DNA of 64,000 nucleotides, taken from NCBI GenBank assembly GCA_013214705.1, contig JABSRZ010000005.1, positions 62,001 through 126,000 of the forward strand, in the 5' to 3' direction. The position numbers were made by a program, and so were the translations under genes. The stretch's first letter is position 1. Every line of letters starts with the position of its first letter. The DNA comes from Hyphomicrobiales bacterium. Its GTDB lineage: Bacteria; Pseudomonadota; Alphaproteobacteria; Rhizobiales; OSC116. Positions 1-64,000 of this stretch are shown here, piece after piece. The notes below the pieces were generated by a model. It worked only from the letters and a program-made list of their open reading frames with translations, ran no database searches and was not told the DNA's origin.

Positions 1-333
1 TTTCGCGCTAGCCATTTCCCGTTTACCGAAGTCAGCTATGAAGTGGACATTGGTTACACCCGTAAAGGCAACCAGATTATCATTGGCGATGGCGATGAAT
101 GGCTAGAAATTTTAGGCTCTGGCATGGTGCACCCCAATGTATTGCGCAATTGCAAATTAGACCCAGACGAATATCAAGGTTTTGCGTTTGGCATGGGCAT
201 TGACCGCATTGCCATGCTTAAATATGGCATACCCGATTTGCGGGCGTTTTTTGATGCAGATTTGCGCTGGATAGACCATTATGGCTTTGCCCCGTTTGAC
301 ATCCCATCTCTAACCGGAGGCTTAAGCCGATGA
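1..333 (+). CDS. pheS: Phenylalanyl-tRNA synthetase alpha subunit, C-terminal part
   Basis: This is the 3' end of a gene that begins before the window; the frame is open from base 1. It encodes the end of the catalytic alpha subunit, which with PheT charges tRNA-Phe. Visible are the class II synthetase stretches [10 protein letters not shown] and the motif 3 segment [15 protein letters not shown], then DLR and a short tail. The stop codon overlaps the pheT start in an ATGA arrangement, which is the usual translationally coupled pheST operon. About 110 of roughly 340-360 residues are present, so nothing can be said of the N-terminal coiled coil. Confidence 0.95.
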
Positions 334-2762
334 AATTCACCTTAAGCTGGTTAAAGCAATATTTAGACACCGATGCGAGCCTTAGCGAGATTTGCGACAC
401 GCTAACTCTAATCGGGTTAGAGGTCGAAGAAATCATTGACAATGCTGCCAAACTTGCGCCGTTTACTGTCGGCTATGTAACTGATGCGGTGCAACATCCC
501 AATGCCGATAAATTGCGCCTGTGCACCGTGGATTTAGGTAATGGCGTAAGCCAACAAGTGGTCTGCGGCGCGCCCAATGCCCGCAAAGGCATAAAAATTG
601 TGTTTGCGCGTGAAGGCCTGACGGTTCCGAGCAATGGCATGCTGTTAAAACCGGTCGAAATACGCGGCGTCAAAAGTTCGGGCATGATATGTTCAGAACG
701 CGAAATGGGCATATCTGACGAGCATGATGGCATTATCGAATTGCCAGATGATGCCGAAATCGGCGCGCCATTTGCGCCCATTTTGGGCATTGATGACCCG
801 GTGATAGACATTGCCATCACCCCCAACCGCCCCGATGCATTGGGGGTTTATGGCATCGCGCGCGATCTAGCTGCCGCCGGGCTTGGCACATTGCGCACCG
901 ACCAAGCTAAAGTAACCACAGTCAAAGGCAGCTTTAAAAGTGAAATTGGCATTAAATTAGATTTTAATGATGACCATAAAGCCTGTAAACAATTTGCCGG
1001 TCGGCTGATTAAAAACATCGAAAATCGGCCTAGCCCCAAATGGCTGCAACAGCGTTTAATTGCCGTCGGTTTGCGCCCAATATCGGCCTTGGTCGACATT
1101 ACCAATTATGTATCTATAGATAGGTGCAGGCCGTTGCACGTATATGACGCTGATAAAATTAGTGGCGACATTGTGGCGCGTATGGGCAGGGGCGATGAAA
1201 GCTTTACCGCCTTGGATGGTAAGGATTATACCGCCAACGAAACAATTTGCGTTATCGCTGATGATGCCCACATATTAGGCTTTGGTGGGGTGATGGGCGG
1301 CGAACAGTCTGGCTCACAAACCCACACCACAAATGTATTTATTGAATCGGCTTATTTTGACCATATTTCGGTGGCCATTTGTGGCCGCCAAACCGGCATC
1401 CAATCTGACGCGCGCTACCGTAACGAACGCGGCATCGACACCCAATCTTGCGTGATGGGCATAGATTATGCCACCCAATTGGTGCTAGATTTTTGCGGCA
1501 CGGACGCCACTGAAATTAGTGAAATAGTGGTGGCAGGCAAAGCCCCAACCCGTGATAAAAAAATTAGCTTCCCGATATCTGAAGTCAAACGAATTTCGAG
1601 CTTAGACATTGCCAAAGATAGAATGATTAGCATTTTAACTGACCTTGGCTTTATAGTCAGTGGTGATGGCGATGTGCTGGCGGTAACAGCGCCAGAATGG
1701 CGGCCTGATATCCATGGCAAGCAAGATTTGGTCGAAGAAATTGTCCGCATTTACGGCTTTGATGAAGTGGCATCGACAGCTTTAGAGCGGCTAGACGTGA
1801 TCGCCAAACCGGTACTTAATGCGTTGCAAGATAAAACCGCCCGCAGCCGCCGTGTGCTGGCCTCGCGCGGGATGAAAGAAGCCGTAACCTATAGCTTTAT
1901 ACCCCAAGCGCACGCCGAAATGTTTGGTGGCGGCGCGGCCGAACTGATATTGGACAACCCTATATCGGTTGAAATGTCGACCATGCGGCCGTCATTATTG
2001 CCCAACTTATTGGCCGCATCGGCGCGCAACGCCGGGCGTGGCATAAGTGACCAAGCAATTTTTGAAGTCGGGCAGGTGTTTTTGGGCAGCGAAAATGCCG
2101 ACCAGAAATTATCGGCGACCGGCATCAGGCGCGGCACTGCCAAATTGGCTGGCCAAGGCCGTCATTGGGCAGGCAAAACCGCCAAGGTTGACTTGTACGA
2201 TGTCAAAGCCGACGTGATTGCCATGCTAAACGGCATTGGCGAGCGGGCAGAGCGTTTCCAAACCGTGGCAGAAGCGCCGAGCCATTACCACCCCGGCCGC
2301 AGTGGCACATTGCGCTTGGGGCCGAAAAACATCATCGCCCATTTTGGCGAAATTCACCCGCGCATTCTAAAAGCTTTCGGCATTAATGAAGTGGTTGTGG
2401 CGTTTGAAATCACTTTAAATGCGTTGCCCGTTGCCAAAAAGAAAACCATCGGCAAAGGCGCGCTAAACTTGTCTAACCTGCTCGAAGTGAAGCGTGACTT
2501 GGCGTTTATTGTCGATGAAAATACCCAAGCTGAAAAACTTATGAATGCGGTTATTGGCGCTGACAAAAAACAAATTAGCAATGTGATATTATTTGACGTT
2601 TACCAAGGCACAAATTTGGGCGAAGGCTTAAAATCACTAGCGGTTGAGTTCAGCATTAAACAGACTGACAAAACGCTAACCGACGAAGAAATAACCGCAA
2701 TTATGAATAAAGTTGCCGCCAAGGTAGAGAAAACCACCGGCGGCAAATTGCGCGATTCATAG
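330..2762 (+). CDS. pheT: Phenylalanyl-tRNA synthetase beta subunit
   Basis: Encodes an 810-residue beta subunit of the (alpha-beta)2 phenylalanyl-tRNA synthetase, full length for the bacterial family. In order: the B1/EMAP-like tRNA-binding domain with [11 protein letters not shown] near residues 60-70, the B3/B4 editing domain with LVDITNYV near 255, the B5 domain with TAPEWRPDI near 450, the catalytic-like core, and the C-terminal anticodon-binding B8 domain with [13 protein letters not shown] near 720. The start overlaps the pheS stop by four bases. It converges on hisG with only 12 bases between the stop codons, and I see no clear terminator there. No anomalies are visible. Confidence 0.97.
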
Positions 2763-2774
2763 AATAAAATGTGA

Positions 2775-3758
2775 TTATCGAGTGGCCAGCTTGTGTTTAA
2801 TTTGGGCAAATTGCTGGCCATCATTGTTGAAAATATATTTCAGTTCTGCCACGGTAATATAATGCGCGCCTCCTAGTTTTAGCTGTTCAACAATGGCAAA
2901 CACATTATTTTTATCGGCAAATATTGTAAAATAGTCTTTATCGGCAAACGGCATTTTGCAGTTATATTCAGCCGCAATTTTTGCCACTTTAGTGGCAGAT
3001 ATAGTGGTTGTTTCGCAATTTATCTGCTGCATATGGCGCGCTGATTGTTCGGCGGCGGTTAAAGTCAGTAATTGTTCAAGCACTGCTAGCTGTGCCGCGT
3101 CCCATTTGGCTGTGTAGGACATTGTCAAGTTGGCTTCGGAGCGCAAAATAACCCCATCGGCTAATATTTTTAGGTTGTTCGCCACCAGAGTGGCCCCGGT
3201 TGAAGTGATGTCGACAATTAATTCGGCACTGCCGGCTGCCGGTGCGCCTTCTGTCGCGCCCGCACTGGCCACCAAACGATAATTCTCGATGCCATTGGCG
3301 GCAAAAAAATTGGCGGTTAATTGGTTATATTTGGTGGCGATCCGCAGGCGGCGGCCATGGTTTTCGCGAAACCGATCGGCCACTTCATCCAAATCATGCA
3401 TGCTGTTTACATCTATCCAACTTTGCGGCACGGCGACAATCACATTGGCGTGGCCAAACCCCAATGGGTTTAATATTTGCACTTTTTCATCGGCATTGAT
3501 TATATTTTCACGCAATAAATCTTCACCAGTCACGCCCAAATGTACATTGCCTTCGGCCAACGCTTTGGCAATTTCCGAGGCGCTTAAAAACGCAATTTCG
3601 ACATTGTCTAAGCCTTTATTGTCTAAGCCTTTTAGCACACCTCTATAGCCGCGCGCGCCTTGGCTGCGGCTTATTTTTAGGCCCAATTTTTCAAAAAAAG
3701 CTTGGGTATTTTCTTGCAAGCGGCCTTTGCTCGGTATGGCAATGATGAGATTAGACAT
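2775..3758 (-). CDS. hisG: ATP phosphoribosyltransferase, long form
   Basis: Catalyses the first step of histidine biosynthesis, joining ATP and PRPP. The protein is 327 residues from the ATG at 3758, which has AAGGAG seven bases upstream; an upstream in-frame ATG at 3818 would lie inside hisZ and has no such site. It begins [10 protein letters not shown], typical of HisG, and carries the PRPP-binding region [15 protein letters not shown]-terminal part from about residue 225 resembles a diverged HisG_C regulatory domain ([14 protein letters not shown]). That is unusual beside hisZ, because HisZ normally serves short HisG proteins lacking this domain. It overlaps hisZ by eight bases. Confidence 0.93.
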
Positions 3759-4920
3759 TTGCGTCTCCTTGCAACAAATTGGCAATGCGGGCATTCCATA
3801 ATGAGGCACCAACCGCATTTATCGGCTGTTTAGCGCCCAATTGTTTGGCCAATATATCATATCGCCCGCCGCCAATAAGCGGTTTGGCATCAGCTTTACT
3901 GGCCTCGGTAATTTCAAACACCATGCCGGTATAATATTCAAAGCCACGGCCAAATAAAGTCCTAAAGGTTATGTTATCTTGCGAGAAGCCATTTATTTTC
4001 AGCTCATCAATGGCCGCAAAACGTTTGGCCAAAGCGGCAATATCGGGCTGTAGATTTACCTTATACTTTTGGTCAAATGCTTCTAATTGGCTGATTGCCA
4101 ATTTGCCATGGCCAGATATGGCCAAATATTGTTTGATGATTTGCAAAACATCATCCGGCAAATCGGGCGTGGCGGCAAGCGCCGCTTGGGCTAAGAAACG
4201 TTCGGCAATTTCGCCAGCGGTGCGCCCGCCAATAAGGTCAATATTGCTAATGCTTAATACATTTTCGACCAGCATTTGCGCCGCATCACCATCGAGATTT
4301 TCCATAGTTTTTAAGAACGCCGCGCGCTCGGCATTGGCCGGGGCTAATTTGATGTTGCTAAATTGGTTTAGTAAATTCTCTAACTTATCGTGGGCCAAAA
4401 ACAAGCGTTTCAGTTTGTTGCGCCACGTATCCGAAATGTCCAAATTTTTGAGTAAGGCAAAAAACATTCCGTAATCGCCCATTTGCATATCAACTTGCTT
4501 AAGCCCCAAATTATTCAAGGCTTTAAGTGAATATTCAATGGTTTCAATATCGGCTTGAAAGCTATCTTTTGCGGCAAAAATTTCTATCCCGGTTTGCACT
4601 TGTTCGCTATATTCATGTTGGCCATTTAGCCGAAATACTGGGCCGGAATAGCAAAACCGCGCCGGCTTGGTTTGGCCATTTTTAAGGCTGTGAATATAAT
4701 CTTGGGCGATGCAAATGGTAAATTCTGGCCGCAAAACATAGCTTTGTGTGCCGCCATTGCCCAATGCATTTTGGGCGCTAATCAACTGCCGCCGTAAGCC
4801 ATCGCCCAACAGGTCAAAATAGGCCGTGGCTGGCTGCACAATGTTTGGTCTGGCCTGAATAAAGCCCAATTCAGCAGCCAACTTATTTATTTTTTCATTT
4901 ATATTTGTCTCAATATTCAT
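3751..4920 (-). CDS. hisZ: ATP phosphoribosyltransferase regulatory subunit
   Basis: A 389-residue histidyl-tRNA-synthetase paralogue that acts as regulatory partner of HisG and does not charge tRNA. The class II core is recognisable: [15 protein letters not shown] (motif 2 region), [24 protein letters not shown] and GGGRYDIL. It lacks the C-terminal anticodon-binding domain that HisS carries. The start has AAGGGTAGG just upstream. It sits between hisS and hisG in one minus-strand operon, the typical alphaproteobacterial arrangement. Confidence 0.93.
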
Positions 4921-4965
4921 AATCCTACCCTTAACTCTATCTCATTGAAGTTTTGCTCACAAAAA

Positions 4966-6468
4966 TCAATGTCGATGATGGGGTTTGGCCAAAATATCTT
5001 GCACAGTTTTTACCAAATCTTGGGTTTTGGCGGTCATTTGTGCCACTTGGCTGCTACGCCATTCTTGGTTGTCGGTAATGTCTTTAGAGGCTTTAGCCCC
5101 AACCACTAAATCTTTAATGGTAATTTCATCATTCGCTCGTTCATCCTCACCTTGAATGACCACCAACGGTGCGCCTCGTTTGTCGGCATATTTTAGCTGG
5201 GCTTTCATGCCACTGCTGCCCATATAAACTTCGGCTCTGATGCCAGCTTGGCGTAAATCCATGGCCATTTGTTGGTAGGTGGCGCGTTCTGATTTATCCA
5301 TAACGCTGATGATAACCGGCGCGCGCACTTTAGGCGCAGGGTGTTTACCAAGCTTTTCGAGCGCGGCATAAAGCCGGCTAACCCCAATGGAAATGCCGGT
5401 TGCTGGCACTTCGATGCCTTTAAAGCGTGCCACCAAGCCATCATAACGGCCAGCACCGCCCACCGAGCCAAAGCGCACTAAATTGCCTTTTTCGTCTTTT
5501 ATCTCGAATGTAAGCTCGGCCTCCATAACCGGGCCAGAATAATAGCCTAAGCCGCGCACAATAGACGGGTCAAAACATATCCGGTCTTCTAGATAACCGG
5601 CGGCCAATATCAGCGTGTTAATTTCGACCAGCTCATCTATGCCCTGTTGGCCAATTTCACTGCCTTTTATCAGCTCAGCCAAGGCGGCCAAAGTGTCTTT
5701 ATTGGTGCTTTTACCGGCTTCAACAAAAGCTATAACTTTGTCGATTGAAGCTGCATCTAAATTCGCGCCTTTGGTATAATCGCCGCTTTCATCTTTGCGG
5801 CCTTCGCCCAATAAAAGCCGCACGCCTTGGCTGCCCAAACGGTCTAGCTTATCCATTGCCCGCATCACGGTTAGGCGGGTATTGCTGGTGGCTTCATCAT
5901 CGCCCAATAGATTAATTTTTTCCAGCACGCCATCAAGAATTTTGCGGTTATTCATGCGGATGGCATAATCGCCGCGCTCAATGCCGAGTTTTTCCATAAC
6001 ATCAGAAAACATCATTGCCAATTCGGCATCGGCGGCCATTTCGGTGGTGCCAATTGTGTCGGCATCAAATTGCACAAACTGCCTAAAACGACCCGGCCCA
6101 GGTTTTTCATTGCGCCAAACAGGCCCCACTTGGTAGCGTCTGAACGGTTTGGCAAGGCCATCATAATTTTCGGCAACATAACGCGCTGTCGGGGCGGTTA
6201 AATCGTAGCGTAGCGACATCCACTGCTCATCATCATCTTGCAAGGCAAATACGCCCTCATTCGGCCGGTCGGCATCGGGTAGAAACTTGCCCAAACATTC
6301 GGCAAATTCTAGTGCCGGGGTTTCAAGCGGTTCGAAGCCATAAAGCTCATACACTTCGCCAATGGTTTTAATCATGGCGGCCATGGTGCGCACTTCATGA
6401 GCTGCTACATCGCCAAATCCACGCGGTAACCTAGCTTTGGGGCGAAATGTTTTCTTGTTTTTGCTCAT
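4966..6468 (-). CDS. hisS: Histidyl-tRNA synthetase, alphaproteobacterial type
   Basis: A 500-residue class II synthetase that charges tRNA-His. Visible parts are motif 1 near [12 protein letters not shown], motif 2 [17 protein letters not shown], the histidine-specific loop in the altered form [14 protein letters not shown] (commonly GLDYYTGTVFE), GGAGRYDGL for motif 3, and a C-terminal anticodon-binding domain with VISVMDKS and AEVYMG. The variant loops resemble the divergent HisRS of some alphaproteobacteria, where tRNA-His lacks the extra G at position -1; that link is family knowledge, not shown here. It is the first gene of hisS-hisZ-hisG. Confidence 0.94.
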
Positions 6469-6534
6469 GACGTGCCTGTTTTATATAGTTATTATGCAAG
6501 CCTTTTAGCGCAGTGCCGCTAAATGAGCAAGTCT

Positions 6535-7512
6535 TTAGAAGTTTTTTGACACCATCATAATGGTCGGACCTAATATGACCACAAAAATAACCGGCAAGAA
6601 GAATAATATCATTGGCACGGTGAGTTTAGGTGGCAAGGATGCGGCTTTTTTCTCGGCTCTGGTCATACGGGCATCGCGGTTTTCTTGGCTAATCACCCGC
6701 AATGCAGTGCCTAGCGGCGTACCATATTGCTCCGCTTGCACCAGGCTGGTGGTGAGCGATTTAATCTCATCTAACCCGGTGCGGGTGGCAAAATTTCGAT
6801 ATGCCATCCGGCGCGAAGAAAGATAGGATAATTCGGCAGTGGTGAGTGCCAATTCTTCGGCCATTTCGGTGCTTTGAACCGCAACTTCTGTAGCCACTTT
6901 GTTGAACGCCGCTTCAATCGCCATGCCAGACTCAACACATATAAGCAACAGGTCCATAGTGTCTGGAAACACCGCACGCAATGTATCTTGGCGTTTGGCG
7001 ATGACGTTTTTAAGGTATAGATTGGGCAGGTAAAAACCAATCAGCATGATGCCAAATGAATAGACAAAAATCATATTATTGGTAAGGCCATGATTATTTA
7101 TGCCAAAAAAGTAGGCCAATGCGCCGATGATCAGAATAACCGGCACTGCCAAACGGAAGAACAAAAATACATAAATAGGCGCTTGCCCGCGAAAACCTGC
7201 ATTGCGTAAGGCATTGGTGGTTTCTTCGCTCTCAAAAGCTTTGCGCAGGTTAAATTTATCGACCACCGATTTCATAAAGCTAATTTGCCCGCCGATGGGC
7301 CGCTCTCTGCTCAATGTCTTTTTATTCATCTCATCGAGTTGCCGCGCCCGCAAACGTTTGCGTTCATCGGCCACCGATTTCATCCGAGTGTCTAAAGAAT
7401 TGCCCGACAGCATCGGCCCAGCAATGATCATTATGGTGATAAATGATGAAATGCCGACCACCAACATCACTAGGTTTTGAGGATTGGTCATAAATGTGAT
7501 AAAAGTTTCCAT
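6535..7512 (-). CDS. tadC: Tad pilus inner-membrane platform protein TadC
   Basis: A 325-residue type II secretion system F-domain protein. It has hydrophobic segments at about 15-35, 115-135, 145-165 and 300-320, with the cytoplasmic F domain between (PDTMDLLLICVESGMAIEAA). With TadB it forms the platform on which the CpaF ATPase drives assembly of Flp pili. It is the last gene of the cpa/tad operon, 9 bases after tadB. GAGGG precedes the start. Confidence 0.9.
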   Translation of the reverse strand: METFITFMTNPQNLVMLVVGISSFITIMIIAGPMLSGNSLDTRMKSVADERKRLRARQLDEMNKKTLSRERPIGGQISFMKSVVDKFNLRKAFESEETTNALRNAGFRGQAPIYVFLFFRLAVPVILIIGALAYFFGINNHGLTNNMIFVYSFGIMLIGFYLPNLYLKNVIAKRQDTLRAVFPDTMDLLLICVESGMAIEAAFNKVATEVAVQSTEMAEELALTTAELSYLSSRRMAYRNFATRTGLDEIKSLTTSLVQAEQYGTPLGTALRVISQENRDARMTRAEKKAASLPPKLTVPMILFFLPVIFVVILGPTIMMVSKNF

Positions 7513-7521
7513 AATCCCTCA

Positions 7522-8535
7522 CTAAATCTTCATATTAATCATTTGGCGCATAACCATTATGCCGCAAAACATCCAAAACATCGAACCGCCAATGAGCATA
7601 TGCCCGGTTGGAGTTTCAAATAACGGGTCAAGATATCCGGGTGACATCGCGCTAATGCCGGCAATAATCATTAAAGGCAACGAACCAATAATGGCCGCGC
7701 TAGATTTAGCTTCGGTCGACATTGCGTCAATTTTTGCCCGCATTTTATGCCGGTCGCGAATGATTTTTGATAGGTTTGACAAAGTTTCAGATAGATTGCC
7801 GCCCATGGTTTGCTGAATGGTGATGACGATGGCCAAGAAATTAAGCTCTGACAATTCGATGCGGTTATTCATTCGAAATAGGCCTTCTTGAATGCTAATG
7901 CCCATTTTTTGTTCGCTAATTAGCACTAAAAACTCACTGCGTAGGGGTTCAGAAGCCTCTTCGGCAATCATTTTGAGCGCATCATTTAGCGGCAAGCCGG
8001 AGCGCACGCCGCGCACCACCACGTCAATGGCATTGGGAAATTCTAGCAAAAACTTTTTTTGCCGGCGTTTTTTTAATGAGGCCAAAACCATACGCGGCAG
8101 ACCCAAAGTGCCAACAAATAATGCCCCTCCTGCGACCATAAGATTGCCATTAAACACCAATGCGCCTAAACCTAAAGCCATGCCGCAACCGAGTGACATT
8201 AACCAAAATGTGCTAACCGAAATACCCAAACCGGCTTGCAATAGCCGTTGGCTTAAAGATATCTTCTTAATCGATTTGTCTTTTTCTTGTTTTTTAAGTT
8301 TATTCTGAATTTCCTTACGCTTTTGGTCAGTACGTTTGGAATTTAACACCGATTCGCTAATCCGGTTTTTGCTGCGGTTTGCCCGCGCGCCGCCGATGTT
8401 TTTATGCCGCAAATCGGCTTTAGATTTGGCGAAGAAACTCGTCAGCACCGTATAGACAACCGCCAATACAGCCAAAGTAACAATGATCAGGGTGGCGGTT
8501 TCCACCAGTTCTGGATTAAGCAAAATCGCCTCCAT
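7522..8535 (-). CDS. tadB: Tad pilus inner-membrane platform protein TadB
   Basis: A 337-residue F-domain protein of the Flp pilus platform. An N-terminal membrane segment is followed by a lysine/arginine-rich cytoplasmic stretch (residues 40-95), a pair of membrane segments near 110-150, the F domain (LEFPNAIDVVVRGVRSGLPL), and C-terminal membrane helices. I chose the ATG at 8535; a GTG one codon upstream is possible. The start lies inside the end of cpaF by 20 bases, so translation is probably coupled. Confidence 0.9.
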   Translation of the reverse strand: MEAILLNPELVETATLIIVTLAVLAVVYTVLTSFFAKSKADLRHKNIGGARANRSKNRISESVLNSKRTDQKRKEIQNKLKKQEKDKSIKKISLSQRLLQAGLGISVSTFWLMSLGCGMALGLGALVFNGNLMVAGGALFVGTLGLPRMVLASLKKRRQKKFLLEFPNAIDVVVRGVRSGLPLNDALKMIAEEASEPLRSEFLVLISEQKMGISIQEGLFRMNNRIELSELNFLAIVITIQQTMGGNLSETLSNLSKIIRDRHKMRAKIDAMSTEAKSSAAIIGSLPLMIIAGISAMSPGYLDPLFETPTGHMLIGGSMFWMFCGIMVMRQMINMKI

Positions 8536-10042
8536 CACCCGCGCTATTGCTCAGGGCAGTGGCTAATCTTTGTTCTTCGTTATAATATTTGGCTTTGTCC
8601 CAAAAATGCGGTTTGACGATGCCGGTCGATTGATGTTTGCCAACTAATTTGCCATTGGCATCTTCGCCAGTGATATTATAAGTGAACAAATCTTGCAGCA
8701 CAATAACATCGCCCTCCATGCCAATAACTTCGGATATATGCGTGATGCAGCGTGAGCCATCGCGCAAACGCGAAGCTTGCACAATGATATCGACCGCCCC
8801 GGCAATCATCTCCTTAATGGTGATGCTGGGCAAGCTATAGCCCATGGTAATCATACTTTCCATCCGCGACAGCGCTTCGCGTGGGCTATTGGCATGCAAT
8901 GTGCCCATCGAGCCATCATGGCCAGTATTCATCGCTTGCAATAAATCAAACGCTTCTGGGCCACGTACCTCGCCAACAATGATGCGTTCTGGCCGCATCC
9001 GCAGGCAGTTTTTAATCAGCTCACGCATGGTGATTTCGCCTTCGCCCTCTAAATTAGGTGGGCGGGTTTCTAGCCGCACCACATGGTCTTGCTGCAATTG
9101 CAGTTCGGCCGTATCTTCGCAGGTAATCACCCGCTCTTGAGCATCGACAAATTGGGTCATACAATTGAGCAAAGTGGTTTTGCCCGAGCCCGTGCCGCCA
9201 GATATAAGCACATTGCAACGGGTGCGGCCAATAATGCCCAAAATGGTCGCGCCATCCTGCGAAATCGAGCCAAAACTAACCAGATTTTGCAAGGTCAGCT
9301 TGTCTTTTTTAAATTTACGAATGGTCAGCGTTGGCCCGTCTATCGACAATGGCGGCGCAATGACGTTAACCCGTGAGCCATCCATTAACCGCGCGTCACA
9401 TATCGGGCTGCTATCATCAACCCGGCGGCCAACTTGGCTCACGATGCGCTGGCAAATATTCATCAATTGCGCATTGTCTTGAAATTTTACATTGGTCAAT
9501 TCTATTTGGCCATTGACCTCAATATAACATTTATCCGCCCCATTGACCATAATGTCGGAAATTTCATCACGCGCTAAAAGTGGCTCTAATGGCCCATAAC
9601 CCAATACATCATTGCATATATCTTCGAGCAATTCTTCTTGCTCGGCAATCGACATAACGCCGCCCTGAATGATCAGGATTTCATTGACCACATCGGCAAT
9701 TTCAGCTCTGGTGGTGTCATTATCCATTTCGGCCAATTGAGACATATCAATGGTTTCGATAAGCGTATCAAACACGGTTTTTTTGGTGGCGTAATATTCG
9801 GGTGTTTTTTCCGATTGAACTGGCGGCGGCGCGGCCAATGGCGCTGCTTGCGTCACTTGTATATCGGGCATTTGTGCGGCCAGCATGGCGGCATTTTGAG
9901 CATTGGAGCTGGGGTCGGCTAATGCGCCAACAGTGGCACGTAACGCAGAGGGCGAAGTTGGCGCAGGTGCGGGCGCAGATGCAGGCTTAATGCCAGCAGC
10001 TGTTTTGGGCGCATTTCCAAAATCATCGCGTTTTCCAAACAT
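8516..10042 (-). CDS. cpaF: Tad pilus assembly ATPase CpaF/TadA
   Basis: A 508-residue secretion ATPase of the VirB11/PulE class that powers Flp pilus assembly. The N-terminal 100 residues are Ala/Pro-rich and probably disordered. The core carries Walker A ([13 protein letters not shown] near 285-297), the Asp box, and Walker B with [20 protein letters not shown] near 350-370, then the His box [15 protein letters not shown]. It lies between cpaE and tadB. Confidence 0.95.
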
Positions 10043-10058
10043 ATATTCCCCTTAAACC

Positions 10059-11594
10059 TTACGCAGATCGTTTCAATTTAAACATATCCAACAGGCTTTT
10101 TTTACCGCTAATTTGTTGAGTTTTCTTGCCGACAATTTGTTCCGCCAATTCAGACAATTGAGCCAATACACTATCTGTTTTGGTAAATTCGTGCAGCATT
10201 TGGCCATTATTTGCCGCTGTGCCAAATAAGCGTGGGTCATAGGCAATTTCGGTCAAAATCGGTATGCCAATGGTATCGGCAAAATCTCTGGTTTTAATTT
10301 CTGGTTTTTTAACCATGCCCACCTGGTTCATAATGATGATCGGGTCAATATCTTGACTGCGGTTAGATTTTAAATAATCGACAATATTTTTGGTATTTCG
10401 CAACGACGCCAAATCGGGCATCGCAGTGATGATGATTTGATCTGCACCGATGAGGCAAGCTTTGGTCCACTCATTCCAAATATGCGGCAAATCTATGACC
10501 GAATTAGCCACATTTTTAGACACGCAATCTAGCAATGTTTGCACGGCTTCAACGCCGATAGTTTCGGTTTTTTCGATCGAACTTATATTGGGCAATAAAT
10601 TCAAATGACCGCTATATTTAATCACCATTTTATCAATTGTGGCGTCGTCAATTCGGTCGGGCGTTTTGAGCAAGTCGGTTATGTCTTGCATCGGGTCTTG
10701 ATTGAAATTTAACCCCAATGTGCCGAACGAGAAATCCATATCTATGGCGGTGACGCTGTCTTTTATTTCGCTGGCAATGGTATAGGCCAAATTATGTGCC
10801 AATGTGCTAGATCCAACGCCGCCCTTGGCACCATAAAAGGCATATTTTTTGCCCAATGGCTCAGTTGCCGGGTCATTATAAATATCGAAAATGGATTCAA
10901 TAAAATTAAGCGGCTCCGTGGGCAATACCAAATAATCACTGATGCCTTTTGACACCAATTCGCGGTATAGACGTATGTCATTTTGATGGCCAATAACCAG
11001 CACTTTGGTGCCTGCATCACAAACCTCAGCCAATTGGTCTAAAGCGTTGAGCAGCTCTTGCTGGCCAAGCCGGCTTTCGATCACAATTAAATTTGGTGTG
11101 GGAATGTTTTGATAAAAATTTGCCGCCGCCACAATGCCACCAGCTTGCATGGTGATGTGGGTGCGTGACATGCGCCTATCGGCAGCGCTGGTTTGTAGCA
11201 ATTGCGCCGCAACATTGGTTTCATAAAACGCTTGGATGGATATTTGCGGAATTTGCATCACTTTATGTGAGGCTTCAGTCTCCATCGATGCCATGGCAGC
11301 TTGTGCGGGTTGGGTTGCCTCTGAAGCATATTCAGTCGGCATTTCACCTTGGTTCAATATTTCTTGCTGTGCCGTTAACGGGTTTTGTGCAACAGGTATA
11401 TGCGGCGCGGCTTGTGCCAATTGTGCTTCTATGCTGGGCGGCTCAACCGCTTGATTTTGCTGGAGCGGCACAGCGGGTGTGTCCGTTGCCATTATATCTA
11501 CATTCTGGCGGATGATGGGCGCAGATTGTTGCACGTCAGTTTGGCTGATGTCCATATCATCTGGCAAAGCATCAAAAAAATCTTTTTCACTCAT
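10059..11594 (-). CDS. cpaE: Pilus assembly/localisation ATPase CpaE (TadZ)
   Basis: A 511-residue MinD/ParA-superfamily protein that positions the Tad pilus machine. The first 150 residues are Gln/Ala-rich and low complexity. Next comes a degenerate receiver-like domain (LIVIESRLGQQELLNALDQL, LVIGHQNDIRLYRELV), then the ATPase domain with a deviant Walker A motif YGAKGGVGSSTLAHN near 252-266 and AIDMDFSFGTLGL. The start overlaps the cpaD stop by four bases on the other side, ATGA style, and GAGG lies upstream. Confidence 0.92.
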   Translation of the reverse strand: MSEKDFFDALPDDMDISQTDVQQSAPIIRQNVDIMATDTPAVPLQQNQAVEPPSIEAQLAQAAPHIPVAQNPLTAQQEILNQGEMPTEYASEATQPAQAAMASMETEASHKVMQIPQISIQAFYETNVAAQLLQTSAADRRMSRTHITMQAGGIVAAANFYQNIPTPNLIVIESRLGQQELLNALDQLAEVCDAGTKVLVIGHQNDIRLYRELVSKGISDYLVLPTEPLNFIESIFDIYNDPATEPLGKKYAFYGAKGGVGSSTLAHNLAYTIASEIKDSVTAIDMDFSFGTLGLNFNQDPMQDITDLLKTPDRIDDATIDKMVIKYSGHLNLLPNISSIEKTETIGVEAVQTLLDCVSKNVANSVIDLPHIWNEWTKACLIGADQIIITAMPDLASLRNTKNIVDYLKSNRSQDIDPIIIMNQVGMVKKPEIKTRDFADTIGIPILTEIAYDPRLFGTAANNGQMLHEFTKTDSVLAQLSELAEQIVGKKTQQISGKKSLLDMFKLKRSA

Positions 11595-12307
11595 TGTGCA
11601 ACCTCACTTATGGTGGCGCTTTCATCGGAACTCTTGGCAGCACCTGTGGCCACGCCTGCAATATATTTGCTCCAAATAATTTGCCGGCGTTCGGCAGAAG
11701 CGGCGCTTAAGGCCGATGGGCTAATTAAATCTTTAGGGTTAGAAATCATCGCCGCTAAGTTATTTTGATAGGCACAACCAAATGTTTGGTAATTTTTATT
11801 CAAATAATTAGTGCCCAGATTTTGGTTGCCCGCCCCACATTTTGCCACGCTGGCATAATAGCGCTTAAATTTAAGCCCCAGCCACGCTTTATCATCGCCA
11901 AACGCGTCATATTTATGGTAGCTAATGGCATTGGCGGGTATGGCGGCATCATATAATATTTGCCGCACTTTTTTGTGTGCAGCCGCCACAGCTTTGGTAT
12001 TGCTGTTGCCATTTGGTTGCCAAATCTGAAACAGGCCTTCGCCTTTGTCGATATAATCTAATATAAATTGTGCGGCCACCGCAGTTTGTACCGACGAGAG
12101 GCCACCGGCTTGCGCTGGCACCACTAAATTAACCTGTTGTTGGCCTTGTTTGACAATAATAGGGTGGTTGTTTTTGAACGCTGGTTGGCTAAGTTCGGCC
12201 ATCGACATATCCGAAGGAATGGTCTGATAACAAGCTGTTAAACCAAAACATGCTAGGGCGATGACGGAGGCTTTGCCAAATTTCTTAAGGGTAAATAATT
12301 GTTTCAT
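11591..12307 (-). CDS. cpaD: Pilus assembly lipoprotein CpaD
   Basis: A 238-residue outer-membrane-associated lipoprotein of the Tad machine. The ATG at 12307 is preceded by GGAGAA and gives a signal peptide ending in the lipobox LTAC at about residues 21-24. A longer reading from 12394 would run back into cpaC and lacks a signal peptide. The conserved CpaD tail is visible: FGCAYQNNLAAMISNPKDLI. CpaD is thought to help the CpaC secretin reach or stay in the outer membrane. It starts one base after the cpaC stop. Confidence 0.9.
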   Translation of the reverse strand: MKQLFTLKKFGKASVIALACFGLTACYQTIPSDMSMAELSQPAFKNNHPIIVKQGQQQVNLVVPAQAGGLSSVQTAVAAQFILDYIDKGEGLFQIWQPNGNSNTKAVAAAHKKVRQILYDAAIPANAISYHKYDAFGDDKAWLGLKFKRYYASVAKCGAGNQNLGTNYLNKNYQTFGCAYQNNLAAMISNPKDLISPSALSAASAERRQIIWSKYIAGVATGAAKSSDESATISEVAQ

Positions 12308-12308
12308 G

Positions 12309-13784
12309 TCATTCTCCATCCACAAAGCCGAAATCGCCAGATAATTTGCCACCATCGGCCACCCCACTTGCATCGCCTTGGCCATAAATGGCATTCATCT
12401 GCCCCATAAATGAGCCATGAAAATCATCAGTCATCACAAACCCAGAATCGGGCCGCTCTAAGTCACTCTCGGCCACAGCATCGACCAAATAAGGTGTGGC
12501 GATGATGACCAGTTCGGTTTCATTATTGATGTAATCTACACTTCTAAATAGCGTGCCTAAAATGGGAATGTCTTTAAAGAACGGGATGCCAGAAATGGTC
12601 TTTTTGGTTGATTCTTGAATCAAACCGGCCAACACCAACGACCCGCCAGACGGCAACTCGACCGTGGTCGTGGTGCGCCTGACCTTAATAGATGGCAAAG
12701 TTATATTATTGCTAATGGCAAACGCGCCTTCGGATGACACTTCGCTAACTTCGGTATTGACTTTAAGCGATATACGACCCCGATCTAGCACCACCGGGGT
12801 GAAGGTGAGGGCGACGCCAAATGGTTTATATTCGACACTAACCGTGCCGGTATCGGCATCATAACCCGATGGAATGGGAAATTCGCCACCCGCCAAAAAG
12901 CTAGCGGACTCGCCAGAAATGGCGGTTAACACCGGTTCGGCAAGGGTTTTAACCACGCCAATGGTTTCCAATGCTTTGAGAATTGAGGGTGTCGAACCAC
13001 CCAAGCCTATGCCGGCGTTTAAGCCGCCAGTGGCATTGCCCAGCGCAAACGGGTTGGCATTGGCAAAGGACACAATGGATGAACCAATGCTAGTGATTGC
13101 CGATAAATCGATGCCCAATTGTTTGACGCTATTGCGTTGCATTTCGACGATCGACACTTTAAGCATAACTTGTTCACGGGCGTTATAAGTCAGCATATTG
13201 ATGACATTTTTAGTGTCTGCACCACCTTCCGACACGCTGCCGGGGTTGATATATTTACCGGCGATAGACACCGCACGGCCAACTTGGGCGGCGCTGCGCA
13301 CCCGGCCAGAAAGCACTATATTGCCATTAATGGCTTCGACTTTAATGCGGGTTTCGGGCATTTTTGTTTTGAACAGGTTTGCCAACGCCGTTACATCGGG
13401 TTCTACATTCACAATGATATTGGCAATGCGTTTGTTACGGGCATCGAAATATATAATATTTGTCGAGCCGAAATCTTTGGCAATGATGTAAGATTTGCGC
13501 GCACTACGCGCCACAACCTCGGCAATTTCTGGGTTGCCGATCAATATATCGCGCGCGTTACGCGGCAAATCGACAATTAGAGTTTTATCTTTGCTTAGCG
13601 TGACAGAGCGGGAAACAACATTATTCGAGTTCGGAATGTTGATATAACCCTCATCTGCATTTGCATATGACGTTTGCCCCATGACCACAGCCATGGCCAA
13701 TATTGTGGCCGCCACTAAACTGATTTTTTTAACCCGCAATGTAGCCTTAATTATAAAAGCTAGCGCGGTTGATTTTATGTCCAT
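12309..13784 (-). CDS. cpaC: Tad pilus outer-membrane secretin CpaC (RcpA)
   Basis: A 491-residue secretin that forms the outer-membrane pore for Flp pili. It has a signal peptide (about residues 15-45), a pilus-formation N domain (LPRNARDILIGNPEIAEVV), a BON-like stretch (IVLSGRVRSAAQVGRAVSIA), and the C-terminal secretin domain (VEYKPFGVALTFTPVV, LPSGGSLVLAGLIQ, FFKDIPILGTLFRS). I chose the ATG at 13784 because GGTGAT lies seven bases upstream; 13796 is also possible. It is followed immediately by cpaD. Confidence 0.94.
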   Translation of the reverse strand: MDIKSTALAFIIKATLRVKKISLVAATILAMAVVMGQTSYANADEGYINIPNSNNVVSRSVTLSKDKTLIVDLPRNARDILIGNPEIAEVVARSARKSYIIAKDFGSTNIIYFDARNKRIANIIVNVEPDVTALANLFKTKMPETRIKVEAINGNIVLSGRVRSAAQVGRAVSIAGKYINPGSVSEGGADTKNVINMLTYNAREQVMLKVSIVEMQRNSVKQLGIDLSAITSIGSSIVSFANANPFALGNATGGLNAGIGLGGSTPSILKALETIGVVKTLAEPVLTAISGESASFLAGGEFPIPSGYDADTGTVSVEYKPFGVALTFTPVVLDRGRISLKVNTEVSEVSSEGAFAISNNITLPSIKVRRTTTTVELPSGGSLVLAGLIQESTKKTISGIPFFKDIPILGTLFRSVDYINNETELVIIATPYLVDAVAESDLERPDSGFVMTDDFHGSFMGQMNAIYGQGDASGVADGGKLSGDFGFVDGE

Positions 13785-13799
13785 TAATATCACCATAGA

Positions 13800-14558
13800 T
13801 TAAGACTTCCCATGACGTAATATTGTCAATTTATTCTTTTGCAACACCTGTTCTGAATTGTCCGAGTTTCGGTCTGACAGGCTGCGCAGGCTTAAAGTGA
13901 GGCTGCCTTCATTATTGGCCAATGCCAAAACTTCAGCTTGCTCGCTGCTCAGTTCCAAGGTCGCGGTTTTGCCGACCACAACTTGTTGGCCATCTTGCTC
14001 TTTAATGGTTTGGTCAATCGCCAACACTTTAACATTGACCAATATTGTGCGGGTCTGATTGCGGTCGTTATTATCTTGTTTAGTCAGCAATACATCAACC
14101 TTGTCGTTGGGCAATATAAACCCACCAGCACTGGTTTCGGGCGAAATGGGCGTGCTAATGGCACGCATACCTGGCCCCAGCAACGCTGCCATGAGACCAC
14201 CATTTTCGGGGTCGATAAGTTTGTTAAACCGCACCGGGTCTCCTTCATCTATCTGCACTCTCACCACCGAACCGACGGCTTTTGCCAGCATATCTTCGCC
14301 ACCAGACTTGACCACCATATTGTCGCGCACCATATCTTTTGGCCACGCCATCCACTCTATATCCGCTTCGGTAACCTTGTGGCCAATGGGCATGTTGCCG
14401 CTGGCCATTAACACTTCAAGGGTTTCAAAAGCCTTGACGGCCGGGCGTTCCACTGCAGTTATGGTTTGAGCGGGGCTGGTAAAAGATTTAGACAGCAGCA
14501 TGGCGCCGATGGCGGCACCAATGGCGATTACAATGATAATAATTTTCGACAAATTCAT
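13800..14558 (-). CDS. cpaB: Flp pilus assembly protein CpaB (RcpC)
   Basis: A 252-residue protein with one N-terminal membrane segment (residues 5-25) followed by a SAF domain (about 45-110, with LMASGNMPIGHKVTEADIEW) and the RcpC/CpaB domain (ISPETSAGGFILPNDKVDVLLT). In the family it acts in the periplasm together with the secretin. GAGGAT precedes the start. It sits between cpaA and cpaC. Confidence 0.93.
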   Translation of the reverse strand: MNLSKIIIIVIAIGAAIGAMLLSKSFTSPAQTITAVERPAVKAFETLEVLMASGNMPIGHKVTEADIEWMAWPKDMVRDNMVVKSGGEDMLAKAVGSVVRVQIDEGDPVRFNKLIDPENGGLMAALLGPGMRAISTPISPETSAGGFILPNDKVDVLLTKQDNNDRNQTRTILVNVKVLAIDQTIKEQDGQQVVVGKTATLELSSEQAEVLALANNEGSLTLSLRSLSDRNSDNSEQVLQKNKLTILRHGKS

Positions 14559-14609
14559 GAAACGATCCTCAATAACTCAACCAAATTGCCCAAAAATGGG
14601 CACATATAC

Positions 14610-15128
14610 CTATAACATTAGCCATTTATCTGGCGTGTATATAACCAAGCCCGCCGCACCAATGGCCACACCATATGGCATCCGCATTTCTGGCGTTACG
14701 ATGGCCTTTACCCAATTGATTTCACTAACCTTTTTTGGCAACATTTTGCCAATATTCATATAGCGGATGATCAGCAATATAATCGCAAACAACCCACCCA
14801 AAATGGCCATGATCAGTAAAAACAGCGCCGTATCTAAGCTCCAGCCCAACCAAGCGGCTATGGCTGCCACGCTTTTGGCATCGCCGCCACCAAAAAAATT
14901 CAACGCAAAAGCCCCAAAACCTATGGCCAAGGTGATGAAGGCAGCAAATAAATGCCAGCCGATGCTTACCATTGGCAAATTGACGGCAAAAATTAAACCG
15001 ATAAAACCAACCATTAGCAAAGCGTTGAGCCAATTGGGGATGGTCATAGAAAAAAAGTCGAACAAAATGATCCCTACCATGATGGCGGGAAAAAAATATC
15101 TAATAAAAATTGTTAAGGTGTCACCCAT
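14610..15128 (-). CDS. cpaA: Prepilin peptidase CpaA
   Basis: A 172-residue A24-family membrane aspartyl peptidase that trims the Flp prepilin leader. Catalytic aspartates are seen in the first loop (FDFFSMTIPNWLN) and in the GxGD motif (GGGDAKSVAA). It has about five or six membrane segments. The ATG at 15128 has GAGGGA upstream; the ATG at 15146 does not. It lacks the N-terminal methylase domain of PilD, as is usual for CpaA. Confidence 0.93.
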   Translation of the reverse strand: MGDTLTIFIRYFFPAIMVGIILFDFFSMTIPNWLNALLMVGFIGLIFAVNLPMVSIGWHLFAAFITLAIGFGAFALNFFGGGDAKSVAAIAAWLGWSLDTALFLLIMAILGGLFAIILLIIRYMNIGKMLPKKVSEINWVKAIVTPEMRMPYGVAIGAAGLVIYTPDKWLML

Positions 15129-15235
15129 TAGTCCCTCATAAAACATTCAATTGAGGAAAATATCGCATGTTATGGTAAAGCATTCCTTAACATAACCAGA
15201 CAATAGGTGGGATAAGTTAGCTATTTATAAAGCCC

Positions 15236-15266
15236 AAAAAAACGGCACCAGAAAGCTGATGCCGTT
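15236..15266 (-). terminator. Rho-independent terminator after flp
   Basis: On the minus strand an 11-bp stem (AACGGCATCAG paired with CTGGTGCCGTT, one G-T pair) closes a four-base loop and is followed by a run of seven T. It lies 32 bases after the flp stop. It would let most flp transcripts end here while some read through into cpaA, which fits the need for far more pilin than machine. Confidence 0.9.
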
Positions 15267-15297
15267 AAATGTGAATAATCACAATGTTTATTGAACG

Positions 15298-15462
15298 CTA
15301 TTTGATAGCTGTTTCAATAGCTTTGAAATTCGTATCTAGGGTTGTACCTAGCGAATTAACGGCAGCGATAATCGCCACAGCAATACCAGCTGCAATTAGG
15401 CCATATTCAATAGCCGTTGCGCCAGATTCATCTTTAAGAAAACGAGAAACTAATTTTGTCAT
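15298..15462 (-). CDS. flp: Flp/Fap-type pilin
   Basis: A 54-residue prepilin, the structural subunit of the Flp pilus. A short positively charged leader (MTKLVSRFLKDESG) is followed by ATAIEYGLIAAGIAVAIIAAV, with the peptidase site after the Gly before Ala-Thr-Ala and the Flp hallmark Glu-Tyr. The ATG at 15462 has GGAG seven bases upstream. It is the first gene of the cpa/tad operon and is separated from cpaA by a strong terminator. Confidence 0.95.
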   Translation of the reverse strand: MTKLVSRFLKDESGATAIEYGLIAAGIAVAIIAAVNSLGTTLDTNFKAIETAIK

Positions 15463-15988
15463 AATATACTCCATACACAATATTTTTGTTAAGCACCGTC
15501 CAAAATTAAGCATTAACCTCAGAACAACTTCAATATATATGCCAAGTATTACCGACTCATTAATCGCAATAATCAAATAGTATCGATTCTATTTTGAGCT
15601 TAAATTCAAGATTTATTTAAATATATTATAGTTATAGTTTATTTAAACTGGTTAAAAATTGGTTAATCAACCAGAAATTCAAAGTCAAAATGAGTTAATA
15701 TTTTGTTAATTGCCATTTGAACCCAAAAACTGAGCAATTAAAGCTATGACTTTGGCCAAAATTAGCCAAAAATCCGTGCAATTTTGTCGTCTTTTTGCGC
15801 CCTACGCACAAATTAATTGGGATATGTGTTTTTTTGAAACAATCTTATCAAATATTTGCAATTCGTTCACCTTTAGACATTACAAATAAAGGGTGAAATT
15901 TTGCAATTTTTAGCCAATTTGCCTAGAAATCTGCCATTTTGGGTATGAATTTGGGCATATGCGCAGATATTTCGGCATATAGCAGGGT
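15463..15988. other. AT-rich divergent intergenic region
   Basis: About 525 bases without a gene lie between flp and the divergent secretin-N-domain gene. The stretch is very AT-rich, especially 15590-15720, with runs of A and T and several GCCAAAA/TTTTGGC-like words. It must hold the promoters of both transcription units. I see no convincing sigma-70 hexamer pair, RNA gene or open frame. Confidence 0.6.
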
Positions 15989-16030
15989 TTTACAAAGTAA
16001 TTTACAGAGTGATTTACAAAGGGTGTTTAC
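15989..16030 (+). repeat. 12-base direct repeats ending at a start codon
   Basis: Three and a half imperfect tandem units of 12 bases: TTTACAAAGTAA, TTTACAGAGTGA, TTTACAAAGGGTG and TTTAC, directly followed by the ATG at 16031. The third unit carries the likely ribosome binding site (AAGGGTG). The repeats could be binding sites for a regulator or a translation signal; the sequence does not tell which. Confidence 0.75.
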
Positions 16031-16663
16031 ATGTTTGCGGTAAAATTAGTGACATTGACAATGCGATTGGCAGCCACAGGAATGATGGCTAGACAATTGG
16101 CAAAAATTACCATTTCTAGCTTGGCCATTGCGGCAGCGATTCAAACGGCCAACGCCGAAACCTTGCGTATAGAAGTGAATAAAGCCAGCATATTGCAACT
16201 TAACGAAACCCCCACCACCATTATCATCGGCAACCCAGCGCTTGCAGACGTCACCCCGCAAGATAACAATTTGCTAGTATTGGTGGGCAAAGCCAGTGGC
16301 CGCACCAACATCATAATATTAGATGCCGCCGGTAACATTATGCATAATTATGACATTGCCGTTCAAGAGGAACAATCGGGCAATTTGACTATGTTTAGGG
16401 CAGGCGCTCAATGGACATATTCTTGTTCGCCATATTGTGAGCGGGTGGTAAACCCCAATGATGACCCCGAAGCGTTTGGCGCCAATTTAGGCCAAGTGAT
16501 GAGCAAAATGCAACAAATGACCGTTGCGGCGCAAGAGGCCGCGGCCAGCATTAGTTCAGAGGTCAGCTCAACCATTAGCGGCGGCGTAGCCTCAACCGGC
16601 GGCATAACCCCATTGGCTCAACTGCCTGAATTGCAAACATTTACAATATTGCCACCCGATTGA
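16031..16663 (+). CDS. Secreted protein with pilus-formation (secretin N) domain
   Basis: A 210-residue protein with a signal peptide (AIAAAIQTANA at about residues 32-42) and a domain resembling the N-terminal region of CpaC-type secretins (pilus formation protein N-terminal family): residues 45-115 with NETPTTIIIGNPALADVT and GKASGRTNIIILDAAGN. No secretin pore domain follows. The tail (residues 150-210) is rich in Ser, Ala and Gly. It is divergent from flp, so it probably works in the periplasm with the Tad machine; the exact role is unknown. Confidence 0.8.
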   Translation: MFAVKLVTLTMRLAATGMMARQLAKITISSLAIAAAIQTANAETLRIEVNKASILQLNETPTTIIIGNPALADVTPQDNNLLVLVGKASGRTNIIILDAAGNIMHNYDIAVQEEQSGNLTMFRAGAQWTYSCSPYCERVVNPNDDPEAFGANLGQVMSKMQQMTVAAQEAAASISSEVSSTISGGVASTGGITPLAQLPELQTFTILPPD

Positions 16664-16681
16664 AGATAGCGGCAGTTTCTT

Positions 16682-17419
16682 ATGTATAGATATAAACTAA
16701 CCATAGAATATAATGGCGCGGCATTTTTTGGCTGGCAAATTCAAGACCATGGCACAACTGTGCAAGGCCAAATAGAAGCCGCCTTGGCAAAATTTACCCA
16801 ACAACAACCGCGCGTAAACGGCTCTGGCCGTACAGATTCAGGCGTACATGCCTTGGGCCAAGTGGCCCATTTTGAGCTGACAAAACAATGGCCACCAGCC
16901 AAAATCCGTGAGGCGCTAAATTTTCACCTAAAGCCAGACGCCATATCCATTTTGTTGGTCGAAGCTGTTGATGATCAATTTGACGCGAGATTTGCCGCCA
17001 AACAGCGACATTATATATACCGCATTATAAATAGGCGTGCGCCCTTGGCTATCGACAAAGGCTTAGCCTGGCATGTGCAACAGCCATTAGACATTAAATT
17101 AATGCAACAAGCGGCACAATATTTGGTCGGCCATCATGATTTCACCACTTTTAGAAGTGTACATTGCCAAGCTAAATCGCCAATAAAAACTGTCGATAAA
17201 GTTGAGGTAACTGGCGATGGGGAAGATATTGAAATTGAGGTTTCGGCGCGCTCATTCATGCACAATCAGGTCAGGTCATTTGTTGGTAGCTTAAAAAATG
17301 TTGGCGAAGGCCGTTGGCCGCCAGAGCAAATGCAAACAGCTTTGCAAGCCTGCGACCGGCAACAATGTGGTGAAGTGGCGCCAGCCTTAGGGCTTTATTT
17401 GGTGCAAATAGACTATTAA
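16682..17419 (+). CDS. truA: tRNA pseudouridine(38-40) synthase
   Basis: A 245-residue TruA that isomerises uridines 38-40 in the tRNA anticodon stem. Visible are YKLTIEYNGAAFFGWQIQ at the N terminus, the catalytic Asp in GSGRTDSGVHALGQVAHF, RHYIYRI, and the C-terminal SFMHNQVRSFVGSLKNVGEG. Length is normal. It starts 18 bases after the preceding gene and is probably cotranscribed with it. Confidence 0.95.
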   Translation: MYRYKLTIEYNGAAFFGWQIQDHGTTVQGQIEAALAKFTQQQPRVNGSGRTDSGVHALGQVAHFELTKQWPPAKIREALNFHLKPDAISILLVEAVDDQFDARFAAKQRHYIYRIINRRAPLAIDKGLAWHVQQPLDIKLMQQAAQYLVGHHDFTTFRSVHCQAKSPIKTVDKVEVTGDGEDIEIEVSARSFMHNQVRSFVGSLKNVGEGRWPPEQMQTALQACDRQQCGEVAPALGLYLVQIDY

Positions 17420-17444
17420 GCTAAGGGCGCGCGGAACTCGCTCA

Positions 17445-17819
17445 TTAGTCGCAATAATCATCGACAATGCCACACATATTTGAACTGATATTTGTAATCG
17501 GTTGATTGGCAAAATCGACCAGTGTGAACAGAAAATCTTGATCGCGGTGTTTTACAAATATGAACGCTTCGCGACCTGTTTTGCAAATTATTTTTCGGTA
17601 GCCCAAACTATCGTCACTATAAGTTATTGAATTGTTTTTATTCCATCGACTCGACATATATATAGTGGTCTCGCAATTTGCGGCCCGTGGCAGTTTGGGG
17701 CTGCTTGAGCTTTCTTCGGCGTGAGCCCGCGGTGCAAATGCCGCCATGGCAAAAATCGCAATGGCGATTGCTAATATAAAAGTTGTTTTAAATGCCCCCC
17801 AAATACGTAAATTGTTCAT
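17445..17819 (-). CDS. Hypothetical secreted protein
   Basis: A 124-residue protein that I do not recognise. It has a clear signal peptide (TFILAIAIAIFAMAAFAPRAHA) and a mature part with four cysteines (one near the new N terminus, one in KIICKTG, two at the end in NMCGIVDDYC), so disulfides in the periplasm are plausible. The ATG at 17819 has GAGGAT five bases upstream. It lies between truA and the tadD-like gene, convergent with truA; a link to pili is only by position. Confidence 0.65.
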   Translation of the reverse strand: MNNLRIWGAFKTTFILAIAIAIFAMAAFAPRAHAEESSSSPKLPRAANCETTIYMSSRWNKNNSITYSDDSLGYRKIICKTGREAFIFVKHRDQDFLFTLVDFANQPITNISSNMCGIVDDYCD

Positions 17820-17924
17820 GACATCCTCATCACCAAGTTTTAATAAACTTAACAATATTGGTTAATTATGTCTTAATTGAGGTGACGACAAGTGTATCTA
17901 TAGTTGTATCGTCAAAATTACTTA

Positions 17925-18731
17925 CTATTTGTCCCCGTTTATCTTTTTCAATTGCGCTATATTTTCATCAACTTGGCTAAGTGGCAAATCTTTTAAGAAT
18001 ATTTTCCGCGCCAATATATATTTGCCCTGCAAACCCAATACAAATGCGTAATTTTGCCGCATTTGCCGCGTGGCCTCAGGGTGGTTGACAGCAATGGCTA
18101 GGTGTTTTTCGGCCAAAATAAGCTGCCGATCAAGCATGTAGGTGACGCCTAGATTGGTTTGTATGCTTGGCTCATTTGGGGCTAATTTTAACGCTTGTTT
18201 AAAACTATCTAAGGCCAGTGTTTTCTCGCCCATTTTGCTATGTATGCTGCCAATGTCATTATATAAGCGCCAGTCTTTCGGGCGGTTTTTAATGGCCAAA
18301 TTCATTTTGCGCAAAGCCGGGCCAACCAAGCCTTGCTTGCTTAGCGCTTTGGCTTGGGCGCGTAAAATGTCCGAATTATTTGGGTATATTAACAAACCAT
18401 CGGTTAAAATTTTAGTGGCGCGGGTGTCGCTGCCAATGGAGGCCAAGGCTTTTGCATAACCCAAAATATTAACAATATCTGTGGGTTTGGCGTCATAGGC
18501 GTCGCTCCACAATTGGGTGGCTCTAAAGGCTTGCGCTTGTTGGTCCGTGGCCGCATCGCCGGTGGATACCAGCTGGGTTTGGGCTTGTTGTGACGGGTTT
18601 GAGACGCTGGTGCAGGCGGATAAAACCACCATGGCTGCGCCAATTAGCCAATATCTACCTGTGGCGACCAAGGCGTTATTTGTCAACTGCCTGCTGGGCA
18701 TTGTTGCGATATGAGTTATAGTGTGTTTCAT
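17925..18731 (-). CDS. tadD: TPR lipoprotein of the TadD type
   Basis: A 268-residue protein with an N-terminal membrane stretch ending in the lipobox VLSAC near residue 39, then TPR repeats from about 65 to 240 (WRLYNDIGSIHSKMGEKTLA; PNEPSIQTNLGVTYMLDRQL). TadD acts as the pilotin-like lipoprotein of Flp pilus systems. It lies near the cpa/tad locus but on its own. Other TPR lipoproteins cannot be excluded. Confidence 0.75.
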   Translation of the reverse strand: MKHTITHIATMPSRQLTNNALVATGRYWLIGAAMVVLSACTSVSNPSQQAQTQLVSTGDAATDQQAQAFRATQLWSDAYDAKPTDIVNILGYAKALASIGSDTRATKILTDGLLIYPNNSDILRAQAKALSKQGLVGPALRKMNLAIKNRPKDWRLYNDIGSIHSKMGEKTLALDSFKQALKLAPNEPSIQTNLGVTYMLDRQLILAEKHLAIAVNHPEATRQMRQNYAFVLGLQGKYILARKIFLKDLPLSQVDENIAQLKKINGDK

Positions 18732-18866
18732 AAATTATTATTGGCAAACCAAGCCAACGACCATTATTTTATCTATCCCTATAATGTCTAGAGATTGTCA
18801 ATAAAGTGTTAACCATAAATAAATTATAAACAATCCTTACATTTAGTTGTTGTTGTGGAGACAAAA

Positions 18867-20297
18867 ATGAAATTGCTAACAAAATCTGAAATTAAAACCC
18901 AGCCCGTTCCGGTTAAATTACTGTCTATAGATGGGCTAGAAAACATTCAAGCCGAGGTACCAAACCACGCCAAATGGCTGGATTTAAACAATTTCACCGC
19001 CGCAGAAGGCGAGTTGGCCATCATCCAAAATTCATCTGGCGGCATAGAGCAAGTCTATTTTGGCATGGGCGCGCAGTTAACCGATATATTTGAATTCAGC
19101 GACCCATTTAATATGGCCAAACTTAAACAATTGCCAGACGGTGTTTATTGCCTAGATGATAAGTTGCAAAATGCCGACATTGCTTATTTTGCTTTTGCCT
19201 TAGCCGGATATAAATTTGACCGCTATAAAAAACCCGACCATGAGGCCGCATCTAATGTGCAACTGGTGGTCTCAGATGATGTGGATCTAGCCGCCATATT
19301 GACCCAAGTTAAAGCGGTTGGCATAACCCGCGATTTGGTCAACACACCGGCAAATGATTTAGGCCCCGAGCAATTAGCGCAAGCGGTAAAACAAGTGAGT
19401 GATGAATTTGGCGCTACCTATAACGAGCTAGTCGGCGATGAATTGCTCGACAAAGGCTTTAACCTCATCCACACCGTTGGCCGCGCGGCCGATTTTGCAG
19501 CTGGCAGGGCGCCGCGGTTTGTCGAGCTGAATTGGCAAGCCACAAATGCAGATAAAGCCGCTGGCAAAGATTTGCCGCAGCTCACATTGGTGGGCAAAGG
19601 CGTGGTCTTTGACACGGGCGGGTTGGATTTAAAATCTGCAGCTGGCATGTTGACGATGAAAAAAGACATGGGCGGCGCGGCCAATGTCATTGGCTTGGCG
19701 CATATGATTATGGCAGCCAATTTGCCAGTGAAGTTAACTTTATTGGTCGGCGCGGTGGAAAACTCGGTCGCGGCCAACGCTTATAGGCCTTCAGATGTGC
19801 TAAAATCTTACCATGGCATCAGCATTGAAATTGGCAATACCGACGCCGAGGGCCGGTTGGTATTGGCTGACTTATTGGCTTATGCCGACGAAAAATCGCC
19901 AGATTTGTTAATCGATATGGCAACCTTAACCGGCGCAGCCCGGGTGGCAGTGGGCCCCGAAATAGCGGCGTATTTTACCGATGATGATGAGCTGTCAGCC
20001 TTGCTAAACGCCCACTCAGCCAAGGTTTTTGACCCCATATGGCAAATGCCATTGCATAAGCCCTATCTCAAAACCATGAATAGCAGAGTCGCCGATATGA
20101 ACAATATTTCATCGATGCCATTGGCTGGTGCGACCACGGCGGCATTATTTTTAAAATGCTTTGTTAAAGATGCCAAAAGCTACATCCATTGGGACATTAA
20201 TTCGTGGAATATAACCGATAGACCAGCGCGGCCAATTGGCGGTGATGCCCAAGGCATCAGAGCTATATTTTCGATGTTAAAACAGAAATATACATAG
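18867..20297 (+). CDS. M17 leucyl aminopeptidase family protein
   Basis: A 476-residue cytosolic metallo-aminopeptidase that removes N-terminal residues from peptides. The family signature NTDAEGRLVLADLL is present, along with GKGVVFDTGGLDLKSAAGM (metal and lysine ligands) and DLVNTPANDLGPEQL. The N-terminal domain is diverged from PepA, as is common for the PepB-like alphaproteobacterial group. GGAGA lies upstream of the ATG at 18867. It converges on the ABC permease across a strong hairpin. Confidence 0.92.
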   Translation: MKLLTKSEIKTQPVPVKLLSIDGLENIQAEVPNHAKWLDLNNFTAAEGELAIIQNSSGGIEQVYFGMGAQLTDIFEFSDPFNMAKLKQLPDGVYCLDDKLQNADIAYFAFALAGYKFDRYKKPDHEAASNVQLVVSDDVDLAAILTQVKAVGITRDLVNTPANDLGPEQLAQAVKQVSDEFGATYNELVGDELLDKGFNLIHTVGRAADFAAGRAPRFVELNWQATNADKAAGKDLPQLTLVGKGVVFDTGGLDLKSAAGMLTMKKDMGGAANVIGLAHMIMAANLPVKLTLLVGAVENSVAANAYRPSDVLKSYHGISIEIGNTDAEGRLVLADLLAYADEKSPDLLIDMATLTGAARVAVGPEIAAYFTDDDELSALLNAHSAKVFDPIWQMPLHKPYLKTMNSRVADMNNISSMPLAGATTAALFLKCFVKDAKSYIHWDINSWNITDRPARPIGGDAQGIRAIFSMLKQKYT

Positions 20298-20330
20298 TTA
20301 ATAAAACCTTAACTTGCTAGCAAGCAGAGC

Positions 20331-20366
20331 CTATAGCTAGCGCAAATTTATTTGTGCCAGCTATAG
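20331..20366. terminator. Long hairpin between convergent genes
   Basis: CTATAGCT pairs with AGCTATAG, and after one mismatch GCGCAAAT pairs with ATTTGTGC around a two-base loop, giving 16 bp of stem. It lies between the aminopeptidase stop and the convergent ABC permease stop, and probably ends transcription from both sides, although the T-runs are short. Confidence 0.65.
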
Positions 20367-20407
20367 ATGATTTTCGCTTAATATAGATTTGCAAATCATC
20401 CACGCGG

Positions 20408-21232
20408 CTAAGATTTAATTTTATAGCCAATTTTTATGAGATAATAACCCCATACCCATAAGCCCACACAGGTGGAAATGCTGACCAATAAGGTGATGTA
20501 AATATTGCTTTCACTTTGGCCAATAAACCCATATCTAAAGCCATCTATAAGATAGTAAAACGGGTTGAACATGGTGATAATTTGGGCAAATTCGGGCAAT
20601 TGCGTGATCGAATAAAATGTACCTGATAGAAAGGTCGCCGGGGTGATGATAAAGTTAGAAATCATGCCCAAATGGTCAAATTTATCGGCCCAAATACCGC
20701 CCAATACGCCCAACAATGCCATAACCACACTGCCCAACACACCAAACAATACCACCGCCCATATATGTTGAATGCTAAAATCGACCACAAACATCATGGC
20801 GATGCCGGTAGATAGACCCACCACCAAGCCGCGCGTCGCCCCGCCCATGGTGATGGCAAGCATCATTTCGCCGGCTGAAATAGGCGGCATCAGAATGTCG
20901 ACTATATTACCCTGCATTTTGCCCATCATTAATGACGAGCTATTGTTGGCAAAGGCATTTTGCATCATCGCATTCATCACCAAACCCGGAACAATAAATA
21001 CCACAAAGGCAACGCCATTAATTTCAGCCCGAAATTTGCCAATGCCAATGGTGAAAATGGCCAAAAACAATAACATCGAAACCACTGGCGCTATAATGGT
21101 TTGTAAATATATGGACGTGAAGCGCATGACTTCTTTTTTATACAGGGTGTAAAGACCAAGCCAGTTGACCAAACCAAATTTGCGCACGCCAAATTCATGA
21201 TGTTCTAAATTGGGTCTATTCATTTTTGACAT
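20408..21232 (-). CDS. ABC-2 type transporter permease
   Basis: A 274-residue inner-membrane protein with six hydrophobic segments and the ABC-2 membrane signature near the C terminus (LSGTFYSITQLPEFAQIITM, NPFYYLIDGFRYGF). Related permeases export drugs, polysaccharide or other substrates. The N terminus has a cytoplasmic helix (LYTLYKKEVMRF). AGGAG precedes the start. No ATPase gene is adjacent, so its partner must be encoded elsewhere; the substrate is unknown. Confidence 0.88.
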   Translation of the reverse strand: MSKMNRPNLEHHEFGVRKFGLVNWLGLYTLYKKEVMRFTSIYLQTIIAPVVSMLLFLAIFTIGIGKFRAEINGVAFVVFIVPGLVMNAMMQNAFANNSSSLMMGKMQGNIVDILMPPISAGEMMLAITMGGATRGLVVGLSTGIAMMFVVDFSIQHIWAVVLFGVLGSVVMALLGVLGGIWADKFDHLGMISNFIITPATFLSGTFYSITQLPEFAQIITMFNPFYYLIDGFRYGFIGQSESNIYITLLVSISTCVGLWVWGYYLIKIGYKIKS

Positions 21233-21442
21233 TTCTGGCTCCTAAAGGCTTTTTTCACAATCTAAATATTGAGCAGGTTATCTATCGGCTCAATTTCAAA
21301 ACATGTCAAAGACATTGATGCCTCCATGCCAATAAGACTGAATAATTAAGCTGGCCAAGCCGGCGAAAATGCCAAATTTGGCCGCCGGCGCCGGTGGATA
21401 AATCACGCCCTGTGTATAAAGCCACCTTAATATAGTTCATTA

Positions 21443-21519
21443 GACTCATATATCGATGAATTTTCGGGTTTACTGGGGAAAAGCAATTTATTTGGCCTCC
21501 GCCACCTTGCCACAGATTC
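21443..21519 (+). promoter_or_regulatory. Two GANTC sites upstream of gcrA
   Basis: GACTC at 21443-21447 and GATTC at 21515-21519 are CcrM methyltransferase target sites within 170 bases upstream of the gcrA start. In Caulobacter-like bacteria CcrM methylation of GANTC in promoters is read by GcrA. Two five-base sites could occur by chance. The rest of the 21233-21608 gap holds no gene I can support. Confidence 0.4.
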
Positions 21520-21608
21520 AGCATATGGTGTAGTTTACTATTTGTTAACCACATTATGTGGGGTGGGGGTTAACAAAAGCAGCATTAGTAAATTATGAGG
21601 GGGTCTTC

Positions 21609-22133
21609 ATGGCTTGGACGGATGATAGGGTTGAATTGTTGAAAAAACTCTGGAACGATGGCTTAAGTGCGAGCCAAATCGCGAACCAGATGGGCGGCGT
21701 AACACGCAATGCAGTTATTGGCAAAGTTCATCGCTTAGGCCTTTCGGGCAGGGTGACATCGACCCGCGGCAGAGCTGCAAAAGGCGCGGGCAAAACCGCA
21801 ACATCTAAACAGCGTAGCCAGCGCCGCGAACCAAAAATGCCGCCGATTAATATGGGCAGCACGGCGGTAAAATTTGCCGAAGAAGTTAAATTGGCACCGG
21901 TAAAACAAGAAAAAATATCACCCCTGGCGTTGGTAAAGCCATCAAGCGGCGACAATATCACTATTTTTGAGCTAACTGAATATACCTGCCGCTGGCCAGA
22001 AGGTGACCCAAGCACTAACGATTTTCACTTTTGTGGTGGCAAAAGTACCAGCACTGGGCCATATTGTGAAGCCCATGCGGCGATAGCTTATCAACCGACA
22101 GTGCGGCGCGCCAAAGTTAAAAAAGCTTCTTAA
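21609..22133 (+). CDS. gcrA: Cell cycle regulator GcrA
   Basis: A 174-residue GcrA, a sigma-70-associated activator of cell-cycle genes in alphaproteobacteria. The N-terminal DNA-binding helix-turn-helix is clear (MAWTDDRVELLKKLW, GVTRNAVIGKVHRLGLSGR). A basic Ala/Lys linker follows, and the C-terminal sigma-interacting domain has TCRWPEGDP, FHFCGG and YCEAHAAIAYQP. The ATG at 21609 has AGGGGG upstream; an earlier in-frame ATG at 21558 does not fit the family. Confidence 0.95.
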   Translation: MAWTDDRVELLKKLWNDGLSASQIANQMGGVTRNAVIGKVHRLGLSGRVTSTRGRAAKGAGKTATSKQRSQRREPKMPPINMGSTAVKFAEEVKLAPVKQEKISPLALVKPSSGDNITIFELTEYTCRWPEGDPSTNDFHFCGGKSTSTGPYCEAHAAIAYQPTVRRAKVKKAS

Positions 22134-22181
22134 AAAAGGCTCTTGAAAATACACTCTAAAAATAGCCTTAATCTAATTGAC

Positions 22182-22208
22182 AAGCCTTGGCATTTGCCAG
22201 GGCTTTTT
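22182..22208 (+). terminator. Rho-independent terminator after gcrA
   Basis: A stem of AAGCC-T-TGGCA with TGCCA-G-GGCTT and a two-base loop is followed by five T. It lies 49 bases after the gcrA stop. Confidence 0.85.
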
Positions 22209-22864
22209 AGTGTCTATGGCCATTTTTATCTGGTGGAAATGCAAATAGGCAAATTACCAAAAAATTTAAAATTGGGCTAAAACCGGGTTAAAAACTAGTT
22301 TTTCCACAATTTAGCCAAAAATAAATTAAAAAATTTGATATTTAGGTGGCACATCTAATAACTATATATTATATCCCATGCATATTTTGCATAACTATGG
22401 TGAAAACCGACTTAACGGTGAGCACAGCTTAACAAAAAATTAGGCCTCTATGCCGCCAAAAAACTCAGATTCTATGGGTTTTCAGCCCAAAAAAGCAGGA
22501 TTTGCCGAAATTATGGCGCTTTTTAGAATTTATGCCCCAAACAGATTGGACATTTGCTTCATATTTTGTTATTTAACAGCCGATACGTTTACAGCATATC
22601 AAATGCCTGAACCGCTTATTATGCAGATGGAAAATCTACCTCAATGTGATTTTGAGGTTTCGTAAACGATCAATCTAATGCTGCTGGCGATGACGCAACA
22701 TTGGGTAACAGATAGGCTCACCAGGCCTTCTGGTTCAACAAGTTTAGTTTTAACTGAGTGAGTGGAGCTACGGCTTCTATGGTTTCTAAGGGACACATCA
22801 TTTGATGGGCGTTTTCTCGTGTCTCCTGAGCCAACACTTAGTATTTTAGAATGTGGTGACCAAT
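22209..22864. other. Long intergenic region before the glutamate synthase gene
   Basis: About 650 bases with no gene I can support. The first 230 are AT-rich. From about 22650 the composition changes to a structured stretch that includes CCAGGCCTTCTGG (a short hairpin at 22729-22741) and a larger stem close to the start codon. It may hold a promoter and a structured 5' leader for the nitrogen-assimilation gene downstream. Short open frames here look random. Confidence 0.5.
22789..22827 (+). promoter_or_regulatory. Leader hairpin upstream of the glutamate synthase start
   Basis: AGGGACAC (22789-22796) pairs with GTGTCTCCT (22819-22827) over eight base pairs with one bulged T. The stem ends 37 bases before the start codon at 22865. 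I do not recognise a known riboswitch class. A role in attenuation or translation control is inference. Confidence 0.35.
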
Positions 22865-25800
22865 ATGACCAATTATGATGCAAATTTTATTGCCGATTTA
22901 GCTGACCGTAAATTATACGATCATGATAAATATAGCGATAGTTGCGGCGTGGGTTTCATCACTCACAAGCAATCCAAACAAACCCATGATATTTTGGTCA
23001 AAACTCACGAAGCGTTATGCACCATTCCTCACCGTGGCGGCATGTCTGCCGAAGGCATTGGCGATGGCGCCGGGGTTAATTTTGATTTATCGCGGCGGTT
23101 TTTCCGCATTGTCACCAATAGAAAACAGCTAGAATTAGGTCAATTTGCGGTGGCCAATTTCTTTTTGCCCAAAGATTCAGATTATGATGGCGATGCGGTT
23201 AATTTGGTCGAAGAAAGCCTGCGAAAATTTGGCTTCCCCATCATCATGTGGCGCGATGTGCCGGTTAATAACAGCATTTTGACCGATGTATCGGTGCAAG
23301 CTCAATTGTCGATCAAACAAGTTATATTTGGCCGCAGCCAAAAACTGGCGGATGCCACGTGGCATGAATTTGATTTAGAAATTGCCCGCTGCTTGGCCGA
23401 TATAGAGGATGATTGTTATGACATTGCCTCGTTAGATGGTTTTTACCCGTGTTCGATGAGCGCCCGCACCCAAGTGCTAAAAGGCCGGTTGAATTCGAAT
23501 GAGGTGATCCCCTATTTTGAAGATTTGCGCGACCCAGATCATGAAATTCACTCGATATTTTTTCACACCAGATTTTCGACCAATACCGAACCTGCGACCA
23601 TGATGGCGCAACCGTTCCGGCGCATGGCGCATAATGGTGAGCTAAATACCGATAAGAAAAACCGCCTTTCTGAAGCGTCTATTGCCAAACAACAAGGCAA
23701 AACAGTGCATTTCCCCAAGGGTCAATCTGACAGTGCGCGGCTCGACCAAACCATTGCTAGACGTATTGTTGATGATGGTTTTACCGTGGTAGAAGCCATT
23801 GTGGCGATGATGCCACCGGCATGGGAAAACCAAGTGGAAATTGACCCAAAAGTCAAAGCCATGCTCGAATATTTCAGCTTATATGAAGAAAAAAATGATG
23901 GCCCGGCCGCCATTATATTTGGCAACGGTCAATATATTGGCGCGCGGCTTGACCGGCTTGGGTTGCGGCCTTTGCGCAGCGTAGAGACCGACGAATATTT
24001 AGCCGTTATGTCCGAGGCTGGTCAAATTAATTTCGCCGCCGAAACAGTGTTGAAACGTGGCCGCATCGAAGCTGGCGAAATGCTGTTTTGGAGCCATGTC
24101 GAAGGCCGCTCATTTACCGGCGAGCAATATTTGGCCGTGTTGGCCGACCGCGAAGATTATGTGGCATTGTTGGCCGCGGCAAAAGTTGATGTAAGTGATT
24201 TGCCACCGGCCGAAATTGTGGCCTTAACCAGCCCCGATGGTTTTAGCCAAGACCAAACTCACATCGCCTATTATATGAATGATGAAAGTTTTCGGTTTCT
24301 GCTCGACCCGATGTTGGAAAAAGGCGCAGAACGGGTGTATGCCATGGGCTATGGCCTAACACCTAACGCGTTAACCCGCACCGAGGGCGGCATGAGCCAA
24401 TATTTTAGCCAACGTTTTGCCCAAGTGACAAACCCACCGCTCGATAGCATCAGAGAAGCCGATGGCATGACATTGCGCGTGGCCTTGGGCGGCAAGCCCG
24501 GTTTTGTCGAGGGTCAAAAACAATTAGTGCTCAATTCGCCTATTTTATTGCAGCAAGATCTGGCCAAAATATTAGCCCAAAAGCTGGTTTCAACCCGCAT
24601 CATCGACATTATTTACACGCCAGATTATGACGACGTTAATAATAACGCCAACCAATTGGTTACGGCATTGGCAGATTTTTGCCAGAAAATTGAAGCCGCA
24701 GCGCGGGATAATGTTGGCATCATCATTTTGAGCGATCGTAATATTTCTGACCGCAAAGCCGCCATACCTTTATTATTGGCGGTGGCATCTGCCAATCAAC
24801 ATCTTATCAAAGCCGGTTTGCGGTTTAATTCTAGCTTGGTGGCTGATAGCGGCCAGATCGCGTCTACCCATGATGCGGCGACGGTGCTGGGCTTTGGGGC
24901 CTCGGCTATATTTGCCATCACCGCGCAAAACCGCGCCCTGCAAATGGACGCAGATAATGCCGATAATTTGATGAAGAATTTCAAAAAATCGATCGAAAAA
25001 TCACTAATGAAAACCATGGGCAAATTTGGCCTTTGCACCGCCGAAAGCTATATTGGTGGGGAGTTTTTTGAATCTAGCTTTTTGGACACCAAAGAACCGC
25101 ATTTAAAACGCATTTTTCCGCAGATAGATAGCCCGGTGGGTGGCGTGCATTATATCGACATCGCCACATCTGCTGCCGAATGGCACCACAAAGCCCGCGA
25201 ATTAGGCGGCGACACCGATTTGCCAATTTTAGGCTTGTTTAAAGAACGTGGTGATGGCGCAGGCCATAGCTTTGGCGTCACTTCGGTGCGCGAATATGGA
25301 CATATGATTGATGAAGACATTAGTTATATCGAACAAGCCGAGCCAAAACATTTGCGTCTGTTAGGTGCAGAGGCCAACGCCAGTGACTTACAATATCAAG
25401 ATTATGGCTATGACGCCCGCACACCTGAACAAATTGATGCCCATAAAATCACCAAAGCCTATGGCCAATTTGCCAGTGAGATGACCAAGGAGCGTAATGA
25501 ACGCCCGGCAACATTGCGCGATGTGATGGCGTTGCCAGTCGATGTGACCAACGCCCAAACCACGCCTGAATTTAATGTCATTTTGGGCAGCCAGCACATT
25601 AAAGGCAATTTAAATTATTACATTCGCGGTTTAAAAGTAAAGTCACTGCCGCGCGGCATATATAAAATTTCATTCACCGATGGGGGCAACGAAAAAACCC
25701 GGCTAAAACAATTGGCGGCGCATTTTAAAGCCCGCTTTTCGGCCTCTGATTATAAAATAACTTTCGAGGATGGCTGCATATCTGTAGCGGCTGCCCATAT

Positions 25801-28360
25801 TTTTAACCATTATTTAAGCCATATCAAGACAGCGCAAAGCGCGATAGGGCTTGACGAGGTGCAACCAGCTCACCAGATTACGCGCTACTTCTCCTCAGGC
25901 GCTATGAGTTATGGCGCCCTCGTCAAGCCTGCCCATCGGGCAGTGGCACAAGGCACTAACATTGTTGGTGGCCTGTCAAATTCTGGTGAAGGTGGCGAAG
26001 AATTCGCCCGTTCAAATACCATTTTGGCCAGTCGCATTCGCCAATTTGCCTCTGGCCGGTTTGGTGTGTGGGCAGGTTATCTGGCCGATCCGCTACTAGA
26101 ACAGGTCGAAATTAAAATCGCCCAAGGCGCGAAACCCGGCGAGGGCGGGCAATTGCCAGCCAAAAAAGTCACCGTCGAAATGGCCGCTATGCGGGGTGGC
26201 ACGCCGGGTGTTGAACTTGTTTCACCACCCCCGCACCACGACACTTATTCGATTGAAGATTTGGCGCAACTTATCCACGATTGTAAAGCCACCCGCCGGT
26301 TGGTGGTGGTAAAACTAGTCTCATCCGAAGGCATCGGCACCATTGCTGTGGGTGTGGCCAAAGCTGGTGCAGATGTCATTAACATTGCTGGCGGCACTGG
26401 CGGCACCGGCGCTGCCCAAGTCACCAGCTTAAAACACACTGGCCGCTCGGCCGAAATTGGCCTAGCCGAAGTGCATCAGGCATTGGCGGCAAACGGCCTG
26501 CGTGACAAAGTTATATTGCGTACGTCTGGCGCGCATCAACTTGGTTTGGACGTGGTAAAATCGGCCATATTGGGTGCGGATAGTTTTGAATTTGGCACCG
26601 CAGCGCTGATGATGCTGGGCTGTGTGCAAGCCAAAACCTGTAACATTAAATGCCCGGTGGGTTTAACCACCAACCCCGAAGTTTATGATGGCGATGCCCG
26701 TGTTTTGGCACAATATTATATGAATATCGCCCACGATGTGCGGTTGGTATTGGCCGATTTAGGCTATGCAAGCCTAGGCGACATTAGGGGCAAAAGCCAT
26801 TTGTTGCATTTGGTCGACCATAAATGCATTGTTGGCGCGCTAGATTTACGCGGTTTGCTGAAACAAGTCGAACCCGTAATAATCGACAAGCCGATATATT
26901 TGGAAGCCGAATATAGGCATGATGACAAAGTGTTTTCTCTGGTGCAAAAACAAATTTTCAGCGGTGAATTGGCCGATGTGACCTATGAAGGCAAAAAATA
27001 CAGCCTGACCAACCGCCACAAATCATTTGGTGGGCAATTGGCCATAGACATTGAACGGGCGCTTAATTATGAATTGTCAGATGAGCAGCGTGGCAAAATA
27101 AAATCGCTCTATCAAGGCCATAACGGCCGCTACCATTTGGGTGAAAATACCATTAAAATCAAAACCACCGGCAGCGCTGGCCAAAGCTATGGCGCGTTCA
27201 GCATTGTTGGCATGAATTTGCGCCACCAAGGCACTTGTAATGACGGTGTTGGCAAAGGCATGTCTGGCGGCACAATAGCCGTTATTGCGCCTAAAAATGA
27301 TGGCGTAAAAATAGGCGTGCAAAATACATTAATTGGTAATTTTGCTATGTTTGGCGCGGTTGGCGGCATGTTATTTGTGGCTGGTGAGGCTGGCGATAGG
27401 TTTGCGGTGCGTAATTCGGGCGCTATGTCAGTTGTTGAAGGTGTGGGCGATTTTGGCTGCGAATATATGATAAATGGCGCGGTGCTTAACATTGGCGCTT
27501 TTGGCAAAGGCTTTGCCAATGGCATGTCTGGCGGCAATGCCTATCAATATGACCCAGCACATAAATTTGAGCATTTATACGACGCGTCATCGGTGCGATA
27601 TGGTTATTTAGATGATGGCACAGATGCTGCCATTGGCCATGAAAGCTTTATTAAATATATGTTGGATGAACATGTGCTGGCCACAAATAGCTTAAAAGCG
27701 CGAGAAATTCTGGCCAATTGGGATGCTGAGCGTCAGCATTTTGTCTATATGCAGCCACTGGCGTTAGAGCAAACCCAAAGTTCCGAACATCTCGAAAAAT
27801 TAGGCCGTAAAATTCTGGTCGATGAATTGGCAAGTGCGATGGCTGAATATCAGATTAAACCATTGCGCGAAGCTTTTGCCAAAGGCGAAGCGGTGCTTTC
27901 GGGCCAAGCCCCGGCATACCAAGAAATTGATAGCACATTAAGTTTTGAACTGTTAAACGCTTATGGCGTGTTGCGCATTGCAAAACAAACTGTGCATGCA
28001 TTGGCCAAAAAACAGGGTGTGCCCGTTAACCCGGTATTTGAGGTGAAAGCCGCTAAAAACTTAGTGAAAACTGAGGATTATGCGCTAATTGACGCCTTGG
28101 CAAAAGAATGCAAAAAAGCGTTAGAAAAATTTAGCCAGCAAGAATTGGCCATTATGCTGGCCGACAAACGCATACGCGATTATAAAAAGAGCTTGATCCT
28201 GCGTGACGTTCAATCTATTTATTCTCTGGGTTCGACCGCTTGGATTATATCTCAAGATCGTTTGAACCGCGAAAAAATGGGGCATATCCCTGATTTTAAA
28301 GAAACACTTGCCGAGCAATTGGTAAAAACTGTGCTAAAAGCCAACCAAGCTGCTGCTTAA
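22865..28360 (+). CDS. Enlarged glutamate synthase large subunit (GltB-like)
   Basis: Makes glutamate from glutamine and 2-oxoglutarate. The protein has 1831 residues; canonical GltB has about 1500. Order: short propeptide, N-terminal amidotransferase with nucleophile Cys27 (SCGVGF), central domain, an insertion of about 95 residues near 890-990 between ATLRDVM and LDEVQPAHQI, FMN-binding synthase domain from about 1005 (GLSNSGEGGEEFAR, GAKPGEGGQLP, SPPPHHDTYSIEDLAQL), three cluster cysteines at 1253, 1259 and 1263, GXGXG domain near 1430-1570, and an extra tail of about 190 residues. The cysteine spacing x5-x3 differs from the usual x5-x4. GGTGA precedes the ATG. No gltD follows; a diflavin reductase does. 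Confidence 0.92.
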   Translation: MTNYDANFIADLADRKLYDHDKYSDSCGVGFITHKQSKQTHDILVKTHEALCTIPHRGGMSAEGIGDGAGVNFDLSRRFFRIVTNRKQLELGQFAVANFFLPKDSDYDGDAVNLVEESLRKFGFPIIMWRDVPVNNSILTDVSVQAQLSIKQVIFGRSQKLADATWHEFDLEIARCLADIEDDCYDIASLDGFYPCSMSARTQVLKGRLNSNEVIPYFEDLRDPDHEIHSIFFHTRFSTNTEPATMMAQPFRRMAHNGELNTDKKNRLSEASIAKQQGKTVHFPKGQSDSARLDQTIARRIVDDGFTVVEAIVAMMPPAWENQVEIDPKVKAMLEYFSLYEEKNDGPAAIIFGNGQYIGARLDRLGLRPLRSVETDEYLAVMSEAGQINFAAETVLKRGRIEAGEMLFWSHVEGRSFTGEQYLAVLADREDYVALLAAAKVDVSDLPPAEIVALTSPDGFSQDQTHIAYYMNDESFRFLLDPMLEKGAERVYAMGYGLTPNALTRTEGGMSQYFSQRFAQVTNPPLDSIREADGMTLRVALGGKPGFVEGQKQLVLNSPILLQQDLAKILAQKLVSTRIIDIIYTPDYDDVNNNANQLVTALADFCQKIEAAARDNVGIIILSDRNISDRKAAIPLLLAVASANQHLIKAGLRFNSSLVADSGQIASTHDAATVLGFGASAIFAITAQNRALQMDADNADNLMKNFKKSIEKSLMKTMGKFGLCTAESYIGGEFFESSFLDTKEPHLKRIFPQIDSPVGGVHYIDIATSAAEWHHKARELGGDTDLPILGLFKERGDGAGHSFGVTSVREYGHMIDEDISYIEQAEPKHLRLLGAEANASDLQYQDYGYDARTPEQIDAHKITKAYGQFASEMTKERNERPATLRDVMALPVDVTNAQTTPEFNVILGSQHIKGNLNYYIRGLKVKSLPRGIYKISFTDGGNEKTRLKQLAAHFKARFSASDYKITFEDGCISVAAAHIFNHYLSHIKTAQSAIGLDEVQPAHQITRYFSSGAMSYGALVKPAHRAVAQGTNIVGGLSNSGEGGEEFARSNTILASRIRQFASGRFGVWAGYLADPLLEQVEIKIAQGAKPGEGGQLPAKKVTVEMAAMRGGTPGVELVSPPPHHDTYSIEDLAQLIHDCKATRRLVVVKLVSSEGIGTIAVGVAKAGADVINIAGGTGGTGAAQVTSLKHTGRSAEIGLAEVHQALAANGLRDKVILRTSGAHQLGLDVVKSAILGADSFEFGTAALMMLGCVQAKTCNIKCPVGLTTNPEVYDGDARVLAQYYMNIAHDVRLVLADLGYASLGDIRGKSHLLHLVDHKCIVGALDLRGLLKQVEPVIIDKPIYLEAEYRHDDKVFSLVQKQIFSGELADVTYEGKKYSLTNRHKSFGGQLAIDIERALNYELSDEQRGKIKSLYQGHNGRYHLGENTIKIKTTGSAGQSYGAFSIVGMNLRHQGTCNDGVGKGMSGGTIAVIAPKNDGVKIGVQNTLIGNFAMFGAVGGMLFVAGEAGDRFAVRNSGAMSVVEGVGDFGCEYMINGAVLNIGAFGKGFANGMSGGNAYQYDPAHKFEHLYDASSVRYGYLDDGTDAAIGHESFIKYMLDEHVLATNSLKAREILANWDAERQHFVYMQPLALEQTQSSEHLEKLGRKILVDELASAMAEYQIKPLREAFAKGEAVLSGQAPAYQEIDSTLSFELLNAYGVLRIAKQTVHALAKKQGVPVNPVFEVKAAKNLVKTEDYALIDALAKECKKALEKFSQQELAIMLADKRIRDYKKSLILRDVQSIYSLGSTAWIISQDRLNREKMGHIPDFKETLAEQLVKTVLKANQAAA

Positions 28361-28426
28361 TACCAGTCATCAGCCGCTAGCGATCAGCCACCAGCCGCCA
28401 GTATTGTGCATGTTATAAGGTTATAT

Positions 28427-30166
28427 ATGTCAGAAGAAGAAAAATTAGATCACCCGTTTAATGTCGATCAACAGCAATGGCTAAGTGGGTTTTTTGCCGG
28501 CGCAAACACCCGTTTGCTCAAAACCAGTGACAGCTCTGCCCCCGCCACCCGGCCTTTAACCGTGCTATTTGGCACTCAAACTGGCAACGCCGAAACCATT
28601 GGCGAAAATATTGAGGCTATGGCTGGCGACTATGGCTTAACCGCCACATTGCTAGATATGGACGACATCGAAATTGAAGCACTGGCCGACATTGAGCGTT
28701 TATTGGTAATTTGCTCGACTTATGGCGAAGGCGAAATGCCCGACAATGCCGAAATCCTGTGGGAAGCGCTGTCCGAAGATGATGCGCCAAAATTAGACAA
28801 AGTGAATTTCAGCATATTGGCCTTGGGCGATAAATCCTACGATGATTATTGTAAAGCTGGCATAGATTGGGACGCAAGATTGGCCGAGTTGGGCGCAAAC
28901 CGTGTGACCGACCGGGTCGATTGCGATGTAGATTTTGAAGATGATGCAGACAAATGGTGCATTGCGGCGCTAGAGGCCATCAAAGACACTGGCTCTGCGC
29001 CAGAAGCGGGCGCTACGCCTACTGCCCCAAAAGCCGCGCCAAAACCCAAAGCCAAACCCGAATTTGACCGCAAAAACCCGTTCCCCGCCACAATATTGGT
29101 CAATAAACTTATATCGGGCAAAAACTCGAGCAAGGAAATTGTGCATTATGAGCTTGACCTTGCTGGCAGCGGCTTAAGTTATGAAGCTGGTGACGCGCTG
29201 AACATTGTGGCGCAAAATGACCCCGAATTGGTCAACCTCACTTTGGCGCATTTGGGCTTAAGTGGCGATGAGTTGATTGACGATGTGAAATTATCGGCCG
29301 CATTGCGCTTTACCTATGACATAAAATTGCCAACTGGCCCGTTTTTAGACGCTGTAGCCGCGCATTCTGGCGATGATGAATTGAACCGTTTGCTAGAAAA
29401 TAATGACCGCGAGGCGTTGAACGATTATTTATGGGGCCGCGATGTACTCGACTTTATCATCGACCAAAAAGTGACATTTGGGGCAGATGAATTTGTCAAC
29501 CTATTGCGCAAATTGCAACCACGGGCTTATTCCATCTCTAGCTCGGCCAAAGCCCATAAAGACGAAGTGCATCTAACCATTAGCTCGGTGCGCTACCAAA
29601 GTTTTGACCGCAAACACGAGGGCATTGCCTCTTGCTATTTGGCCGACCGCGTGGGCGAAAATGACAAAGTCGGGGTTTATTTTAGCCCCAATAAAGCCTT
29701 CCGCGTGCCAGAAAATGGCGACATGCCAATTATTATGGTTGGCCCCGGCACAGGCATAGCGCCGTTTCGGGCGTTTTTAGAAGAACGTGTGGCGACTGAA
29801 GCCAAAGGCGATAACTGGTTATTTTTTGGCGATAGAAAAGCCGAAGATGATTATATTTACCAAGATGAGATAGAAGCTTGGCAAAAATCTGGCATTTTGA
29901 CCAAATTAGATTTGGCCTTTAGCCGCGACCAAAAAGACAAAATATATGTACAAACCCGGATGAAACAAGCCGGCGCAGAGCTGTTTAACTGGCTGGAACG
30001 CGGTGGCTATTTTTATGTTTGTGGCGACGCCACCCATATGGCCAAAGATGTCGACCAAACTTTGCAAGACATCATTGCCGAACATGGCAAACTAGATGCC
30101 GCTGGCGTAAAAGCCTATATGAATGGCCTCAAAAAAGCCAAACGCTATGTAAGAGATGTTTACTGA
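28427..30166 (+). CDS. CysJ-like NADPH diflavin reductase
   Basis: A 579-residue soluble flavoprotein that passes electrons from NADPH through FAD to FMN. Domains: flavodoxin-like (about 45-190; FGTQTGNAETIGENIEAM, STYGEGEMPDNAE, LGDKSYDDYC), a Pro/Ala/Lys linker, the FAD domain (PRAYSISSSAKAHKDE), and the NADPH domain (VGPGTGIAPFRAFLEER, FFGDRKAEDDYIYQDE, YVCGDATHMAKDVD), ending in RYVRDVY with the terminal aromatic that stacks on FAD. It resembles sulfite reductase alpha subunit, but no cysI is nearby. It follows the glutamate synthase by 66 bases, so it may be its electron donor. Its stop overlaps the convergent tetR gene. Confidence 0.92.
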   Translation: MSEEEKLDHPFNVDQQQWLSGFFAGANTRLLKTSDSSAPATRPLTVLFGTQTGNAETIGENIEAMAGDYGLTATLLDMDDIEIEALADIERLLVICSTYGEGEMPDNAEILWEALSEDDAPKLDKVNFSILALGDKSYDDYCKAGIDWDARLAELGANRVTDRVDCDVDFEDDADKWCIAALEAIKDTGSAPEAGATPTAPKAAPKPKAKPEFDRKNPFPATILVNKLISGKNSSKEIVHYELDLAGSGLSYEAGDALNIVAQNDPELVNLTLAHLGLSGDELIDDVKLSAALRFTYDIKLPTGPFLDAVAAHSGDDELNRLLENNDREALNDYLWGRDVLDFIIDQKVTFGADEFVNLLRKLQPRAYSISSSAKAHKDEVHLTISSVRYQSFDRKHEGIASCYLADRVGENDKVGVYFSPNKAFRVPENGDMPIIMVGPGTGIAPFRAFLEERVATEAKGDNWLFFGDRKAEDDYIYQDEIEAWQKSGILTKLDLAFSRDQKDKIYVQTRMKQAGAELFNWLERGGYFYVCGDATHMAKDVDQTLQDIIAEHGKLDAAGVKAYMNGLKKAKRYVRDVY

Positions 30167-30765
30167 TGCGGGTTATTTGCAGCCAAGCCAAATAATAATA
30201 TATCACTATTATCAGCAAGCCAACTTGCTCTATATTCAACATTGCCGATTACATTTTCGGCATTGTCGATGGCTAAAAAAGACGCGTGAAAAACTTGGTT
30301 GCCTAACCGATCGAGTATGATGCCCGGCAACATATTGGTGTTTATGGATGCGCGTAGAAACCCATTTTTTTGGCACTGGTTCAAAAATTTTACCAGGCCA
30401 ATTCGGTAATCTTTGAAATTTTTAAAGTCTTTTTTTTCATGCTGTAAAATTTTAAATATGAATCTATGGGTAATAAGGCCTTCAAATATTTCGGCGATAA
30501 ATAATTCAAGTTTAATGACCATTTCAGCTTGGGTTTTTGGCGTAGTCGCGATGATGCGCAGTGAAGCGGCAAACATATCGTCTGAAATTTGCCCTATTAT
30601 GGCATCATAAAGACCTTGCATATTGTCAAAATAATGATGGATCATATTGGAGCTTGTGCCGGCCTGTTTGCAGATGCCACGCATTGTGGCCCCTGCAAAA
30701 CCTTTTTCGGCAAATATTTGCTTGCCCGCTTCGATCAACCGATCTTTCGCTGAAATATGTTCGAT
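30160..30765 (-). CDS. TetR family transcriptional regulator with no standard start codon
   Basis: About 201 residues. The N-terminal helix-turn-helix is typical (AGKQIFAEKGFAGATMRGIC, SSNMIHHYFDNMQGLYDAI); the rest is a helical ligand-binding domain. The family frame is open up to a TAA at 30799 and contains no ATG or GTG. The only good ribosome site (AGGAG) is seven bases before an ATC at 30765, which would give EHISAKDRLIEAGKQ, a normal TetR N terminus; a TTG at 30738 lacks a site and would cut helix 1. It sits in the same frame as, and 11 codons beyond the stop of, the upstream SRPBCC gene, which it may control. Confidence 0.8.
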   Translation of the reverse strand: MEHISAKDRLIEAGKQIFAEKGFAGATMRGICKQAGTSSNMIHHYFDNMQGLYDAIIGQISDDMFAASLRIIATTPKTQAEMVIKLELFIAEIFEGLITHRFIFKILQHEKKDFKNFKDYRIGLVKFLNQCQKNGFLRASINTNMLPGIILDRLGNQVFHASFLAIDNAENVIGNVEYRASWLADNSDILLFGLAANNPHQ

Positions 30766-30798
30766 TGATCCACTCCTATTGGCTATTTGTTTTCGAAT

Positions 30799-31338
30799 TT
30801 ACACAGATTGAAGTTGCGCAGTCAATCCGAATTCTTCAAATGCTTTTTGTTTACGAGGGTGCGGATTACCAGTTTCGACAATGGCTTTAAGTTCATCTAA
30901 ATTGCGGTAGAAACCGTTAGAGAGGCTGGCTCTAATGGGAATATATAAGATATAGCCGAGAAAACCTAATTTGGCCACTGAGGTCCAAGTCACTTCACAA
31001 CTGTTGGTGCTTAAAGGGGTTATCTGAACATCCGACGTATAACCTGTCATGGGGTTGACGCCCGGCATGTTGATGATATCTGTATCCACCACAAGCCGTT
31101 TGTTGGCGACATCAAACAAGGTAATTACCTCTTTTAGACTTGCGCCCTTGGCCGCTTTTGGCCCAATGGCGGCAATGCGACCAACGACGGGCGCACCAGC
31201 AGCTTTTGTACCAGTTTTAATTTCGCTACTGGCTTTTATAGAGGCTGTCCACAATTCAACGGGTACAAATTGGTTTGCCAAAATTTCCCATATTTCATCG
31301 GCCGATTTTTCGATTATGATTTTTCTAGACACTTGCAT
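30799..31338 (-). CDS. SRPBCC (polyketide cyclase/START-like) family protein
   Basis: A 179-residue protein with the SRPBCC hydrophobic-cavity fold: an opening strand VSRKIIIEKSADEIWEILA, a central beta sheet (CEVTWTSVAKLGFLGYILYI), and a C-terminal helix NGFYRNLDELKAIVE. Members bind lipids or other hydrophobic ligands, or are cyclases; the ligand cannot be read. It is the first gene of a two-gene unit with the TetR regulator. Confidence 0.8.
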   Translation of the reverse strand: MQVSRKIIIEKSADEIWEILANQFVPVELWTASIKASSEIKTGTKAAGAPVVGRIAAIGPKAAKGASLKEVITLFDVANKRLVVDTDIINMPGVNPMTGYTSDVQITPLSTNSCEVTWTSVAKLGFLGYILYIPIRASLSNGFYRNLDELKAIVETGNPHPRKQKAFEEFGLTAQLQSV

Positions 31339-31447
31339 GATTTTTATCCTGTGTTTAAACGATTGTGAATCAATAGATACACTAAATATATCACTTGATA
31401 CATCATGTCAAGCGTTTTGAAATATTAAACGCAATCTCTGAATTTCC

Positions 31448-31623
31448 GTCTGCCACTCGCCTCCTCACAACGTGCCATTCGGTGAGTGCGCACGCTACCG
31501 TTCGAAGCCGCTGCCGTCTAACGCGCGGAGGCTAGCGAGGCAAAGCCGAGCGCACGCAAGTGCCAACAGGGAGGCTTAAGCCGACCGTATAAATGCAAGA
31601 ATCCCTGTACTGGCAGGAGTGCC
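31448..31623 (-). repeat. Dispersed repeat, copy A (inverted)
   Basis: Its reverse complement matches copies B and C over most of about 175 bases, with shared words GCATTTATACG, GGCACTTGCGTGCGCTCGGC, AGCCTCCGCGCGTTAGAC and AGCGGCTTCGAACGG. It lies in the intergenic region upstream of the SRPBCC gene and faces copy B across a spacer of about 97 bases, so the pair could form a very large hairpin. The spacer itself (31624-31720) holds nothing I recognise. Confidence 0.85.
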
Positions 31624-31720
31624 ACCCTGAACTCGCTGAAAAGCTATGATGTTGAAAATTTGCGCAGGAGTTTCGGCGTCTGAACCAGCCTATAAGGTTA
31701 CTAAGACATAGAAAGTTAGC

Positions 31721-31935
31721 GCTCCTGCCAGCACAGGGATTCTCGCATTTATACGTTCCTGCGGCCTAGCGGCCTTGTCACTGTTGACACTTGCGTGCGA
31801 ATCCACACACTGGCGTGTGCGTCTTCTAGCCTCCGCGCGTTGGTTGGCAGCGGCTTCGAACGGCGGCATTCGCGCTCACTGGATGGCACGTTGTTTGGAC
31901 GCGGGCGGCAGATGGAAATGCTGAGACGGCGGCTA
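31721..31935 (+). repeat. Dispersed repeat, copy B
   Basis: Same family as copies A and C, beginning GCTCCTGCC and ending GGCTAT. The middle differs from A and C by a replaced stretch of about 25 bases around 31798-31826. Its right edge supplies the TAG stop codon of the adjacent minus-strand methyltransferase gene. Confidence 0.85.
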
Positions 31936-32688
31936 TGCCACGCCGCTGACAATTCTGGTTACATAATCTACTGTTATCTTCCCCGCCTTATCGGTATGTC
32001 TACCAACAAGCGCGCGCAATTCATCTAACACTCTGTCATCTGTCGCCTTGCGGGCGGCGGCCATTTTGCTGCTGGAGCATGACATGTCTATGAATTCAGC
32101 TTTGGTCATCGCCCGCTGCCAAATAACCTCGTGCAGGTCTATTTTTTCAAAGCCGGCGGCTAGCATTTCCGCGGCATAATCTGTATCACGATAATGGCGG
32201 CTATAAATTGGTGAATGGGCTTCGAGTAAATCTTCATATCTGGCGAAAAACTTGTCGGTTTGCCATGAGCGGTTATTTTCAACTAGCGCCAATGTGCCGC
32301 CTTGTTTGAGCACCCGCAAAACCTCGGGGTAGAATTTTGGGCGGTCAAACCAGTGCACGGCTTGGCCGACGGTGATGAGGTCTAGCTGATCGGCATCAAA
32401 GGGTAAATCTTCGGCCACATTTTCGAAATAATGTATGCCGACGCTCGATTGTTTCGCCTTCGCAATCATATCGGAATTTATATCGCAGCCTTGAATGTGA
32501 GCGCCGGGCAGGGCGGCTTTGAGTTGGCGGGTAAGTATGCCAGTGCCGCAGCCAATGTCGAGAATTTCGGCATTGTCGGGGTTGATGAAGCTTGTAAGCT
32601 TGTCGATGGATTGGGGCGGATATGTTGGCCGTGCGGCGTCATAAATATCTTGTAGGCCGGAGAATGTGTGTTGGTTTTGGTTCGGCAT
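31933..32688 (-). CDS. Class I SAM-dependent methyltransferase
   Basis: A 251-residue methyltransferase of the UbiE/Methyltransf_11 type. Motif I is ILDIGCGTGILTRQL near residues 42-56, followed by CDINSDMI (motif post-I), LDLITVGQAVHWFD and VLRVLKQGGTLALVE. The AVHWFD segment is typical of small-molecule methyltransferases annotated as TMT-like in yeast and bacteria; the substrate is unknown. AAAGG precedes the start. Direct copies of the dispersed repeat flank it on both sides, and its stop codon lies at the edge of copy B. Confidence 0.88.
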   Translation of the reverse strand: MPNQNQHTFSGLQDIYDAARPTYPPQSIDKLTSFINPDNAEILDIGCGTGILTRQLKAALPGAHIQGCDINSDMIAKAKQSSVGIHYFENVAEDLPFDADQLDLITVGQAVHWFDRPKFYPEVLRVLKQGGTLALVENNRSWQTDKFFARYEDLLEAHSPIYSRHYRDTDYAAEMLAAGFEKIDLHEVIWQRAMTKAEFIDMSCSSSKMAAARKATDDRVLDELRALVGRHTDKAGKITVDYVTRIVSGVA

Positions 32689-32734
32689 AATGACCTTTCA
32701 AGGTGTTAAATTATAGGCTCTGAGCAATGGCGGC

Positions 32735-32935
32735 GCTCCTGCCGGTGCAGGGGTGCTTGCATTTATACGTTCCTGCGGCCTATCGGCCTTGTCACTGTTG
32801 GCACTTGCGTGCGCTCGGCTTTGCCTCGCTAGCCTCCGCGCGTTAGACGACAGCGGCTTCGAACGGCTGCAGGCGCACTCACTGGAACGCACGTTGTTTG
32901 GATGCGCGGGGCAGACGCAAGCTCAGAGGTGGCTA
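32735..32935 (+). repeat. Dispersed repeat, copy C
   Basis: Direct copy of B (GCTCCTGCC start, GCATTTATACGTTCCTGCGGCCTA, ACGTTGTTTGGA, GGCTAT end). It fills the gap between the methyltransferase start and the HAD hydrolase stop, and again its right edge supplies the TAG stop codon of the minus-strand gene. With copy B it brackets the methyltransferase. Confidence 0.85.
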
Positions 32936-33619
32936 TATAACTTCCTCCAAAAATCCTTCCAAATCCTTGGTTTTATATTCGATATGTTCATCATTGCCGT
33001 CAAATGCCCATTTGCTATCAGGGTGTTGCACTTCGGCGGGTTGCACTAGCACTGTGGTCATGCCGCGTTGTTTTGGCACTTTTAGGTTTACTGGTAAATC
33101 CTCAAACATCACACTGGTTTTGGGGTTTATATCGACCATTTTAAAAAACTTGTCAAACGCTTCGGCTTTGGGTTTTGGCACAAAATCGGTTTGCCTAATG
33201 CCGATGATAATGTCGAACATGTCAGTAATCTCCAGCGCATCCATAACATTTATCGCATGTTTACGGGTGCCATTGGTGTACACAATGCGGCGGTTATTTT
33301 CGCGCTCTTCGGTAATCCTAAATAGCTGGTTGCGCAATTCGGCGTTGGGCGGTATGTCGCTGGTGTCGATTTGGTGCACATGGCCTAAAAACTCATCAGG
33401 GTCGATATTATGCTCGGCCATCAGCCCGTTCAAAGTCGTGCCATAAGTTTGGTATAGGTATTTTTGTTTGGCATAAGCCTCATCTTGCCCAAGGCCCAAA
33501 TATTTCTTTATATAGCCGGTCATATTCACATCGATTTGATCGAATAATTTATATTTGGGCGGATAGAGCGTATTGTCTAAATCAAACACCCAGTTTTTTA
33601 TGTGATCAAACCCTGCCAT
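32933..33619 (-). CDS. HAD family hydrolase, pyrimidine 5'-nucleotidase type
   Basis: A 228-residue haloacid-dehalogenase phosphatase. Motif I is WVFDLDNTLYPP with the nucleophile Asp, motif II is RIVYTNGTRKHA, and motif III/IV is PKPKAEAFDKF followed by TSVMFEDLPVNL. This subgroup (SDT1/PYNA-like) is commonly next to argB in alphaproteobacteria. The ATG at 33619 has AAGG upstream; longer readings would run into argB. Its last codon abuts repeat copy C. Confidence 0.9.
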   Translation of the reverse strand: MAGFDHIKNWVFDLDNTLYPPKYKLFDQIDVNMTGYIKKYLGLGQDEAYAKQKYLYQTYGTTLNGLMAEHNIDPDEFLGHVHQIDTSDIPPNAELRNQLFRITEERENNRRIVYTNGTRKHAINVMDALEITDMFDIIIGIRQTDFVPKPKAEAFDKFFKMVDINPKTSVMFEDLPVNLKVPKQRGMTTVLVQPAEVQHPDSKWAFDGNDEHIEYKTKDLEGFLEEVI

Positions 33620-33632
33620 ATAACGCCTTGTT

Positions 33633-34529
33633 TTAAGATTTTGTAATTTGTGTGCCTGCGCCATGATCAGTAAATAATTCGAGCAGCACCGCATGTTCTT
33701 CGCGGCCATCCAATATGGTGGCGGCCTCGACCCCATTGTTAATGACGTTTAGGCAATTCTCAACCTTGGGTATCATCCCCCCGGCGATAACCCCATCATC
33801 AATTAACTGTAGCGCCAGCGCTTCGGGCAACTCGCGGATGAGTTGTTTATCTGCGCCCAATACGCCCCGTATGTCAGTCAGCATAAGCAGGCGTTTGGCC
33901 TGCATAGCGGCGGCAATCGCCCCGGCGGCCGTATCGGCATTTATGTTATAGGTCTGGCCGTCTTCAGATGTGCCAATGGGCGCTATAACCGGTATAATAT
34001 CACCATCTTGAAAGCTTTTCAAAATGCTGATATTGACATGTTTTACCGCGCCAACATGGCCTAAGTCTAACACTTTTTCGATGTTGCTATCGGGGTCTTT
34101 AACTTTTTTAGTTAGTTTTTCGGCGATAATCATATTGCCGTCTTTGCCACAAATGCCAACCGCCATGCCACCAGCTTTGTTAATGGCGGCAACAATTTGT
34201 TTGTTAATTTTGCCAGCCAAAACCATTTCGACAATTTCTATTGTCTCATCGGTCGTGACCCGTAACCCACCTTTAAACTCGCTTTTAATGCCAAGTTTTT
34301 CGAGCATTTCGGCAATTTGAGGCCCGCCACCATGCACCACAATGGGGTTCATACCGCTTTGTTTTAGCAACACCACATCATGCGCAAATTGTTTGGCCAA
34401 CCGGGCATCGCCCATCGCGTGGCCGCCATATTTAATCACCACGGTTTTGTCGTCATAGCGTTGCATATAGGGCAAAGCTTCAGAAAGTATATGCGCCATC
34501 TCAAAATGTTTATTTTTATTATCGCTCAT
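33633..34529 (-). CDS. argB: Acetylglutamate kinase
   Basis: A 298-residue amino-acid kinase that phosphorylates N-acetylglutamate in arginine biosynthesis. Visible: [10 protein letters not shown] at the N terminus, [18 protein letters not shown], the feedback-type N-terminal helix region ([16 protein letters not shown]), [15 protein letters not shown], and [16 protein letters not shown]. It lies between ysxC and the HAD hydrolase on the minus strand, the usual alphaproteobacterial order. Confidence 0.97.
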
Positions 34530-34559
34530 ATATTTCTCACTTCGCCGCTTATTTTGACC

Positions 34560-35219
34560 CTATACCAACCGCATCATTTCGGCACGTAATTTATCTAAAC
34601 CCCAGCCCTTGGCGCTCGACGTGGCCAATATAAATGGGTGAGCGGCCGGGCGTTTGGCCAAAGTTTCGCTGGTTTGTTTAAATAGTTTTTCTTGCTCGCC
34701 TTTGGGCACTTTGTCTAATTTGGTCAATATAATTTGGTAAGAAACCGCCGACCTATCGAGCATTTTCATAATGTCTATGTCGTTAGATTTAATGCCGTGG
34801 CGGCTGTCAATTAACATGAAAACGCGTTTTAATTGCATGCGGCCGCGTAAATAATCGCGTATTAGGGCGTTCCACGCCGAAATTTCGGTTTTGGCGGCTT
34901 TGGCATAGCCATAACCTGGCATGTCGACCATTTGCAAATCTTGGTTGAGGTTAAAAAAGTTAAGCTCGCGCGTGCGGCCGGGTGTGTTAGAGGTGCGGGC
35001 TAAAATTTTGCGGTCGGTCAGCGCGTTAATAAGGCTAGATTTACCAACATTAGAGCGGCCAGCCAAGGCGATTTCGGCCACGCTTGTTGGGGGCAAACCC
35101 TCCATATCAACCACGCCTTTGACAAATTCACACTCTGCCTTAAATGCCACGCGTGCGGCTTCAATTTCGGCATCATCATAGGTATCAAAGGGGCCTAGTT
35201 TTATGTCTTCGAGCGTCAT
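34560..35219 (-). CDS. ysxC: Ribosome biogenesis GTPase YsxC/EngB
   Basis: A 219-residue TrmE-Era-EngA-like GTPase needed for large ribosomal subunit assembly. G1 is AGRSNVGKSSLIN, the G2 region is NTPGRTRELNFF, G3 is MVDMPGYGYA, G4 is ILTKLDKV, and G5 is the SSAKGWG stretch. AAGGGG precedes the start. It lies between yidC and argB. Confidence 0.96.
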   Translation of the reverse strand: MTLEDIKLGPFDTYDDAEIEAARVAFKAECEFVKGVVDMEGLPPTSVAEIALAGRSNVGKSSLINALTDRKILARTSNTPGRTRELNFFNLNQDLQMVDMPGYGYAKAAKTEISAWNALIRDYLRGRMQLKRVFMLIDSRHGIKSNDIDIMKMLDRSAVSYQIILTKLDKVPKGEQEKLFKQTSETLAKRPAAHPFILATSSAKGWGLDKLRAEMMRLV

Positions 35220-35277
35220 AACAGCCCCTTATATTTAACCGGTATATTTAACCAGCGCAGAATTTAACTTGGCTATA

Positions 35278-37122
35278 TTATTTGGCATCGGCTTTTGGTT
35301 TTTTGCTCCATAGCGCGCTGATATTATCCCATAGCGAAATTTCAACGCCATTCTTTTTCATAATATAAGCTTGTTGCGCAATGCCCAAAAAGTTACTCCA
35401 TGTCCAATAAATCACCATACCAACCGGGAATGAGGCCAATAAGAAGGTGAAGAATACCGGCATCCAACCAAACACCATGGCTTGTATTTTGTCAGTTGGT
35501 GCAGGGTTTAAGCGCATTTGGACAAATTGCGTGATGCCCATTAAAATTGGCCAAACACCAATCATTAGGAATAATGGCAAATCTATCGGCACAAGGCCAA
35601 ATAAGTTAAATACCGATGTTGGGTCTGGAGCTGAAAGATCTTGCACCCAGCCAAAAAACGGCGCTTGGCGCATTTCGATGGCGATGTACAACACTTTATA
35701 AAGCGCAAAAAACACCGGAATTTGCAGCAACATCGGCCAACAACCGGCCATGGGGTTGACTTTTTCCTTTTTAAACAATTCCATTTGGGCTTGTTGTAGG
35801 CGGGTTTTATCATCGGCAAACCGCAGTTTTAATTCGGCAATTTGCGGTTGTAGCTTTTTCATCTTGCCCATAGAAGCGTAGGATTTGCTGGCCAACGGGT
35901 AGAATATGGCTTTTACCACCAAAGTGACTGCCAAAATAGAGAAGCCAAAGTTACCAAGCCAGCCATTCATAACATTTAGCAGCCAGAATAACGGCTTGGT
36001 GATGAAGTAGAATATACCCCAGTCGATCAGCAAATCAAACTTTTCAAAGCCATTTACATCGCGGTAAGCGGTGATGACATTATCTTCTTTCGCGCCAACA
36101 AATAAGTTGGTCACAACTGATGCTTGCCCACCAGCGCCGATCACCCGCTCGGCCAATAAATAATCGGTCTGGTAATTATCTTTGTTAAAACCCGATGCCA
36201 AATAACGCGCATCATATTTTTCGCCTTGTGGCGGGATGATGGCGGTGGCAAAATATTTATCGGTAAAGCCTAACCAGCCACCAGTTTCAGAGAAAACCTG
36301 CTGGCCGTCATCTGCTACATCTGAATAGCCAATTTCTTGTAGGCCTTCCTCGCCCATAACCCCAACAAGGCCTTCGTGCAAAATGTATATGCCGGTAGTT
36401 GTTGGCGTACCATGGCGCGAAATTAAGCTATAAGGCTGCATGCGTATTTCGGCCGCACTAGAATTTTTAACGCTTTGTTCAATGGTGATGAGGAAGTCTT
36501 TGTCGATCGTGAATACCCGGTTAAAGGTAATGCCAGCGCCGTTATCCCAACTAAGGGTTACCGGTGTGGTTTCGGTCAAGGTTTTGCCAGAGGTTCTGGT
36601 CCACCGGGTTTTGCCGGTCGGCACGGCGACTCCGTTAACCGCTGCCCAGCCAAAATCAGCATAATAGGGTGCTTCTGTGCCAGATGGCGAGAATATCGTT
36701 ACATCGGGGCTGGTTTCGTCTAGCTCTTCTCTATAATCGTTGAGACTAATGTCATCGACACGGCCACCAATTAACGCAATAGAACCTGAAATGCGCGCTG
36801 ATTCAATAAACACCCGTAAATTTTGGGCTTTTTGTTCGGCCAAGCTAAGCGACGCTTCTGCGGCAGTGGCGGTTTTTGGCGCGGCGCCAGTGTTGGCGCT
36901 AGGTAGGCTGCTGCCATTGGCAGTTGGCAGGCTTGTGCCATTGCTTTGGGCGGTGGCATTGGCGGGTGTGGTGCCATTAAGTTCGGCTAGCTTTTGGGCT
37001 TGTTGTTCCAGCTCAAATGCCGCTTGTTCTTTTTCTTGTTGTGGGCCAACAATAAACATTTGCCACCCAAACAAGAATGCAAAGCTTAGTATAAGTACCA
37101 AAATTAGATTTTTATTTTCCAT
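35278..37122 (-). CDS. yidC: Membrane protein insertase YidC
   Basis: A 614-residue gram-negative YidC. An N-terminal membrane anchor (residues 5-22) is followed by a low-complexity Ala/Asn/Ser linker, the large periplasmic beta domain (about 85-360), and the five-segment insertase core beginning near LFWLLNVMNGWLGNFGFSI, with the substrate-groove region KMKKLQPQIAELK. It inserts proteins into the inner membrane with or without Sec. It follows rnpA after a 200-base gap; no yidD is present in that gap. Confidence 0.97.
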   Translation of the reverse strand: MENKNLILVLILSFAFLFGWQMFIVGPQQEKEQAAFELEQQAQKLAELNGTTPANATAQSNGTSLPTANGSSLPSANTGAAPKTATAAEASLSLAEQKAQNLRVFIESARISGSIALIGGRVDDISLNDYREELDETSPDVTIFSPSGTEAPYYADFGWAAVNGVAVPTGKTRWTRTSGKTLTETTPVTLSWDNGAGITFNRVFTIDKDFLITIEQSVKNSSAAEIRMQPYSLISRHGTPTTTGIYILHEGLVGVMGEEGLQEIGYSDVADDGQQVFSETGGWLGFTDKYFATAIIPPQGEKYDARYLASGFNKDNYQTDYLLAERVIGAGGQASVVTNLFVGAKEDNVITAYRDVNGFEKFDLLIDWGIFYFITKPLFWLLNVMNGWLGNFGFSILAVTLVVKAIFYPLASKSYASMGKMKKLQPQIAELKLRFADDKTRLQQAQMELFKKEKVNPMAGCWPMLLQIPVFFALYKVLYIAIEMRQAPFFGWVQDLSAPDPTSVFNLFGLVPIDLPLFLMIGVWPILMGITQFVQMRLNPAPTDKIQAMVFGWMPVFFTFLLASFPVGMVIYWTWSNFLGIAQQAYIMKKNGVEISLWDNISALWSKKPKADAK

Positions 37123-37322
37123 TCTAACGTCCTACGCAGGGTGCCGGCCGTTTTGCTGAACATTTTACGGCCGATAAATAATATTTAGACACCTTATAGC
37201 CATAAATGACTTATTGTTAAACTCTAAAGTGTCGGTCAACGGGGTTTATTTGCTTATATATGATGGATTTTGCATAAGACAAGTTTTTAGTGGGTTTTTT
37301 CGCCCAGTTTAATGGTTTTATT

Positions 37323-37685
37323 TTAGCGGTTATTTGGCTTTTTAGCGCGGTGAATTTTATGCATGGCTTGTTGCACATCGCTCACCAATTGGTTAAATTC
37401 CATGGCCAATATGTTTTTACGGGCGATAAACACATAATCATAACCGGTTTTTGCCACCGGGCTTGCTATGTTTCTGGCCAGCTCACGTAGCCGGCGTTTT
37501 GCCCGATTGCGGCACACGGCATTGCCAACTTTTTTAGAGGCGGTAAAGCCAATGCGAATTGACTTATCTATAATGGTGTCAGCCGCAGAGTTGCGCTCAA
37601 GCGCTTGCAAAACAAAACCGCGAGAAACATATTTCAGCCCCTTCGCGGTTTTAAGAAAATCGGATCTTTTTTTCAATATATCCAT
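37323..37685 (-). CDS. rnpA: Ribonuclease P protein component
   Basis: A 120-residue basic protein that binds the RNase P RNA and helps mature tRNA 5' ends. The signature is KKVGNAVCRNRAKRRLREL near residues 51-69, preceded by RIGFTAS. The N terminus LKKRSDFLKTAKG is typical; the ATG at 37685 is used, though a TTG three codons later is possible. It directly follows rpmH. Confidence 0.95.
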   Translation of the reverse strand: MDILKKRSDFLKTAKGLKYVSRGFVLQALERNSAADTIIDKSIRIGFTASKKVGNAVCRNRAKRRLRELARNIASPVAKTGYDYVFIARKNILAMEFNQLVSDVQQAMHKIHRAKKPNNR

Positions 37686-37734
37686 TATTGCATTCTAGCC
37701 TTTATGAAAGGCGCAATTGTATAATTGAGCAGAC

Positions 37735-37869
37735 CTAAGCAGATAAACGCTTACGACCTTTAGAACGACGACGGGCTAGAACTTTAAGACCGCCATTAGT
37801 GGCTTGGCGTGCACGGAAACCGTGGCGACGTTTGCGAACCAAAACGCTAGGTTGAAATGTACGTTTCAT
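37735..37869 (-). CDS. rpmH: Large ribosomal subunit protein bL34
   Basis: A 44-residue, strongly basic ribosomal protein: it begins [19 protein letters not shown] and ends [11 protein letters not shown], a textbook bL34. GGAG lies seven bases before the ATG at 37869. It heads the rpmH-rnpA-yidC run, 49 bases before rnpA. Confidence 0.97.
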
Positions 37870-37942
37870 TGACATACTCCAAAATTTGGAAATCTAACCG
37901 CTTATGTGCGAAATTAGACGAATTAATAAAATAGTTGAGTGG

Positions 37943-37970
37943 GTTATAATACATGATTTGGCAAAGTCAA
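37943..37970 (-). promoter_or_regulatory. Sigma-70 type promoter of rpmH
   Basis: On the minus strand TTGACT and TATAAC are separated by 16 bases, about 75 bases upstream of the rpmH start. The rest of the 37870-38188 gap is AT-rich and shows no gene and no DnaA-box cluster that I can support. Confidence 0.6.
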
Positions 37971-38188
37971 TAAATTTGTGCCTAAATAGCCGGCTTTGGG
38001 CAAAAACATGTTGGCAATATTTGATAAGTTTGGCCGCAATATTTTAAGCCAATGCGGATATTGTTTAAATCGGCTATTTTTCAAAAACTTCACGCTCGCA
38101 TCACAAAATATTGTCTTTTTGTGAGCACAAATGCATTTATAAGCCTATATACTTATATCAATATACGCAATTATGGATAATTTATTAG

Positions 38189-38941
38189 ATGCCCAGCCAG
38201 ATTAAAAAATTAGCCCCATTGGCGGCATTTGCCATTGTCTTTGCACTCATTTGGGCGACCGGTCTGCAGAATTATTTTTCATTTAAAAACATTGCCGAAA
38301 ACCAAATTGCGCTCGAAACCTATGTAGACAGTCATTTAGCCTATGCTATATTGGCCTATATGGGCATTTACATTGCCGCTGTGGCGTTTTCTTTGCCGGG
38401 CGCGACTATATTGAGCCTCATTGGCGGCCTGTTGTTTGGCGGCCTTATAGGCGGGGTGACAACCGTTGTGTCTGCCACCATCGGCGCAATTTGCTTATTT
38501 TTAATCGCCCGCACCAGCATCGGCGATATTTTACGCCGTAAAGCTGGCAAGTGGATGGAAAAAATAGCCGCCGAATTTAACCAAGGGGCAGCAAGCTACC
38601 TATTATTTTTGCGTTTGGCGCCGATATTTCCATTTTTTGTGGTTAATTTAGCCCCGGCATTATTGGGCGCTCGGCTTTGGACCTTCTGCTGGACAACTTT
38701 TATTGGCATCATGCCGGGTACATTTGCCATATCTTATATTGGCGCGGGCATTGGCGCTGTGCTAACCAGTGAAAATGCAAAATATCAACAATGCATCGCC
38801 TCGGCCGCCGATATATGTAGTTTCGAGTTAAATGCCAATTCATTTTTAAGCACCGAAATGATCATCGGTCTCATCGCTTTGGGCGTAGTCGCATTGCTGC
38901 CGATACTCATCAAAAAATTCAACAAGCGCCGGGCTGTTTAA
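38189..38941 (+). CDS. TVP38/TMEM64 (VTT domain) membrane protein
   Basis: A 250-residue inner-membrane protein of the DedA/VTT superfamily, with about six hydrophobic segments. The VTT core is visible: FSLPGATILSLIGGLLFG, FLRLAPIFPFFVVNLAPALLG and FIGIMPGTFAISYIGAG. Relatives are lipid scramblases or transporters. It is followed after 18 bases by the flavin disulfide reductase, a pairing seen in other proteobacteria (family knowledge). Confidence 0.88.
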   Translation: MPSQIKKLAPLAAFAIVFALIWATGLQNYFSFKNIAENQIALETYVDSHLAYAILAYMGIYIAAVAFSLPGATILSLIGGLLFGGLIGGVTTVVSATIGAICLFLIARTSIGDILRRKAGKWMEKIAAEFNQGAASYLLFLRLAPIFPFFVVNLAPALLGARLWTFCWTTFIGIMPGTFAISYIGAGIGAVLTSENAKYQQCIASAADICSFELNANSFLSTEMIIGLIALGVVALLPILIKKFNKRRAV

Positions 38942-38959
38942 TTAACTTCAGGAGTGGCC

Positions 38960-40408
38960 ATGGCCAAACAATTGTTAAAACCAGATTTATGCATTATTGG
39001 TGGCGGTTCAGGTGGCCTAAGCGTGGCGTCAGCCGCCGCGCAAATGGGTGTAGATGTGGTGTTGGTGGAAAAAGCAAAAATGGGTGGCGATTGCCTAAAT
39101 TATGGCTGCGTGCCTTCGAAAGCTTTATTAAGTGCGGCAAAATCGGTACATGAGCATGGCAAAGCGGCAAAATATTTGCAAAATCACCAAGCCGCACAAG
39201 TGAATTATCCGGCGGTTAAGCAACATGTGGCTGACGTCATTGCCACCATCGCCCCGCATGACAGCGTGGAACGGTTCGAAGGGCTTGGGGTTAAAGTTAT
39301 TGAAGCCTGTGGGCAGTTTTTAGATGATGATACATTGGAAGCTGGCGACTATAGCATTAAAGCCCGACGGTTTATTGTCGCCACCGGTTCTTCGGCCTTT
39401 ATACCGCCGATAAAAGGCCTAAATCAGGTATCTTACCACACCAATGAAACCATTTTCACCCTAGACGAGCAACCTGAGCATCTGGTTATCATTGGGGCTG
39501 GGGCAATTGGGCTAGAGATGGCGCAAGCGCATAGCCGCATCGGCTGCCAAGTGACGGTGATTGATGCGTTTAAAATTTTGGCCAATTTAGATGATGCCTT
39601 TACCCAAGTGGTGCTGGCCGGGTTAAAAGCCGATGGCATAAAGCTATATGGTCAAACCCAAGTGGTAGAAGTTAGCCAAACTGGCAAAGCTATAAATATT
39701 CACCTTCAACATGCCGATGAGAGAAAACAAGTTTTAACCGCTTCGCATCTGTTAGTGGCGACCGGTCGCAATGCCAATATCGATGGTCTGGGTTTAGCCA
39801 ACACAAGTGTCAAATCTGATGCCAAAGGCATAATGGCCGATCATTCCTTGCGCACTGCAGCAAAACGCATTTACGCCATTGGCGATGTGGTGCAAATAAC
39901 CGGCGCCGCGTTCAACCCGCAACTCACTCATATAGCTAATTATCATGCCGGTTTGGTGATCAGGTCCTGCCTGTTGCGCCTTCCGACAAAAGTCAGTTAC
40001 GACACCCTGCCTTGGGTGCTATATACCGACCCTGAACTTGCCCATGTTGGCCTAGATGCCGAAGGAGCGCAACAAAAATATGCGGGTGCTAAAACACTTT
40101 CGGCAAGTTTTGCTGGCAATGACCGCGCCATCGCGATGGGCAAACCACAAGGGTTAGCGCAATTTTACATAACCAAAAAAGGCCATGTTGTCGGCGCCAC
40201 CATTGTTGGTGAAAATGCGGGCGAGCTAATCTCTATTTTGGCGCTTATGATTGCGCAAAAAATAAAAATATCTAAACTTGCCACCTTAATAGTGGCTTAC
40301 CCCACATTGGCCGAAATTGTAAAACGTGCCGCGCAAGATCATTATAAAGATATGGCAAAAAATAAAATATTACGCTTCATACTTGGCTTATTGCGTAAAT
40401 TTGGATAG
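38960..40408 (+). CDS. FAD-dependent pyridine nucleotide disulfide oxidoreductase
   Basis: A 482-residue class I flavoprotein related to dihydrolipoamide dehydrogenase and mercuric reductase. It has the FAD site CIIGGGSGGLSVASAAAQMG, the redox disulfide GGDCLNYGCVPSKAL, the NAD site VIIGAGAIGLEMAQAHSRIG, TGRNANIDGLGL, AIGDVVQI and the dimerisation domain. There is no heavy-metal domain and no terminal Cys pair, so mercuric reductase activity is unlikely. The substrate is unknown. AGGAG precedes the ATG at 38960. Confidence 0.88.
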   Translation: MAKQLLKPDLCIIGGGSGGLSVASAAAQMGVDVVLVEKAKMGGDCLNYGCVPSKALLSAAKSVHEHGKAAKYLQNHQAAQVNYPAVKQHVADVIATIAPHDSVERFEGLGVKVIEACGQFLDDDTLEAGDYSIKARRFIVATGSSAFIPPIKGLNQVSYHTNETIFTLDEQPEHLVIIGAGAIGLEMAQAHSRIGCQVTVIDAFKILANLDDAFTQVVLAGLKADGIKLYGQTQVVEVSQTGKAINIHLQHADERKQVLTASHLLVATGRNANIDGLGLANTSVKSDAKGIMADHSLRTAAKRIYAIGDVVQITGAAFNPQLTHIANYHAGLVIRSCLLRLPTKVSYDTLPWVLYTDPELAHVGLDAEGAQQKYAGAKTLSASFAGNDRAIAMGKPQGLAQFYITKKGHVVGATIVGENAGELISILALMIAQKIKISKLATLIVAYPTLAEIVKRAAQDHYKDMAKNKILRFILGLLRKFG

Positions 40409-40448
40409 TTTTGAAACTAAGTCAGCAATTTATTGAAAATAGACATTT

Positions 40449-41945
40449 ATGCCAGAACCATTAAAAAAAGCCAAAATTTGGAGCATTAGAGGCCTTTCTG
40501 GCCGCTTGTTATTGCTGACCATTATATTTGTTTTATTGGGTGAGCTGTTTATTTTTGTGCCGTCTTTGGCCAATTTTCGCAACAATTGGTTACAAGAAAA
40601 ACTCGCCAAAGCCCAAATTGCCACTTTGGTATTGGAAGCCACCCCCAATGACATGGTGGATGCCAAATTAGAGCGCGAATTGCTTACCAATGTCGGGGCC
40701 GAAATTGTGGCTTTAAAACGGGGTGACACCCGCCAACTTATGTTGCAGAAACAACAGCTAAACCGCATGATAGACGCCAGTTATGATTTGCGCAGCGAAA
40801 CCGCTATACAGCAAATAATGGCAGCGTTTGAAAGCTTGTTTGCGGCGCCCGATCGGTTGATTAAAGTGCGTGCCGCCACCCGTTTTGGCGCGGGAGATTT
40901 TATCGAAATTATCATTGATGAAAATATGATGCGCCGCGCAATGTGGGATTATGCCCAGAATATATTGGCGCTATCCATCATATTATCGGCCATTGTGGCA
41001 TCGATGATCTTTTTGGCGCTAAATTGGTTATTGGTGCGGCCGATAAAACGCATCACCCAGTCAATTATCGATTTTGGACATGATCCGCATCAATCTGCCA
41101 ACATGATAAAGCCCTCTAACCGCACCGACGAGGTTGGCATTGCCGAAACGCAATTGTTGCAAATGCAGCAAGAACTGCAATCGACATTGCGCGAAAAGAA
41201 CCGGTTAGCCGCCTTGGGCTTAGCTGTCAGCAAAATTAGCCATGATTTACGCAACATGCTGTCATCCACGCAAATGATTAGTGACAGGTTACAAAATATC
41301 GATGACCCATCGGTTGCACGGCTTGCGCCCAAATTAGAAGTGGCGTTAGACCGCGCCATTAATTTTTGTGTACGCACCTTAAAATATGGCCAAGCCAAAG
41401 AAGAAGACCCGCAGAAAGTATTTTTCGCTTTGCCACCATTGTTAGATGATGTCGCTGAAAGTTTGAGTCTGGACGTTTTGCCAAACTCTCACCAACAAAT
41501 GGTCGATTGGGTGGTGGATATTGATGAAAATGCCTTAATTTTTGCCGATCGGCATCAATTGTTCCGCATTATTTTGAATATCTGCCGAAATTCGTGTGAT
41601 ATTTTAAAAAATCACACCCCTATTGAGGGCGAGAAATCGCGTATTTTCATTGGCTATTTAATTCGTGATGAGGTGCAATATCTGGTGGTGGCTGACAATG
41701 GCCCGGGGGTGATGGAACGCGCCAAGCAATCCTTATTTTCGGCTTTTCAAGGCTCGATGCGCCCCGGTGGCACCGGCCTCGGCCTGGCCATAGCTCATGA
41801 ATTGGTGGTGGCACATGGCGGCGACATTAGCCTGATAGAAGCGCCTAAGTATGACATCACTGGCAAGCCTTATGCCGAGTTAATCGATATAAAACAAATG
41901 AGTGGCGCTATATTCTTAATCTGCCTGCCGATAGACAGTGACTAA
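40449..41945 (+). CDS. Orphan sensor histidine kinase
   Basis: A 498-residue membrane-bound kinase. Membrane segments lie near residues 20-40 and 170-195 with a periplasmic sensor of about 125 residues between. A HAMP region (LLVRPIKRITQSIIDFG) is followed by a coiled coil, the phospho-acceptor H box SKISHDLRNMLSS near 270, the N box IILNICRNSCDIL, G1 VADNGPGV and G2 GGTGLGLAIAHELV. No response regulator gene is adjacent. Signal unknown. Confidence 0.9.
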   Translation: MPEPLKKAKIWSIRGLSGRLLLLTIIFVLLGELFIFVPSLANFRNNWLQEKLAKAQIATLVLEATPNDMVDAKLERELLTNVGAEIVALKRGDTRQLMLQKQQLNRMIDASYDLRSETAIQQIMAAFESLFAAPDRLIKVRAATRFGAGDFIEIIIDENMMRRAMWDYAQNILALSIILSAIVASMIFLALNWLLVRPIKRITQSIIDFGHDPHQSANMIKPSNRTDEVGIAETQLLQMQQELQSTLREKNRLAALGLAVSKISHDLRNMLSSTQMISDRLQNIDDPSVARLAPKLEVALDRAINFCVRTLKYGQAKEEDPQKVFFALPPLLDDVAESLSLDVLPNSHQQMVDWVVDIDENALIFADRHQLFRIILNICRNSCDILKNHTPIEGEKSRIFIGYLIRDEVQYLVVADNGPGVMERAKQSLFSAFQGSMRPGGTGLGLAIAHELVVAHGGDISLIEAPKYDITGKPYAELIDIKQMSGAIFLICLPIDSD

Positions 41946-42041
41946 GTTCTGGCTAAAGTTTGGATAATGTGTGGGATAAACCGTAGCAGATAAAGAAACC
42001 GTTTGCCTTTTGAGTTTCTAAGGCTTAGAAACCAATTATCC

Positions 42042-42118
42042 GCACCGGTAGCTCAGCTGGATAGAGCACTTGACTACGAATCAAGGGGTCGGGGGTTCGA
42101 ATCCCTCCCGGTGCACCA
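42042..42118 (+). tRNA. tRNA-Arg (anticodon ACG)
   Basis: A complete 77-base cloverleaf with encoded CCA. Acceptor GCACCGG pairs with CCGGTGC, the D arm is GCTC-AGCTGGATA-GAGC, the anticodon arm is CTTGA-CTACGAA-TCAAG with ACG at 42076-42078, and the T arm is GGGGG-TTCGAAT-CCCTC. A34 would be deaminated to inosine. It marks the edge of the accessory region, and its 3' end recurs at 43881. Confidence 0.98.
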
Positions 42119-42119
42119 C
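42107..42119 (+). repeat. Candidate attachment site, left copy (tRNA 3' end)
   Basis: CCCGGTGCACCAC, the last 12 bases of tRNA-Arg plus one, occurs again exactly at 43881-43893 in the same orientation. Integrases commonly recombine at tRNA 3' ends and leave such direct repeats. No integrase gene is seen. Confidence 0.6.
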
Positions 42120-42225
42120 TCAACCCATGTAACTAATTGAAATATATAATATATATAATATATATTAATTTCCAGCCTACCTTTTAGAGTGTCTTTTTTC
42201 GACAGAAATATGATAATCAGATTAA

Positions 42226-42603
42226 ACTTCTAGTTGTTTTAGAACACTAGAGCATCAGCTTTATCCTCACGAACTTTCGGGTGGGCAACTTCAGCGGGTT
42301 GCGATTGATAGGGCCCTTTCGGTCCAACCAGAAATCTTATTGGCGGACGAACCAACAAGCTCATCAGATGTGTCGGTACAAGCTCAGGTTTTGAACTTAA
42401 TTTCGGAATTGCGTGATAAATTAAATCTGACCGTCATATTTGTTTCCCAAGACTTGGCAGTCGTCGGCAGGGTGACTGAAAATGTCATTGTGATGAAACA
42501 TGGCCGCATTGTAGAAGCCCGGGAAACCTCAAATGTGCTGCTAGACCCTCCGTACGAATACACTAGAAAACTTGCCCAAGTGGCGCAGGCCGTTCGCCTT
42601 TGA
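42226..42603 (+). pseudogene. C-terminal remnant of a peptide-type ABC transporter ATPase
   Basis: Homology to DppD/DppF-like ATPases begins abruptly around YPHELSGGQLQRVAIDRAL, with no Walker A domain upstream, and runs through ILLADEPTSSSDVSVQAQV and VIFVSQDLAVVG to the C-terminal region VLLDPPYEYTRKLAQVAQ. The D-loop is degenerate (SSSD for the usual ALD), and there is no start or ribosome site. It is the tail of a deleted gene, just inside the tRNA-Arg edge of the accessory region. Confidence 0.85.
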
Positions 42604-42676
42604 CGTAGAATATTGTAGATATGTTGGGGACTAGGGAACACTTTTTGTATATTTGATTTACCGGAGAGAAAATTTT

Positions 42677-42832
42677 ATGAATCTGGATGATAAAGAGATT
42701 AAACCTAAATAGCGTGTTATTAAACATGCTGAGCAGTTTGGCAATGTTTAAAAAATAAGCAGATATTTTGGTGTTGGTAGAACAAGTATTTATCGATGGT
42801 TGTAGGCCTATAAGAAAAATAAAGAGAGTTGA
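42677..42832 (+). pseudogene. Remnant of an IS481-like transposase N terminus
   Basis: One continuous frame reads as a transposase helix-turn-helix: RVIKHAEQFGNV, then KISRYFGVGRTSIYRWL, then AYKKNKE, interrupted by three in-frame stops (TAG, TAA, TAG). Each stop falls where Gln or Lys would fit and is one substitution from CAG, CAA or AAA. An ATG opens the frame. No catalytic domain follows, so this is a decayed fragment. Confidence 0.75.
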
Positions 42833-42833
42833 T

Positions 42834-43733
42834 ATGATTATAAAAACAAATATCTCAATTATTGGTGCTGGACTAATGGGGCATGGGCTTGCTCAAGTGT
42901 TTGCGTTTGCGGGGCATCGAGTTAAAGTATATGATGCCCATCAAATAGCATTAGATAGCCTACATGATCGGATAGTTGTAAACTTGAAATCTTTGGGACA
43001 AGACGTTAACTCTTCCGCCAATATTGAAGTTTTTTCGTCTCTTGAAGATGCTGTCAAAGACGCCGATTTTGTGTTTGAAGCTGCGCCAGAAAAACTAGAG
43101 ATAAAACGCGCAATTTTTGCAGATCTGGTAAAACATGCTCCCAAAAACGCTGTTTTAGCTTCTAACACATCAGCGATGCCCATTACTGGTATTGGTGAAA
43201 ATTTACCAACAAATGACCGTATCCTGGGTACTCACTGGTGGAACCCACCATTTTTAGTGCCTCTGGTGGAAGTTGTTTCACCGCATTTTACGGACCAAGT
43301 TAATGTCGAAAAAATGATGAGCTTGCTGTCTTCAGTCGGTAAATCACCCGTGCATATTAAAAAAGATGTTGTTGGTTTTGTCGGTAACCGTTTGCAGATG
43401 GCTTTATGGCGTGAAGCCATCGCAATAGTTGAAGACGGAATTGCAGATGCCGAAACAGTCGACACCGTCGTAAAACAAAGTTTTGGACGAAGACTTGCTG
43501 TATTAGGGCCATTAGAAAATGCCGATTTGATAGGTACTGACCTAACATTGGATATCCATAACACCATTTTGAAAGATCTTAGTCGTGCTACTGAGCCATC
43601 AAAATATCTAAAGATGTTGGTTGCAGATGGGCGCTTAGGAATGAAGTCTGGAGAAGGCTTCAAATCATGGTCGAAAGATCAAGCTCAACGACTTCGTAAT
43701 ACATTATTTGACCACTTAAAAAACTTCAAATAA
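42834..43733 (+). CDS. 3-hydroxyacyl-CoA dehydrogenase family NAD-dependent dehydrogenase
   Basis: A 299-residue protein with an N-terminal Rossmann fold (ISIIGAGLMGHGLAQVFAFAG), the segment FVFEAAPEKLEIKRAIFADL, SNTSAMPIT, the family signature GTHWWNPPFLVPLVEVV, and the C-terminal helical domain (VGFVGNRLQMALWREA, RLGMKSGEGF). Relatives include 3-hydroxybutyryl-CoA and L-gulonate 3-dehydrogenases; HWWNPP in place of HFFNPP points away from fatty-acid oxidation. AGAGAG precedes the ATG at 42834. It lies between the two copies of the tRNA 3'-end repeat. Confidence 0.85.
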   Translation: MIIKTNISIIGAGLMGHGLAQVFAFAGHRVKVYDAHQIALDSLHDRIVVNLKSLGQDVNSSANIEVFSSLEDAVKDADFVFEAAPEKLEIKRAIFADLVKHAPKNAVLASNTSAMPITGIGENLPTNDRILGTHWWNPPFLVPLVEVVSPHFTDQVNVEKMMSLLSSVGKSPVHIKKDVVGFVGNRLQMALWREAIAIVEDGIADAETVDTVVKQSFGRRLAVLGPLENADLIGTDLTLDIHNTILKDLSRATEPSKYLKMLVADGRLGMKSGEGFKSWSKDQAQRLRNTLFDHLKNFK

Positions 43734-43756
43734 CCACCGAACCCTGGGAGGGAATA

Positions 43757-43852
43757 ATGGTTAAAAATCTAGACGTGAAAGTATATTCTGGAATGTCCAA
43801 CTATGTGAGGAGGTGGGTTTTATATCGTTTAATTTCAGATGCTCATGCGTGA
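43757..43852 (+). CDS. Possible 31-residue small protein
   Basis: An ATG at 43757 follows a strong GGGAGGG site and opens a 31-codon frame (contains KVYSGMSNYVRRWVLYRLI) ending in TGA. I do not recognise it. It lies 23 bases after the dehydrogenase stop and could be a small gene or the start of a truncated one; the rest of the 43734-43986 gap shows only the tRNA-end repeat. Confidence 0.3.
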   Translation: MVKNLDVKVYSGMSNYVRRWVLYRLISDAHA

Positions 43853-43880
43853 AAACTATGTTCAGCCCAAATTATTCCTG

Positions 43881-43893
43881 CCCGGTGCACCAC
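43881..43893 (+). repeat. Candidate attachment site, right copy
   Basis: Exact 13-base repeat of the tRNA-Arg 3' end (CCCGGTGCACCAC) with unrelated flanks, 1774 bases downstream of the tRNA copy. It lies in non-coding sequence between convergent genes. Confidence 0.6.
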
Positions 43894-43986
43894 GATTCTT
43901 AATATCCTGTCTTTGTTGCATATTCAGACCACCCTTCAAAAACAATAGTCTTGATGTTCGAAATTGTCGTTGATGAAGAGTCTCGG

Positions 43987-44934
43987 TCAAAACAGTTCTG
44001 GTAACGCGCGGCGCACGGCACTCGCTAGAGTTTGGACATCATCAATAGAAGCACCATCATAAGGCCATAACAATCGCGGTCCAATTGGTCCCCACTGTCC
44101 GATTGCGGCCAATAGTTTATCCAGCGCCGGATCGGATAATGTCTTAGTTCTAGCTAATGGAAAGACATATTGTTCGAAGAATTCGTTAATACGGGCTTCC
44201 AGCTCTATCGCTGCATCTAGATCGGTCTCGATCATCTGCCAGTGCCGTGTTGCGCCTTCTGGGCTGATACAAGCAACATTTGAATAGGAACCGTCGGCGC
44301 CTAATGGGCGACCAAATGCAACTTTATGGCCAGGAACGAAAACCGACAAGTTTGGATGTAGGTTTTGCAGATCAGAATACCAACACTTGTCACCAGCGGC
44401 GAGTTTAACACCAACCAGATTGGGAATCCGTTTTTGAAGAACGTCGATTTGGTGTAAATCAAGACGAACTTTTGCGTGAGGCGGGTTGTAGAGAATGATT
44501 GGAGTTTGCCCGGCAACCTCTTGCATCCCATCGACAAATCTTTCGATTTCAGCCCACGAAGGTGGCCACCAATCCGGCAGTGTAATCTGCACAGCATCAG
44601 GAGACAGCGCCGCCACCTGTGCAAACCTATTGCGCGCTATACGCGGATTTGAGTTACTAACACCGATTTGAAACGGTTTGCCTTGCTTCTTAGCAGCCTC
44701 AGCAACGATACCGGTGACTTTTTCAAATTCAGCTTCTGTTTGGTTGTAAAATTCACCAGCTGTTCCGTTTGTATATATGCCAGCGAGGTTGCTGGCACAC
44801 AAAATTTCGACCTGTTCTTCGAAGTCCTGCCAGTTAATTGATCCGGAATTATCAATGGGTAACAAAACGGAGCCCCAAATGCCTTTAGGCGCTTTTTCGG
44901 TGTCTATTGGTGTATGACTTGTTGGGCTTGCCAT
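43987..44934 (-). CDS. DapA-family (dihydrodipicolinate synthase-like) lyase
   Basis: A 315-residue class I aldolase-fold enzyme. The Schiff-base lysine is in LVGVKLAAGD near residue 172, the catalytic Tyr in PIILYNPPHAKV, and the substrate loop is TNGTAGEFYNQTEAEF. The last feature resembles sugar-acid dehydratases or lyases more than true DapA. It is the last gene of the minus-strand arm, after the class IV aminotransferase. GGGAGG lies before the ATG at 44934. Substrate unknown. Confidence 0.85.
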   Translation of the reverse strand: MASPTSHTPIDTEKAPKGIWGSVLLPIDNSGSINWQDFEEQVEILCASNLAGIYTNGTAGEFYNQTEAEFEKVTGIVAEAAKKQGKPFQIGVSNSNPRIARNRFAQVAALSPDAVQITLPDWWPPSWAEIERFVDGMQEVAGQTPIILYNPPHAKVRLDLHQIDVLQKRIPNLVGVKLAAGDKCWYSDLQNLHPNLSVFVPGHKVAFGRPLGADGSYSNVACISPEGATRHWQMIETDLDAAIELEARINEFFEQYVFPLARTKTLSDPALDKLLAAIGQWGPIGPRLLWPYDGASIDDVQTLASAVRRALPELF

Positions 44935-44983
44935 TTTAACCTCCCTTTGGCTAGACATTTCGATCGCAACATTGATTCCAGAT

Positions 44984-45901
44984 TCAATCCTTAAGTTGAT
45001 TGCGTGCTTGTTCGATTATGTCGAGACCAACCAGATCGCTCCATGCGGCCATTAACTTTTTTGTAACAGGACCGACCCTTCCGTCACCAATTGTTATGCC
45101 GTTAAATCGCGTCGCTGGCATGATACAATAGGGTGTACTGGTGAAGAAGACTTCGTCAGCTGTCGCAAGATCGTAGGGTTGTAAAATGGTTTCCTCGGCT
45201 GTGATTCCAAGTTTTTTTGCGAGTTGTAAGGTCGTTTCGCGCGTTATACCTGCAAGGCAATTGCCCGTCGTCGGCGTCTTTAATACGCCGCCGGTTACTA
45301 CAAAAACATTACCGCCTTTGTTTTCGGAAACATTGCCGTAGATATCCAAAATCACACTCTGGGCATGGGGATCAATCAGCTTCACTTCTGCTTCGGCGAG
45401 TGTGTATGCCATTCTACTCCGGTTTTTTATGCGCGCATCCATTGACTGGCTTGGTATCGCGCGGCTCATAGGCGTAACTGCGTGGCAACCGTCAATATAA
45501 AAGGGCGCCCAGCTGCGCAAATCCATCGGCTGCACGAATATCATGACTGTGGCTTCGTTTGATGTTGAGGTTGGATCAGATCCGGCGATCGAAATTCCAC
45601 GAGATATATTATGAACCAACCAGCAATCTTCTGACGCACCATACTCTTCCAAATTTGTGTTCAGAACCTCTAGCGAAATGCGCAACATTTCTTCTTTACC
45701 GTACCCGATATCGTTGCGCACCACTTTAAGAGATTTGTATAAACGCTCGATATGTTCTTCAAGTTTAAACGGCTTGTGAAGGAATGTGCGTGTCGACTCT
45801 GTGACTGTATCACCCAACATCACAGCACTATCAAAGATGGATATTTTTGCTTCATTTTCAGGGACAAGCCTGCCAGAAATGTGTACAAGGTTCTTTCGCA
45901 T
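44984..45901 (-). CDS. Class IV (fold-type IV) PLP aminotransferase
   Basis: A 305-residue enzyme of the branched-chain/D-amino-acid aminotransferase family. The PLP lysine is in MDARIKNRSRMAYTLAE, and the C-terminal signature TADEVFFTSTPYCIMPATRFN matches the family's cofactor-phosphate region; GNVSENKGGNVFVV is also typical. BCAT, D-amino-acid aminotransferase and ADC lyase cannot be separated by eye. It lies between the class III aminotransferase and the DapA-like gene, suggesting amino-group removal in a catabolic pathway. AGGAG precedes the start. Confidence 0.88.
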   Translation of the reverse strand: MRKNLVHISGRLVPENEAKISIFDSAVMLGDTVTESTRTFLHKPFKLEEHIERLYKSLKVVRNDIGYGKEEMLRISLEVLNTNLEEYGASEDCWLVHNISRGISIAGSDPTSTSNEATVMIFVQPMDLRSWAPFYIDGCHAVTPMSRAIPSQSMDARIKNRSRMAYTLAEAEVKLIDPHAQSVILDIYGNVSENKGGNVFVVTGGVLKTPTTGNCLAGITRETTLQLAKKLGITAEETILQPYDLATADEVFFTSTPYCIMPATRFNGITIGDGRVGPVTKKLMAAWSDLVGLDIIEQARNQLKD

Positions 45902-45927
45902 GGAATACTCCTAACTTGACATCGGAT

Positions 45928-47232
45928 TTAATTTAATCGACTAAACCCACTATGAGCGATCGGACCATTTAACAAACTAGTGACATCCAACCCTTCCTCA
46001 CATGTTTTGATTTGTGCAAATATTGGATCTAATGCATCGAAATATCCAGATAGGACTTCCGGCGTATGGGCAGTACAAACATAGACACTGTTAGACGACA
46101 GATAGCCTTTTTTAAGCATTTCCTGGGTTATGAGTGTTTTGTATGCTTGTGCATTTTCGCTGACGAAGGCGAAGCTGGTAAGCGATGGCAACCCGCTTGT
46201 CTTAATCAGCAAATCGTATTTTTTGGCAAGCTCCTGCCAGCGACGGGTTATGGTTTTCCCGGTTTCAATTATAGCCGACCATGGGTTCTCATTTTCCATT
46301 ACATTAAGCGTTGCGAGCGCGGCGGCGGAACCGATGCGTTCTGTCCAGAACGTACTAGAGATAAACGTGCTTTGGGCTGCCTGCATGACCTCGCTCTTAC
46401 CGATTACCGCGGTACATGCGTAACCGTTCCCTAGGGCTTTTCCAAACACCGCCATATCGGGTGTCACGTCAAAAGTTTTGTGTAGTCCGCCAAAATTTTG
46501 CCTAAATCCAGATGTGCACTCGTCAAAAATAAGCACAATTCCGTTTTTAGTCGCGATGTCTCGAACTTTATGTAGGAAATTATCTTCAGGTGGGAAGTTG
46601 CGCATAACCTCCATTTTGATGACGCCAATGTCGCTATTCTTAATTAAGCCTTCTAAACCTTCAAAATCATTATATTTGAATGGCAATACACTACCACGTA
46701 GGTTTTGTGGGACGCCATTTGGGTCAAGACCCGGCAAAAGGTGGCCATCTAGGTCGTCACCTTTCACTAAATTGGTTGCGAGGTACCAATCGTGCCAACC
46801 ATGATACCCACAAATGGCAACATTATCTCGTCCACTGGCAGCGCGGGCTATTCGGATCGCAATTGCGTTCGCTTCACCGCCAGTGCGGGCAAAACGCGCC
46901 ATGTCCGCCCACGGATGAATATCAATCAATCGCTCCGCTAGCGCGACTTCTTCAGGTGCGTTTAAGGTAGAAAGGTTGCCGCTCATGGCGGCTTTGCAAA
47001 CGGCCTCGTCAACTTCTGGACGGCCGTATCCCAGAACGTTGGCCCCAACGCCCATAATCGACATATCGACGTATTTTACACCATCAAGATCCCAAACATT
47101 ACAGCCTTTGGCGCGACTATAATAAGCCGGCCATTGTTCGGGCAAAAACATTTCCGGACGTTTTGACAGCAACATATTACCGCCGGGTATTAATGTTTTA
47201 GCTTTTTCCCAAAGCTTTTGACCTTTATCCAT
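45928..47232 (-). CDS. Class III PLP aminotransferase (glutamate-1-semialdehyde aminomutase-like)
   Basis: A 434-residue fold-type I enzyme resembling HemL: ARFARTGGEANAIAIRIARA, GYHGWHDWYLA, VLIFDECTSGFRQNFGGLH, and the PLP lysine in AVFGKALGNGY. The catabolic neighbourhood and moderate divergence argue against haem biosynthesis; such HemL-like proteins also act on amino-sugar substrates. It lies between the lyase at 47246 and the class IV aminotransferase. Confidence 0.87.
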   Translation of the reverse strand: MDKGQKLWEKAKTLIPGGNMLLSKRPEMFLPEQWPAYYSRAKGCNVWDLDGVKYVDMSIMGVGANVLGYGRPEVDEAVCKAAMSGNLSTLNAPEEVALAERLIDIHPWADMARFARTGGEANAIAIRIARAASGRDNVAICGYHGWHDWYLATNLVKGDDLDGHLLPGLDPNGVPQNLRGSVLPFKYNDFEGLEGLIKNSDIGVIKMEVMRNFPPEDNFLHKVRDIATKNGIVLIFDECTSGFRQNFGGLHKTFDVTPDMAVFGKALGNGYACTAVIGKSEVMQAAQSTFISSTFWTERIGSAAALATLNVMENENPWSAIIETGKTITRRWQELAKKYDLLIKTSGLPSLTSFAFVSENAQAYKTLITQEMLKKGYLSSNSVYVCTAHTPEVLSGYFDALDPIFAQIKTCEEGLDVTSLLNGPIAHSGFSRLN

Positions 47233-47245
47233 TTATTTAGCCCCG

Positions 47246-48172
47246 CTAGATCGCATCAAGAAAAGCGACGCCCTCAAGCTTGTGGTTTTGCATTAATTGG
47301 CGACACTTTTCCTTTAATTCTGCTTCTTCATTGCTGGTGAAATTGTCGAAGGGTTTGCGACAGTAACCTGCATCCGCACCCTGCCAAGCCATCGCGCGTT
47401 TGATAAACGATACGCCTTTGTTAGCGATTCCAAAAAATATTATCTTATTTACCACCTCCTGAAGATGTTTGGCCTTACTCATATCGTTTTCTTTGACTGC
47501 CTTACAAAGTTCGATAATCACTTCAGGAATCATATTGTAGAACGAACCGATAAGTCCGTCTGCACCATACATCAAACCTGACATGGCCATCTCATCTGTG
47601 CCAGAATACACCATGAAATCGGGCCCAATTTCTTCTTTGATGCGGAGAAAATCGAATTGTGTAGGCGCAGTGTATTTGATCCCCCCAACACCCTTGATAC
47701 TTGAAAGATTCATGATTTGCTCAAATCCCATAAGACCAACCAACGGGATATTATATATGATCATCGGCAGATCAGTTGATTTGGTTAAATCGGTGTAATA
47801 ATTTTGAATCATATTTGATGTGAATGGCCAATAAAACGGAGGCACAGAGGACAATGCATCAACTCCATTTTCCTGCGCGTGTTCTGCCAAATCAACCGAA
47901 GTATGCGTGCCGATCGCGCCAATATGTGCGATGACGGGCAAACGGCCTGCTGTTTCATCAACGACGACTTCCAAAACTCGTTTGCGTTCCTCAGGAGACA
48001 TAAGAAATGCTTCGCCTGTACTTCCGGTAATGTAAAAACCATCGACTCCGCGATCTATCAAAAAATTTATTATCCCTCGCATTCTTTTTTCGTCAAACTT
48101 TTCGTTTTCATCGAAAGGGGTGACGAGGGCTGGCATGACGCCAGTTATATTCTTTAGCTCAAATTTTGGCAT
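47246..48172 (-). CDS. N-acetylneuraminate lyase-like aldolase
   Basis: A 308-residue DapA-superfamily enzyme closer to sialic acid lyase than to DapA: VMPALVTPFDENEKFD, FYITGSTGEAFLMSPEER, VPPFYWPFT, the catalytic Tyr in PMIIYNIPLVG, the Schiff-base Lys in VGGIKYTAPTQFD, and YSGTDEMAMSGLMYGADGLI. Sialic acid lyases split N-acetylneuraminate into pyruvate and N-acetylmannosamine. Related nonulosonic or ketodeoxy sugar acids are equally possible. It sits directly after the transporter genes. GGAG precedes the start. Confidence 0.85.
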   Translation of the reverse strand: MPKFELKNITGVMPALVTPFDENEKFDEKRMRGIINFLIDRGVDGFYITGSTGEAFLMSPEERKRVLEVVVDETAGRLPVIAHIGAIGTHTSVDLAEHAQENGVDALSSVPPFYWPFTSNMIQNYYTDLTKSTDLPMIIYNIPLVGLMGFEQIMNLSSIKGVGGIKYTAPTQFDFLRIKEEIGPDFMVYSGTDEMAMSGLMYGADGLIGSFYNMIPEVIIELCKAVKENDMSKAKHLQEVVNKIIFFGIANKGVSFIKRAMAWQGADAGYCRKPFDNFTSNEEAELKEKCRQLMQNHKLEGVAFLDAI

Positions 48173-48199
48173 GATTTTCTCCGGTTGTTTTTTGATGAA

Positions 48200-49219
48200 T
48201 TAAATTGATTCGGGCAAATCTATCAGGTGGCAGGAAGCAAAATGGTCGTCACCATCAATTGAATATCGCTTCAGCGCCGGCACATCTGTTTTACAAATAT
48301 CCACAGCGCGGTGGCACCGTGGATGAAACGGGCAGCCGCTGGGAGGATTGATGGGACTTGGTACATCGCCATTCAGCACAATACGTTTGGTTTGTTTGTC
48401 TAGATCAGCGACGGGAATGGCTGATAGCAATGCCTCTGTATATGGATGCAAATTGTTAGAATAAAGCTCCTCGGAGCGGCAAAGTTCGACAATTTTACCA
48501 AGATACATAACGGCAATGCGGTCGCATATATATTCTGTAACGCTTAAGTCATGTGTGATGAATATATAAGTAAGATTCTTTTCTTCTTTTAGCTTCATTA
48601 ACAATTGTAGAACCTGCGCTTGAATGGAAACATCCAATGCGCTGACAGCTTCGTCGCAAACGATTAGCTCTGGCTCTACGCTTAATGCACGTGCAATACC
48701 GATGCGCTGACGCTGGCCACCCGAAAACTCGTGCGGGTAGCGGTCCATATATTCGCGGCGCATATTCACGGCTTCCAGCAGATCACCAATGATTTCGCGT
48801 CGTTTTGCCCGTGATTTCACGCCATATTTCTTGAGTGGGTCCTGCAGTGATCCGAAGATTGTGAAGGCTGGGTTAAGTGACGAATGTGGGTCTTGAAAAA
48901 CTATTTGTAAAAGCTTTCGAAACGGTTCCAAACCCTGCGCATTAAGCTTGACGAGGTTGGTGACCTGATCTCCCGAGTGATAGTTGATGTCGCCATTGGT
49001 TACAGGAACGAGACTTAGAATGGATTTTCCAAGCGTAGTTTTACCGCAACCACTCTCTCCAACAAGCCCTAGAACTTCGCCTCGAAAAACATCGATATCA
49101 ATACCGTCCACTGCCTTTACATGCGCTACAGTTCGTTTGAATATACCAGCCTTGACTGGAAAATACGTTTTCACACCGCGTAAACTCAGGATTATTTCTT
49201 TACTGTTATTTTTTTGCAT
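48200..49219 (-). CDS. Dipeptide-type ABC transporter ATPase, DppF-like
   Basis: A 339-residue ATPase that energises the importer. Walker A is GLVGESGCGKTTLGKS, the Q loop is IVFQDPHSSLNP, the signature is EFSGGQRQRIGIARAL, Walker B is LIVCDEAVSALDVSIQAQV, and the switch His is in FITHDLSV. The oligopeptide-type C-terminal extension carries GCPFHPRC. The start lies inside the upstream ATPase gene by 14 bases, with AGGAG ahead of it. Confidence 0.95.
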   Translation of the reverse strand: MQKNNSKEIILSLRGVKTYFPVKAGIFKRTVAHVKAVDGIDIDVFRGEVLGLVGESGCGKTTLGKSILSLVPVTNGDINYHSGDQVTNLVKLNAQGLEPFRKLLQIVFQDPHSSLNPAFTIFGSLQDPLKKYGVKSRAKRREIIGDLLEAVNMRREYMDRYPHEFSGGQRQRIGIARALSVEPELIVCDEAVSALDVSIQAQVLQLLMKLKEEKNLTYIFITHDLSVTEYICDRIAVMYLGKIVELCRSEELYSNNLHPYTEALLSAIPVADLDKQTKRIVLNGDVPSPINPPSGCPFHPRCHRAVDICKTDVPALKRYSIDGDDHFASCHLIDLPESI

Positions 49220-50222
49220 TTGGCAATAACTCCTGGTAGCGCCAGCACATAACTCGATGGGTTTTGTCTATGTAACTTTCATCCGGCATAACATCACATG
49301 CATCGACTGCATAACTGCACCTCGGGGCAAACTGGCATCCAATCGGTCTGTTATATGGATCTGGAGTCGAGCCAGGTATGGGTTCGATAATTTGATCTTT
49401 ACCCATACCAAGCACCGGTATGGAATCTAGTAGAGCTCTGGTATAAGGATGAACAGGGTTGCGCAAGACTTGGTCAACTGTCCCTGCTTCTACAATATTA
49501 CCCATATACATTACCGCAACGTTGTCAGCCAATTCGGCCACCACCCCCATATCATGGGTAATTAACATAATCGCCGTTCCATGATCAGTTTTCAACTTTT
49601 CCATCAATTCGAAAATCTGTGATTGAATGGTTACATCTAGCGCTGTTGTCGGCTCATCCGCTATTAGAATTTTGGGATTGCATGACATGGCCATGGCTAT
49701 CATTGCACGTTGACGCATTCCGCCAGAAAAAGTATGCGGATAATCATCGATCCGCATTTCGGGTAATGATATGCCCATGTTTCGAAGCAGTTCGATGGTC
49801 TTAGTACGGATTTGTTTTCTATCCAAATCGGTGTGGTATTTTAGGCTTTCGCCTATCTGAAAACCAATCGTATAAACTGGATTAAGTGCGGTCATCGGGT
49901 CCTGGAAAATCATTGCAATTTCAGAACCACGTATTGAGCGCATTTTTCGTCCGTTGGGCTCTAGCTCTTCAATCGAAATGTCACCCGCATCACTGTGATA
50001 GGTAATCTCGCCTTGCTCGATGCGTGATAATTTCGGTAGCAATTGCATAATAGTGGACGCAGTCACGCTTTTACCGCAGCCGCTTTCTCCAACGATACAC
50101 AAAGTTTTGCCTTTCTCGATCTCAAAGGAAACTCCATTTACGGCCTTGTTACAGCGGCTATTTGTATAGAAATATGTTTTCAAATCTTTAACGCTAAGCG
50201 CCACGTTTGGATTATTTGTCAT
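49206..50222 (-). CDS. Dipeptide-type ABC transporter ATPase, DppD-like
   Basis: A 338-residue ATPase. Walker A is CIVGESGCGKSVTAST, the Q loop is MIFQDPMTALNP, the signature is TFSGGMRQRAMIAMAM, Walker B is ILIADEPTTALDVTIQSQ, and the switch is LITHDMGVV. The C-terminal extension has the Cys-containing GCQFAPRCSYAVDAC. With the DppF-like ATPase it forms the heterodimer. It follows the permease after three bases. Confidence 0.95.
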   Translation of the reverse strand: MTNNPNVALSVKDLKTYFYTNSRCNKAVNGVSFEIEKGKTLCIVGESGCGKSVTASTIMQLLPKLSRIEQGEITYHSDAGDISIEELEPNGRKMRSIRGSEIAMIFQDPMTALNPVYTIGFQIGESLKYHTDLDRKQIRTKTIELLRNMGISLPEMRIDDYPHTFSGGMRQRAMIAMAMSCNPKILIADEPTTALDVTIQSQIFELMEKLKTDHGTAIMLITHDMGVVAELADNVAVMYMGNIVEAGTVDQVLRNPVHPYTRALLDSIPVLGMGKDQIIEPIPGSTPDPYNRPIGCQFAPRCSYAVDACDVMPDESYIDKTHRVMCWRYQELLPNAKK

Positions 50223-50225
50223 GTT

Positions 50226-51140
50226 TTAACCTTGCTGGGATGGGTCGGTCGCATCGCGAAGACCATCCCCAATAAAATTGACGCTAAGAACAAACACGGA
50301 AATTACCGTACCGACCGGGAGCCACATCCACCAATAATTTTGCAATACCCGCAAATCTTGTGCAGTGTTCAAAATATTCCCCCAAGTCGGAATATTTAAC
50401 GGTACACCCAGTCCCAGATAACTTAGTCCTGCCTCAGCCAGAATAAATGCGGCAGTTGACAAGGTTATATTTACCATGACCGGGCCCAAAGCATTGGGAA
50501 GGATGTGTTTGTAACAAATCGAGGCGGTTGAAAGCCCGAAACTTTGCAAGGCCTGAACATATTCTTCTTCGCGAAGTGACAGCATTTGCGCGCGTGCCAT
50601 TCGATACATACCGCCCCAGCCGGTTAGAATGAAAATAATCATCAAGTTTAGAAGACTTTGGCCAATAATCGATACCAATAGTAAAACCAGAATAATTTGC
50701 GGGAAGGACATAAATAACTCAGAAACACGCAATGCCAACACATCAATCCAACCACCCTTGAAGCCTGTATAAGCACCAATAATGATGCCGATTACTGCAG
50801 AAATCAGGCCACTGCCGAGCCCAACAAGAATTGACACTCGACCGCCATACAGCACCCGGGCAAATACATCGCGGCCCGTTTTATCTGTACCAAACCAATG
50901 TTCGGCAGAAGGCGCTTTTGAAGCATTGCGAAGGTCTATTTTCAACGGGTTTGCATCCGTCAGAAGCGGCGCAAATATCGCGGAAAATAGGATTATAGAG
51001 AATAATATTATACCTAAGACCGCCAAACGATTGTTAAGCAATTTAGCTAACGCTCGGTTGCGCCTGCTGGGCGAAAGCTTTTGAGCCTCTTCCAGTTCGA
51101 GAATACGATCAAATTTTCGGTCTAAAGAACGACGTGACAT
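50226..51140 (-). CDS. Dipeptide-type ABC transporter permease, DppC-like
   Basis: A 304-residue membrane protein with an N-terminal cytoplasmic stretch, a first membrane segment (LAVLGIILFSIILFSAIFAPL), and the binding-protein-dependent transport domain (FGTDKTGRDVFARVLYGGRVSILVG; EAA loop near LREEEYVQALQSFGLS). Six membrane segments are expected. GAGGGG precedes the start. It pairs with the DppB-like permease 10 bases upstream in the operon. Confidence 0.94.
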   Translation of the reverse strand: MSRRSLDRKFDRILELEEAQKLSPSRRNRALAKLLNNRLAVLGIILFSIILFSAIFAPLLTDANPLKIDLRNASKAPSAEHWFGTDKTGRDVFARVLYGGRVSILVGLGSGLISAVIGIIIGAYTGFKGGWIDVLALRVSELFMSFPQIILVLLLVSIIGQSLLNLMIIFILTGWGGMYRMARAQMLSLREEEYVQALQSFGLSTASICYKHILPNALGPVMVNITLSTAAFILAEAGLSYLGLGVPLNIPTWGNILNTAQDLRVLQNYWWMWLPVGTVISVFVLSVNFIGDGLRDATDPSQQG

Positions 51141-51150
51141 TAAGAACCCC

Positions 51151-52110
51151 TCAGTTCAATCTTACGCGAGGATCGATTAGCGCCGTTAAAACGTCGATAA
51201 TCAAACTAGCCATTAGCACAGCAAAAACAGAGAACAGCGCAATCATCATCACAAGTGGGTAATCCGATCCACGCACAGCAGTGATAAATTCATTGCCTAT
51301 CCCCGGCCATTGGAACACTTGTTCAATGATAACCGAGCCGCCAATTAGGAGTGGCAAACGGAAACCAATCAGCACTACGACCGGCGTCAAAGCTACCCTA
51401 AAACCGTGCAGCAAATTTATCCTCCATTCGGGCAATCCTTTGGAGCGTGCTGTGATAATAAAGTCACGGGTCAAAGCGTCTAGCATTGACGAACGCGAAT
51501 AGCGCATTACGCCAGCAGTCATCATTAATGACAAAACCATAGCCGGCAAGACGATGTGGGGGGCTCTATCCCAAATAGTTTCATATCCTGGCATCAAGCG
51601 GCCGCCGGCAGGCAACCAACCCAAATTAAGCGCAAAAATCAGCATGACCGAAAGGCCAAAAAGGAATTCTGGGACCGAAACCCCGAGCATTCCGAATACG
51701 GTCAGGAAATTGTCTGTTGGAGACCCACGACGCAAGGCACTAATTGTGCCCAATATACATCCAATAATTGTTGAAAATAGCAGTGCCACAAACGACAGCT
51801 CTAACGTGGCAGGTAAGCGATCTAGGAAAATAGTAGCTATTGGCACTCCACCTGCAAGCGAATGCCCAAAATTTCCTTGAAAAATATTGCCCAACCAAAT
51901 CACATAACGGACCAGAAACGGGTCATTAAGACCGTAGGATTCACGTAGGGCCTGTAACTGTTCGGGCGTTATTCTACTTGCGACCTCTGGATTGATAAGC
52001 GATGAAACCGCGTCACCTGGTGTAAGTTCTAGCCCTAAATAGACCAAAAAGCTTATTACCACCAACATCGGGATCAGAACAAAAATGCGTCTGATTACAT
52101 ATACAAGCAT
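51151..52110 (-). CDS. Dipeptide-type ABC transporter permease, DppB-like
   Basis: A 319-residue membrane protein: N-terminal anchor YVIRRIFVLIPMLVVISFLVY, then LRESYGLNDPFLVRYVIWLG (typical of DppB), the transport domain with the EAA loop DFIITARSKGLPEWRI, and the C-terminal VFQWPGIGNEFITAV. It starts 81 bases after the binding protein gene. Confidence 0.94.
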   Translation of the reverse strand: MLVYVIRRIFVLIPMLVVISFLVYLGLELTPGDAVSSLINPEVASRITPEQLQALRESYGLNDPFLVRYVIWLGNIFQGNFGHSLAGGVPIATIFLDRLPATLELSFVALLFSTIIGCILGTISALRRGSPTDNFLTVFGMLGVSVPEFLFGLSVMLIFALNLGWLPAGGRLMPGYETIWDRAPHIVLPAMVLSLMMTAGVMRYSRSSMLDALTRDFIITARSKGLPEWRINLLHGFRVALTPVVVLIGFRLPLLIGGSVIIEQVFQWPGIGNEFITAVRGSDYPLVMMIALFSVFAVLMASLIIDVLTALIDPRVRLN

Positions 52111-52191
52111 GAGCTATATCCTTGCCGCGAATAGAAGTTCACATGAGGAGCAGCGACTAGCGTCGCTGCTCCAGTTATTGTTAGTTATCAC

Positions 52192-53814
52192 TTACTTACG
52201 TGAGAACTGATTAATCCAAATCATACGCGTGTAAGGAATATCCACTGGGATCACCCGCATGAAGTCTAGTGCCTCAAGCGAGGCAACGTCACCCGTATTC
52301 TTGGTGAAACCGTAATCCATACGACCTGCAGTAGCGTTTTTGATCAGATTTGCGTCGCCATCGTAACTTGGGAAGGCAACAATCTCATCAATTTTCGCAA
52401 CACCACCATGGTAGTTCTCAAACGGAACGTAGCGTGTAAAGTCGTTCATTTGAACTTCTTCGATTTTGTATACGCCTGAGCCGATTGGATTCTGCCAGAA
52501 CGGATCTTGTTGGAACTGTAGTGGATCGGCGTTTTTCAGCAGATGCTCAGGTAAAATCGCGAATTGACCGAAGGTGATCAATAAGTTTGGATCCAACGTA
52601 TCAAAGCTAAGGTTGATGGTGTTGCCATCGACCGAGATGCCGCTAACCGAATCGGCAGCACCGCTCTCATAAGCTTCAGAGCCTGTGAGCGAGGTAAACG
52701 TATTGCGCACAACTGCATGTATCGTTGGAATGCGCAACGCAGTTTCGATGCTGAACTTAACGTCATCTGCCGTCAAGGCCTCACCATCGTGCCAAGTCAA
52801 ACCGTCTTTAAGTGTAAAGCTTGCGGTCAAACCATCGGCGCTAACCTCATAGCTTTCAGCCATGGACCCACCTATTGGATTAAGAGCACCATCAACTTCA
52901 AGAAGGCGGTCAAACACGATTTTCGTCGTCATCCAGATTCCCAGATTTAGCCACGGCGCTTCAAAAAATTGAGCAGGTGCTGTATTTGTGTACATTACCT
53001 TTTTACCGTTCTCATCTGGGGTTACAGTCCAGTTTTCAATGCCCCAATTGTAGTTATACTGGTCGTTACCATACGCACCACCATTACGATTCACGCGGTC
53101 ACTCTCAAAGACGAACAACTGTTGGTAATAGAGCGGAATGGAATTTAGGTTTTCGCTCCAGTATTTTTGGATGGCAAAATATCCCTCCTTTTGCACTTCA
53201 GGGTCAGAGCTAGAATTAATCTTAGCGATTAACGCGTCGCGCTCAGCATTACCTGGTGTGTGTGAAACCCCACCAGTTTTATAAGGGTTGAAATATTCCT
53301 GCCCTACCAGAGCGGCAGCAGCACCATAACCCAGATCCCAAGTGATATTTGCAGGACCGTTCACCGCATCATCCGGCTTCGCTGTTAGCTGTGCACCAAC
53401 ATCACCCTGTAGCTGACGATAGGTTATTTTAATGCCCACATCCGCTAGATATGCTTGAACCGCGGCCATTAAGTCGGCGGTTAACTGGTCGCCGTAATAA
53501 TAAACCAAATCAAGTTCCCGGCTCGTATCCCAGTCTGCAGCCGCAAGTAGTTCGCGGGCTTTTTCTGGGTCATACGAGTATGGGTTTAACCCATCAGGCT
53601 TATTTGGACCGTTTGGTAGCATACTATCTGCAACAAGAGCGCGTCCCTCGAGCAGGGTCTCTACAATGGTGTCCATGTCGATGGCATAAGCAATAGCTTG
53701 CCGAACACGAGGATCGGACAGCGCCTCGCTGTTAATCGTTTCTGCAGACACCAAACTTGTGCCTGACATAAACATGGCTGTTGCTAGAGCAACACCGGCT
53801 AATTTTTTTAACAT
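52192..53814 (-). CDS. Circularly permuted family-5 solute-binding protein
   Basis: A 540-residue periplasmic binding protein of the transporter. A signal peptide ends MSGTSLVSA (residue 24). Directly after it comes SDPRVRQAIAYAID (33-46) and YSYDPEKARELLAAADW, which in DppA/OppA-type proteins open the C-terminal part of the protein. That half ends near NWTVTPDENG (261-270). Only then come the normally N-terminal elements: KIVFDRLLEVDGALNPIGG, GLTWHDGEALTADDVKFSIE (near 338), ILPEHLL, NPIGSGVYKIEEV, and NATAGRMDYGF, ending at WINQFSRK where a normal protein would continue into SDPRVRQA. Mature length (516) equals an intact family member. The ATG at 53814 has GGGAGAAG upstream; earlier in-frame ATGs lie in a tandem repeat. 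Confidence 0.93.
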   Translation of the reverse strand: MLKKLAGVALATAMFMSGTSLVSAETINSEALSDPRVRQAIAYAIDMDTIVETLLEGRALVADSMLPNGPNKPDGLNPYSYDPEKARELLAAADWDTSRELDLVYYYGDQLTADLMAAVQAYLADVGIKITYRQLQGDVGAQLTAKPDDAVNGPANITWDLGYGAAAALVGQEYFNPYKTGGVSHTPGNAERDALIAKINSSSDPEVQKEGYFAIQKYWSENLNSIPLYYQQLFVFESDRVNRNGGAYGNDQYNYNWGIENWTVTPDENGKKVMYTNTAPAQFFEAPWLNLGIWMTTKIVFDRLLEVDGALNPIGGSMAESYEVSADGLTASFTLKDGLTWHDGEALTADDVKFSIETALRIPTIHAVVRNTFTSLTGSEAYESGAADSVSGISVDGNTINLSFDTLDPNLLITFGQFAILPEHLLKNADPLQFQQDPFWQNPIGSGVYKIEEVQMNDFTRYVPFENYHGGVAKIDEIVAFPSYDGDANLIKNATAGRMDYGFTKNTGDVASLEALDFMRVIPVDIPYTRMIWINQFSRK

Positions 53815-53826
53815 AACTTCTCCCAT

Positions 53827-53874
53827 TTGTTGTGACCTCGCGGCCATTTTTTGTTGTGACCTTGCGGCCATTTT
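53827..53874 (-). repeat. 24-bp tandem duplication before the binding-protein gene
   Basis: Two adjacent 24-base units (53827-53850 and 53851-53874) differ at one base. They contain ATGs in frame with the binding-protein gene, so a longer reading would begin with a repeated MAARSQQK. The true ribosome site is downstream of both units. The repeat may be a scar of the rearrangement next door. Confidence 0.85.
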
Positions 53875-54011
53875 TTACAAGTTAACGGTAACCCCACTAA
53901 ACAGTGTCGGATACAATCCAAACTCATAATTTCTTGAAAGACACGCAGGCAAAATTGCAATCGCGGCTTTCTTGTTTTTCTTCAGAGCAACCTCATTTTG
54001 GGTCTTTCTGC

Positions 54012-54077
54012 CTATGCCGCTGTAGAGGTCATTTGCATGGCTGCTGCCAGTGCATTTCCTAATAGCTGCTTTTTCAT
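54012..54077 (-). pseudogene. Vestigial signal peptide of a lost binding-protein gene
   Basis: An ATG at 54077 behind GGGAAGG opens 21 codons that read as an export signal (MKKQLLGNALAAAMQMTSTAA) and then stop at TAG; a second stop follows ten codons later. It looks like the 5' end of a binding-protein gene whose body has been lost. It lies just upstream of the permuted gene. The remaining sequence of the 53875-54107 gap shows no other gene. Confidence 0.65.
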
Positions 54078-54107
54078 TGGCAATACCTTCCCTTTTGGTG
54101 TGCTAAT

Positions 54108-54833
54108 TCATCTCGCTCCATTTGTCATCTGGCGGGCTAATGCTTGACGAAAATACGAGCCGTAATTTCGAGTTAAGTGACAGGTAAGGATTTCAACGGC
54201 CTTATCTGCCTCTTTGTCCAATATCGCCTCGACAATCTTTTTGTGTTCATCGTTACTGGATTTATTTAGGGTTGCAAAATCGTCTAATACCGGGCGGTTT
54301 TTCATCAATCGCTCTACAAATGTTGCATGCAGCGCGACAAAAATTGGATTACCGGGTACTTCAGCCAAAACCCGGTGGAATTTCACATCGGCATTTCTAA
54401 AGCCTTCGATGTCCGAAATATGTTTGTCACACTCTTCAATAGCGCTAACCATTTTGGCGATCTGCGCATTAGTTGCGTGGACCACCGCATAGCGCAACAT
54501 ACTGGTTTCTAGAAATAGACGGGCTTGCTCAAGATGTGCATTACCTTCGCTTCCGTTAAAGAAAAATCCGGCGGTTTCGCCCAATCCTTCCATCACTTGG
54601 CCTAAAGATGGTGCAAGCACACGTGGACGTTTTCCTTTGTTGTGATCTGCAAGGGTCATGCCTTGTAGGATTGTGAAAGATTCGCGCACCACGTTTCGGC
54701 CAACACCATATTGCTCACATAAAATACGCTCAGATGGGTACATATCGCCCGCAGACAATTCACCATCATGCACACTAGCTGCAAGGATTTTGGCTATTTC
54801 TGCTGCGGTAATTACTTTTCCCATATCTCTCAT
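54108..54833 (-). CDS. FadR-type GntR transcriptional regulator
   Basis: A 241-residue regulator. The N-terminal winged helix is LSAGDMYPSERILCEQYGVGRNVVRESFTIL (split here as SAGDMYPSERILCEQYGV and GRNVVRESFTIL), and the C-terminal FCD ligand-binding domain has ARLFLETSMLRYAV, DVKFHRVLAEVPGNP and LTCHLTRNY with metal-ligand histidines. FCD regulators of this kind respond to sugar acids or related carboxylates. It lies between RraA-like and transporter genes and is a good candidate to bind the palindrome at 55692. The start may be 54833 or 54824. Confidence 0.9.
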   Translation of the reverse strand: MRDMGKVITAAEIAKILAASVHDGELSAGDMYPSERILCEQYGVGRNVVRESFTILQGMTLADHNKGKRPRVLAPSLGQVMEGLGETAGFFFNGSEGNAHLEQARLFLETSMLRYAVVHATNAQIAKMVSAIEECDKHISDIEGFRNADVKFHRVLAEVPGNPIFVALHATFVERLMKNRPVLDDFATLNKSSNDEHKKIVEAILDKEADKAVEILTCHLTRNYGSYFRQALARQMTNGAR

Positions 54834-54957
54834 GCCCTATTTTCGATTGATGTTAGGTAACCATAGTTTATTTATTGTGCCCAGTTTTTAATTTTTAGTC
54901 AACCAAAATTATTATTTAGAATACCAATTTTGATCATTTTCAAAAATAGACCGCCAA

Positions 54958-55629
54958 TCAGAGAATTTTGTATCGCGCAAAAATATCTACCAGCGTGTTG
55001 CCGGAACGTATTTCGTCCCGCACTACATTCTCGGCGTTCACTTTTTCGAAAGCTTTTTCAACCACTTCCGCGATAACAGCTTTTGGTACGATAACAATGC
55101 CATCGATGTCACCGAATACCAGGTCGCCACTATTAATCAACACACCTCCGATTTCACCAGGCACATCAGACATCATCATTTTACCACGGTACTTTGTGTC
55201 CGCAGGGTTGGTGCCGCCGGAAATTACCGGAAATTTTAGGCCTGTAATTTGGCGCGCATCACGTATACAACCATCAGTCAAACAACCCGCCGCACCAAGT
55301 TGAACCGACCTTTCGGACAGTAATTCACCCCATGGGGAGATCCGCAAGTTGCCGTGACAAACCAAAACAGGAACATCGCCGGCGTTCAGGCTATCGACCA
55401 GCGCAATTTCGTTTTCGTAAACACGTATGTTGTCGTCGTCATGATACACTGGCATATAAAGCCCGACGCGCGCAAAACCGCATAGAGTCAATTTTGAGTC
55501 CAATAATTTTAGGCCGGGTTTTACTATTTGGTTATGATATCCAAACGAATCCAATGTATCTGCGATTACCGCCGTATAAAGCTGAGACCTACACAACTTG
55601 AGCAAATCTGCTTTTTCTAAACTATTCAC
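54958..55629 (-). CDS. RraA-like / HMG-type aldolase family protein
   Basis: A 223-residue protein of the RraA/4-hydroxy-4-methyl-2-oxoglutarate aldolase fold: LYTAVIADTLDSFGY, GELLSERSVQLGAAGCLTDG, the metal/substrate segment GCIRDARQI, and GDLVFGDIDGIVIVPK. In a catabolic cluster an oxoacid aldolase or a sugar-acid dehydratase-associated role is likelier than RNase E inhibition. The start is GTG at 55629, five bases after GGAGGTGA; an earlier TTG has no site. Confidence 0.87.
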   Translation of the reverse strand: MNSLEKADLLKLCRSQLYTAVIADTLDSFGYHNQIVKPGLKLLDSKLTLCGFARVGLYMPVYHDDDNIRVYENEIALVDSLNAGDVPVLVCHGNLRISPWGELLSERSVQLGAAGCLTDGCIRDARQITGLKFPVISGGTNPADTKYRGKMMMSDVPGEIGGVLINSGDLVFGDIDGIVIVPKAVIAEVVEKAFEKVNAENVVRDEIRSGNTLVDIFARYKIL

Positions 55630-55672
55630 TAATATCACCTCCAATTACAGCGCTTCTAACTGAGCATTTCTG

Positions 55673-55707
55673 TTGACACTCTTAGATATCTGGTTATCAT
55701 GATAACC
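55673..55707 (+). promoter_or_regulatory. Promoter with a perfect 16-bp palindromic operator
   Basis: TTGACA (55673-55678) and TATCAT (55695-55700) are spaced 16 bases apart, facing the plus-strand arm. Over the -10 lies the perfect palindrome GGTTATCATGATAACC (55692-55707). It sits in the divergent gap between the RraA-like gene and the plus-strand arm, so one regulator could control both. The related word GGTAACC occurs at 53887 and 54856, near the binding-protein and GntR starts. Confidence 0.75.
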
Positions 55708-55778
55708 TAGTATTTAAGAAAGTCAAACCGAACCTTTAAAGTTTCTGAAGTTTCTGAAAGCATACCGGGAGAGAGACC

Positions 55779-56786
55779 ATTTATAACGTATTAATAATAG
55801 GTGCTGGGGGCATCGCACAGCGTCACCTCAGAGGTTATGCAAGTACAGGCCGAGCGAAATTGTCTATTGTGGAGCCAGACGACAAAAAGCGCGAAGAAAC
55901 GGCTCAGAAATTTGATGTGATCGAAGCGTTTTCAAGCATTGATCAAACCAGTCTTGCCGATTTTGATTTGGCGGTCATCTGCACACCAGCTAACACACAT
56001 GTTAATTTGATGCAGGCCTGCGTATCAGCAAGTCTACCGTTTATGGTGGAAAAGCCATTGTCCGTTACGGAAGATGGAGTTAGTGAACTACTCAGCCAGA
56101 TTAGTGCAACAAAATTGGTGGCCCGGGTCGGTTATATTCGTCGCGTTGCCGATGAAGTTCAGGTGCTGCGCAATCAAATATTACAAGGCAAAATTGGCGA
56201 TCTGCGATTAGCCTATCTTAATTCATCGCAAGAATTTCCAAAGTATCGTCCGGACTATCAGTCAACCTATTATGCGCGCGCCGATATGGGTGGTGGCGCG
56301 ATTCTGGATGGTGCAAGTCATTTATTCGACCTTTTGATTTGGATTGTGGGTCGACCGGTTGATGTAAGTTGCATGTATGATCGTTTGGTTTTGAAAGGAA
56401 CTGATACTGAAGACACTTGCCTAATCAATATCCGCTTTGAAAACGGTGCGATGGCAAATATCACTATCAATCAATTCCAAAAACCAAATACGAGTCGAAT
56501 TGAACTCATCGGAACCGACGGCAACCTGTTGCTTGAACACACAAGATTGTCTTTTTCAGATAGTGACGATCCCAATCCTGTCGAAAGTAAAGACTATATG
56601 GAAGGATTAAATCCGGTCGAGGCGCACCAAGCGCGATTTACAATGCAAGCGAATGCGATGCTCGACGCAGTTGAAGGCAAGCCGTGCCATTTGGCGACGC
56701 TTGAAGAAGCAAACGTTAATCTAAAGCTTGCGCTTGCGGCCAAACGATCTTGGACGGAGCGTAAAATAATTACGCTTGATAATTAA
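55779..56786 (+). CDS. Gfo/Idh/MocA oxidoreductase with a probable ATT start
   Basis: About 335 residues of an NAD(P)-dependent sugar or cyclitol dehydrogenase. The Rossmann entry VLIIGAGGIAQRHLRGY is encoded only if translation begins near 55779, where an ATT follows GGGAGAG at good spacing; the frame is closed by TGA at 55756 and holds no ATG, GTG or TTG before 55860. The rest is typical: VICTPANTHVNLM, the catalytic-lysine motif VEKPLSVTEDG, and DMGGGAILDGASHLFDLLIW. It is the first gene of the plus-strand arm. A TTG start at 55860 would remove the dinucleotide-binding loop. Confidence 0.85.
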   Translation: MYNVLIIGAGGIAQRHLRGYASTGRAKLSIVEPDDKKREETAQKFDVIEAFSSIDQTSLADFDLAVICTPANTHVNLMQACVSASLPFMVEKPLSVTEDGVSELLSQISATKLVARVGYIRRVADEVQVLRNQILQGKIGDLRLAYLNSSQEFPKYRPDYQSTYYARADMGGGAILDGASHLFDLLIWIVGRPVDVSCMYDRLVLKGTDTEDTCLINIRFENGAMANITINQFQKPNTSRIELIGTDGNLLLEHTRLSFSDSDDPNPVESKDYMEGLNPVEAHQARFTMQANAMLDAVEGKPCHLATLEEANVNLKLALAAKRSWTERKIITLDN

Positions 56787-56801
56787 TACGGAGTTACTTT
56801 T

Positions 56802-57578
56802 ATGAACAACTTGACAGGCAAAACGGTCTTTGTCGCTGGCGGTGCAGGATATCTGGGCACACCATTATGCCATAGAATTGCTGAGGCAGGTGGGAATATC
56901 TGCATTGGCGATTTTAATGAAAACCAGCTAGACTTAGCGGTAGAAACTATTCGATCTATATATCCAAAAACAAATGTCCTTGGCGTAAACCTCGACGTGG
57001 GTAATGAAGAATCCATAAAAACAAGTATCGCAAAATGTGTTGAAAGATTTGGGGAAATCCACGGATTAGTAAACGCAACTGCAGGCGCGAGTGGTAAAGA
57101 AATTGACGAATTGACAGCGGCTGATTTTGATAAAGCGAATCAACTTAATCTGACCGGCCCGTTTCTTCTTGTACGGGAGGCTGCCAAACATATGACTAGT
57201 GGGGGCAGTATTGTAATGTATTCATCCATGTATGGATTGGTTTCTCCGGACAAGTCGAATTACCCGAAAGGCGTTAAGCGAAACCCTATTGAATACGGAG
57301 CAGGCAAAGCTGGAATGGTACAAATGGTTCGTTATCTTGCTTCCCACTATGGTCCACAAAATATTCGCGTAAATGCGGTTGCGCCGGGACCATTTCCTAA
57401 TGTCGAGCAGTTAAAACTCCCCCCTGAATTCATTGAAAATCTAGAACGGGAAACCATGCTTGGCCGCATTGGAGGTGCCGACGAAACCGCTGGGCCGGTT
57501 GTTTTTCTACTGTCTAATCAATCAAGTTATATCACGGCCCATACCTTACCAATTGATGGCGGTTGGACAGCATGGTGA
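56802..57578 (+). CDS. Short-chain dehydrogenase/reductase (first of three)
   Basis: A 258-residue SDR. The cofactor site is VFVAGGAGYLGTPLC with an acidic residue in CIGDFNENQL suggesting NAD preference; LVNATAGA stands in for NNAG; the catalytic Ser is in SIVMYSSMYG and the Tyr-Lys pair in IEYGAGKAGM; RVNAVAPGPF and LPIDGGW close the family pattern. GGAG precedes the start. It follows the Gfo/Idh gene by 15 bases. Confidence 0.92.
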   Translation: MNNLTGKTVFVAGGAGYLGTPLCHRIAEAGGNICIGDFNENQLDLAVETIRSIYPKTNVLGVNLDVGNEESIKTSIAKCVERFGEIHGLVNATAGASGKEIDELTAADFDKANQLNLTGPFLLVREAAKHMTSGGSIVMYSSMYGLVSPDKSNYPKGVKRNPIEYGAGKAGMVQMVRYLASHYGPQNIRVNAVAPGPFPNVEQLKLPPEFIENLERETMLGRIGGADETAGPVVFLLSNQSSYITAHTLPIDGGWTAW

Positions 57579-57592
57579 AGGAGAATACACCG

Positions 57593-58549
57593 ATGGAATT
57601 TCCGATAACGAAACCCAACATCAAACTTGCCATGCTCGGTATGACCGAAGGCAACGGGCATCCATATTCGTGGAGCATTATTTTCAATGGCCGATATGAC
57701 GCCGAGGCGCTTCAGAACTGCCCATATCCAGCCATCACCGATTACATCGCAAAACAACCCATCAACACGCTGGGAATTAAAGGTGCCGAAGTAACACATA
57801 TTTGGACCGACGACCCTGCTGATGCCATCGATGTTGCGAAAGTTGCAAAAATTTCAACCGTGGTGGACAACGCTGTTGATGTAATTGGCCAAGTCGACGC
57901 GGTTTTGATCGCTACCGACAAAGGTGAAGAGCATGTTGAACGATGTCGCCCATTTATCGAGGCAGGTATCCCTGTTTTTATTGATAAACCTCTTTGCAAC
58001 AACCGCGCCGATCTAAAACAGTTTTCAGAATGGGCAGCCGAAGGAAAATTGTTCATTAGCTCTAGCGCGATGCGATTCGCCAAGGAATTTGAACCTTACC
58101 ATCGCGCGACACATGAACTCGGTGCGCTGCGCTATATCAATTTTACTATGGCCAAAAGTTGGGAGACCTACGGCATACATTCTTTAGAGGCCATTTACCC
58201 AATCGTAGGTCCTGGGTTTATATCGGTGCAAAATACAGGCGAAAAGGACCGGAATATACTACATTTAAAGCACCGTGGCGCAATAGACATCAATATCGTC
58301 AACATATACGATCTGGCCGGTGGCGCTGGCATGATGACCCTAGCGGGAACACATGGTGGCAAGCAATTGAAAATGACTGACAGCTATTACGCATTTAAAA
58401 CCCAGCTTCAATCTTATGTCGATTATTTGCGAACCGGTGTTCCGCCCGTCCCGTGGCAGGAGACCAAAGAGCTAATGCAATTAGTTATTGCAGGAATAGA
58501 AAGCCGCGAACGAGACGGTGCAACCATCTATCTGAAAGACTTGGAGTAA
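57593..58549 (+). CDS. Gfo/Idh/MocA-like oxidoreductase (second)
   Basis: A 318-residue protein. The N terminus is atypical: LAMLGMTEGNGHPYSWSI instead of a plain GxGxxG loop. DAVLIATDKGEEHVERCRP, the motif FIDKPLCNNRADL (DKPL for EKPL), and a shortened C-terminal domain follow. It resembles the group that acts on unusual sugar substrates and may not all bind NAD. The ATG at 57593 has AAGGAG upstream; earlier in-frame ATGs overlap the previous gene. Confidence 0.83.
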   Translation: MEFPITKPNIKLAMLGMTEGNGHPYSWSIIFNGRYDAEALQNCPYPAITDYIAKQPINTLGIKGAEVTHIWTDDPADAIDVAKVAKISTVVDNAVDVIGQVDAVLIATDKGEEHVERCRPFIEAGIPVFIDKPLCNNRADLKQFSEWAAEGKLFISSSAMRFAKEFEPYHRATHELGALRYINFTMAKSWETYGIHSLEAIYPIVGPGFISVQNTGEKDRNILHLKHRGAIDINIVNIYDLAGGAGMMTLAGTHGGKQLKMTDSYYAFKTQLQSYVDYLRTGVPPVPWQETKELMQLVIAGIESRERDGATIYLKDLE

Positions 58550-58554
58550 TCTAT

Positions 58555-59340
58555 ATGCTGGTACTTGAATCATTTTCACTTAAAGGAAAAGTTGCTGTCG
58601 TGACTGGTGGCGCCGGTCTCTATGGCCGTCAAATAGTGGCCGCCTTGGCTGAAGCCGGCGCAGAAACTTACATAGCTGCCCGAAATTTAGCTGCACTTGA
58701 AGCGGTCGCACAAGAAGAACGCGAAAACGGTAATAATGTCACTGCACTATCTCTGGATTTGGCATCCGATGACTCAATAGAAAAGCTTCATTCAGAAGTG
58801 ATAGAACGCGCTGGAAGTTGCAGCATACTTGTTAACAACGCTGTAGCACGTTCTGCAACCGATGGCTGGGCACACGACCTCGAAGCATATGACAAAAGCC
58901 TTCATGTGAACGCTTCAGCGCTTTTCAAAATCACCCATCTTTTTGCACAAAATATGATCAAACAAAAATCGGGTTCGATTATTAATATTGGCTCTATGAT
59001 GGGCATGGTTGGCGTAGAGTTGGCAAACTATCTGGGCACAGATATGGAGGCCAATCCTTCACCGATCTATTTCTATGAAAAAGGTGGAATGATCAATTTC
59101 ACCCGGTGGGCTGCGAGCGTTTTGGGTTCAGACAACATCCGCGTGAATTGCTTGTCCCCTGGCGGCTATGAAAGTGGTCAACCTGAGAAGTTCATTGAAA
59201 ACTATTGCGCCAGAACGCAGCTCGGACGGATGGCAAATGATACTGACCTCAAAGGGGCAATTGTCTTTTTGGCATCAGATGCCTCGGCCTATTTGACCGG
59301 CACCAATATTCCAATCGATGGCGGCTATACCGCAAAATAA
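58555..59340 (+). CDS. Short-chain dehydrogenase/reductase (second)
   Basis: A 261-residue SDR: AVVTGGAGLYGRQIVAAL, ILVNNAVARSA, the Ser in SIINIGSMMGM, the Tyr-Lys motif in IYFYEKGGMINF, RVNCLSPGGYES and IPIDGGYTAK. It starts five bases after the preceding oxidoreductase (GGAG in that stop region), so it is cotranscribed and probably translationally coupled. Substrate unknown. Confidence 0.92.
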   Translation: MLVLESFSLKGKVAVVTGGAGLYGRQIVAALAEAGAETYIAARNLAALEAVAQEERENGNNVTALSLDLASDDSIEKLHSEVIERAGSCSILVNNAVARSATDGWAHDLEAYDKSLHVNASALFKITHLFAQNMIKQKSGSIINIGSMMGMVGVELANYLGTDMEANPSPIYFYEKGGMINFTRWAASVLGSDNIRVNCLSPGGYESGQPEKFIENYCARTQLGRMANDTDLKGAIVFLASDASAYLTGTNIPIDGGYTAK

Positions 59341-59366
59341 GTTTTATTCTAACCTAGGGGACAGAT

Positions 59367-60176
59367 ATGTCACAAAAACCATATACCGCCGGACCAAAAA
59401 CCAACTTCGAAATGCGAGAGAGCCGTGTTTTACGCACAATTCGTGAAGGAAAGGTCGCAAAAGTTCTAAAACTCAACCTTTCAGACGCTAAAGTAGCGGA
59501 AATTTTTGCCATAGCCCAACCAGACGCGATCTGGCTGTGCATGGAACATACCTCGACTAGTTTTGAGGCAATTGAAAACCAGATACGTGCCGCAAAAATC
59601 CATGATGTCGACTCTATCGTGCGCGTAGCACGCGGCAGTTACAGCGATTACGTTCGGCCTTTGGAAATGGACGCTACAGGGTTGATTGTACCACATGTAG
59701 TAAGTTTGTCAGACGCAACGGATGTGCGCAACATGACCAAGTTCGCACCGGTGGGAAAACGCGCGGTCGATGGTGGAAATACTGACGCTATGTTTACGCG
59801 GGTAGGATTCTTGGATTATCTGAAAACGGCCAACAAAGAACGTTTTGTTTGTTATCAAATAGAAGATCCTGAAGCTATGGATGATCTAGATGCCATTGCT
59901 GAACTAGAGGGTGTTGATGCTCTCTTCTTTGGTCCAGGCGATTTCTCGGTTGCACTCGGTATACCGGGCGAAATCAATTCGCCCCAAATCAACAAAATGC
60001 GCAAACGTGTGGCAGACGTTGCGCGAAAAAACGGCAAAATCGCCGCAACGGTGAGTGGTCCAGATACCGTAAAGGAATACGCAGATCTCGGATACAATAT
60101 GCTTAGCGTCGGCGCCGATGTAATTGCACTGACTCAGTATGCCGATAAAATGCTAGCAGCATTCGACGAGGTATAA
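59367..60176 (+). CDS. HpcH/HpaI family aldolase
   Basis: A 269-residue class II aldolase. Typical segments: AIAQPDAIWLCMEHTSTSFE, SIVRVARGSYSDYVRPLEMDATGLIVPHV (catalytic Arg in VRVARG), FVCYQIEDPEAMDDLDAI (metal ligand Glu) and VDALFFGPGDFSVALG. Family members cleave 2-keto-3-deoxy sugar acids or related hydroxy-oxoacids to pyruvate. AGGGG precedes the start. Confidence 0.91.
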   Translation: MSQKPYTAGPKTNFEMRESRVLRTIREGKVAKVLKLNLSDAKVAEIFAIAQPDAIWLCMEHTSTSFEAIENQIRAAKIHDVDSIVRVARGSYSDYVRPLEMDATGLIVPHVVSLSDATDVRNMTKFAPVGKRAVDGGNTDAMFTRVGFLDYLKTANKERFVCYQIEDPEAMDDLDAIAELEGVDALFFGPGDFSVALGIPGEINSPQINKMRKRVADVARKNGKIAATVSGPDTVKEYADLGYNMLSVGADVIALTQYADKMLAAFDEV

Positions 60177-60179
60177 CCC

Positions 60180-61457
60180 ATGAAAACGAGTTCGATTCGA
60201 AAATCTATAGTTGACCGGCGGACAAAAGGCATTCCAGGTACAACGGCCCCCTTTGCGCTTGAAAAAATAGAAAGCCAAGGTTGGAATGTTCTGTCAGAAG
60301 ACATGCCGCTACCATTAATGGTGTTGAAACAAAGCAATCTGAACTACAACATCGAGCTTTTTGGGGATTATTTACAAAAAAACAATCTGTCGCTTGCCCC
60401 TCATGGTAAAACGACGATGAGCCCGCAGATTTTTGAACAACAGCTTCAGTATGGTGCATGGGGAATCACTGCGGCAACAATCGACCAATTACTGGTTATG
60501 CGCGATTATGGTGTGGAGCGAATAATCTTGGCGAACCAATTAGTCGGCAAGTCGAACATCTGCACCGTCGCTCAAGAAATAAATGGCGATCCGGATTTCG
60601 AATTTTTCTGCTTTGTTGATTCATCAGAACAGCTGGACAACATCGCCGAAAACCTTGCTAACTTAAAACTGTTGCGGCCTATCAATCTGCTTATTGAGGT
60701 TGGCGCGGTTGGAGGGCGCACTGGTGTTAGGAATAAATCTCAAGCGTTAGATCTTGTACAGAAAATACTTGAGATGCCTGATCTATTTAAATTTACGGGA
60801 ATCGCTGCTTTTGAAGGTGCCATTCCTGGTCTGGGTAAAAGTGCGCATCCAATAACAGAATACTCAGATTTAGTATTGGAAATCGCTCGTCAAATACCAG
60901 AGCATGCGTATGCTGAACTGGATGAATTCATTTTGACTGGCGGCGGTTCAGCGTATTTTGATATTGTAATTGACCGCTTCAAAACGTTGAATTTGTCAGT
61001 TCCGGTGCGCATAGTGCTGCGCAGCGGTTGTTACGTTACCAATGACCATGGAGCTTATTTTACGGCTCAAGAACAAGCGCGCCTGGATCCAAACCGGCAC
61101 TGGACCCAAAAGTTTCGACCTGCATTGGAAATCTGGTCGTACGTACAATCGCTACCCGAACCTAGGTTAGCATTTTTGACCATGGGAAAACGAGATATCC
61201 CCTTTGATGCTGGTCTTCCAACACCATTTAAGCGTTATCGCCCCAATGTAGGATTTCTGGACGTCGGTGAATGCGAGGTTTTTTCCACAAACGACCAACA
61301 TGCCTATGTCAAATATGATGACGAAAATGACTGGCGCGTCGGTGATATGATTTGTTCAGGTATTTCACATCCCTGTACCGCATTCGACAAATGGCGAATT
61401 ATCCCCGTAGTCGATGATGACTACAATGTAATTGATGCCTATCGGACATATTTTTAG
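60180..61457 (+). CDS. D-serine dehydratase / D-threonine aldolase-like PLP enzyme
   Basis: A 425-residue fold-type III enzyme. The PLP lysine lies in LSLAPHGKTTMSP near residue 75; LLIEVGAVGGRTGVR and ILTGGGSAYFD follow; the metal-binding pair is in SGISHPCTAFDKW near the C terminus (His and Cys, as in zinc-dependent eukaryotic-type D-serine dehydratase). It would act on a beta-hydroxy D-amino acid. It is the last gene of the plus-strand arm, three bases after the aldolase. Confidence 0.87.
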   Translation: MKTSSIRKSIVDRRTKGIPGTTAPFALEKIESQGWNVLSEDMPLPLMVLKQSNLNYNIELFGDYLQKNNLSLAPHGKTTMSPQIFEQQLQYGAWGITAATIDQLLVMRDYGVERIILANQLVGKSNICTVAQEINGDPDFEFFCFVDSSEQLDNIAENLANLKLLRPINLLIEVGAVGGRTGVRNKSQALDLVQKILEMPDLFKFTGIAAFEGAIPGLGKSAHPITEYSDLVLEIARQIPEHAYAELDEFILTGGGSAYFDIVIDRFKTLNLSVPVRIVLRSGCYVTNDHGAYFTAQEQARLDPNRHWTQKFRPALEIWSYVQSLPEPRLAFLTMGKRDIPFDAGLPTPFKRYRPNVGFLDVGECEVFSTNDQHAYVKYDDENDWRVGDMICSGISHPCTAFDKWRIIPVVDDDYNVIDAYRTYF

Positions 61458-61465
61458 ACAATCGG

Positions 61466-61503
61466 ACCATTGATCCAACCTTCGCTTAAGTTGGATCAAT
61501 GGT
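61466..61503. terminator. Perfect 14-bp hairpin between convergent genes
   Basis: ACCATTGATCCAAC pairs exactly with GTTGGATCAATGGT across a 10-base loop. It starts nine bases after the PLP enzyme stop and faces the convergent RidA gene. No long T-run follows on the plus strand. Confidence 0.7.
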
Positions 61504-61531
61504 TACAGCGTTAGCAAAACCTAACCTTAAA

Positions 61532-61930
61532 TCAAGGTTTAGAAGCTTGCTGGCGTGTTGCATGAATGTAGGCAACGCAATCCAATTCAAACTTCAACAT
61601 AGTGCCAAGCACACCTACAATTGTGCTGCGTGTCGGCAGCGGGGCCGAAAAATACTCTGCATAAATTTTGTTGTATTGCCCCAAATCACTCTGATTGGCC
61701 ACGTATGACTTGACGTTGATAACGTTATCGAGCGTCGATCCACCAGACTCCAGCACCGCGCGTAAATTCTCAATCGAGCGTCGCATTTCTTCTTCAAACG
61801 TACCGTTAATGATTGCGCCGCCATCAGGGTCAACAGATGCCTGGCCAGAAACATACATAAGGTCGCCCGCAATGATTGCAGGGCTGAAGGGCAGACTTGA
61901 TACCGCGCCTTCGTTAACAATTTTTAACAT
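61532..61930 (-). CDS. RidA family protein
   Basis: A 132-residue RidA/YjgF/Rid-like protein: SPAIIAGDLMYVSGQASVDPD, FEEEMRRSIENLRAVLESGG, NVINVKSYVAN, and PLPTRSTIVGV with the arginine that binds the imine in RidA proteins. Rid enzymes hydrolyse reactive enamine/imine intermediates made by PLP dehydratases, which fits the D-serine-dehydratase-like gene next door. The start is 61930 or 61936. Confidence 0.9.
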   Translation of the reverse strand: MLKIVNEGAVSSLPFSPAIIAGDLMYVSGQASVDPDGGAIINGTFEEEMRRSIENLRAVLESGGSTLDNVINVKSYVANQSDLGQYNKIYAEYFSAPLPTRSTIVGVLGTMLKFELDCVAYIHATRQQASKP

Positions 61931-61951
61931 TTGCATCTCTTTCTTGGATAT

Positions 61952-62959
61952 CTAGGGGTTAAAAGTTGCGGCATAAATATGCTGCGTAATGTCAGCTTGA
62001 CGATTGTCAAGATTTTCATAAATGCTTGGCAATACTTGTTTCATCCAATCATTGGTATTTACAACAAAGCCGGAACGCGTTGAATCCAGTGCAAAGCCAT
62101 AGATCTCTACTTTTGAATTTGACCAATCCCAGATCAAATCTCTCCAATCTCTATGGACATAGCCACAAATGACATCAGGTTGAAAATCTACGATGGCAGA
62201 ATGCAGGGCCATCGTTTCTTCTCTTGACTCCTGATTAACACTAATCTCTCTAACTTCCGCTTCCGGGTCGATAGATTTGTGCGCGTTCTTAAACGTCCTT
62301 CGACGTGATAATTGTTCAGCTGATTTCAAAACTGAATCAAGATAAAGGTATTTTAATTTTTTACCTCGGACCTTATTAAACATTTCATAAAATGGGGTGC
62401 CAAAGTCAATTTTGAAGCTGTTATATGGCAGGCCTTCTCTTAACACCTCGATCAAGCTTACTTGACTTGTCGTTGTGGACAATGAAGCAATGTCCGTTTC
62501 ATTGGTTATGCCCGTTAGGACTACAGCGTCCAATGCATCCATTATATAGGTTGGCATTGATTTATTGGTAAAACTACCCAAAATAAATTCGTGCCCGTCT
62601 GACACCACGCCTTTTTCAATCGCTATCACCAGCCTAGTGTAAAACGGATTGTCAAAAATGCCGCCACCGACAACATCGCGGTTGTAGAAAAAACCGACGC
62701 GCCAATACGACTCGACCCAAGGCGTAGTAACTAAAAACGAACCCTTCCCGACCTGCCGCCGAATGATTCCTTCAGATTCGAGGTCCTTTAAGGTCTTTGT
62801 GACTGTGATTAGCGAAAAGTCACAGAACTTAATGATTTCATTCTGGGATTCAATCTTATCGCCAACCTTAAGCCCGCCTGTTTTCCAACGCCGGAAAAGG
62901 TCGGACCGTAATTGCAGATGACGAGGTGATAAATTTGTACTCAAGGCATTGGATCCCAC
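61952..62959 (-). CDS. GntR-type regulator with LacI-like sensor domain
   Basis: A 335-residue hybrid: an N-terminal GntR winged helix (LRSDLFRRWKTGGLKVGDKI, ITVTKTLKDLESEGIIRRQVGKGSFL) and a C-terminal periplasmic-binding-protein-like effector domain (VGFFYNRDVVGGGIFDNPFY, ALDAVVLTGI, DVICGYVHRDW). Such AraR-like regulators bind sugars. The start is GTG at 62959, inside the SDR gene's end by 19 bases, with no clear ribosome site; translation is probably coupled. Confidence 0.82.
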   Translation of the reverse strand: MGSNALSTNLSPRHLQLRSDLFRRWKTGGLKVGDKIESQNEIIKFCDFSLITVTKTLKDLESEGIIRRQVGKGSFLVTTPWVESYWRVGFFYNRDVVGGGIFDNPFYTRLVIAIEKGVVSDGHEFILGSFTNKSMPTYIMDALDAVVLTGITNETDIASLSTTTSQVSLIEVLREGLPYNSFKIDFGTPFYEMFNKVRGKKLKYLYLDSVLKSAEQLSRRRTFKNAHKSIDPEAEVREISVNQESREETMALHSAIVDFQPDVICGYVHRDWRDLIWDWSNSKVEIYGFALDSTRSGFVVNTNDWMKQVLPSIYENLDNRQADITQHIYAATFNP

Positions 62960-63702
62960 GATAATTGGCGCGCAATAATTCCACCATCTATATACAACAT
63001 TTGACCGGAAATATAGCTCGCATTTGAAGACGCAAGAAACACGGCCGCGCCACCAATATTTTCTGGCTTACCAATAACGCCTAGAGGTATTTGCGCCACA
63101 AGGGCAGCACGTACCCCCGGTTGATCAAGTCCCAACTTGGTTAGTGGTGTTTCCACAATGCCAGGCCCAATTCCGTTCACCCGAATACCTCGGTCAGCGA
63201 GTGATATCGCCAAAGACCGAACCAGCATCAATATTGCGCCTTTACTGCTATCGTAAATAACGCTGTTTTTTTCTGCCGCTAACGAATTAGTTGAGCCGAT
63301 ACATATTATCGAAGCGCCTTTTTGTTCAGGCTTCACTTTGGCGGAAAATGCCTTTGCCGCAAAAAGGTACCCCTTAACGTTCAAATTATAGGCTCGATCA
63401 AACATTTGCTCTTCAAGATCATCAAAATCGACATCTGTGAACGTCCCGGCGTTGTTAACCAAAACATCTAGCTTACCAAGTAAACCGTATGCATTTTCGA
63501 TAAATGTGTTCGCACCAGATACACTGGACATATCCGCTTGTACGAAATGGCATTCCGTCATCTTCCCCAGCGTCTTTGCTGCTTTGGTGTCCGCCTCGTG
63601 AGAGTTAATAACCAGTCGCGCGCCTTCTTTCGCAAACGCTTCGGCAATCGCATAGCCAATGCCATGTGTGGAACCAGTTATGCAAACGCACTGCTTTGTC
63701 AT
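62941..63702 (-). CDS. Short-chain dehydrogenase/reductase (third)
   Basis: A 253-residue SDR: VCITGSTHGIGYAIAEAFAKEG (here read as VCITGSTHGIGYAIAEAF), LDVLVNNAGTF, the Ser in SIICIGSTNSLA, the Tyr-Lys motif in IYDSSKGAIL, RVNGIGPGIVETPL and MLYIDGGI. The ATG at 63702 has AAGGGTG upstream. It is divergent from the amidohydrolase. Confidence 0.92.
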   Translation of the reverse strand: MTKQCVCITGSTHGIGYAIAEAFAKEGARLVINSHEADTKAAKTLGKMTECHFVQADMSSVSGANTFIENAYGLLGKLDVLVNNAGTFTDVDFDDLEEQMFDRAYNLNVKGYLFAAKAFSAKVKPEQKGASIICIGSTNSLAAEKNSVIYDSSKGAILMLVRSLAISLADRGIRVNGIGPGIVETPLTKLGLDQPGVRAALVAQIPLGVIGKPENIGGAAVFLASSNASYISGQMLYIDGGIIARQLSWDPMP

Positions 63703-63766
63703 TAAAACACCCTTGAATAATTCAATTAGTTGATTATAATGGTAACATAACAGGATGGATTGAATC
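63703..63766. promoter_or_regulatory. Short divergent promoter region
   Basis: Sixty-four bases separate the SDR start from the divergent amidohydrolase start. The stretch TGGTAACATAACA (63739-63751) carries GGTAAC, a word shared with the sites near the GntR and binding-protein genes. Promoter elements for both directions must lie here, but I cannot define them. Confidence 0.4.
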
Positions 63767-64000
63767 ATGCAAGTCAAACAAAAATGGATTAACGTAGTAA
63801 TTGTAACTCCCGAAGGGGAAGTGAACAAAGATCTGTATGTTATAGGCGGCAGGATATCGGCGATCGAACACCCCGGAGCAGCGATCAGTTCGGACTGGAA
63901 AGTAATTGATGGCGGTGGCCAATTTCTATTCCCGGGAATGATAGATATTCTTCAACACGGATTTGACCTAAACTACTATAGCGAACCTACTGCTGGTTGT
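63767..64000 (+). CDS. Amidohydrolase superfamily protein, N-terminal part
   Basis: The first 78 codons of a gene that runs off the window. They form the N-terminal beta sandwich (VVIVTPEGEVNKDLYVIGGRIS split as VVIVTPEGEV and LYVIGGRISAIEHPG) and enter the barrel at FLFPGMIDILQHGF. The usual metal motif HxH of dihydroorotase- and NagA-like enzymes reads LQH, so one histidine is missing, as E. coli NagA (QLN) also deviates. N-acetylglucosamine-6-phosphate deacetylase or PhnM-like enzymes are possible. AGGA lies 13 bases before the ATG. Confidence 0.75.
   Translation, partial: MQVKQKWINVVIVTPEGEVNKDLYVIGGRISAIEHPGAAISSDWKVIDGGGQFLFPGMIDILQHGFDLNYYSEPTAGC

Follow-up and report, generated by a model that had tools for sequence, protein, structure and literature searches.

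Evidence for a naturally circularly permuted cluster C solute-binding protein in an Opp/Dpp-type ABC importer

Can the solute-binding protein (SBP) of an Opp/Dpp-type ABC importer be encoded with its two halves in exchanged order and still be a working receptor? The question is raised by a gene at positions 52192..53814 on the minus strand of the window (the whole 64,000-nucleotide stretch of Hyphomicrobiales DNA that was analysed), which a preliminary description made from the sequence had read as encoding a circularly permuted binding protein. The reading frame starts with an ATG at 53814, immediately preceded by GGGAGAAG, and ends with a stop codon at 52192-52194, giving a protein of 540 aa; the open frame extends upstream as far as another ATG at 53871. 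A 24-bp tandem repeat (TTTGTTGTGACCTCGCGGCCATTT, second copy 96%) at 53826-53873, just 5′ of the SBP start, makes the frame longer upstream of the likely start and could be the operator of the NanR-like regulator described below. A Sec signal peptide read from the sequence occupies aa 1-24 (53743..53814, minus strand), with probable cleavage between VSA and ETINSEA, and the mature protein of 516 aa is close in length to mature DppA (507 aa), as expected from the earlier statement that it matches an unpermuted family member. The permuted reading is now borne out by crossed profile matches, crossed structural alignment and homologues of the same order, and we estimate at about 0.92 the probability that the gene encodes a natural, circularly permuted, working cluster C (SBP_bac_5) SBP of an Opp/Dpp-type ABC importer.

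The protein was matched by PF00496 (SBP_bac_5) with an E value of 1.2e-60 (206 bits against a cut-off of 32.4), and no cluster B family was matched in Pfam at E up to 1. The match is crossed, with the first half of the protein falling on model positions 210-328 and the second half on positions 5-207 of the 368-position model. The same pattern was obtained with a profile built for the order test from 23 unpermuted family members and DppA, and from no permuted proteins: residues 49-285 of the open frame aligned to model positions 326-555 and residues 288-557 to positions 55-325, with zero overlap, as the preliminary description had anticipated for its two halves. Segment A (aa 32-269; 53008..53721, minus strand) is the counterpart of a normal protein's C-terminal half, and segment B (aa 270-540; 52195..53007, minus strand) of its N-terminal half. 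With this profile the order was crossed in 52 of 52 distinct permuted proteins and normal in 23 of 23 unpermuted relatives; the canonical order, N-terminal model half first, was found neither in the window SBP nor in any of the 52. One protein (L042) has an additional signal-peptide match beside its two crossed blocks, leaving 51 two-block cases, in which the blocks overlap by 0-27 model positions, mostly by fewer than five. Because this overlap is small and the blocks meet at a shared breakpoint near model position 325/326 (in the examples displayed), one pair of junctions is common to all permuted members. Chance similarity or a mosaic of two domains is ruled out by the complementary, almost non-overlapping profile coverage together with the single breakpoint. 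Sequence matches in the PDB were crossed as well (for example 8upi, with window SBP residues 293-479 on 36-219 and 32-241 on 283-497), and no permuted cluster C member was found among them. Judged by sequence, the window SBP is best classed as a permuted variant of SBP_bac_5/cluster C and not as a canonical member. Automatic annotation can mask such a topological change, since the profile match appears normal unless the order of its parts is inspected.

Unpermuted sisters of the permuted proteins were also found. The SBP of Proteiniclasticum ruminis (L054, NZ_FOVK01000005) contains the same regions as the window SBP in normal order, and the two proteins align crossed, window SBP residues 258-538 on 60-338 at 45% identity and 32-264 on 347-581 at 51%. 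A second unpermuted sister (L090, genome G260) is 62% identical to the P. ruminis protein, and more distant relatives (L091-L094, L109 and L123-L125) are likewise unpermuted. The P. ruminis operon encodes the SBP, two permeases, two ATPases and a NanA-like lyase, and in both sisters the SBP gene has the operon position, and the operon the gene order, seen with the permuted proteins (SBP-B-C-D-F-lyase). Compared with the P. ruminis protein, which has a normal chain with a likely N-terminal lipid anchor on lobe 1, the permuted proteins lack the leader and the spacer ahead of VMYTN, and the old end is joined there by a linker such as TPDENGKK, which in the window SBP spans aa 265-272 (52999..53022, minus strand) and connects the old C- and N-termini; the permuted chains are opened inside a loop that reads NKFKGADGKVSPLADVRVRQA in P. 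ruminis. A group of permuted proteins with unpermuted sisters of about 50% identity in an identical operon amounts to a natural before-and-after experiment on chain order, one that bears on how the protein folds, is secreted, moves at its hinge, is anchored by lipid and docks to the transporter.

Structure prediction with AlphaFold2 and 37 natural permuted sequences gave a pLDDT of 93.9 and a pTM of 0.90, with 96 for the blocks at the new linker. When the model was aligned with VIA-align 2, residues 240-507 fell on residues 1-243 of NikZ (Z 22.3, rmsd 2.6, 240 aligned) and residues 3-238 on residues 255-499 of NikA (Z 19.8, rmsd 3.2, 223 aligned), whereas a model of the P. ruminis protein aligned to the same proteins over its full length with a TM of ~0.8. 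The swap is thus visible in the structural alignment of the predicted model, and each half aligns to cluster C structures at Z 19-22, which agrees with the normal two-lobe fold that had been expected. Ordinary oligopeptide-binding proteins have their N- and C-termini close together and their lobes bridged by two segments; in YejA the lobes comprise residues 1-286 with 540-579, and 287-539, and the bridges residues 282-287 and 540-542 (PMC10924461). These bridges map by alignment to window SBP aa ~519-528 and ~230-238. When lobes are assigned from the published YejA boundaries, segment A would pass through lobe 2 and then the last part of lobe 1, and segment B through the rest of lobe 1 and then the first lobe-2 strand. 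The mapping suggests that both crossings are kept, giving two, the normal number for cluster C, and lobe 1 would form one continuous segment, with lobe 2 bearing both chain ends, the N-terminus having moved there. The cut would lie ~12 residues beyond the first lobe crossing, on the lobe-2 side; this refines the preliminary description, which placed the termini at the crossover between the lobes, whereas they are probably inside lobe 2. A natural opening near the hinge could inform sensor design.

The permuted form is widespread across phyla. The 52 distinct proteins with the same order and breakpoint, which satisfy the expectation of homologues in related genomes and add distant ones, come from Pseudomonadota, Spirochaetota, Bacillota, Myxococcota and KSB3-type lineages, some of them from complete isolate genomes. 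Scanning bacterial and archaeal genomes gave 49 loci, of which almost all show one collinear match to the permuted query, and the permuted order was found at ~47 loci in several phyla, some of these loci lying on complete chromosomes of Devosia and Breznakiella. Carriers include Rhodobacteraceae, Devosia and other Pseudomonadota, Spirochaetota, Bacillota (Acidaminobacter, Dethiosulfatibacter), Myxococcota and KSB3/UASB270. Among sampled Spirochaetia ~15 of 297 genomes carry the permuted form; among evenly sampled Alphaproteobacteria it is only two of 385, counting the genome of the window, and the distribution there is therefore patchy. Plasmid homologues were not found at E up to 1e-30. Two local irregularities were observed. 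The permuted SBP gene of Devosia algicola (L049, 6001-7700) matches as three separate pieces, reflecting either a frameshifted gene or a sequence error, and a spirochaete subgroup (L103, L107 and L108) has a longer C-terminal tail (PHPANIK-like) past the hinge strand, and the linker that joins its halves is about three residues shorter than usual.

Downstream of the window SBP, on the same strand, lie intact genes for all four Opp/Dpp-type partners, in agreement with the earlier reading: a DppB/OppB-type permease (51151..52110; NCBIfam Opp4B, 273.9 bits, below the cut-off of 450), a DppC/OppC-type permease (50226..51140; Opp4C, 335.1 bits, below the cut-off of 350) and, by NCBIfam, DppD/OppD-type (49206..50222) and DppF/OppF-type (48200..49219) ATPases. 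The next gene (47246..48172, minus strand) encodes an N-acetylneuraminate-lyase-like aldolase scoring above the cut-off for NF003164 (290.1 bits against 281) and below that for nanA TIGR00683 (254.5 against 382). A NanR-like GntR/FadR regulator (54108..54833, minus strand; NF003011, 185.8 bits, below the cut-off of 260) is encoded upstream of the operon and is conserved in proteobacterial relatives. The order SBP-B-C-D-F recurs in nearly all permuted members, and in many of them the gene that follows encodes the NanA-like lyase; in Rhodobacteraceae and Devosia the operon borders on the NanR-like regulator gene and a dehydrogenase gene block. A second arrangement was observed in L016, L020 and L027-L030, where the lyase-family gene, 32-36% identical to the window lyase, does not follow the ATPases but is found upstream, on the other strand. 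Past the window lyase and in the same orientation, 43987-47232 encodes what by eye are two aminotransferases, one of class III and one of class IV, and another DapA/NAL-family protein; these genes hint at a pathway for amino- or keto-sugar acids. On the far side of the dehydrogenase block, 59367-61457 encodes, again by eye, an HpaI-type aldolase and a protein resembling D-threonine aldolase/D-serine dehydratase.

The label 'dipeptide-type' given to the operon in the preliminary description holds for the family but probably not for the cargo. R383 and D436 of DppA hold the ends of the dipeptide (PMC12136057); R383 is replaced by Tyr and the D436 loop is deleted throughout the 52 permuted proteins, as well as in those unpermuted relatives that were examined, and the DppA equivalog NF043070 scores the window SBP at 64.5 bits against a cut-off of 1005. 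Because these dipeptide-binding residues are absent, the cargo is probably not a dipeptide. The nearby lyase, aminotransferase and sugar-dehydrogenase genes instead suggest a sugar acid or keto acid, and we infer a cargo of this or a similar kind. Conservation over large distances (41-70% identity to the window SBP among the relatives compared), intact operons and the predicted fold make ligand binding and transport plausible, and the earlier view of the window SBP as a functional binding protein is consistent with all three.

As the computation shows, the old N- and C-termini, which lie near each other in ordinary relatives, are joined by the linker of ~8 residues, and the chain is opened in the loop directly after the first lobe-2 strand, corresponding in DppA to a cut between YNVQKK and PLDDVKVRQA. 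In the explanation that we favour, a normal Venus-flytrap fold and cleft would be retained. The protein would be exported by the Sec pathway and, in those Bacillota relatives with an N-terminal lipid anchor, would be tethered through lobe 2 rather than lobe 1. On closing around its ligand it would deliver it to the B/C permeases, powered by the D/F ATPases. The permutation probably arose in an ancestor of the operon family, in the simplest case as a single event, and then spread across phyla.

A single gain is the simplest account, given that every more distant relative is unpermuted. The SBP tree unites the permuted proteins with the two unpermuted sisters in one clade (100/99), with short deep branches and no firm order among the first of them, and a tree of the four transporter proteins (B, C, D and F) is similar. 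An alternative interpretation is that the permuted form is ancestral to the clade and that the Proteiniclasticum and G260 sisters either reverted or acquired an unpermuted SBP gene in place of their own. Both sisters do lie within or among permuted groups in the best SBP and BCDF trees, and the permuted members never formed one clade in BCDF bootstrap trees, but we consider this interpretation unlikely because the deep branches are short, a tree constrained to one permuted clade is worse by only 1.8 log units in both the SBP and the BCDF data and is not rejected (AU P = 0.33 and 0.34) and the more distant relatives are all unpermuted. A change of chain order in both directions, by permutation and then a return to normal in the Proteiniclasticum lineage within the same operon, is quite unlikely; if it did take place, topology would be evolutionarily switchable in a working transporter.

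As to how the gene arose, the separability of the halves in sequence, with almost zero overlap, would also fit a fusion of two separately encoded half-proteins instead of tandem duplication and trimming. We regard such a fusion as rather improbable because no split-gene relatives were seen and because both ends of the permuted protein carry a short copy of one loop (N-x-x-P-L-x-D at the start, I-N-x-F at the end), a pattern of only a few residues that fits a trimmed tandem duplicate. A search of the window SBP gene for a duplication scar yielded only the upstream 24-bp tandem repeat and short matches, none of which records the permutation. It is very doubtful that the permutation served membrane anchoring as an adaptation that shifted the lipid tether to the opposite lobe, the explanation proposed for the treponemal protein TpMglB-2: a lipobox precedes lobe 2 in some members (L042, L043 and L098) and TpMglB-2 homologues are mostly tethered (PMC4990184), but a simple pattern finds a plausible lipobox in few of the 52 proteins, the proteobacterial majority, including the window SBP, have ordinary signal peptides, and the unpermuted P. 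ruminis protein is itself likely to be a lipoprotein (LAGC). Finally, although the window comes from a draft assembly of 45 contigs, misassembly or sequencing error is untenable because independent assemblies, complete isolate chromosomes among them, share the identical two junctions across 52 distinct proteins, with signal peptides properly positioned at the new N-terminus.

Among bacterial nutrient receptors, cluster C SBPs make up a very large group, and in the literature searched (open-licence papers) no permuted member was reported. The preliminary description's statement that it knew of no described permuted family-5 protein stands to that extent, but a precedent exists in another cluster, and we rate the permuted sub-class of cluster C as new and natural SBP permutation as already known in cluster B. 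That precedent is TpMglB-2 (Tp0684) of Treponema pallidum, a 'Type Ic / Cluster Bc' ABC-importer SBP with a natural circular permutation, found in treponemes and Gram-positives, which binds glucose and changes conformation, and whose permutation, according to its authors, may relate to membrane tethering (PMC4990184). Compared with Escherichia coli DppA and with NikA/NikZ, the window SBP has the same fold in each half (Z 19-22) and the same kind of transporter, but differs in chain order and does not conserve R383 and D436 of DppA. With TpMglB-2 it shares the property of being a naturally permuted ABC-importer SBP. TpMglB-2, however, has a cluster B fold, with the permutation inside the N-lobe sheet and a fourth lobe crossing added, whereas the window SBP belongs to cluster C, is opened on the lobe-2 side of the hinge and apparently keeps both crossings, and most members of its clade, unlike the TpMglB-2 homologues, are not lipoprotein-like.
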